Shown: one piece after another, positions 1 to 23,650 of the stretch
How the letters are laid out: each line of letters begins with the position of its first letter
Position numbering within the stretch: the stretch's first letter is position 1
IMG/VR virus record: IMGVR_UViG_3300036908_000284
Coordinates: 1-23,650 of that record
Length of the DNA stretch: 23,650 bases
Reading direction: 5' to 3' (one strand)
Source of the DNA: a virus
Notes under the pieces: model-generated
The model's input: only the letters and a program-made list of their open reading frames with translations
Told to the model about the DNA's origin: nothing
Databases searched by the model: none
Made by a program: the position numbers and the translations under genes

Positions 1-378
1 TTAAGATTGTATCGTTAAAGTTTTAGTGAAAACCACCGAGACTGCGCTCGTTTTCGTGATGAGCGTTTCCACGGCTCTCGTGAGCATCTGTCCACCAGAC
101 GAAGCGTTAAAAATACCGTCTTCGTTCCACTGATAGTTTGCCTGACTTGTTCCGAATGTCGCTTGGAACGTTATTACGTTACTCGCTCTCGAGGGATAGT
201 TCGCGTTCATTCCCTGCCGCGTTTTATTCGAACCCTGCAAATCCGTTTGCGTGTTTACGAACGCATTGCTCGAGTCGCCAACACCTAGAAACGCGTTTGC
301 ATTATTAAACGGGTTATATGAGGCGTCGTTAACAAGAGATGATGCGATGCACGCCCATCCTGTTTGAGTTAAACTCAT
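1..378 (-). CDS. Tail tip or fibre-associated structural protein
   Basis: A complete 125-residue protein starting at ATG and ending in TAA at the window's first bases. It has the look of a widespread phage tail protein family: an opening helix (TQTGWACIASSL), then a GVGDSS motif, a TQTDLQG motif, and a later block of beta strands with FQATFGTSQANYQWNEDGIFN and a KTSAVSVVFTKTLTI end. The family motifs GVGDS, TDLQG and WNExGIFN are what I recognise; related proteins sit near tail fibre genes of many siphoviruses. It follows the small protein at 384-575 by a few bases, so it belongs to the tail operon. Its place after the distal tail protein suggests a job at the host-facing end of the tail, but the exact role is inferred. 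Confidence 0.65.
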   Translation of the reverse strand: MSLTQTGWACIASSLVNDASYNPFNNANAFLGVGDSSNAFVNTQTDLQGSNKTRQGMNANYPSRASNVITFQATFGTSQANYQWNEDGIFNASSGGQMLTRAVETLITKTSAVSVVFTKTLTIQS

Positions 379-383
379 TTAAC

Positions 384-575
384 TTACTCTCCTTTTTCTT
401 GAAGTATTTCAATATCTGAGGCGTACAGATAATGCACGCGCTCCCACTCTTTCACCCCTAAATCGAAGGGTGTTCGATACAATCCCCCCGCGTAAAACGC
501 TTCGGGAATTACTAACATTCTATTTTTTTCGACGAGCTTAATAACCGGCTCGTCTTTGCTTTCGTTACTACGCAT
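384..575 (-). CDS. Small tail-module protein of unknown function
   Basis: A 63-residue soluble protein with no membrane segment, signal peptide or Cys pair. Its ATG lies inside the end of the distal tail gene (8-base overlap), and its stop is six bases from the next start, so translation is likely coupled. The middle holds a VIPEAFYAGGLYRTPFD stretch followed by an acidic C-terminus. It resembles short phage proteins of the kind that begin with a PYN or VxxPFxAGGxY motif and are found among structural genes, but I cannot assign a family. The overlap and codon pattern support a real gene. Confidence 0.6.
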   Translation of the reverse strand: MRSNESKDEPVIKLVEKNRMLVIPEAFYAGGLYRTPFDLGVKEWERVHYLYASDIEILQEKGE

Positions 576-2004
576 AAGTACTAACTTCTATGTTCTGACT
601 TTGTGCCGCGCCATATACGCCGTCGCCCGGGAAGTACACGTAATAGACGTTATCTATAATCTTACTCCAATTTCCGTTAAACGTAAAATTACCACTAACG
701 TCTGTGAAGAAGGTAGTTGGGCCAACGGTTGCGCCACCGCTTTTAGGATAATAATATAATTGAATTGGTTCGTTCGGCACAGGTACGGTTTCCCATTCGT
801 TATTAAGCGGATTCCACCACTGTAGCTGACCGGAGAATACCGTATTTGTGTTTACGTGAACGTTAGTCTGCGATACAGTGAACGTAAGTCTCGAATTCGC
901 TCGAGTAATTACCGTTACCGCGCTACTAATGCTTGGAGAATATTTATCGTCGCCGCTATATCCTGCATAATAAACGGCGTCTTCGGGTAAGCCCATCTCA
1001 AGAGGCTGGCTATACTGACCGTTTACGTCGGTCGTCGCAGTGAAATCATCAACGCGAAGACCATTGGTATAATGATAAACGATGATAGGTTTCGACATTG
1101 GCCCCATTGTGTTATTTAACTGAACGTTAAACGTAACGTTTTGTCCTAGAGACGGCGTGCCGTAATTAGCGCTTAATAAGATATTCGTCGGTAAGCCTAA
1201 CGACTGTTGTCCAACTAGCCACCTATCGCGCCACCGAATTTCAAACGTGCCGCTATGTGGCCCCATTAATGAAACTCTAGAATCGTTAGGTGGTATATGA
1301 GGCCACGCTGGCCCCTGTATTGTTGAAATAGAAAGATTGCCGTTATGTAAAACTGTATAAGGCGTTCCGTAGTCAACGTCCATAATAAAATCTAGGACGT
1401 CGTTTGCTGCAAGCGCACCATTCCATATGACTTGCTCATTCGTGACGGAATTACTAATTGTAACGTTTCCGGTGTATGCCTGCGCGGCCGTGAAGCGATA
1501 CCGTGGAGAACTTTGCACGTCGCCTAATGAAAAAATCGGTAGACTCTGTGGTGAGGTTGCTATGTTTTTCGACACGACCGTTTCGCTTAAGCTACGCGGT
1601 GGGCCGGTGCAGGCAAAATCGACTTCGAGTTCTATGATATGCTTCGCAGAATCCTCTTTCGTTATAGCGAACTTCTGACCTTTCGCTATGAAATACGATA
1701 GAGGAAACTCATCGAAGATAAGCTGCTGGTCACCATTTAGCGGATTAAAAAGCTGTGCAAGCGCATTATAACTTGATTGCATCGTCGCGCGAGTCATATC
1801 AGGAGAGATGATTCTTAGATAAATCGTGATAACCCAATCCTTTAGATAGGTCTTAGAATTCACTAAAGAAGTGGCGCTTGTCGGATACTGTGTCGACGTG
1901 AAGCCGTCTAACCACCAATACTTCGCTTGCATCGTCATAACTGCATTATACGGTGCTTGCGTGATGTCTTGACCGGCGAAAGTTAGTTTCTGCGAGCTTC
2001 CCAT
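568..2004 (-). CDS. Distal tail (Dit-like) protein with two C-terminal Ig-like domains
   Basis: A 478-residue protein directly after the tape measure, the usual place of the distal tail hub protein in siphoviruses. Residues 1-270 are mostly beta. Residues 54-135 look like the N-terminal Dit ring domain (a DWVITIYLRIIS strand and an FDEFPLSYFIAKG segment), and 150-262 look like the second beta-sandwich ending in FEIRWRDRWL. Two Ig-like repeats follow, at about 273-367 and 371-476. Each carries the hallmark of this fold: an N-terminal strand, a T-D-xNG turn (TTDVNGQY, FTDVSGNF), and a final aromatic-G-D-xxY turn (YSGDDKYSPSIS, FPGDGVYGAAQS). Such domains on tail tips usually bind cell-surface glycans weakly. 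The start is the ATG two bases after the tape measure stop. The Dit call rests on position and fold pattern, not on a strong motif. Confidence 0.7.
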   Translation of the reverse strand: MGSSQKLTFAGQDITQAPYNAVMTMQAKYWWLDGFTSTQYPTSATSLVNSKTYLKDWVITIYLRIISPDMTRATMQSSYNALAQLFNPLNGDQQLIFDEFPLSYFIAKGQKFAITKEDSAKHIIELEVDFACTGPPRSLSETVVSKNIATSPQSLPIFSLGDVQSSPRYRFTAAQAYTGNVTISNSVTNEQVIWNGALAANDVLDFIMDVDYGTPYTVLHNGNLSISTIQGPAWPHIPPNDSRVSLMGPHSGTFEIRWRDRWLVGQQSLGLPTNILLSANYGTPSLGQNVTFNVQLNNTMGPMSKPIIVYHYTNGLRVDDFTATTDVNGQYSQPLEMGLPEDAVYYAGYSGDDKYSPSISSAVTVITRANSRLTFTVSQTNVHVNTNTVFSGQLQWWNPLNNEWETVPVPNEPIQLYYYPKSGGATVGPTTFFTDVSGNFTFNGNWSKIIDNVYYVYFPGDGVYGAAQSQNIEVSTYA

Positions 2005-2005
2005 C

Positions 2006-5000
2006 TTAACCTCTCATCTGCCCTTTCCGACGTCGATAGCTATCGAATTCATTGCCGACAATTTTCGCATACTGTCGCGCTTCTTGCACAGATACCGTAT
2101 GAATTGGGCCATCGAAATGAATGTGCATATCGCCACCGCTCTGTTGTGCGCTCGTGCTCGGTGTAGCCGCGCTTAATCTCATAACGTTTGAAACGTTCGT
2201 GTTACCAACGCTCCCAGTGACTAGCGCTCCGCCTGCTAATCTCGGTAGACCCGATATAGCCGTCGGGTCGCCCATCTTCGAAGCGGGAATAACGTATTCA
2301 TCTTCGCCACCTTCACCGATAACCGCTAAAACGCCGCCCGAACGGGCTGCGATATACGCACCCTCGGCTAAGTTAAACGAGACTGTTTTATTAATAATCG
2401 GGATAGTAAACGTGATATTCGCGCCCGAAAGCGCGCTCGTTACGGCACCAGATATTGCGCTTCCCATCTGTCCACCTAAACTCGTGATGCCGTTTAGGAT
2501 ATTCTGCCCTATCTGCCCCCAATCTTGACCCGTAATGGCGCTTAAAACGCTACCACCGATACTTACAACGCCTGTTAGAATGTTTTGCCCTATCTGTCCC
2601 CAGTTCTGTGTCGTTACCGAATTCCATAACTCACCCGGAATCGGTGAAAGTAGACCCCATAACCATGTTCCAAACGTTCCAATAGCGCTAACGAAAGCGT
2701 TCCATAATTCGCCCGGAATCGGTGTAAGCAGTCCCCATAACCACGTGCCTAACGTTCCTAGAGCTGAAGTGAATCCCTGCCATAGAAGACCCGGAACCTG
2801 CACGAGCAAACCCCACACCCACGTGCCTAACGTTCCTAAAGCCCCCTGTATCGCACTCCATAGCTGATTCGCGATGCTTCCCCAATCGAGCGTTACTAAA
2901 TAATTAAGAATCGCCTGACCAAGTGCCATCGCTATCTTCGGGAATATCGATAATAACGCAACAGCGAGACCCCCCAACGCCCCCACGAGTTTCATTAAAA
3001 CCGTAGGCGCTGCTTGTGTCGCGCCGTCTACGAGTGATTTATTCATTCCGGTACTTACTGAAGTCGTAGCAGACTTGCCACCGCCACCGCCACCACCGCC
3101 GAATAAGCCGGTGATTGCTTTTACAAGACCATCTACGACGCTGTTCCAATCAATGCCGTTTAGCCAGTTCATTATCGTATCGGCTATGTTAGATAAGCTA
3201 GAAAGCCCGTTAAGAATCATTCCGCCGATATTACCAACGGATTCTTTAATCGACTGAATCATCTGCGCGGCCCACTCACCGAAATCGAAGTTCTTAAGTG
3301 AGTCTATCGCGCCTTGAAATCCCTGTTGAAGTAATTGACCTGCTTGTGAGAAGTTACCGCTCATCAGCGCGCCAGCTATGCCCTGCACTTGAGTCATAAC
3401 GCCGCCAGCAGCAGTAGCCGCACCGCCGAGCATACCTCTAAACGTTCCAGACGTAGCGGCCATTGTACCTAAACCAAGAGCTACAGCGCCGGTTATTGGT
3501 ATTAACGGCCCTGACGCTGCTACAGCAGCACCTAAGCCACCCGTTAGTCCCCCTGCCGCACCGGCACCACCAAGTAGTCCTTCACCTATTCCGCCTACGC
3601 TACCGAGAATTCCCGCGAGCGGCCCCGGAAGAGCACCCATTATACCGCTTAGAATCCCCCCACCTTCACCGGCGGCGGCTAATCCTTCGCCAACGTCACC
3701 TGCACCGGCGGCAAGCTCTCCCGTTTCTCCAGACGCGTCACCTATAACATCACCGAGATTCGACGTTTTTCCTGTAGCGTCTTGAAGAAGATTATCGAAG
3801 CCCTGCCCCTTATTCTGCATATTCTCTAGTTCGCTCGTCGTGCCTTTCGCGTTCTGAGTACACTTATCAAAACACGCGGGGTCTATCGGACACGGTCTTT
3901 TCGAGCTTGCACTGCCAACGGCGCTCTCTGCTTCGGCCTCTACGCCTTTAGCCGCACCACTACCACCTAAACCAACAAATTCTTTAAGTTGATTAGTTAT
4001 ATCGCTAAGACCTGCACCTTTTAGCTTCGTGATGCTCGTAATAATATCTCCAATATTAATATTAAACATTTTAAGCGCGAGTCCGGCAGCAGCGACACCA
4101 CCGGCTATAAGCCCTATAGCGAGCATACCCGCTTGTATTGGCATAGGTAGAGCCGCGAAGCCTTTCGCTAAAAGACCAATAAAACTAATTACCGGCGTTA
4201 ACGCGACGATGAAGTTCTTTAATATGGTAAGTATAGTAGTCCCAAGCGGGGCAAACGCTAATGTTAACTTATTTTCAAGCTCGGTTAACGCTTCGCCAAA
4301 CGTCTCGTTTGATTCGGCGGCTTTTTCAGTCGCACCACCGCTATTCTGAAGAGAGCTTATATACGCCTGATTAGTGATAGTCCCCGACTTAACCGCTGCG
4401 GTGAAGTTATCTTGGTTCTTGCCGAGAAGCTTAAGCTCATCTTGAGTATAAACACCCGTCTTTCCATCTTCGAGTAAGTGTTGCCAAAACGCCTGTTGAC
4501 TCTCTCCCGCTTTATCGGCGGCGGGGCCGATTCCCTGTAATAAAGAAGTTAACTGTCTAGCGGGTATTCCAGCTTGTGAGAACGCAGAAAGAGCCGCGAC
4601 TTGCTGAGGAATAGACATTCCCATCGCAGTCATCGACGCGGTAGCTTTATCGAACGCCGGCCCCCAATCTTGGATTCCCTTTCCGGTCTTCTGAAACGCT
4701 ACGGTAGACATATCAGATAACTGCGCGGTCGTCATAAGGGGCTCGTGCATCGCTTGGAGCCCACGATTCGCTTCTGTTAAGCCGGTCGTAAAAGAGTCGG
4801 TATCGCTAGTGGCGTCGGTTCCGGTCGCAATACTATAATCAATAATATCTTGCGTTGCTTTTCCTAACGCGTCACCCTGTAATCCAAGCGAGTTATTTAC
4901 TTTATCAATAACCGTCGCTACGGTGCTCGCGCTTGCAGGAACGTTCGCATAAACGTTACCCCACTGCGTCTCAAGTGATTGAAGTTGAGTACCCTGTAAG

Positions 5001-5482
5001 CCAGTTGCTTTTCCCATCTGAGAATAAGCATTATCAACGGTTTCACCGGACTTAATAGCGAACGCCGCAACGGCAACGGTGGCGATACCTATACCTGCTG
5101 CACCTAACGTACCCGCGCTTGTAAGCGCACTACCTAGGCCACCAGCTTCGGTAGCTGCGTCGCTCATTCCCGCTTTCGCGTCGGTAGCTGCCGCTTCTGT
5201 GTCTTTTAATCCGCCAGCAGCAGCGCCACCAGCTACCGCAGCGTCGCCTAAACCACCTTCTAGCTCTCCTGCACTCGCGGTCGCATCATCCATACCGGCA
5301 GCCATACCAGTTGCCGACGCTTCTGCTTCACCAGTACCCGCAGCGAAACCAGTTGCACTAGCGCCAGCCGCGTCCATTTCGCCGCCGAACGCTTCTGTCG
5401 ACTCGCTACCTTCGGCTAACGCGGCCTTTAAACCATCAGCGTTGCCGGTGATAATGACCATCAATTCGCCGAGACTTGCCAT
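2006..5482 (-). CDS. Tail tape measure protein
   Basis: At 1158 residues this is the longest gene in the window. It sets tail length and is expelled into the host at infection. Residues 30-130 are a degenerate Ala/Gly/Glu repeat region. Residues 140-400 match the minor-tail or tape-measure core (QSLETQWGNVYAN, IPQQVAALSAFSQAGI, SNETFGEALTELENKL). A strongly hydrophobic segment spans about 418-475. A Gly run lies at 794-802, and Trp-rich tandem repeats at 875-1014. The end holds the usual GGxxAxIGEGGEDEYVIPxSKM signature of tape measure C-termini. A Cys cluster at 531, 537 and 541 is unusual. By the standard rule of about 0.15 nm per residue the tail would be near 170 nm, which is inference. 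It starts 12 bases after the His/Lys-rich gene, with an AAAGG ribosome site. Confidence 0.95.
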   Translation of the reverse strand: MASLGELMVIITGNADGLKAALAEGSESTEAFGGEMDAAGASATGFAAGTGEAEASATGMAAGMDDATASAGELEGGLGDAAVAGGAAAGGLKDTEAAATDAKAGMSDAATEAGGLGSALTSAGTLGAAGIGIATVAVAAFAIKSGETVDNAYSQMGKATGLQGTQLQSLETQWGNVYANVPASASTVATVIDKVNNSLGLQGDALGKATQDIIDYSIATGTDATSDTDSFTTGLTEANRGLQAMHEPLMTTAQLSDMSTVAFQKTGKGIQDWGPAFDKATASMTAMGMSIPQQVAALSAFSQAGIPARQLTSLLQGIGPAADKAGESQQAFWQHLLEDGKTGVYTQDELKLLGKNQDNFTAAVKSGTITNQAYISSLQNSGGATEKAAESNETFGEALTELENKLTLAFAPLGTTILTILKNFIVALTPVISFIGLLAKGFAALPMPIQAGMLAIGLIAGGVAAAGLALKMFNINIGDIITSITKLKGAGLSDITNQLKEFVGLGGSGAAKGVEAEAESAVGSASSKRPCPIDPACFDKCTQNAKGTTSELENMQNKGQGFDNLLQDATGKTSNLGDVIGDASGETGELAAGAGDVGEGLAAAGEGGGILSGIMGALPGPLAGILGSVGGIGEGLLGGAGAAGGLTGGLGAAVAASGPLIPITGAVALGLGTMAATSGTFRGMLGGAATAAGGVMTQVQGIAGALMSGNFSQAGQLLQQGFQGAIDSLKNFDFGEWAAQMIQSIKESVGNIGGMILNGLSSLSNIADTIMNWLNGIDWNSVVDGLVKAITGLFGGGGGGGGKSATTSVSTGMNKSLVDGATQAAPTVLMKLVGALGGLAVALLSIFPKIAMALGQAILNYLVTLDWGSIANQLWSAIQGALGTLGTWVWGLLVQVPGLLWQGFTSALGTLGTWLWGLLTPIPGELWNAFVSAIGTFGTWLWGLLSPIPGELWNSVTTQNWGQIGQNILTGVVSIGGSVLSAITGQDWGQIGQNILNGITSLGGQMGSAISGAVTSALSGANITFTIPIINKTVSFNLAEGAYIAARSGGVLAVIGEGGEDEYVIPASKMGDPTAISGLPRLAGGALVTGSVGNTNVSNVMRLSAATPSTSAQQSGGDMHIHFDGPIHTVSVQEARQYAKIVGNEFDSYRRRKGQMRG
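2441..2860 (-). repeat. Trp-rich tandem repeats inside the tape measure gene
   Basis: The tape measure protein carries three consecutive 26-residue repeats (residues 875-952), each with the pattern LW-x5-AxGTxGTWxWGLL-x2-xPG. A pair of 27-residue units with a core of WGQIGQNILxG follows (residues 961-1014). The DNA copies are visible as recurring blocks reading cataaccacgtgcctaacg or close variants on the + strand. Tape measure proteins commonly change length by gain or loss of such units. Confidence 0.85.
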
Positions 5483-5494
5483 GTTTACCTTTCT

Positions 5495-5815
5495 TTAAAA
5501 CTTAGCTATGTGCCGTGCTTGCGCCGTTGTTTTCGCGACGAAGCTCGTCGGTGCGCGTTTCTTCTGTTTCTGTACCTTTATTTTAACGTGAAGCGTCGGT
5601 TTCGTCGATGTGTCTCCCGATTTTTTTGATAGATGGCTCGCTTTTGTCTTTGTTTGTGGGTGTGCTTCTACGGTCGTCTTATGGTGTGTTTTCGTTGTGG
5701 TTTTGTGGTGTGCCGCTTCCGTAGTCTTATGATGTGCTTTAGCGGTTTTACTCGCGGTTGCGTGTGCTTTAGCGTGTGCTTTGGCGTGTTTTACCGCTTT
5801 AGCTTTCTTTACCAC
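5495..5815 (-). CDS. His/Lys/Thr-rich low-complexity basic protein
   Basis: A 106-residue protein between the tail chaperone frame and the tape measure. It starts at GTG, with AGGTG upstream, shortly after the chaperone stop. Its first 60 residues are almost only Lys, His, Ala and Thr, with AKAH repeats and then three 8-residue units ending in HHKTT (residues 25-48). The C-terminal part (70-106) is basic and less repetitive. There is no membrane segment or Cys. The composition resembles linker-histone-like nucleic-acid binding tails or a metal-binding His cluster. Position suggests a tail assembly or DNA-ejection partner of the tape measure protein. I do not recognise a family, and the function is unknown. 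The frame is open for its full length and its neighbours abut it, so it is probably real. Confidence 0.65.
   Translation of the reverse strand: MVKKAKAVKHAKAHAKAHATASKTAKAHHKTTEAAHHKTTTKTHHKTTVEAHPQTKTKASHLSKKSGDTSTKPTLHVKIKVQKQKKRAPTSFVAKTTAQARHIAKF
5672..5743 (-). repeat. Three 24-base repeats encoding AHHKTT-type units
   Basis: Residues 25-48 of the His/Lys-rich protein form three in-phase 8-residue units, each ending in HHKTT. The underlying DNA shows gtggtt and gtgtgc blocks spaced 24 bases apart. Confidence 0.8.
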
Positions 5816-5822
5816 GTTTCAC

Positions 5823-6802
5823 CTAATCGGGAAAGTTACACCATTCCTTCGGCGCTTTTCTAAAGAGTCTAAGACCCGGCGCGTCTACTTCATTCGCGAC
5901 TGATTGATTTATCGCATTCACGCGAATTTCTGCGAGTTCTTCCGGTGTTAGGTCTTCCTTTTTCTTACCGGCCGTTATGAGATATGTATCAACTAATTCG
6001 TCGATGCTTTTTTGTTTAGGTAAATCTCGAGGTTTACTAGATTTACGTGATTTAAGCGATTTCTTACGACGCTTTATTTCCTCACGGTCTAAGTTTTCTT
6101 CGCGCTCTAATTCGTCTTCTTTCGCCCACGGTAGCAACGTAGAGACTTTTATCGCCTTATCGTCTTTACCTTTCCACGCATTGAGTACGTTCGCTAACGC
6201 CCACGCGGTACGATATTCGGTTTCTCTTCTTCGAAACTCGTAGCCATCATAGAGTAGCTGAAACTCAAACGGGCATAACTCCCAAAACTGCTCGGGAGTT
6301 AGGTTTAGCGGCCCCGTAGCTATCTTTAGTAGCGCTTTAAAGTCGTATTCTAGTTTTTTGGTTCCCCCACCGCTTCAGCGGGGTCTTCCTTACCACTTAC
6401 GGCAACTGCACGCACGCGCATATTTTTAATATCCGCTGCTGCGTCGCCATCGAACCACTCTTCCATAATGATACTAGCGGCCTCGATAATCTTCGGGAGT
6501 ATCTTAAAGAATTTCTCGTGCTCGAGAATATCGCCACATACGTCGATAGAGATACCCGGAAATTGATGCCGTAACCCTTCAGCGAGTAGGATTCGTAAGT
6601 CGTCGGTCGTTATCGACCTCGGATTAGTTAAGAGTAGCATCATACTAGCGCCGCTTGCTTTCTTTAACTGACGGTCAGCTAATGAGATTGCATTATAAGT
6701 GTATTTTAGATATATCGGTTCGTCTTCTGGTAAGTCTAGAAACTCTCTATCTTTATCAATGTCTAATTCGATAAAGCCGCGTTGCGGATTCTTTAACTTC
6801 AT
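5823..6802 (-). CDS. Tail assembly chaperone, -1 frameshifted long form (gpGT-like)
   Basis: A -1 slip at 6353-6359 would join the 150-residue short form to a downstream frame with no ATG near its start. That adds 176 residues, for a product of about 326. The added part begins LEYDFKALLKIATGPLNLTP, continues with EQFWELCPFEFQLLYDGYEFR (a typical T-domain pattern with conserved W and aromatic residues), then a charged, Lys/Glu/Arg-rich tail from about residue 233. The downstream frame stays open from 6353 to the TAG at 5823, with codon use like its neighbours. The only early start in this frame is a TTG without a ribosome site, so frameshifting is the better explanation. The role is as the membrane-free scaffold partner of tape measure, as in lambda G/GT. 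Confidence 0.8.
6350..6802 (-). CDS. Tail assembly chaperone, short form (gpG-like)
   Basis: A 150-residue protein ending in TAG just after a slippery A-AAA-AAC heptamer. I start it at the ATG at 6802, because AGGAGG lies 12 bases upstream; an ATG 51 bases earlier has no ribosome site. The protein shows the tail-chaperone pattern: an N-terminal beta part (GFIELDIDKDREFLDLP), the YTYNAISLADRQLK helix, and a helical core (DDLRILLAEGLRHQFPG, KIIEAASIIMEEW). It lies between tube and tape measure, as expected. In this family the short form is made in excess and the frameshifted form at low level; both bind the tape measure protein while the tail tube grows. Both are usually absent from the finished particle. 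Confidence 0.85.
   Translation of the reverse strand: MKLKNPQRGFIELDIDKDREFLDLPEDEPIYLKYTYNAISLADRQLKKASGASMMLLLTNPRSITTDDLRILLAEGLRHQFPGISIDVCGDILEHEKFFKILPKIIEAASIIMEEWFDGDAAADIKNMRVRAVAVSGKEDPAEAVGEPKN
6353..6359 (-). promoter_or_regulatory. Slippery heptamer A-AAA-AAC for -1 frameshifting
   Basis: Read on the minus strand, the short chaperone frame ends CCA AAA AAC TAG, so the heptamer is in perfect X-XXY-YYZ phase one codon before the stop. A GGTGGGGGAA stretch sits about eight bases upstream and could act as an internal Shine-Dalgarno stimulator. I see only short (4 bp) stems downstream. Confidence 0.85.
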
Positions 6803-6842
6803 TTTCTTTTTGTACCTCCTATTGGGTAACAAGAAAGACTCA

Positions 6843-6881
6843 CGCGCACTCATCGAGACGAAACACCGTCACTCGTGCGCG
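6843..6881 (-). other. Nested inverted repeat (RNA hairpin) before the tail chaperone gene
   Basis: The gap between the chaperone start and the preceding gene contains CGCGCAC paired with GTGCGCG (7 bp), enclosing GACG paired with CGTC around a 6-base loop. No T-run follows on the transcribed strand, so it is more likely an mRNA processing or attenuating structure than an intrinsic terminator. Its function is unproven. Confidence 0.4.
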
Positions 6882-6893
6882 CTACGTTTTTAC

Positions 6894-7292
6894 TCACTCG
6901 GGGAATGGTGAGGTTTGCGGTAATTGTATTACGCTTATCTTTGGGCTGCCCGTTACATCGCCGGTATACGTGACTAACGCCGTAGCCGTAAACCAGTTAA
7001 CCGGAAATGGGCCGAGCATCCGTCCCGTATTCGGTGCGACGTTCGCGACAACATTGTGGTCGAATCCGTGGTCGCAGGCCGATTGGTCGTTTACCGTCAC
7101 GATAAGCGCGCCCTCAGACGCGCCATTCGTGATATAGATAAACTCGCGACCTGTGTTAGTGAAGCTATCACCCGCGCTGCCGCCGGTGTGGCACGCGTTT
7201 GTTAGTGTTGGTGTAAGCCCCACGAGCGTCGCGTCTGAGTTCCACGTCGTGTTAATCGCTTGAACTGAGTTGTTTGTATATGTTACAGTCAC
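6894..7292 (-). CDS. Tail or capsid decoration-like beta protein
   Basis: A 132-residue protein starting at GTG 17 bases after the tube gene. It is almost entirely beta: a strand pattern of REFIYITNGASEGALIVTVND, a Cys (SACDHGFDHN), then GRMLGPFPVNWF and a final VTGSPKISVIQL. The N-G-xxxx-xxVTV and G-x-GPF-xxxWF elements occur in small phage proteins annotated only as structural or hypothetical, often near tube or capsid genes. A decoration domain added to tube or capsid is plausible. There is no signal peptide or membrane helix. Confidence 0.6.
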   Translation of the reverse strand: MTVTYTNNSVQAINTTWNSDATLVGLTPTLTNACHTGGSAGDSFTNTGREFIYITNGASEGALIVTVNDQSACDHGFDHNVVANVAPNTGRMLGPFPVNWFTATALVTYTGDVTGSPKISVIQLPQTSPFPE

Positions 7293-7309
7293 GCTTCTTC
7301 ACCACCAGA

Positions 7310-7816
7310 TTATGTACCCGGGTCTGTCGCGAGGTCGATTGCGCCGCTGCCGGTGAAGGTAATCGTCATTTTACCCATCTTAGCGTCGTCCATCTGGTAA
7401 TCGACTTTCAGCGCTACGAGTCCGACCATATGTGCTTGCGTCGAAGGCGTAACGCCCTGTATATCCTCTTGAATTCTCCATCCAACCCGTACAACTGGGC
7501 CGGGTGCGTTACCGATTGGCGCTGATTGTCCTACCGATAGAATAACGTTTCGGCACATCTCTTGACCAGTGTCGTCGTCTAGATAATTTGTATCAAAACT
7601 GCCGTTCCACTTGTATCGGGTCGGGTAGTAAACGATTGCGTCTGCGTCTTTGGTTGTGTAATCCTCGAGCTGTGGGTCGATTGTCCACTTGCCGGTCAAC
7701 TCACCGCCGACTATTGTCCACGACGGCACGCCGGTATTTGAACCGCTCGTATCGACGAAGAATCGAGTAAAACGCCCATTAAGAAATCCGGACGCTGTGC
7801 TTTTACTAATAGCCAT
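7310..7816 (-). CDS. Major tail tube protein
   Basis: A 168-residue protein with a clear GGAG ribosome site eight bases before its ATG. It is rich in beta structure with a central helix and has the tube-protein layout: an N-terminal arm, a GxLTGKWTIDPQ strand pair, a long loop, and a C-terminal pair of strands (ALKVDYQMDDAKMGKMTITFTGSG). This KVDYQxDDxKxxKMTITFTG end is typical for siphovirus tubes. It lies between the terminator-like genes and the chaperone, the canonical site for the tube. The tube polymerises into hexameric rings around the tape measure protein. Its assignment is mainly by gene order, supported by fold pattern. Confidence 0.75.
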   Translation of the reverse strand: MAISKSTASGFLNGRFTRFFVDTSGSNTGVPSWTIVGGELTGKWTIDPQLEDYTTKDADAIVYYPTRYKWNGSFDTNYLDDDTGQEMCRNVILSVGQSAPIGNAPGPVVRVGWRIQEDIQGVTPSTQAHMVGLVALKVDYQMDDAKMGKMTITFTGSGAIDLATDPGT

Positions 7817-7847
7817 CTTCTAATCTCCTATCTATTTATTTTAAATT

Positions 7848-8315
7848 CTAAGCGTTCGTGGTGCGCGTGACGATGAGGCATAACGTCACATATCGCGCGT
7901 CAGCTTCGCTATGTTCTGTATTTTGTGAAAAAGCGATTTTAACGCGTTTAAAGCCTATGTTATACTCGTCGCGTAACACGTCGAGCACGCGTGCTGAGAA
8001 CTCTCTCGCGCGGCCTACGCTATTAAATCCTTTTTCTACGTAGCAATGCAATTTTATTTGCGTGTTTGCTATCTTTTCGAATGATAACTCACACTCGCCG
8101 AAGTCGTCTCCAATTTCTACATACGGATATTTCTTCTCCGACGGGTTAACGATAATATTAACATTTGTTAATTTATCACGTAGAGCCGTCGCTACGTCGC
8201 GCACCGTTGCAGTGGAAGACCGTTTTGGGGGCTCTACTGGTATTGCTTCGACCGTTGCCTTTTCTGCGGCCGCAAGCACGACCTTTTCCTTAATTTCGTT
8301 CCTCTTCTCTTCCAT
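7848..8315 (-). CDS. Tail terminator-like protein, second copy
   Basis: I start this 155-residue protein at the ATG at 8315, which has GAGG five bases upstream. An in-frame ATG 84 bases earlier lies deep inside the neighbouring gene and has no ribosome site. After a charged N-terminal extension (residues 1-45) it has a small alpha/beta domain: VRDVATALRDKL helix, KYPYVEIGDDFGECELS, a strand-helix unit (IKLHCYVEK then GRAREFSARVLDVLRD) and a final strand pair. The PYVxIG element after a first helix is characteristic of the DUF3168/tail-terminator fold. The next gene upstream has the same element (KPYIAIGK). One copy is probably the terminator that caps the tube; the other may be a diverged paralogue. 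Confidence 0.6.
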   Translation of the reverse strand: MEEKRNEIKEKVVLAAAEKATVEAIPVEPPKRSSTATVRDVATALRDKLTNVNIIVNPSEKKYPYVEIGDDFGECELSFEKIANTQIKLHCYVEKGFNSVGRAREFSARVLDVLRDEYNIGFKRVKIAFSQNTEHSEADARYVTLCLIVTRTTNA

Positions 8316-8332
8316 TATAACCTCGATTAATT

Positions 8333-8824
8333 TTATAGCACCTGTGCGACCTGCACGTTGCACGTTAGAACGTCGTGTTCCGCTTCTTTCGCGCCCCATA
8401 CGCTAACGTCCTCGCCGCGAACGCCTATTTCAAATGTTCCCACTAAGAAAGGACTCTCTTCGGGAAATTGTAGCTGTTCACTCGCCCACGCCGATGAGAG
8501 TGCAAAAATAACATCATTCATTATCTCGGAAACCTGTTTTTTCCCGCCGTAGTGCGTGAATATGTCAATCTCGACGAGATATTTATCAATAAACAAGTCT
8601 TTCGTCTGACGCTCATCGATGTTAATTGCCGCTTTACCGATAGCGATATACGGTTTCTTTACTCCCGGTGGTACGGTGTCGTAAATTCTAACTTTAATGT
8701 TGTTACCGTGCTCGTCTTCGTAGGTAGCCGTTGTGAGTGTGGGGTCGTTCATGAGTACGTTTACGAGTAATAATCGTAAATCATAGCCTGCGTGGCGTTT
8801 AACTAATATCCCTTCGCTGCTCAT
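8333..8824 (-). CDS. Tail terminator-like protein (DUF3168-type pattern)
   Basis: A 163-residue protein whose ATG overlaps the previous stop in ATGA, so it is translationally coupled to the gp10-like gene. The domain order fits the tail-terminator or head-tail joining fold: a first helix (DLRLLLVNVLM), a strand, VPPGVKKPYIAIGK, a long strand (KYLVEIDIFTHYGGKK), a helix (VSEIMNDVIFALSS), and final strands with DVLTCNVQV. In lambda-like and HK97-like viruses this protein sits on the last tube ring and joins it to the head. Its place after the gp10-like gene is canonical. Confidence 0.65.
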   Translation of the reverse strand: MSSEGILVKRHAGYDLRLLLVNVLMNDPTLTTATYEDEHGNNIKVRIYDTVPPGVKKPYIAIGKAAINIDERQTKDLFIDKYLVEIDIFTHYGGKKQVSEIMNDVIFALSSAWASEQLQFPEESPFLVGTFEIGVRGEDVSVWGAKEAEHDVLTCNVQVAQVL

Positions 8825-9297
8825 AGTGAAAGACCATTCTTCATAAATTCCATTTGAAGCGCGAGCATAACGGAAGCTTTTATGTCTTCTACGTTCTCTT
8901 CTAACGCAGGTTGTAGAAACGGATACGCCTGAGAACCCGGATGATTAACCTGTTTTGTGAACACTTCGGCCCCGTAGGCTTCCCATTCAAAGTGTAATGC
9001 CATCGCGTTTACCGGAACGATGATGTGTGGTTTCGTTCCTTTCTCTACATACCATCCGTATGTCTTTCCGGTGACAACACGCCCTTCTAGATTGCCGGGC
9101 GTTGCAGGTATTGTATGAATACTAATTTTAAGCTGGCCGCTCTTTGAATGAACCTTCACCTTAGCCGACGTTTCTACTATTGCTAAACCTGCATTTATCG
9201 CGGCTACTAACGCGGTTGATGTGCCGGTCTCCCGAAGGTCGCCGAATCGTGCGACGACTGCGGATATGCCGTTGACCGTAACCCCTGTACCAACCAT
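8821..9297 (-). CDS. HK97 gp10-like head-tail or tail completion protein
   Basis: I start this gene at the ATG at 9297, which overlaps the preceding stop as TAATG. A longer frame reaches 60 bases into the neighbour without a ribosome site. The 158-residue protein shows the gp10 pattern clearly: GRVVTGKTYGWYVEKGTKPHII, then an HFEWxAYGAEVFTKQVNHPG segment and AYPFLQPALEEN, followed by a C-terminal helix. The Y-x-x-x-V-E-x-G-T, V-x-H-P-G and PFLxPAL elements define this family. Family members act at the tail-completion step between head closure and tube. The stop overlaps the next ATG. Confidence 0.85.
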   Translation of the reverse strand: MVGTGVTVNGISAVVARFGDLRETGTSTALVAAINAGLAIVETSAKVKVHSKSGQLKISIHTIPATPGNLEGRVVTGKTYGWYVEKGTKPHIIVPVNAMALHFEWEAYGAEVFTKQVNHPGSQAYPFLQPALEENVEDIKASVMLALQMEFMKNGLSL

Positions 9298-9740
9298 TAT
9301 GTTCCCTCGTCGTCGTATTCTACGATTTCTACCGCACCTAAGCGAAGATAATGCCACTCAAAGTCGGGGTTTATGAGCGTTACGATGTACCAGTACCTCG
9401 ATACGCCGGTGTCCTGATTTGTATATTTAATAATCATTCGCGGGTCTATTCGGCTATCATAACGCACAAGAATCGAATGAGTAAGAATCTCCTGCATCTG
9501 ACCCGCTATTATTACGTCACTTGGGTTAGGCGTCTGAATGTCTGCGTCAACGCCGGTGCCGTCTCCACCAACTAAATAATCTTCATAATCGCTATACGGG
9601 TGACCGTGAAGTTCATCGCCGGTTTTTACACCGTTATAGCGCTGAAAGACGATTTTTCTACGTAACTGATACAGCGTGTTTCGCGGGTTTCGTTTAGTTG
9701 GCGCTGGTGACGGGTCAAACCTGATGTCGGTTATCGTCAT
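9297..9740 (-). CDS. Head closure (stopper) protein
   Basis: A 147-residue protein between gp6-like and gp10-like genes, the usual site for the head-closure protein (SPP1 gp16 type). The N-terminus is basic with RRKIVFQRYN, a typical opening strand for this family. The middle has a long acidic loop, and the second half shows strands ITHSILVRYDSRIDPRM, KYTNQDTGVSRYWYIVTLINPDFEWHYLRLGAVEIV. The RYWYI-x-x-x-x-P-x-x-x-x-x-YLRL end is typical. Its ATG overlaps the stop of the 31-residue peptide as ATGA. It presumably forms the ring that plugs the connector after DNA packaging. Confidence 0.75.
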   Translation of the reverse strand: MTITDIRFDPSPAPTKRNPRNTLYQLRRKIVFQRYNGVKTGDELHGHPYSDYEDYLVGGDGTGVDADIQTPNPSDVIIAGQMQEILTHSILVRYDSRIDPRMIIKYTNQDTGVSRYWYIVTLINPDFEWHYLRLGAVEIVEYDDEGT

Positions 9741-9832
9741 TTTCTAGCCTTCTTCTTCTTTCGAAACCCATTCGGAAATTTCTTCGCTAAGCGCGCTTTT
9801 AAGCTAAGCGACTCACCCTTAATCTTCGTCAT
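9737..9832 (-). CDS. 31-residue basic microprotein in the connector operon
   Basis: A short frame linked at both ends by ATGA overlaps: its ATG overlaps the gp6-like stop (9829-9832), and its stop overlaps the next ATG (9737-9740). The peptide reads MTKIKGESLSLKARLAKK and onward through NGFRKKKKARK, so about half its residues are basic. A longer frame beginning at 9919 would run through the gp6-like gene and is not credible. The perfect coupling supports a real gene. A basic peptide here could bind DNA or a connector surface, but its function is unknown. Confidence 0.55.
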   Translation of the reverse strand: MTKIKGESLSLKARLAKKFPNGFRKKKKARK

Positions 9833-10500
9833 CGGTACCCGTATCCAAGTGAGGCCGTGCCGAACGGACTCCACTTTACGGCTGAGCTGTCGGTGTAGTC
9901 GAACTCGTCGAGTTTCCAATCCTGTAATAGAACCTCGGCTTGTGGTGCCATTGCATAATCGAAATCTTCAGCGGATTGATAAATTTGAGAGGTCTGTGCT
10001 AATATCGCTTGTTTAATCTCCGGCGGGACTGCGCTTGGGTCATCGCCGAAGCCAGCTACGTATTCGACCGTATAATAGCCAAAAACGTAGTAATCCCACC
10101 AAAAACCCATAAGAAGCTGAAGTCTTCCGGGAATTGTCATCGTGTCGACGTGGTAAACATCTGAATTTTGCACGTGCGCGACGCCTTCTTGGTCGTAAGC
10201 GGTTACGTTTAAAACATTCTGTAATGGTGCAGCTCTAAATAAATGAAGTCTAAACGGTAGAATCTCAGGAGGATTCGGCATAAACTCCATTTGAAGCGTT
10301 TGCGTTAAGAGCGCTCTACCTATGTATTTCTCAACCATTCCCGTAGCCGCCGCTATGCAACCGTTTATTAAGTCCTGTTGTGACGACGGGTTCGATGGGT
10401 CGACGTGAAGAAAGACGCACGCTTGGTTATACGTGACGGGATAAATTAGGCTCCCGTCTGCGTCTTGCGGCGGCGTTATTACGTTAATGGAGCGCTTCAT
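9829..10500 (-). CDS. Head-tail connector (adaptor) protein, gp6-like
   Basis: A 223-residue protein with the gp6 adaptor pattern. A first helix comes after VTYNQACVFLHVD, followed by QQDLINGCIAAATGMVEKYIGRAL, the family signature (a helix of type LI-x-x-x-I-x-A-A-x-x-x-V-E-x-x-x-GR-x-L). Next come a strand-rich insert (LLTQTLQMEF, PFRLHLFRAAPLQNV), a YYTVEYVAGFGDDP turn, and a C-terminal helix PPEIKQAILAQTSQIYQS. These form the ring bound to the portal in HK97 and SPP1-like viruses. The tail beyond residue 195 (DWKLDEFDYT onward) is long for the family. Its stop overlaps the 31-residue gene. Confidence 0.85.
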   Translation of the reverse strand: MKRSINVITPPQDADGSLIYPVTYNQACVFLHVDPSNPSSQQDLINGCIAAATGMVEKYIGRALLTQTLQMEFMPNPPEILPFRLHLFRAAPLQNVLNVTAYDQEGVAHVQNSDVYHVDTMTIPGRLQLLMGFWWDYYVFGYYTVEYVAGFGDDPSAVPPEIKQAILAQTSQIYQSAEDFDYAMAPQAEVLLQDWKLDEFDYTDSSAVKWSPFGTASLGYGYR

Positions 10501-10510
10501 CGTCTCACTC

Positions 10511-11014
10511 TCAGGCAGTTGTTATGTAGTAAATCTTGTCACCTGCGTGCTGAAACTGATAGTAGAGATTATGTAAATCCGAGCACGCGAGGTCGATTGA
10601 AAGACCTGCGTATAGCGGAAAGTGTGGTGCGTTCGTGTTACCGATTAAAACACCGGAAACGTCATTACCCGCGTCAGCGACTACTCTAATCCGCGCCCCA
10701 CACGGCGTTGAGAGTGTCTCGAAGCGATGTGCGAGCATATCAGACTCGGTAATTGCGCCATCGACATTAGTCGTTGGTGCGACTATTGTAACGGGAATTG
10801 TGTCATTTACAGCGCTTACGCCCTCTAAACTAACGGTATCGACTGTTACGGCAACTTTCGTGTTAAGTGCAGGATTATCTTCCTCGTCGGTGGTCATCAC
10901 GTCGTTAATAAGCTGCGCCCACTCTATTTTCTCTGTAGCGTCTGCGTTCCACGCGCCACCACTCATATCACCTTCGGTATCCATACCGACGCGTGGGTTC
11001 TTTGGGAAGCTCAT
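10511..11014 (-). CDS. Head-associated structural protein of unknown family
   Basis: A 167-residue protein with a perfect AAGGAGG ribosome site before its ATG, which implies high expression. It opens with a polar N-terminus including TEKIEWAQLINDVMTTDEED, then turns into beta-rich sequence (TKVAVTVDTVSLEGV, IPVTIVAPTTNVDG). It ends in a domain with CGARIRVVADAGNDVSGVLIGN and LYAGLSIDLACSDLHNLYYQ. The last part, G-x-x-IDL-x-x-x-D-L-x-x-LYY, resembles phage proteins that bind on capsid or tube as trimeric beta caps. It has no membrane segment. Placed between a fibre-like head protein and the connector, it is probably on the virion surface. Function is inferred only. Confidence 0.6.
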   Translation of the reverse strand: MSFPKNPRVGMDTEGDMSGGAWNADATEKIEWAQLINDVMTTDEEDNPALNTKVAVTVDTVSLEGVSAVNDTIPVTIVAPTTNVDGAITESDMLAHRFETLSTPCGARIRVVADAGNDVSGVLIGNTNAPHFPLYAGLSIDLACSDLHNLYYQFQHAGDKIYYITTA

Positions 11015-11028
11015 CTTTTTGAACCTCC

Positions 11029-11613
11029 TTAAGCGGTTTGAACGTAGATTAGATAAACGTCAAGCGAACCGACTGTTGCGCTTCCGCCTGCGGTAAGATA
11101 GCCGTTAACTACCGTCTGAGCTGCGTAAAACTTTACACTTTTCTTAGCCGTCGCGTCGTAGAGGTCGGCACCTAATGAAGATGCGACTTCGCCAGTTACA
11201 GCGTTAAGCGTTAATGTCGAAGCGGTAATTATTTTAGTTTGATTGCCTGTATAACCAATCGTTACCGCTGGGCCTGAGCCATCGAAAGCCGTAGTACAAA
11301 CAGAAATTGCTTGAAGTAGAATCGCGCCTGCGGGAAGTGTCGCTATTGCCTGTGTAGCGCCACCGTTCCACGTTACGGTTCCTTTCACTTGATGAATCGT
11401 TCCAGCGCCTAATTGAGAACCGAGAATACCTGCTGTTGCGGATACCTGCGTTGTGGTAATCGTGCCGTTTGCTATTTGTGCTGCTGTAACTGCTTGGTCA
11501 TTAATTAGAGCCGTGGTAACTGCCTTACTTGCAATATCCGCAGTATGAAACGCACACGTATAGTCTACGTAAAGACAACCGGCCGAATCAGCAGAAACTA
11601 ATGTTTTTGTCAT
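11029..11613 (-). CDS. Head fibre or capsid spike-like protein
   Basis: A 194-residue protein with a strong AGAAGGAGG ribosome site before its ATG. Residues 25-75 contain short repeats (KAVTTALINDQAVTAAQI, then ANGTITTTQVSATAGILGSQL) of the kind that form trimeric triple-stranded stalks in phage fibres. The C-terminal 120 residues are a beta domain (GAILLQAISVCTTAF, PAVTIGYTGNQTKIIT, KSVKFYAAQTVVNGYLTAGGSATVGSLDVYLIYV). The G-S-x-x-V-G-x-L-D-V-x-L-x-Y end is frequent in virion surface proteins. The gene is in the head block after the capsid gene, so a capsid fibre is the best guess; a tail-linked fibre cannot be ruled out. Confidence 0.6.
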   Translation of the reverse strand: MTKTLVSADSAGCLYVDYTCAFHTADIASKAVTTALINDQAVTAAQIANGTITTTQVSATAGILGSQLGAGTIHQVKGTVTWNGGATQAIATLPAGAILLQAISVCTTAFDGSGPAVTIGYTGNQTKIITASTLTLNAVTGEVASSLGADLYDATAKKSVKFYAAQTVVNGYLTAGGSATVGSLDVYLIYVQTA

Positions 11614-11639
11614 TTTCGCCTCCTTCTAAAAAAGGGAGG

Positions 11640-11659
11640 GTGAGAGAGTTTTCTCTCAC
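11640..11659 (-). terminator. Perfect 8-bp hairpin between two head genes, possible weak terminator
   Basis: On the transcribed strand GTGAGAGA pairs with TCTCTCAC around a four-base loop. The TGA of the 68-residue gene lies within the 5' arm. A T6 run follows after seven bases, too far for a classical terminator. It may reduce or process transcripts before the fibre-like gene, which has its own strong ribosome site. Confidence 0.45.
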
Positions 11660-11862
11660 TTTTTCTTTACATTCGCGCTTCGAACCATCTTATCTTTCGG
11701 CGGCGTCTCTACCATTTTAGAAACTTTAGGCTCGGGGCGTTTATGCTCGACGTATCGAGCTACGCCGCTTAAGACGAGTCTATGTGCTTCCTCTTCGGAA
11801 AAGGACGCTATTTCACCTATGTTATACGGTGGTACTACTTGCACGAATTGTATTTCTCTCAT
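11656..11862 (-). CDS. Small head-module protein with PYNIGE motif
   Basis: A 68-residue protein. Residues 1-38 hold a recognisable small phage domain: a first strand (REIQFVQVVPPYNIGEIASF), a helix (SEEEAHRLVLSGVARYV), then a basic Pro/Lys-rich tail. The PYN-x-GE-x-x-x-F-x-x-E-x-A-x-x-L-x-x-x-G-V-A pattern is common in short proteins encoded between capsid and connector genes in siphoviruses, where it is often annotated as hypothetical. The gene lies nine bases after the upstream stop. No Cys pair or membrane helix is visible. The exact structural role is unknown. Confidence 0.6.
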   Translation of the reverse strand: MREIQFVQVVPPYNIGEIASFSEEEAHRLVLSGVARYVEHKRPEPKVSKMVETPPKDKMVRSANVKKK

Positions 11863-11870
11863 TTTCTCGC

Positions 11871-12497
11871 TTACTGCCCTGCGGAGTAGTAGGGCTTAGT
11901 TCCGCCCATCGTACCGCCACTTATAACGGGCATTGAGTCGCCAGCGCCAAGCAGTATGTTAACGTCTGCGGTAAGCGTAGTATCCGCGTTTCCAGCAACC
12001 TTCGTATTAACGAAAGTCACATAAGGCGCGATATACTTTCCAATAACGTTAGCGTCTCGAAGTGACCCAAAGATTCGGGCGTCGAGAACGGTAGCCGTTG
12101 CGGACGCGCTTGTAGGCGACGTGAACACATACGGCTGGTCTTGGAATCCCGCAGGAACCGCGTTATATGCGGCTGTCGAACCGGTTGCGTTAAAGTAGAG
12201 CTGTTTGTAGTCCGCGTCAGCAGATGAAACGCTCGTGAAGTCCGTAGGACTCGTAAACGAAGTTCCATCGGTCGAAGACTGCATTTTAACAGCTAGAGAT
12301 GTGGTGTTCGTGGCCGTCATCGCACCCTTTAGCACTACTTGTAGAATATACGAGTAGTAGCCAGTTCGGTCGATGAAGAGACAGTTTGTATCTCCGGGGT
12401 CGATGTGCGTTGTAGCGGGAGACGCGCCGGGCGTAACCGTTACTGCGTGAGCGAGGTTAACAACCTGTACTCTACCTGAAATATCGTAATATCTCAT
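11871..12497 (-). CDS. Capsid decoration-type protein following the major capsid gene
   Basis: A 208-residue protein directly after the major capsid gene, with AAGGAG and a second GAGG before the ATG. It is rich in Thr, Ser, Ala and beta strands: AHAVTVTPGASPATTHIDPG, YYSYILQVVLKGAMTATNTTSLAVKMQSSTD and a FTSPTDFTSVS part. The pattern of SLAVKMQSSTDGTSFTSP resembles virion proteins with a jelly-roll or Ig-like fold. High expression and the place after the capsid gene point to a capsid decoration (cement) protein. I do not recognise a named family. Confidence 0.55.
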   Translation of the reverse strand: MRYYDISGRVQVVNLAHAVTVTPGASPATTHIDPGDTNCLFIDRTGYYSYILQVVLKGAMTATNTTSLAVKMQSSTDGTSFTSPTDFTSVSSADADYKQLYFNATGSTAAYNAVPAGFQDQPYVFTSPTSASATATVLDARIFGSLRDANVIGKYIAPYVTFVNTKVAGNADTTLTADVNILLGAGDSMPVISGGTMGGTKPYYSAGQ

Positions 12498-12511
12498 TTT
12501 TCCTCACTCCT

Positions 12512-13756
12512 TTATGCAGCGCCCCAACCTTTAACTGACTTCATAACAGCGCCAGCGAGGTCGTATCGCATTGCGAAATCGTGCATACTAACCGCTCGAA
12601 TAACCGTCTGGTCTTCCGAGAAGGTTGCTACGACGTTCATTCCATCGTAATAAGCCGCCGTATTGCTAACGTCTATTCGAACCTGCATCGAGTCGCCAAT
12701 GAACGCGTCATCGAAGTTCACAAAGTAGATTTCTGAACAGTTAGAAACCGGACTACCTGTAGTTGAATCAGTTAGGTTAGTCGGAATCTGAGTCGTGACA
12801 GCGTAGGGGAATCTAAGCAACTTGCCTGTCGCCATTTCGGGCTGGAAAGCGTAGTTACCGAGCGAATCCCTTATGGTCATAAGGTAATACTCAATCTGAG
12901 GTGCGAATATCCAACCGCAGTTTGTCATTGGAATGTTGGCTTGGCGCAATTTGAGGATGCACGTCGCGAGGTCATTCGTGACACTCTGAAGGTTAGAATA
13001 CGTAGGCGTACCAGTCTGTGCTGCGGGTTGCGTGGCTGCGAATACGTTCGTCGGGCTAATCCAGTTAAGGAGACCCTTCGGGGTATTCACGGTGCCGTCA
13101 CCGCGCATAAAGGCTTGGTCTTCGCGCTGCGCCATCGCTTTAACGAGGTCTTCTCGTACGATTTGGTCGGCAGCGATTGTGTTTACCTGCAAAAGCTCGT
13201 TTGAGATTGGGACAAGTGCGGCTAGTTTCTTAGCTGCAAGTGTTATTTGACCAAAGCTCTGTTCCGTGGCTTGAATGTTAATATTCTCACCAACATAGGT
13301 TGCATTGGCACCACCCGTCACCTTCGGAATACTCATCTGAAGGTTGTTGAGGGGTAGCACTCGAGCGCCCATAGAACGCATAACAGAGGCGGGTCTTAGG
13401 AATTCAATAATCTCAGTCGATAGGACTTCTGGAACCAAAAACCCACCACTAACATCTTGATTCGCACTAAGAGCCTTTGTAACTTCGGCTTTATCGCCGA
13501 AGACTCTAGTTGCGAAGTTAAGTGGGCTTTCACGGTTCTTCTCAGCCATAACGAGAGCTTTAATGAATCCGCTAACCGTATTTCCCATCTGAGCTGAAGC
13601 AGCGGTTTTCGTAGAGGTTTGCTCGCCTCCAAGTTGTGAACGAACGTTAAGATTGTCGCGGATTGCCGCGCCTTTCTTAACATCTTCCATAACGGGAGCA
13701 AGCATCTCCTTAATCAACGCGCTAATATCATTGCGCGTCATATGTGCTTCTTCCAT
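12512..13756 (-). CDS. Major capsid protein, HK97 fold
   Basis: A 414-residue protein with the HK97 capsid layout. The N-terminal arm (about 1-95) includes a helical, removable delta-like segment (ISALIKEMLAPVMEDVKK). Then comes the diagnostic GGFLVPEVLSTEIIEFLR (about 105-122), RSMGARVLPL, the E-loop region (IPKVTGGANATYVGENINI), the spine helix with NELLQVNTIAADQIVREDLVKAMAQREDQAFMRGDGT, and the A-domain with a P-x-G-LLNW turn. GGAG lies eight bases before the ATG; a second ATG five codons on is also possible. The fused protease upstream would cleave the arm. It forms the icosahedral shell. Confidence 0.95.
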   Translation of the reverse strand: MEEAHMTRNDISALIKEMLAPVMEDVKKGAAIRDNLNVRSQLGGEQTSTKTAASAQMGNTVSGFIKALVMAEKNRESPLNFATRVFGDKAEVTKALSANQDVSGGFLVPEVLSTEIIEFLRPASVMRSMGARVLPLNNLQMSIPKVTGGANATYVGENINIQATEQSFGQITLAAKKLAALVPISNELLQVNTIAADQIVREDLVKAMAQREDQAFMRGDGTVNTPKGLLNWISPTNVFAATQPAAQTGTPTYSNLQSVTNDLATCILKLRQANIPMTNCGWIFAPQIEYYLMTIRDSLGNYAFQPEMATGKLLRFPYAVTTQIPTNLTDSTTGSPVSNCSEIYFVNFDDAFIGDSMQVRIDVSNTAAYYDGMNVVATFSEDQTVIRAVSMHDFAMRYDLAGAVMKSVKGWGAA

Positions 13757-13809
13757 AGATATATCTCCATCTTTAAGCTGCGCTATTTTAAGTTACGAAC
13801 AGGCGCAGC

Positions 13810-16056
13810 CTACAAATCTAATTGCTTTTTAAGCTCGGTTACGGTGTCTTTTAACATCTCACCAAGCTCATTCACGTCGACGATGTAGACTTCTTCGACG
13901 TCTTCGAGTTTCTTTGCGGTCGGTTGTCCGGGTGTAATCGGTTCTTGTCCGGGTGTTACCGGCTCTTGGTCTTCGGGTTCGGTGTTCTGTTCGTCGTCAC
14001 CGCCCTCTTCCTTATCGAGAACCGATTTAACTGCATCAAAACCAGCTTTATAGCACTTTATAGCCTCATCGTGAGCTGTTGCCGCTTTCGCGTGCGCTTT
14101 TGTGACTGACTCGTGTGCTTTCATACCGGCTTCGTGATGCCCGAATCCTTCGCTAAATTTACCGAGAGCCTCATTAAGTGCTTCTCCGGTACTCTTAGAG
14201 ATTCGTCTACCTGCCTTCGTCGTCGTAATATCCATCATTTTTTCGAATAGTTTAGTCGCTTCTTTCTCGTCGTCGGACTCCCACGGTGCGCTATCGCCGA
14301 AATCGTGGTAGTGCTTCTCGAGATGTGATTTAATAGCCGCAATATCGCCAGCAGGAACTTTAAGCGGACTACGTGCTCCTTGTATTGCTCCACCGCAACC
14401 ACGCACGCCGTTTAATACGCACGAGTGCTGGCCGCTTGATTGGTGATGCGGAAGCTTGTAACTACTCTTCGCGTCGGGGTCACCATCAGGGTCGACCCAC
14501 GTACACATAATCTTTAAATCATCAGGTTCGGCTGCTGCGATTTGACCGGGGCCGTCCCACGCGGCGTCTTCACTGGCTAGTGGTGTTTTCATATAAGGAA
14601 TTGCACCCTTAGTCGTCGTACCCTCTACTTCCTTCTTCTCGTGCTTCTCTTCGTCTTTAGGCGGCTCTTCATCTTCGTTTGCGTTATCGCACGAGTCGGG
14701 AGTTTCATCTTGATTGCACTGCCCGTCTTTGAAGTTCTTGCACTCGCCGCACGCGTCTTCGTTAGCTGCTAGAGCTTTCTCGTCGACTTCTTTCGTAGCC
14801 TCTTCGACGTCTTTAGTTTCGTCTTCGACGTCTTTAGATTCTACGGCATCTTCTTTAGATTCAACTTCCTTTTGCTTAGCAGAGCCGGATTGACCGTTAG
14901 TACTTGTATCCCACGGTATGTTTTCTTTAAACTCGCTCATATGTTGATTCATATGGTCGAGAATAATCTGATTATCATTTTGCGTAAAACCTAGATGGTC
15001 AACGTCGCCTTCTTGTGTAGCGGCTTGTTTCATATGTCCCTCGTCGTCCTGTTCTGGTGTGACGAGTAGCTGTGCAGCGACGGCTTTACCGATTCGCTTA
15101 ACCGCTTTTAGATTAACTTCGTGAGGCGCGTCGCCTGTGTGATGTGCATATTGATAACCATCTTTAGTCGACTCGTCATCGCCGGTAAATCCTGCGTGCA
15201 TCGCCTTGAAGTGCTCCGCCTTAGTAGCCTTAGAGCGTTCTAAATTAGCGTTCCACGTGGCGTCTTTAGCAGAGAGTGGCGTGCCGTTTGGGTGAGCGTC
15301 TTTATAACTTATCGCTCCTTTTCGCATTTTGACATCTCCTTTATTATTAGTGTCGCCGCCTTCAGGCACAAGTGCGCCACCTGCGGCCTCATCTGAAACT
15401 CCTAACGCTTTTTCGTTAGGACATGAACAATTTTTAAGGGCATATTCGGCCCATTTCTTGACCTCTGCTCTCATTGATTTAAGTTCATTATTCGTAACGT
15501 CCTTCGCGCTCGCGCCTATTTGCAGCGCTCCGGGATTCGACGGCACAGGTACGCAAGAGTATTCAATTAAATCTTGCTTCATAAAGTGCGTACCGCCTAT
15601 CATGCTATTCGCTCCGTCGTCTTGTTTTTTCATTGCTTCCCAATCTATTGGGTAAAAACCGGCAGAAACGGCGTTTAAGAATCCATTTTTATAAAAATTA
15701 AAACACGTTGAACCACGTATTCCTTTATAGGTGTCGTTACCTTTCTCGTCTAAATAAAGTTCATCTGGTGTAAATTCAACAACGGATTTAAGCGCGTCTA
15801 CATCTACCCAAGTTTTTATAGCTTTACCAACGGGCAACTTATCGTACTGATGCGCCCACATAACGACGGGGTTTTTAACATAGTTCCCGAGCGTCCAGCC
15901 TTTTGCGTCTAAACTATCGCCATCGCGGTCTATCTCTTCGTTACTAATCGTAAAAGCGAGACGCATCGCACTAGGTGTCGAAACGTCTTTAACCTCCGAT
16001 AGTTTTAGCGTCTTAAAACGCGGCGTGCCTTGAATCACGTCTTTTGTAAGTGTCAT
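13810..16056 (-). CDS. Prohead protease fused to a long duplicated-module scaffold region
   Basis: A 748-residue protein, over three times the usual prohead protease. Residues 1-185 are a U35-type protease domain: D43-R-D-G-D, MWAHQYDKLPVG with catalytic His69, NAVSAGF with catalytic Ser131, and LIEYSCVPVPSNP. Two copies of a phage accessory module follow, at about 246-391 (KGAISYKDAHPNGTPLSAKD, ending IPWDTS) and 483-594 (KGAIPYMKTPLASEDAAW, with YKLPHH and HLEKHYHDFG, ending APWES). An acidic linker between them (395-480) holds a Cys cluster (C436, C439, C447, C456). A helical, His/Ala-rich segment (600-680), a Pro-Gly-Gln linker and a final leucine-rich helix end the protein. The fused part probably serves as scaffold for capsid assembly and is cleaved away. 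The ATG overlaps the HNH stop. Confidence 0.9.
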   Translation of the reverse strand: MTLTKDVIQGTPRFKTLKLSEVKDVSTPSAMRLAFTISNEEIDRDGDSLDAKGWTLGNYVKNPVVMWAHQYDKLPVGKAIKTWVDVDALKSVVEFTPDELYLDEKGNDTYKGIRGSTCFNFYKNGFLNAVSAGFYPIDWEAMKKQDDGANSMIGGTHFMKQDLIEYSCVPVPSNPGALQIGASAKDVTNNELKSMRAEVKKWAEYALKNCSCPNEKALGVSDEAAGGALVPEGGDTNNKGDVKMRKGAISYKDAHPNGTPLSAKDATWNANLERSKATKAEHFKAMHAGFTGDDESTKDGYQYAHHTGDAPHEVNLKAVKRIGKAVAAQLLVTPEQDDEGHMKQAATQEGDVDHLGFTQNDNQIILDHMNQHMSEFKENIPWDTSTNGQSGSAKQKEVESKEDAVESKDVEDETKDVEEATKEVDEKALAANEDACGECKNFKDGQCNQDETPDSCDNANEDEEPPKDEEKHEKKEVEGTTTKGAIPYMKTPLASEDAAWDGPGQIAAAEPDDLKIMCTWVDPDGDPDAKSSYKLPHHQSSGQHSCVLNGVRGCGGAIQGARSPLKVPAGDIAAIKSHLEKHYHDFGDSAPWESDDEKEATKLFEKMMDITTTKAGRRISKSTGEALNEALGKFSEGFGHHEAGMKAHESVTKAHAKAATAHDEAIKCYKAGFDAVKSVLDKEEGGDDEQNTEPEDQEPVTPGQEPITPGQPTAKKLEDVEEVYIVDVNELGEMLKDTVTELKKQLDL

Positions 16057-16487
16057 GTAGCCAGCTCCTGTAAAAATTCTAATTCCGTCTTCGCATGTTG
16101 TCTACGGTTACAAGACGGACACGTTAACGCAATATTATCAATATTATTCGACCCACCACGAGAAATCGGGATTTTGTGGTCGACGTGATATGGCATAGCC
16201 ACGTACAAAAATTCACCACAGTAATGACAATCGCCGCGCTGCCAAGCGAAGAGTTCCATTTCTTCGTCGAATGTAAACGAACCGCCATTGCCTGCTTTAT
16301 TCACTCTGCGTTTATGATTAGCGCGCTTTAGTATCGCATGGCAAACTTCGGGATGAGTATTATAATACGCGCGGTTTCGCTCTCGTATCTTATCAGCGTT
16401 TTCTTGACGATACCTTCTTTGTCGCGCGTGTATTCTCTCTTTATTAAGTTGCCAGTATTCTACATAATACGCGCGTCTATCGCTCAT
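16053..16487 (-). CDS. HNH endonuclease between coiled-coil gene and protease
   Basis: A 144-residue protein with an N-terminal basic helical part (residues 1-60, NKERIHARQRRYRQENADK onward) typical of phage HNH nucleases. The nuclease core follows: CHYCGEFL (C-x-x-C zinc pair), YHVDHKIPISRGGSNNIDN (the H-x-x-DH-I-P-x-SRGG motif of the ββα-metal site), then LTCPSCNRRQHAKTE (second C-x-x-C and final His). All metal and catalytic residues are present. The gene sits in the head block with a GAGGTAGG ribosome site, and its stop overlaps the protease ATG. HNH proteins near portal or terminase can help cos cleavage; others are homing nucleases. Which applies here is not settled by the sequence. Confidence 0.9.
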   Translation of the reverse strand: MSDRRAYYVEYWQLNKERIHARQRRYRQENADKIRERNRAYYNTHPEVCHAILKRANHKRRVNKAGNGGSFTFDEEMELFAWQRGDCHYCGEFLYVAMPYHVDHKIPISRGGSNNIDNIALTCPSCNRRQHAKTELEFLQELAT

Positions 16488-16490
16488 GTC

Positions 16491-16559
16491 CTACCTCTTA
16501 TCGTCAGTCTTATGCTCTAGCGAGATGCCGTTTTTCTCTAATAAATGAATTAACATCAT
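16491..16559 (-). CDS. Possible 22-residue microprotein
   Basis: A short frame with two ATG codons in a row, a GGGGG ribosome site five bases upstream, and a TAG just before the HNH start. The peptide begins MMLIHLLEKNGISLEH and ends in a charged tail. The spacing fits the otherwise unexplained 89-base gap between genes. It is too short to confirm from composition, so confidence is low. Confidence 0.3.
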   Translation of the reverse strand: MMLIHLLEKNGISLEHKTDDKR

Positions 16560-16576
16560 TCATACCCCCGTTGTGG

Positions 16577-17188
16577 CTAGGGTAATCCACCAAATACGTG
16601 AAATGAATATGAAATAAATACAAGAATAAACAGGAACGCAAGTGACGAAAGCGCGCCTATAATCTTCCAGTGAAGTGCGCTTGTTTCTACGGCGTTTTGT
16701 TTTATAAACTCCGCACGCAGTTCGCCTATGTCTTCCGTGGTTGCTATTCTCGTTGCTGCATCGCTGGCGAGTCTTGCTTTTTCGGTCGCGCTTTCTCGCT
16801 TTATGCCATTTCGCTCAATCGAGTTCATCCGGTTTGCTATGTTTAAATCCATAGCGTCGACTTTTGTTACAATGCCGTGAATATCCGTACCCAACTCGTC
16901 GATTTTTTCGTCGAGCTTATTAAGAATGCCGTTTTGTCGAATACTGTTTGCCTCGTACGCTTTAAGACGCTCGTCGTGCTGACCGAGGCTTATTTGACAC
17001 TGTTTCACGCAGTTTTCCATGGCGCCTAATTCTTCTTTATGCACAAGCGAAACGTGCTTTTGTTCGTCGCGTATGCTTTCGATAAGTGAGGTACTTTTTT
17101 CTAACTTGGAACTAAACTCATTAATTTTCTTAAGTTCCGCGTCAAGTTCGGTTTTAACGGCCTTAACGTCCCTCTTTAAGTCTTCCAT
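16577..17188 (-). CDS. Coiled-coil protein with a C-terminal membrane anchor
   Basis: A 203-residue protein. Residues 1-165 are almost wholly helical with heptad spacing (DVKAVKTELDAELKKINEFS, GILNKLDEKIDELGTDIHGIV), so a long coiled coil is expected. A single hydrophobic segment at about 173-196 (WKIIGALSSLAFLFILVFI) is followed by only seven residues, giving a tail-anchored form with the coiled coil in the cytoplasm or on the inner side. A GGTGG ribosome site precedes the ATG. The surrounding genes are head genes (portal and protease), an odd place for a membrane protein. Lysis or exclusion functions are conceivable, but nothing identifies one. Confidence 0.65.
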   Translation of the reverse strand: MEDLKRDVKAVKTELDAELKKINEFSSKLEKSTSLIESIRDEQKHVSLVHKEELGAMENCVKQCQISLGQHDERLKAYEANSIRQNGILNKLDEKIDELGTDIHGIVTKVDAMDLNIANRMNSIERNGIKRESATEKARLASDAATRIATTEDIGELRAEFIKQNAVETSALHWKIIGALSSLAFLFILVFISYSFHVFGGLP

Positions 17189-17201
17189 AATTCCACCGCC
17201 G

Positions 17202-17429
17202 TTAGGTATTATCGTTAGGCAGCAACTTCACGTCGATTAACTTGTTCTGCTCTTCTTTCTCGAGCGTTGCAAGCTTTATAAAACACGGATTACAGAGCCA
17301 CTTTAGATGTTCGGGAGTTCCAAATAATGTAAATCGTTTTGATGAACCGTCGTCGTTAAACCACGACGTTTTACAGTTAGCGCAGTGGTCGGGCGGCATT
17401 AAGGTGATAATTGGCAATTTTGTAGGCAT
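17202..17429 (-). CDS. Small Cys-pair (zinc-finger-like) protein after portal
   Basis: A 75-residue protein whose ATG overlaps the portal stop as TAATG. Two Cys pairs, C16-x-x-C19 and C46-x-x-C49, are 27 residues apart and fit one zinc site with an intervening beta hairpin (SKRFTLFGTPEHLKWLC). The C-terminus is acidic and helical. Such small proteins are frequent in viral genomes, but the family is not recognised. Tight coupling to portal suggests co-expression with the head genes. Confidence 0.6.
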   Translation of the reverse strand: MPTKLPIITLMPPDHCANCKTSWFNDDGSSKRFTLFGTPEHLKWLCNPCFIKLATLEKEEQNKLIDVKLLPNDNT

Positions 17430-18850
17430 TATTGTTTCCTCGGTCGTCGTGTGTATCGTTCTAAATCGCGGAGTCGCTTCGTCTTCTTACCGCGAATCTT
17501 TCCGAACGGCGTTTGAGTCTCACCATATGCCTCTTTACCGGCTTGCGGTGGTGGCGCGACGGCCGGAACCTGCACAATGCCTTTCTTTAGACTAGAGAGA
17601 ACCTGCACGTTAATTGGTACAACGAAACATTCACCATCTCCATCGGGTAACGGGTCGTATTCCATTAATGCTCGCCATTCGTCAATCATAAGCGCACTCG
17701 GCATAAATCGAGCCGCTTTTAGAATTATGTCTTTATCCTTTTGCACCGGATTAACGTAGAGCATTACTAATTCGCCAGTGTCGTCAAACCGGGGGATTAA
17801 TTGTTTATTAAGAACTTCTTGTAAAAAGTCAAGTCGGGGTCGAAGCGTGTAACGAGAAAAGAAAAGGTCGGCTGCATCTATAGTTGCTCGATTCGACGAC
17901 TGAAGAATACCAAGTATCTCAGGCGGTACGCCAATAACTGAAGCTACGACGTCTCTTTGATGCTGTCGTAGATTTACAATATCCGCGCCTTCGAACTTTT
18001 GACTTAGTTCTTTAATCTCGACTTTTCGACTTAAGAACCGAACTTTACCAGCGTTCCAAAAGCCCTGATGCTGTAAGTTCCAATCGTCTTCGAGCTGTCT
18101 CACCCGTTCTGCGTTAAGCCCTTCCCCATAAATGAGCAGTGGTGGCCGAGCTTGATTATTAAAGTAGCTTAATACATAACGAGAAGCAGCGTCGTCAGTG
18201 TCGAGGTCGTGAGAAAGTGATTGTGCTAAACCTACGCCTCGAGAATACGGGTCGGCCGGGTCTAGATGAGCGAACCATATCATCTCATCCATATCGATTC
18301 TAAATTCGCCCTTCGGCCCCGAAATAGTAAAAAACGCCTCATCAGCGGTCGGTGTTCTAACTACTTTACCGGGCGAGATAGGATACGCTTGTACTACGCT
18401 CTGTATTGGCACCATCCACCAAAACGCTTCGCCAACGAGTTCTAAATAGACCTGCGTAAGCCAAATAAGCTGTTGAAAGCTAAAATTAGAATTAGGATTA
18501 TTAATAAAATCTTGAAGCGGGATAACGTTCTGTGGCTCTTCTTCTATGACGTCCATGCCGCCGGTTTTGCTCGGCTCGCGTCGAACAAAACGAATGTCCC
18601 AATCGTTCTGAGCAATAGAATTAGCTACCTTTGTCACCGAGGTTCGTAACCACGGTAGTTCGGCAAATGCTTTTAGATACGCGGGAATATCTCGCTTTAT
18701 AGAAGCAGTAACTTGGTCGCCAACGATTCGCGCGAGAACGTCTTGGTCGCTACTCGGCGTTTGATTTAGTTGTTGAATACCTGCTCGTTGTCTAAAAGTT
18801 ACACTATCGGCAAGTCGTCTAAATAGCGTTCGCTGAGCGGATTGTGCCAC
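17429..18850 (-). CDS. Portal protein
   Basis: A 473-residue HK97-type portal. It starts at GTG; no good ribosome site is seen, and a hairpin lies just upstream. Recognisable segments are IKRDIPAYLKAFAELPWLRT, SVTKVANSIAQNDWDIRF (helix and first clip strand), LTQVYLELVGEAFWWMVP, MDEMIWFAHLDPADPYSRGVG, the wing and stem region (RYVLSYFNNQARPPLLIYG), and VIGVPPEILGILQSSNRATI, which is typical of the portal tunnel helix region. The C-terminal 100 residues are basic and proline-rich. It forms the dodecameric ring at one capsid vertex and is the docking site for the terminase. Length is in the normal range. Confidence 0.95.
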   Translation of the reverse strand: MAQSAQRTLFRRLADSVTFRQRAGIQQLNQTPSSDQDVLARIVGDQVTASIKRDIPAYLKAFAELPWLRTSVTKVANSIAQNDWDIRFVRREPSKTGGMDVIEEEPQNVIPLQDFINNPNSNFSFQQLIWLTQVYLELVGEAFWWMVPIQSVVQAYPISPGKVVRTPTADEAFFTISGPKGEFRIDMDEMIWFAHLDPADPYSRGVGLAQSLSHDLDTDDAASRYVLSYFNNQARPPLLIYGEGLNAERVRQLEDDWNLQHQGFWNAGKVRFLSRKVEIKELSQKFEGADIVNLRQHQRDVVASVIGVPPEILGILQSSNRATIDAADLFFSRYTLRPRLDFLQEVLNKQLIPRFDDTGELVMLYVNPVQKDKDIILKAARFMPSALMIDEWRALMEYDPLPDGDGECFVVPINVQVLSSLKKGIVQVPAVAPPPQAGKEAYGETQTPFGKIRGKKTKRLRDLERYTRRPRKQ

Positions 18851-18856
18851 CGTGTA

Positions 18857-18880
18857 TTAAAAGCTTGCGAGAGCTTTTAA
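18857..18880 (-). other. 9-bp perfect inverted repeat just before the portal start
   Basis: TTAAAAGCT and AGCTTTTAA pair around a six-base loop, ending about seven bases before the portal GTG. A smaller overlapping hairpin (AAGCG with CGCTT) lies next to it. With no ribosome site seen for portal, these structures could control its translation or end transcripts of the HNH gene. The T-run after the stem is only four bases, so a strong terminator is unlikely. Confidence 0.5.
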
Positions 18881-18905
18881 GCGTTCGCTACCGCTTGTAG
18901 CCACA

Positions 18906-19397
18906 TCACCTTTGTTGGTGGGGACAAAAACCGTAGAATCCTAAAGATAGATTACAATTATGACATAAAACCCGAAAGCCACTTGGAAAATTATTCTTCT
19001 TTAACCAACTATAGAATTGATTACCGGGTCTTTTTATTGTAGCTTTATGTTTTCCACCATTACCGTCTATATGGTCTATCCCTAAAAATTGAATATGAGA
19101 TTCGCCACAACACGCACATTTTGGCGTACCGTTAGCGTAATGAGAAAGAACTTTAATCCTTAACAAGCGCCGCCTTTCGTTTCCACGAGCAAGTTTTTCT
19201 TCTTTATGCGTTTGATAATAGTTACTATCTCTTACGCGTTTTTCAGTGGGGTGGTTAAGTCTATACTTAAGCTCGTTGCGTCTATTACTAATCAGTTTAA
19301 CTTCTTTCGCGCACGCGTCACAATACTTCTGGTTATTACCGCGAGGAATAAATACTACTTCGCAGCTCTTACACGGCTTAGGTTTAAAGTTTATCAA
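18906..19397 (-). CDS. HNH endonuclease upstream of portal
   Basis: A 163-residue nuclease. The N-terminus has a small zinc finger (C9-x-x-C12, then KYC-DAC), a basic helical linker (residues 35-85), then CACCGESH, the IDHIDGNGGKHKA motif of the HNH core with the metal-binding DH, and the FYSWLKKNNFPSGFRVLCHNCN end (L-C-x-x-C-N). All expected residues are present. The first codon is TTG with no clear ribosome site, so the start is tentative; the frame has no other usual start upstream. It lies between the small-gene run and portal. It may be a free-standing homing nuclease or a helper of DNA packaging. Confidence 0.85.
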   Translation of the reverse strand: MINFKPKPCKSCEVVFIPRGNNQKYCDACAKEVKLISNRRNELKYRLNHPTEKRVRDSNYYQTHKEEKLARGNERRRLLRIKVLSHYANGTPKCACCGESHIQFLGIDHIDGNGGKHKATIKRPGNQFYSWLKKNNFPSGFRVLCHNCNLSLGFYGFCPHQQR

Positions 19398-19426
19398 CGT
19401 TTCGTTATTAGTGGCTATATCGTTAT

Positions 19427-19609
19427 TTAGTTTACGTAACCAGCATACATCGCGAGAACTATTATAGCAACACCCGCTGCGGCTCGCGCATATCGCTCAC
19501 CATCAAACCAGAGAGTATGATATTGTCCACCCTGTACAAGCGCGCTACCTATGCCGTCTATTATAATAGCTATGCCTATTATTATAAGTAAATCATAAAA
19601 CCATAGCAT
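19427..19609 (-). CDS. Small two-helix membrane protein
   Basis: A 60-residue protein with two hydrophobic segments: residues 5-24 (YDLLIIIGIAIIIDGIGSAL) and 43-58 (AAAGVAIIVLAMYAGY). A polar loop joins them (GGQYHTLWFDGERYAR). Two helices with a polar loop fit a holin or another small viral membrane peptide, but no family is recognised. It begins two bases after the previous stop, with GGGTG upstream. The surrounding genes are also tiny and coupled. Confidence 0.55.
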   Translation of the reverse strand: MLWFYDLLIIIGIAIIIDGIGSALVQGGQYHTLWFDGERYARAAAGVAIIVLAMYAGYVN

Positions 19610-19611
19610 TT

Positions 19612-19752
19612 TTATTCACCCGTTAAAACTCGATTAATATAGCCATTAAAAAACTTAGGACAACAATTAAACTCATCGGGTTCTCGATTAATGTCGCACA
19701 CGGCGTCTTTAGACGTTTGTTTAAGGTGTCCGCAGTTCTTACACTTCATCAT
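19612..19752 (-). CDS. 46-residue Cys-rich peptide
   Basis: The start ATG overlaps the previous TGA as ATGA. The peptide has C4-x-x-C7 (KCKNCGH), then C19, then C30-C31 before KFFNGYI. This spacing resembles a small zinc ribbon in which the first pair and the later Cys bind one metal ion. It sits in a run of similar peptides. It may be a DNA- or protein-binding accessory factor; no role can be assigned. Confidence 0.5.
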   Translation of the reverse strand: MMKCKNCGHLKQTSKDAVCDINREPDEFNCCPKFFNGYINRVLTGE

Positions 19753-20006
19753 CCAATGCACTCGTGACAGTCAAGCTTCGTTGGGAGATTAAAGCCCCAT
19801 ATACAAAGATGACCGTTATTTAACGATTCTTCGTTCTTGCATCGAGCCGGGCCTCTATGACCTACGCTCGCGCGCATAGATGGTTCCTCTTCTTCTTCTT
19901 TCGTTCTAACAGCTAATTGAACTAAGTTATTAAACGCCTGTTGTAGTTCTATCATCGCTATCTCGAGCTGCGTCACGCGCTCTTCAATCGTTGGTTCTTC
20001 GTTCAA
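19749..20006 (-). CDS. Coiled-coil plus C-terminal Cys-motif protein
   Basis: An 85-residue protein that starts at TTG overlapping the preceding stop as TTGA. Residues 4-35 form one amphipathic helix (IEERVTQLEIAMIELQQAFN), followed by an acidic run, then a C-terminal part with four Cys (about residues 56, 68, 80 and 83) spaced as in a small zinc-binding hairpin, ending CHECIG. The helix suggests dimer or trimer formation. It overlaps the next gene by four bases. No family is recognised. Confidence 0.55.
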   Translation of the reverse strand: MNEEPTIEERVTQLEIAMIELQQAFNNLVQLAVRTKEEEEEPSMRASVGHRGPARCKNEESLNNGHLCIWGFNLPTKLDCHECIG

Positions 20007-20128
20007 GTTTTTACCCCATTTTTCTTTTTATAACACTTTTTATGCCATCGTTGCGTTTTTGATGCGAAATGAGACTCACAAATGTCTATCTTCTGGTTAC
20101 ATTCTGCACATATATACGGATTCGTCAT
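20003..20128 (-). CDS. 41-residue zinc-finger-like peptide
   Basis: ATGA overlap with the upstream stop and TTGA overlap with the next start support this tiny gene. It carries C7-x-x-C10, Cys17 and an H29-x-x-C32 end (RWHKKC) with a basic C-terminus. The C-x-x-C plus H-x-x-C layout is a plausible treble-clef or LIM-like metal site. A nucleic-acid binding role is likely but inferred. Confidence 0.55.
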   Translation of the reverse strand: MTNPYICAECNQKIDICESHFASKTQRWHKKCYKKKNGVKT

Positions 20129-20271
20129 TTTTTTACCTTTGTATAATACGGACAATCGAGGCAATCAAATAGTACCGTAGAGCCGGGGGGACACGAGCAG
20201 AAGACTAAACCCCCTAAGCTCGTGTTATCATAGTGCTCGCAGGTTTCGCACATTATAAGATTATTACTCAT
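20125..20271 (-). CDS. 48-residue zinc-ribbon-like peptide
   Basis: The peptide shows C8-x-x-C11, a middle CSC (25 and 27) and C37-x-x-C40, so it has six Cys in 48 residues. It ends in YYTKVKK. This resembles a rubredoxin-like or zinc-ribbon fold. Its stop overlaps the next ATG as ATGA. Ten bases separate its ATG from the upstream stop. Confidence 0.5.
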   Translation of the reverse strand: MSNNLIMCETCEHYDNTSLGGLVFCSCPPGSTVLFDCLDCPYYTKVKK

Positions 20272-20281
20272 CTCTAATTAC

Positions 20282-20446
20282 CTATTCAAATCGCACATCA
20301 TACGCTAACCTAAGTGCCTCCTGTATCGCTTCATTAAACGTTGCACTACGTTTTAAATTTTTCGATAACCTAAGTCGCACATCGAGAAGCGCGAAGTATG
20401 TGCTATCGTGAATCACTATTTGTCGCTGTTTATTTCGGTTACTCAT
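20282..20446 (-). CDS. 54-residue ribbon-helix-helix-like protein
   Basis: A GGAGG ribosome site and an ATGA overlap with the preceding stop mark this gene. The sequence has the RHH layout: a beta strand (RQIVIHD), a first helix (STYFALLDVRLRLSKNL), a short turn, and a second helix beginning TFNEAIQEALRLAYD. RHH proteins of this size are commonly DNA-binding repressors or antitoxins. No toxin neighbour is visible, so a viral transcription regulator is more likely. Assignment rests on pattern only. Confidence 0.45.
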   Translation of the reverse strand: MSNRNKQRQIVIHDSTYFALLDVRLRLSKNLKRSATFNEAIQEALRLAYDVRFE

Positions 20447-20643
20447 AATTCCTCCACACTATCTATTTTATTATTACTCGTCGTGATTCGAATTATCCTC
20501 GGGGTTCCGGCATAGAAGGATAACGTAATTAGATAGGCCCCATTACAACCTTCGATTGAATATTTTTTCGCCCACGAGTATTCTTCTTTCACGAACGCGG
20601 CGACACGCTCATCAAGCGTTGCTGTCTTCTTTTTCCGCTTCAT
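20443..20643 (-). CDS. Small basic protein, overlapping the Sm-like gene
   Basis: I prefer the second in-frame ATG (20643), giving 66 residues and a 32-base overlap with the upstream gene. The first ATG at 20685 has no ribosome site and would overlap by 74 bases; neither site is strong. After a Lys-rich N-terminus (MKRKKKTATLDERVAAF) it has a mixed alpha/beta pattern (VKEEYSWAKKY, GAYLITLSFYAGTPRIIRI). Its stop overlaps the next ATG as ATGA. No family is recognised. Confidence 0.45.
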   Translation of the reverse strand: MKRKKKTATLDERVAAFVKEEYSWAKKYSIEGCNGAYLITLSFYAGTPRIIRITTSNNKIDSVEEL

Positions 20644-20848
20644 TAGAGAACCGTTCAAAGTTTCTTCCCGGTTTTTTCTCTTCATTACGAAGTCGCATTA
20701 GTAGAATTGCACTATATGGGACAAAGTCTTGCCCCTTCTCGTGTTCTACCATTATACCGTCGTCGTTATAATTTCTTAACTTAACGTCCATACCGCCCTT
20801 ATTAACAAGAAAGAGTTGTACGGTTCTTTCTAACCAGCTACTTAACAT
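20612..20848 (-). CDS. Sm/Lsm-like (Hfq-like) protein
   Basis: A 78-residue protein with a good GGAGG site. Residues 1-52 show an Sm fold pattern: an N-terminal helix (LSSWLERTV), then five short strands. The pattern is V-x-L-F-L-V-x-x-G-G, a D-V-K-L-x-x-Y-x-D-D-G turn, I-M-V-E-H, and the strand VPYSAILLMRL. In the family the equivalents are V-x-V-x-L-x-x-G, the GxLxxYDxxxNxxL turn and the IPYSAIxxI end strand. A charged tail follows (EEKKPGRNFERF). Sm and Hfq rings bind U-rich RNA and help sRNA-mRNA pairing or tRNA processing. The assignment is by pattern, and I cannot tell Sm from Hfq. Confidence 0.5.
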   Translation of the reverse strand: MLSSWLERTVQLFLVNKGGMDVKLRNYNDDGIMVEHEKGQDFVPYSAILLMRLRNEEKKPGRNFERFSNEAEKEDSNA

Positions 20849-20851
20849 ATG

Positions 20852-21001
20852 TTAATTCCTCCGTATGTTCTTATTACAGTGTCGAGCTAGTTCTCTTCTC
20901 TCATGGTCAATTTCTTTTTGTAGTGTTCTAAGCCGATATTTATCGGCTAAAAGTCCGTGACGTCTCGCGACGCATATCTTCTCGCGCCTATCTAATGGCA
21001 T
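20852..21001 (-). CDS. Small basic helical protein
   Basis: A 49-residue protein rich in Arg, Lys and His. It seems to be one long helix (LADKYRLRTLQKEIDHERRE). The start ATG is seven bases after the TAG of the upstream gene, and the next gene begins three bases after its stop. No Cys pair or membrane helix is present. It could be a nucleic-acid binding peptide. The open frame and tight spacing are the only evidence for it. Confidence 0.45.
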   Translation of the reverse strand: MPLDRREKICVARRHGLLADKYRLRTLQKEIDHERRELARHCNKNIRRN

Positions 21002-21007
21002 TTTTCT

Positions 21008-21169
21008 CTACTCCACGTATTCCGTTCTCATCTGTAGGTAAAAGAGCGAAATCATTATCGCTAGTATCGTGGCTAGTTCTAGGTTCGTATTATTTACGAT
21101 GCTAAACGCCACGATAACTATTGCATAGCCGACGATAATAGCGACTATCTCTTTTATGCTTACACTCAT
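21008..21169 (-). CDS. 53-residue two-helix membrane peptide
   Basis: Residues 8-25 (IVAIIVGYAIVIVAFSIV) and 31-45 (LATILAIMISLFYL) are hydrophobic, with a short polar turn (NNTN) between them. The ATG overlaps the upstream stop as ATGA. This is a typical small viral membrane protein; holin-like roles are possible but unproven. Confidence 0.55.
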   Translation of the reverse strand: MSVSIKEIVAIIVGYAIVIVAFSIVNNTNLELATILAIMISLFYLQMRTEYVE

Positions 21170-21345
21170 TCTTTTTGTTTGTACAGTTCATACGCGCCTT
21201 TTTTGGCGCTATAGTCTACTTTCTTCGCGGGATTTACGCGTAGTAGGGTGCATAATTTAAACGTACAGGTGTCCCAACAGTCTCCGATTTTAGACTGACG
21301 CAAATACCCACACTTTTCTAAGTCTAAAGTACCTTCCACGTTCAT
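21166..21345 (-). CDS. 59-residue Cys-rich protein
   Basis: I start at the ATG at 21345, which overlaps the upstream TGA as ATGA; an upstream TTG adds five residues without a ribosome site. Four Cys are at 12, 23, 27 and 32 (LEKCGY, DCWDTCTFKLC). Their spacing fits a compact metal-binding loop or a disulfide cluster. The last 25 residues are basic. Its stop overlaps the next ATG. Confidence 0.5.
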   Translation of the reverse strand: MNVEGTLDLEKCGYLRQSKIGDCWDTCTFKLCTLLRVNPAKKVDYSAKKGAYELYKQKE

Positions 21346-21836
21346 TGCTTTAGAACCCAAAAGTTAAATGTCGCGGTCGACGGTGCGTATTGACTATTAC
21401 CTGCGAACTTCACGATAAGCGTGTGCTTACCGAGAGCGAGACACGCCGTTGATTTCGCTGGCAACGTAAACGCAATCGTTTCAGTTCCGCCCTTTACTTG
21501 TGTAACTTTACCCTGCGTCCACCAGTATATTGAGCTATCCACGGTTACGGTAACCGGAACGGAGAGTACCTTCGCTTGTCCCGTTGGAACGACCTCGAAT
21601 CCCCATCCTACAGATGCTCTATTGTATACAACGGTCGGATTCGCGTTAAACATAGGATTACCGTAGATTGATGTCGCAATTCTCGGCTTTGGCTTAACGT
21701 TACAGCCGTTAATCACTTGCTTCTGGATAATAGTCTGCGTGACAGAGGTATTAACCTGTGTCTGAGCCGATACCGCACCCGTTAGAAATATCGCAACGAG
21801 CGCAACACTTAGAGCGGCTATAATCACTTTTTTCAT
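21342..21836 (-). CDS. Secreted Ig-like domain protein
   Basis: A 164-residue protein with a clear signal peptide: a basic N-terminus, a hydrophobic core (VIIAALSVALVAIFLTGAV) and a likely cleavage after AVSA near residue 24. The mature part has two Cys (about 45 and 132, likely a disulfide), an all-beta body (VLSVPVTVTVDSSIYWW) and a final Ig-like end LGKHTLIVKFAGNSQYAPST. This G-x-H-T-x-x-V-x-F-x-G-x-x-x-Y-x-P-S-T end recurs in bacterial and archaeal surface proteins. The same end is seen twice in the distal tail protein here (YSGDDKYSPSIS). It may alter the host surface or exclude other viruses; this is inference. Confidence 0.6.
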   Translation of the reverse strand: MKKVIIAALSVALVAIFLTGAVSAQTQVNTSVTQTIIQKQVINGCNVKPKPRIATSIYGNPMFNANPTVVYNRASVGWGFEVVPTGQAKVLSVPVTVTVDSSIYWWTQGKVTQVKGGTETIAFTLPAKSTACLALGKHTLIVKFAGNSQYAPSTATFNFWVLKQ

Positions 21837-21840
21837 GATA

Positions 21841-21984
21841 TTACCTTAACAACGAATCGAGTAAATTCTCGATATAATAGTCCGGCGTTACGTTATGCTT
21901 ATTCGCGGCGTCATAGAGCGCGAGTCCTACATTTTCGTCGAGTTGTAGACGAAACGTTGAGTAGTATCCACTTCTTTTTATCAT
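21841..21984 (-). CDS. Ribbon-helix-helix (CopG/Arc-type) regulator
   Basis: A 47-residue protein with the layout strand (YYSTFRLQLDENV), helix (GLALYDAANKHN), turn (VTPD), helix (YYIENLLDSLL), which fits the RHH fold of CopG/Arc repressors. It has few residues outside the fold, as in viral repressors. A GGTG site lies before the ATG, and the stop is four bases from the next start. It probably controls transcription of the small-gene run, possibly itself. Evidence is pattern only. Confidence 0.55.
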   Translation of the reverse strand: MIKRSGYYSTFRLQLDENVGLALYDAANKHNVTPDYYIENLLDSLLR

Positions 21985-21997
21985 TTTTGTTTCACCG

Positions 21998-22162
21998 TTA
22001 GAATATTCTTAGATGCTTCTTTCCGTTATTCTTCTTCGATACGGGTTTCTCTCCGCCGACGATTTCGACTATAAATAGCCCCACCGCCATAAATGAGAGA
22101 ATTATAATAGATACATAGTCCTGTGCGTATTCTTTCGTTTTCTTTGGTACTTCTTTTATCAT
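21998..22162 (-). CDS. 54-residue single-pass membrane peptide
   Basis: A basic N-terminus (KEVPKKTKEY) precedes a hydrophobic segment at 17-35 (VSIIILSFMAVGLFIVEIV), then a basic C-terminus. GGAG lies 11 bases upstream, in the 3' end of the insertion element, so the ATG could be its first native codon or an altered start. The function is unknown; a small membrane effector is likely. Confidence 0.5.
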   Translation of the reverse strand: MIKEVPKKTKEYAQDYVSIIILSFMAVGLFIVEIVGGEKPVSKKNNGKKHLRIF

Positions 22163-22164
22163 TT

Positions 22165-22290
22165 TACATCACTCCGTGACTACTCTACTAGCTTACGCAA
22201 GCAGCTTCTATCGTGTTTCCACGAACGGTCGCTAGCCCACGACCGAGTATGTTCTTAGCCGCGTTCTCATCTCTATCTAAGACAAGTCCG
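22165..22290 (-). ncRNA. Candidate TnpB guide RNA (omega RNA) at the tnpB 3' end
   Basis: Four hairpins follow each other on the coding strand around the tnpB stop: CGGTCG/CGACCG with an 8-base loop (22226-22245), TCGTG-GAAA-CACGA with a GNRA tetraloop (22211-22224), GCTT/AAGC (22191-22202), and TCAC/GTGA (22169-22179). In IS200/IS605 elements the omega RNA spans the tnpB 3' end and the right end, with the guide just beyond. The exact 3' boundary and guide start are unknown. Confidence 0.5.
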
Positions 22291-23288
22291 CAGTCACACG
22301 AATGAACGCGGTCTTTCAGCTCTTTATGAACTATCTGACCACATCTCGAACATTCTTGAGTTGTATTCTTTGCGTCAACCATCACCACTACTGAACCAGC
22401 GTTCTCAGCTTTGTTCTTCGTGAATGTGATGAACTGACTCCACGCCACATCGCCTATTGACTTTGCTAGGTGGCTGTTTTGCATCATCCCTTTGATATTC
22501 AAGTCCTCGAAGGCGATGATGCCGTATGTATCGACAAGCTTTCTGCTTAACTGGTGAGCGAAGTTACTCCGCTTGTTCGCTATGCGTTCGTGTATCTTCG
22601 GAATTACCTTCTTTGCCTTATTTCGCTGCGCTTTCGCTAACTGTTTTTCTTCAGCTCTAAAGAAACGTGGGTTGTCTATGTGTTCACCAGTTGACAGTGT
22701 GGCAAACGAATTTATGCCAACATCAACACCAACCGCAGCATTGTTAGGTGCTATTTGTATCTCTCTCCAACCGTCAACAGTGAAACACGCAAACCACTTC
22801 CCTGTTGAACTGCGCTTTATGTTAAGCCGCTTTATCTCGCCCTCTATCGGTCTGTGTAGTTTGATTTTGACATCACCTATCTTTGACAACTGTAGCGTTG
22901 AACCTGTGAGAGCAAAACCTGACTGTGGGTAAGTGAATGAATCACACCAGCCCCTACCTTTGAAACGCGGGTATCCTGCTTTCTCTCCAGCTTTTACCCG
23001 CCGGAAAAATGCTTTGAAGGCTAAGTCTACTCGATATTGAACTTCTTGGAGCACCTGAGAATACACAGGTATCTGTCGTTCTTGTTTCCAGAGCAACAGT
23101 AGTTTTTGCGTGTCGTATCGAGAATACAAAACGTGTCGAGAATATGGGAAGTCTTTTGTTGCTTCATACGCGTTGCGCCGTGTTGCCAGTGTTTCGTTAT
23201 AGACCCATCTGCACAGCTCAAGCGTTTGCTTCATCACCGTTTCTTGGTGTGCGGTCGGATACAGCCTATAACGAAAGACTTTATTCAT
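22188..23288 (-). CDS. tnpB: TnpB RNA-guided nuclease (IS605 OrfB)
   Basis: A 366-residue protein of normal length, beginning MNKVFRYRLYPT as is usual for the family. All catalytic parts are in place: RuvC-I at GVDVGI (D189), RuvC-II at AFEDL (E261), a four-Cys zinc finger (C313, C316, C331, C333) and RuvC-III at LDRDENAA (D340). The conserved GYPRFKGR and FTITFTK-type helices are present. TnpB cuts DNA at a target motif with an omega RNA guide, which helps the element persist after its own excision. The gene looks intact with no frameshift. It follows tnpA by five bases and is probably translated from the same mRNA. Confidence 0.95.
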   Translation of the reverse strand: MNKVFRYRLYPTAHQETVMKQTLELCRWVYNETLATRRNAYEATKDFPYSRHVLYSRYDTQKLLLLWKQERQIPVYSQVLQEVQYRVDLAFKAFFRRVKAGEKAGYPRFKGRGWCDSFTYPQSGFALTGSTLQLSKIGDVKIKLHRPIEGEIKRLNIKRSSTGKWFACFTVDGWREIQIAPNNAAVGVDVGINSFATLSTGEHIDNPRFFRAEEKQLAKAQRNKAKKVIPKIHERIANKRSNFAHQLSRKLVDTYGIIAFEDLNIKGMMQNSHLAKSIGDVAWSQFITFTKNKAENAGSVVVMVDAKNTTQECSRCGQIVHKELKDRVHSCDCGLVLDRDENAAKNILGRGLATVRGNTIEAACVS

Positions 23289-23293
23289 CGTCC

Positions 23294-23650
23294 CTAACTC
23301 TCAACGTAGTGTTTCAGCTTATCGAGTGTCACTTGTCCTGTAGTAGCTAGGAAATACGAGCGAGACCAGAACGTCCCCCGTTTCAGCGTTTCTTTGACTT
23401 CGGGGAAGTTTCGCCGTATCTCTCTCGATGTTATTGTCTTTAGCGCGTTGATGTATCGTGGAATGTCAAGCGTTGGCTTCGCTGCGAATATCATATGAAA
23501 GTGGTTTTTATCGGCTTCTATGTTCAGCACATCGACCTCAAACGTCTCGCTTATTTCGTGTATCTTGTCTTTGAGTAGTGCCACGACTTCTGAGTTAGCA
23601 AGAGCGTTTCGCCGGTATTTTACACACTGAACAAAGTGGTATTGGAGTGC
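23294..23650 (-). CDS. tnpA: TnpA Y1 (HUH) transposase, cut by the window edge
   Basis: The frame runs past the window end. Its last 118 residues are visible and start ALQYHFVQCVKYRRNALANS, the classic opening of IS200-type TnpA, so only a few residues seem to be missing. The HUH metal motif is HFHMIF; the NALKTITSREIRRNFPEV segment is conserved; GTFWSRSYFLATTGQVT precedes the C-terminal helix with the catalytic Tyr (LKHYVES). A GTG 66 bases inside the window is not the true start. The protein cuts and joins single-stranded DNA at the element ends. The stop is TAG, five bases before tnpB. Confidence 0.9.
   Translation of the reverse strand, partial: ALQYHFVQCVKYRRNALANSEVVALLKDKIHEISETFEVDVLNIEADKNHFHMIFAAKPTLDIPRYINALKTITSREIRRNFPEVKETLKRGTFWSRSYFLATTGQVTLDKLKHYVES

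Follow-up and report, generated by a model that had tools for sequence, protein, structure and literature searches.

Why would a prohead protease gene encode, beyond the protease itself, two accessory modules separated by a Cys-rich linker, and what would these modules do? The question is raised by a gene in an IMG/VR virus record of 23,650 bases, the whole of which was analysed and is called the window here. The head and tail genes of the window all lie on the minus strand, and include head-tail connectors and a weakly matched major tail protein. The gene, its domains and the neighbouring genes that matter to the argument are arranged as follows.

13810..16056, minus strand: prohead protease precursor gene with two accessory modules (748 aa; intact in the related contigs L002-L005, L104, L102 and L103)
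15517..16056, minus strand: protease domain, residues 1-180 (phrog_617, T4 gp21 fold match, conserved His69 and Ser131)
15328..15516, minus strand: helix 189-209, then a linker in which a C-x-C-P (residues 210-213) is conserved
14899..15327, minus strand: module A, residues 244-386 (W268, K298, Y301, H305, H306, H368 and H372 kept; GARGG loop lost)
14611..14898, minus strand: acidic linker, residues 387-482 (predicted disordered, pLDDT about 30)
14689..14751, minus strand: four-Cys motif, C436-x2-C439-x7-C447-x8-C456 (0, 1, 2 or 5 copies in relatives)
14269..14610, minus strand: module B, residues 483-596 (ancestral-type; YKLPHH, GAR loop, HxxxH)
13813..14268, minus strand: C-terminal region, residues 597-748 (long 63-residue helix 621-683 and final helix 728-745 in the predicted structure)
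17429..18850, minus strand: portal protein (Pfam Phage_portal, E 5e-43; phrog_2662)
12512..13756, minus strand: major capsid protein, the presumed substrate (Pfam Phage_capsid at 104-401; 103 residues precede the capsid domain)
2006-5482, minus strand: tape measure

Once inside the procapsid, prohead proteases cleave the scaffold or delta domain and finally themselves. Duda et al. reportedly dealt in 2013 with the HK97 protease, its domains and its encapsidation. How such proteases enter procapsids and stay inactive until assembly is complete has been established for few phages and, to our knowledge, for no archaeal virus. An earlier note on this DNA had recognised a prohead protease domain in the gene, and the assignment was borne out. 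Residues 9-195 matched phrog_617 in a PHROG search (E 4e-15). The full-length 748-aa model, whose overall confidence is low (pTM 0.33), matched T4 gp21 in a structure search (5jbl; prob 1.00, TMt 0.60, E 3e-4). Among solved proteins only T4 gp21 matched well, followed by weak matches to the herpesvirus assemblin proteases. In a 31-sequence alignment S131 was invariant and H69 was conserved in at least 90%, and the gene is placed between the portal and major capsid protein genes. Matches to Pfam Peptidase_S78 (17.9 bits, cut-off 21) and TIGR01543 (16.9, cut-off 59) both fell below the curated cut-offs, which indicated that the protease is divergent. Because a curated cut-off is a limit of sensitivity and not a defining trait, membership among the prohead proteases rests on fold, residues and position. 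The protein has in common with T4 gp21 and the HK97-family proteases (Peptidase_S78, TIGR01543, phrog_617) the gp21 fold, the His and Ser residues and a capsid gene as neighbour, but at 748 aa it is set apart from them by its pair of accessory modules, its Cys motif and its helical tail. SSU5-type protease-capsid fusions (phrog_617) were considered as proteins that might hold a module between protease and capsid; it was absent from the sequence read.

We judge it slightly better than an even bet that the gene product is a prohead protease precursor in a tailed virus of HK97 type, with a C-terminal extension that places the protease in the procapsid and with modules that serve as docking domains. 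The N-terminal serine protease would cut the capsid precursor inside the procapsid, and the long extension, made up of the two modules, the Cys spacer and the helical tail, would draw the protease into the shell as it assembles and retain it there. Each module would be a folded domain, present singly in a large set of viruses of bacteria and archaea, that docks on capsid, portal or scaffold segments, and the extension would probably be removed during maturation. We infer this encapsidation role and the removal, as we do the metal binding considered below. The HK97 capsid protein has a 103-residue scaffolding domain (PMC10275583), and since the N-terminal extension of the window's capsid protein is equal to it in length, a separate scaffold gene is perhaps unneeded.

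This last point bears on a reading that we consider unlikely, that of a protease fused to its scaffold as in lambda gpC/Nu3, in which the modules and helical tail would be the scaffold proper and give the shell its shape, perhaps being made alone as well from an internal start. The predicted C-terminus is helical and coiled-coil-like (helices 621-683 and 728-745), and no separate scaffold gene was recognised between the protease and capsid genes, as such a fusion would have it; however, the HK97-like extension of the capsid protein would make a second scaffold redundant.

The module itself has the signature W...W-V-D...K..YKLPHH...GARGG...P..D...HLxxH. In the window's module B the conserved positions are W500, D522, K530, Y533, K534, P536, H537, H538, G560, R562, P568, D571, H578 and H582, and this copy fits the whole signature except for the GG after GAR, which is SP here. 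Module A fits it in the W, K, Y and four His residues but not in the Arg or the GARGG loop. Module B was predicted at a pLDDT of 92.3. A Foldseek search of the PDB with module B returned no match (best E 5.9), and the fold is therefore apparently undescribed by experiment; the same search of BFVD returned six viral proteins at probability 1.00, of which two had E values under 1e-3 and one was the ChaoS9 protein described below. Sequence searches of Pfam, PHROGs and the PDB yielded no family for the module, module A had no match in the phage collection, and a literature search on the motif KLPHH found nothing. A by-product of the analysis is a widespread unnamed domain on prohead proteases, with a confident predicted fold and no PDB counterpart.

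How widespread the module is was assessed by scanning viral contigs with a module B profile, which gave 338 relatives, with 80 loci kept; a scan with an A profile was added. The two-module protease had been thought rare, and it is: two copies were found in its own clade only, and every other module-bearing ORF examined had a single copy. Outside the clade these comprised about 117 viral ORFs (about 70 at 85% clustering), in none of which a second copy was found, the extra domain rows being weak, fragmentary hits at E 0.3 or above. Eleven provirus-like ORFs from Halobacteriota genomes also held one copy each. Most of those read by eye encode a protease to which one module and an additional C-terminal region are appended. 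Many prohead proteases thus carry the accessory module as a regular component, and it is no curiosity of this gene. A protease with one module is common; what is new here is the presence of two copies together with the putative Cys knots.

Among named viruses, one copy each was found in Thermus phage Riverbug, Streptomyces phage Mischief19 and the archaeal virus MFTV1. The Riverbug head maturation protease (XKB90076.1) has, like the window gene, a protease followed by a module with the four His and GARGG, and its module is 35% identical to module B; it differs in having one copy, no Cys linker and a protease of another family (phrog_328). In Methanocaldococcus fervens tailed virus 1, a methanogen virus, QNO11481.1 (365 aa, annotated as hypothetical) begins with a part that resembles a protease or scaffold (weak phrog_73) and continues with one module and an additional C-terminal region, but has no second module and no Cys motif. 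The putative prohead protease of Halobacterium virus ChaoS9 (ChaoS9_030), called a protease on the basis of VIRFAM (PMC6471424), matched module B structurally (Foldseek E 0.015, prob 1.00) but has no recognisable YKLPHH. In Moorella phage MTATph1 the module is a separate protein of 125 aa, and in four loci (L058, L061, L064 and L071) it lies at the start of its own ORF, which indicates that the module does not need the protease in cis.

These stand-alone modules speak against the docking role, as do the four His, which could mean an enzyme. All four (HH plus HxxxH) are present in 72 of the 80 modules, none in 5 and an intermediate number in 3, and they suggest, from sequence, a metal site. In the tree the modules without His occupy one or two branches, so that their distribution supports a joint function only weakly. 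The idea that the module acts independently, as a metal-dependent enzyme or a metal-binding effector packaged with the DNA via the protease precursor or alone and without any part in placing the protease, has in its favour the joint presence and joint loss of the His residues, the free-standing MTATph1 copy and the modules that begin separate ORFs. It seems doubtful to us nonetheless: at the head locus the module is usually fused to a protease, and these proteases belong to different families, no known enzyme fold was matched, and His-less rows confined to one or two branches make the joint loss a matter of few events.

The linker between the modules adds a second candidate metal site. The four-Cys motif pointed out in the earlier note was confirmed, and eight clade copies keep the four Cys together with a single Pro. 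The strict Cys pattern is confined to this clade among all the loci retrieved. Searches of Pfam and the PDB gave no family for it, and a 100-aa part of the Cys array gave weak matches only in 295 archaeal genomes. Proteins that are otherwise alignable have 0, 1, 2 or 5 Cys motifs between A and B, which indicated that the spacer is variable in length. Each motif is probably a small knot that binds metal, set in a spacer that is otherwise disordered. Short minus-strand ORFs with four or more Cys also occur elsewhere in the window, at 19612-19752 (CKNCGHLKQTSKDAVCDINREPDEFNCC) and 20128-20277 (CETCEHYDNTSLGGLVFCSCPPG...DC); the resemblance of these free-standing mini-proteins to the linker motif, of which they were considered as a source, was not significant (HMM E 10).

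We hold to be decidedly unlikely a further reading, in which prohead proteases of many bacterial and archaeal viruses are regulated or positioned by the module, acting as a domain of undescribed fold that binds metal through HH plus HxxxH, and in which the duplication in this clade and the variable number of four-Cys metal knots tie procapsid entry or activation of the protease to metal or redox state. Natural variants with one copy, two copies, B replaced, or 0-5 Cys motifs make the role of the module testable.

The two modules of the window gene are homologous, as the earlier note had proposed. Their self-alignment gave a local score of 103, compared with a maximum of 52 in 1000 shuffles, and comparison of profiles built from five A copies and 54 B-type modules gave an hhalign probability of 98.5% (E 1.7e-15). 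An HMM trained on the window's copy B and on modules that occur singly in other viruses, with no copy A included, found module A in the window, L104 and L102 at domain E values of 1e-6 to 2e-10. In the full-length predicted model both modules have the same helix-helix-strand-strand-helix-helix order, and they are about 28% identical. The earlier note had further held that copy A lost the SYKLPHH part that copy B keeps, and this proved to be wrong: the aligned residues are GYQYAHH in the window and (Y/F)-x-x-PHH in L102, L103 and L104. Module A thus retains the aligned Y-x-x-(P/A)-H-H as well as both later His. The part lost in A is the GARGG loop, in place of which it has a variable acidic insertion. 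Copy B would be the ancestral form retained, whereas copy A keeps the His, Trp, Lys and Tyr signature without the GARGG loop. Because of the loss of this loop, module A probably has a different partner or contact from B.

Loss of the loop and the identity of about 28% might instead mean that copy A is decaying and is no more than a spacer, and its long stem branch in the tree points the same way. This is very improbable. Comparison of the window with L004 by computation showed purifying selection on both copies, with dN/dS of 0.108 for A and 0.123 for B; all four His are kept in A; and A is retained in L103, where B is replaced.

The same gene occurs in contigs of several metagenomes. The arrangement had been held to be rare, and it is not unique to this genome, being the norm in its small clade of L002-L006, L104/L096 and L102. 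The IMG/VR relatives L104/L096, L102, L103 and L004/L005 all have the protease and module A as in the window gene. L004/L005 share 90% protein identity with it over the alignment and have two Cys motifs; L104/L096 have five, L104 at 63% protein identity; L102, at about 55%, has none. In L103 (47-55% protein identity, also without Cys motifs) module A is kept and the place of B is taken by a different small domain. This domain (L103:8001-10058; SLQAGINKENLQDLSAYHRRMHMF...SPLEWKKS) is helical-looking, and its only Pfam match was below threshold. With independent contigs from several metagenomes and a homology far above shuffles (E 1.7e-15), an assembly artefact or chance resemblance has next to no probability.

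In the tree the A copies form one group (100/100) and the B copies another (97/86), and since these are separate, supported groups, the second copy is older than the clade split. Forcing A and B into one clade gave a worse tree (p-AU 0.059). The second module may have arisen by tandem duplication in this gene or been gained separately, in either case before the clade members split.

The virus probably infects methane-producing archaea. The nearest relatives of its TnpB (IS605 OrfB; 22188-23288, minus strand) are in Methanothrix and other Methanotrichaceae, at 53-59% protein identity, which points to a methanogen host, though not conclusively; some Oscillochloris genomes hold TnpB relatives at 50-52%. 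In 50 genomes from the order of the Methanothrix hits, neither integrated module copies nor near-identical DNA was found, and nearly all DNA matches were to the TnpB gene.

Several further features of the locus were observed. Within the protease gene, dS between the window and L004 was 1.07 in the protease part and 0.13-0.51 in the remainder; because silent-site divergence is far higher in the protease part, a recombination junction near residue 181 is likely. Directly upstream, and overlapping the protease start codon, lies an HNH endonuclease gene (16053-16487, minus strand). It is absent in L099 and L100, in which about 490 bases are missing between flanks alignable at 81-88% identity, and it therefore looks like a mobile insertion. 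The head cluster also encodes, between the portal and protease genes, a coiled-coil-like protein with a hydrophobic C-terminal segment (16577-17188, minus strand). A Lys-Ala-His-rich, histone-H1-like protein (5495-5815, minus strand) adjoins the tape measure gene. Weak matches to Big_3_5 (bacterial Ig-like) were found in a Dit-like tail protein (568-2004, minus strand) and in a small protein whose start resembles a signal peptide (21342-21836, minus strand).
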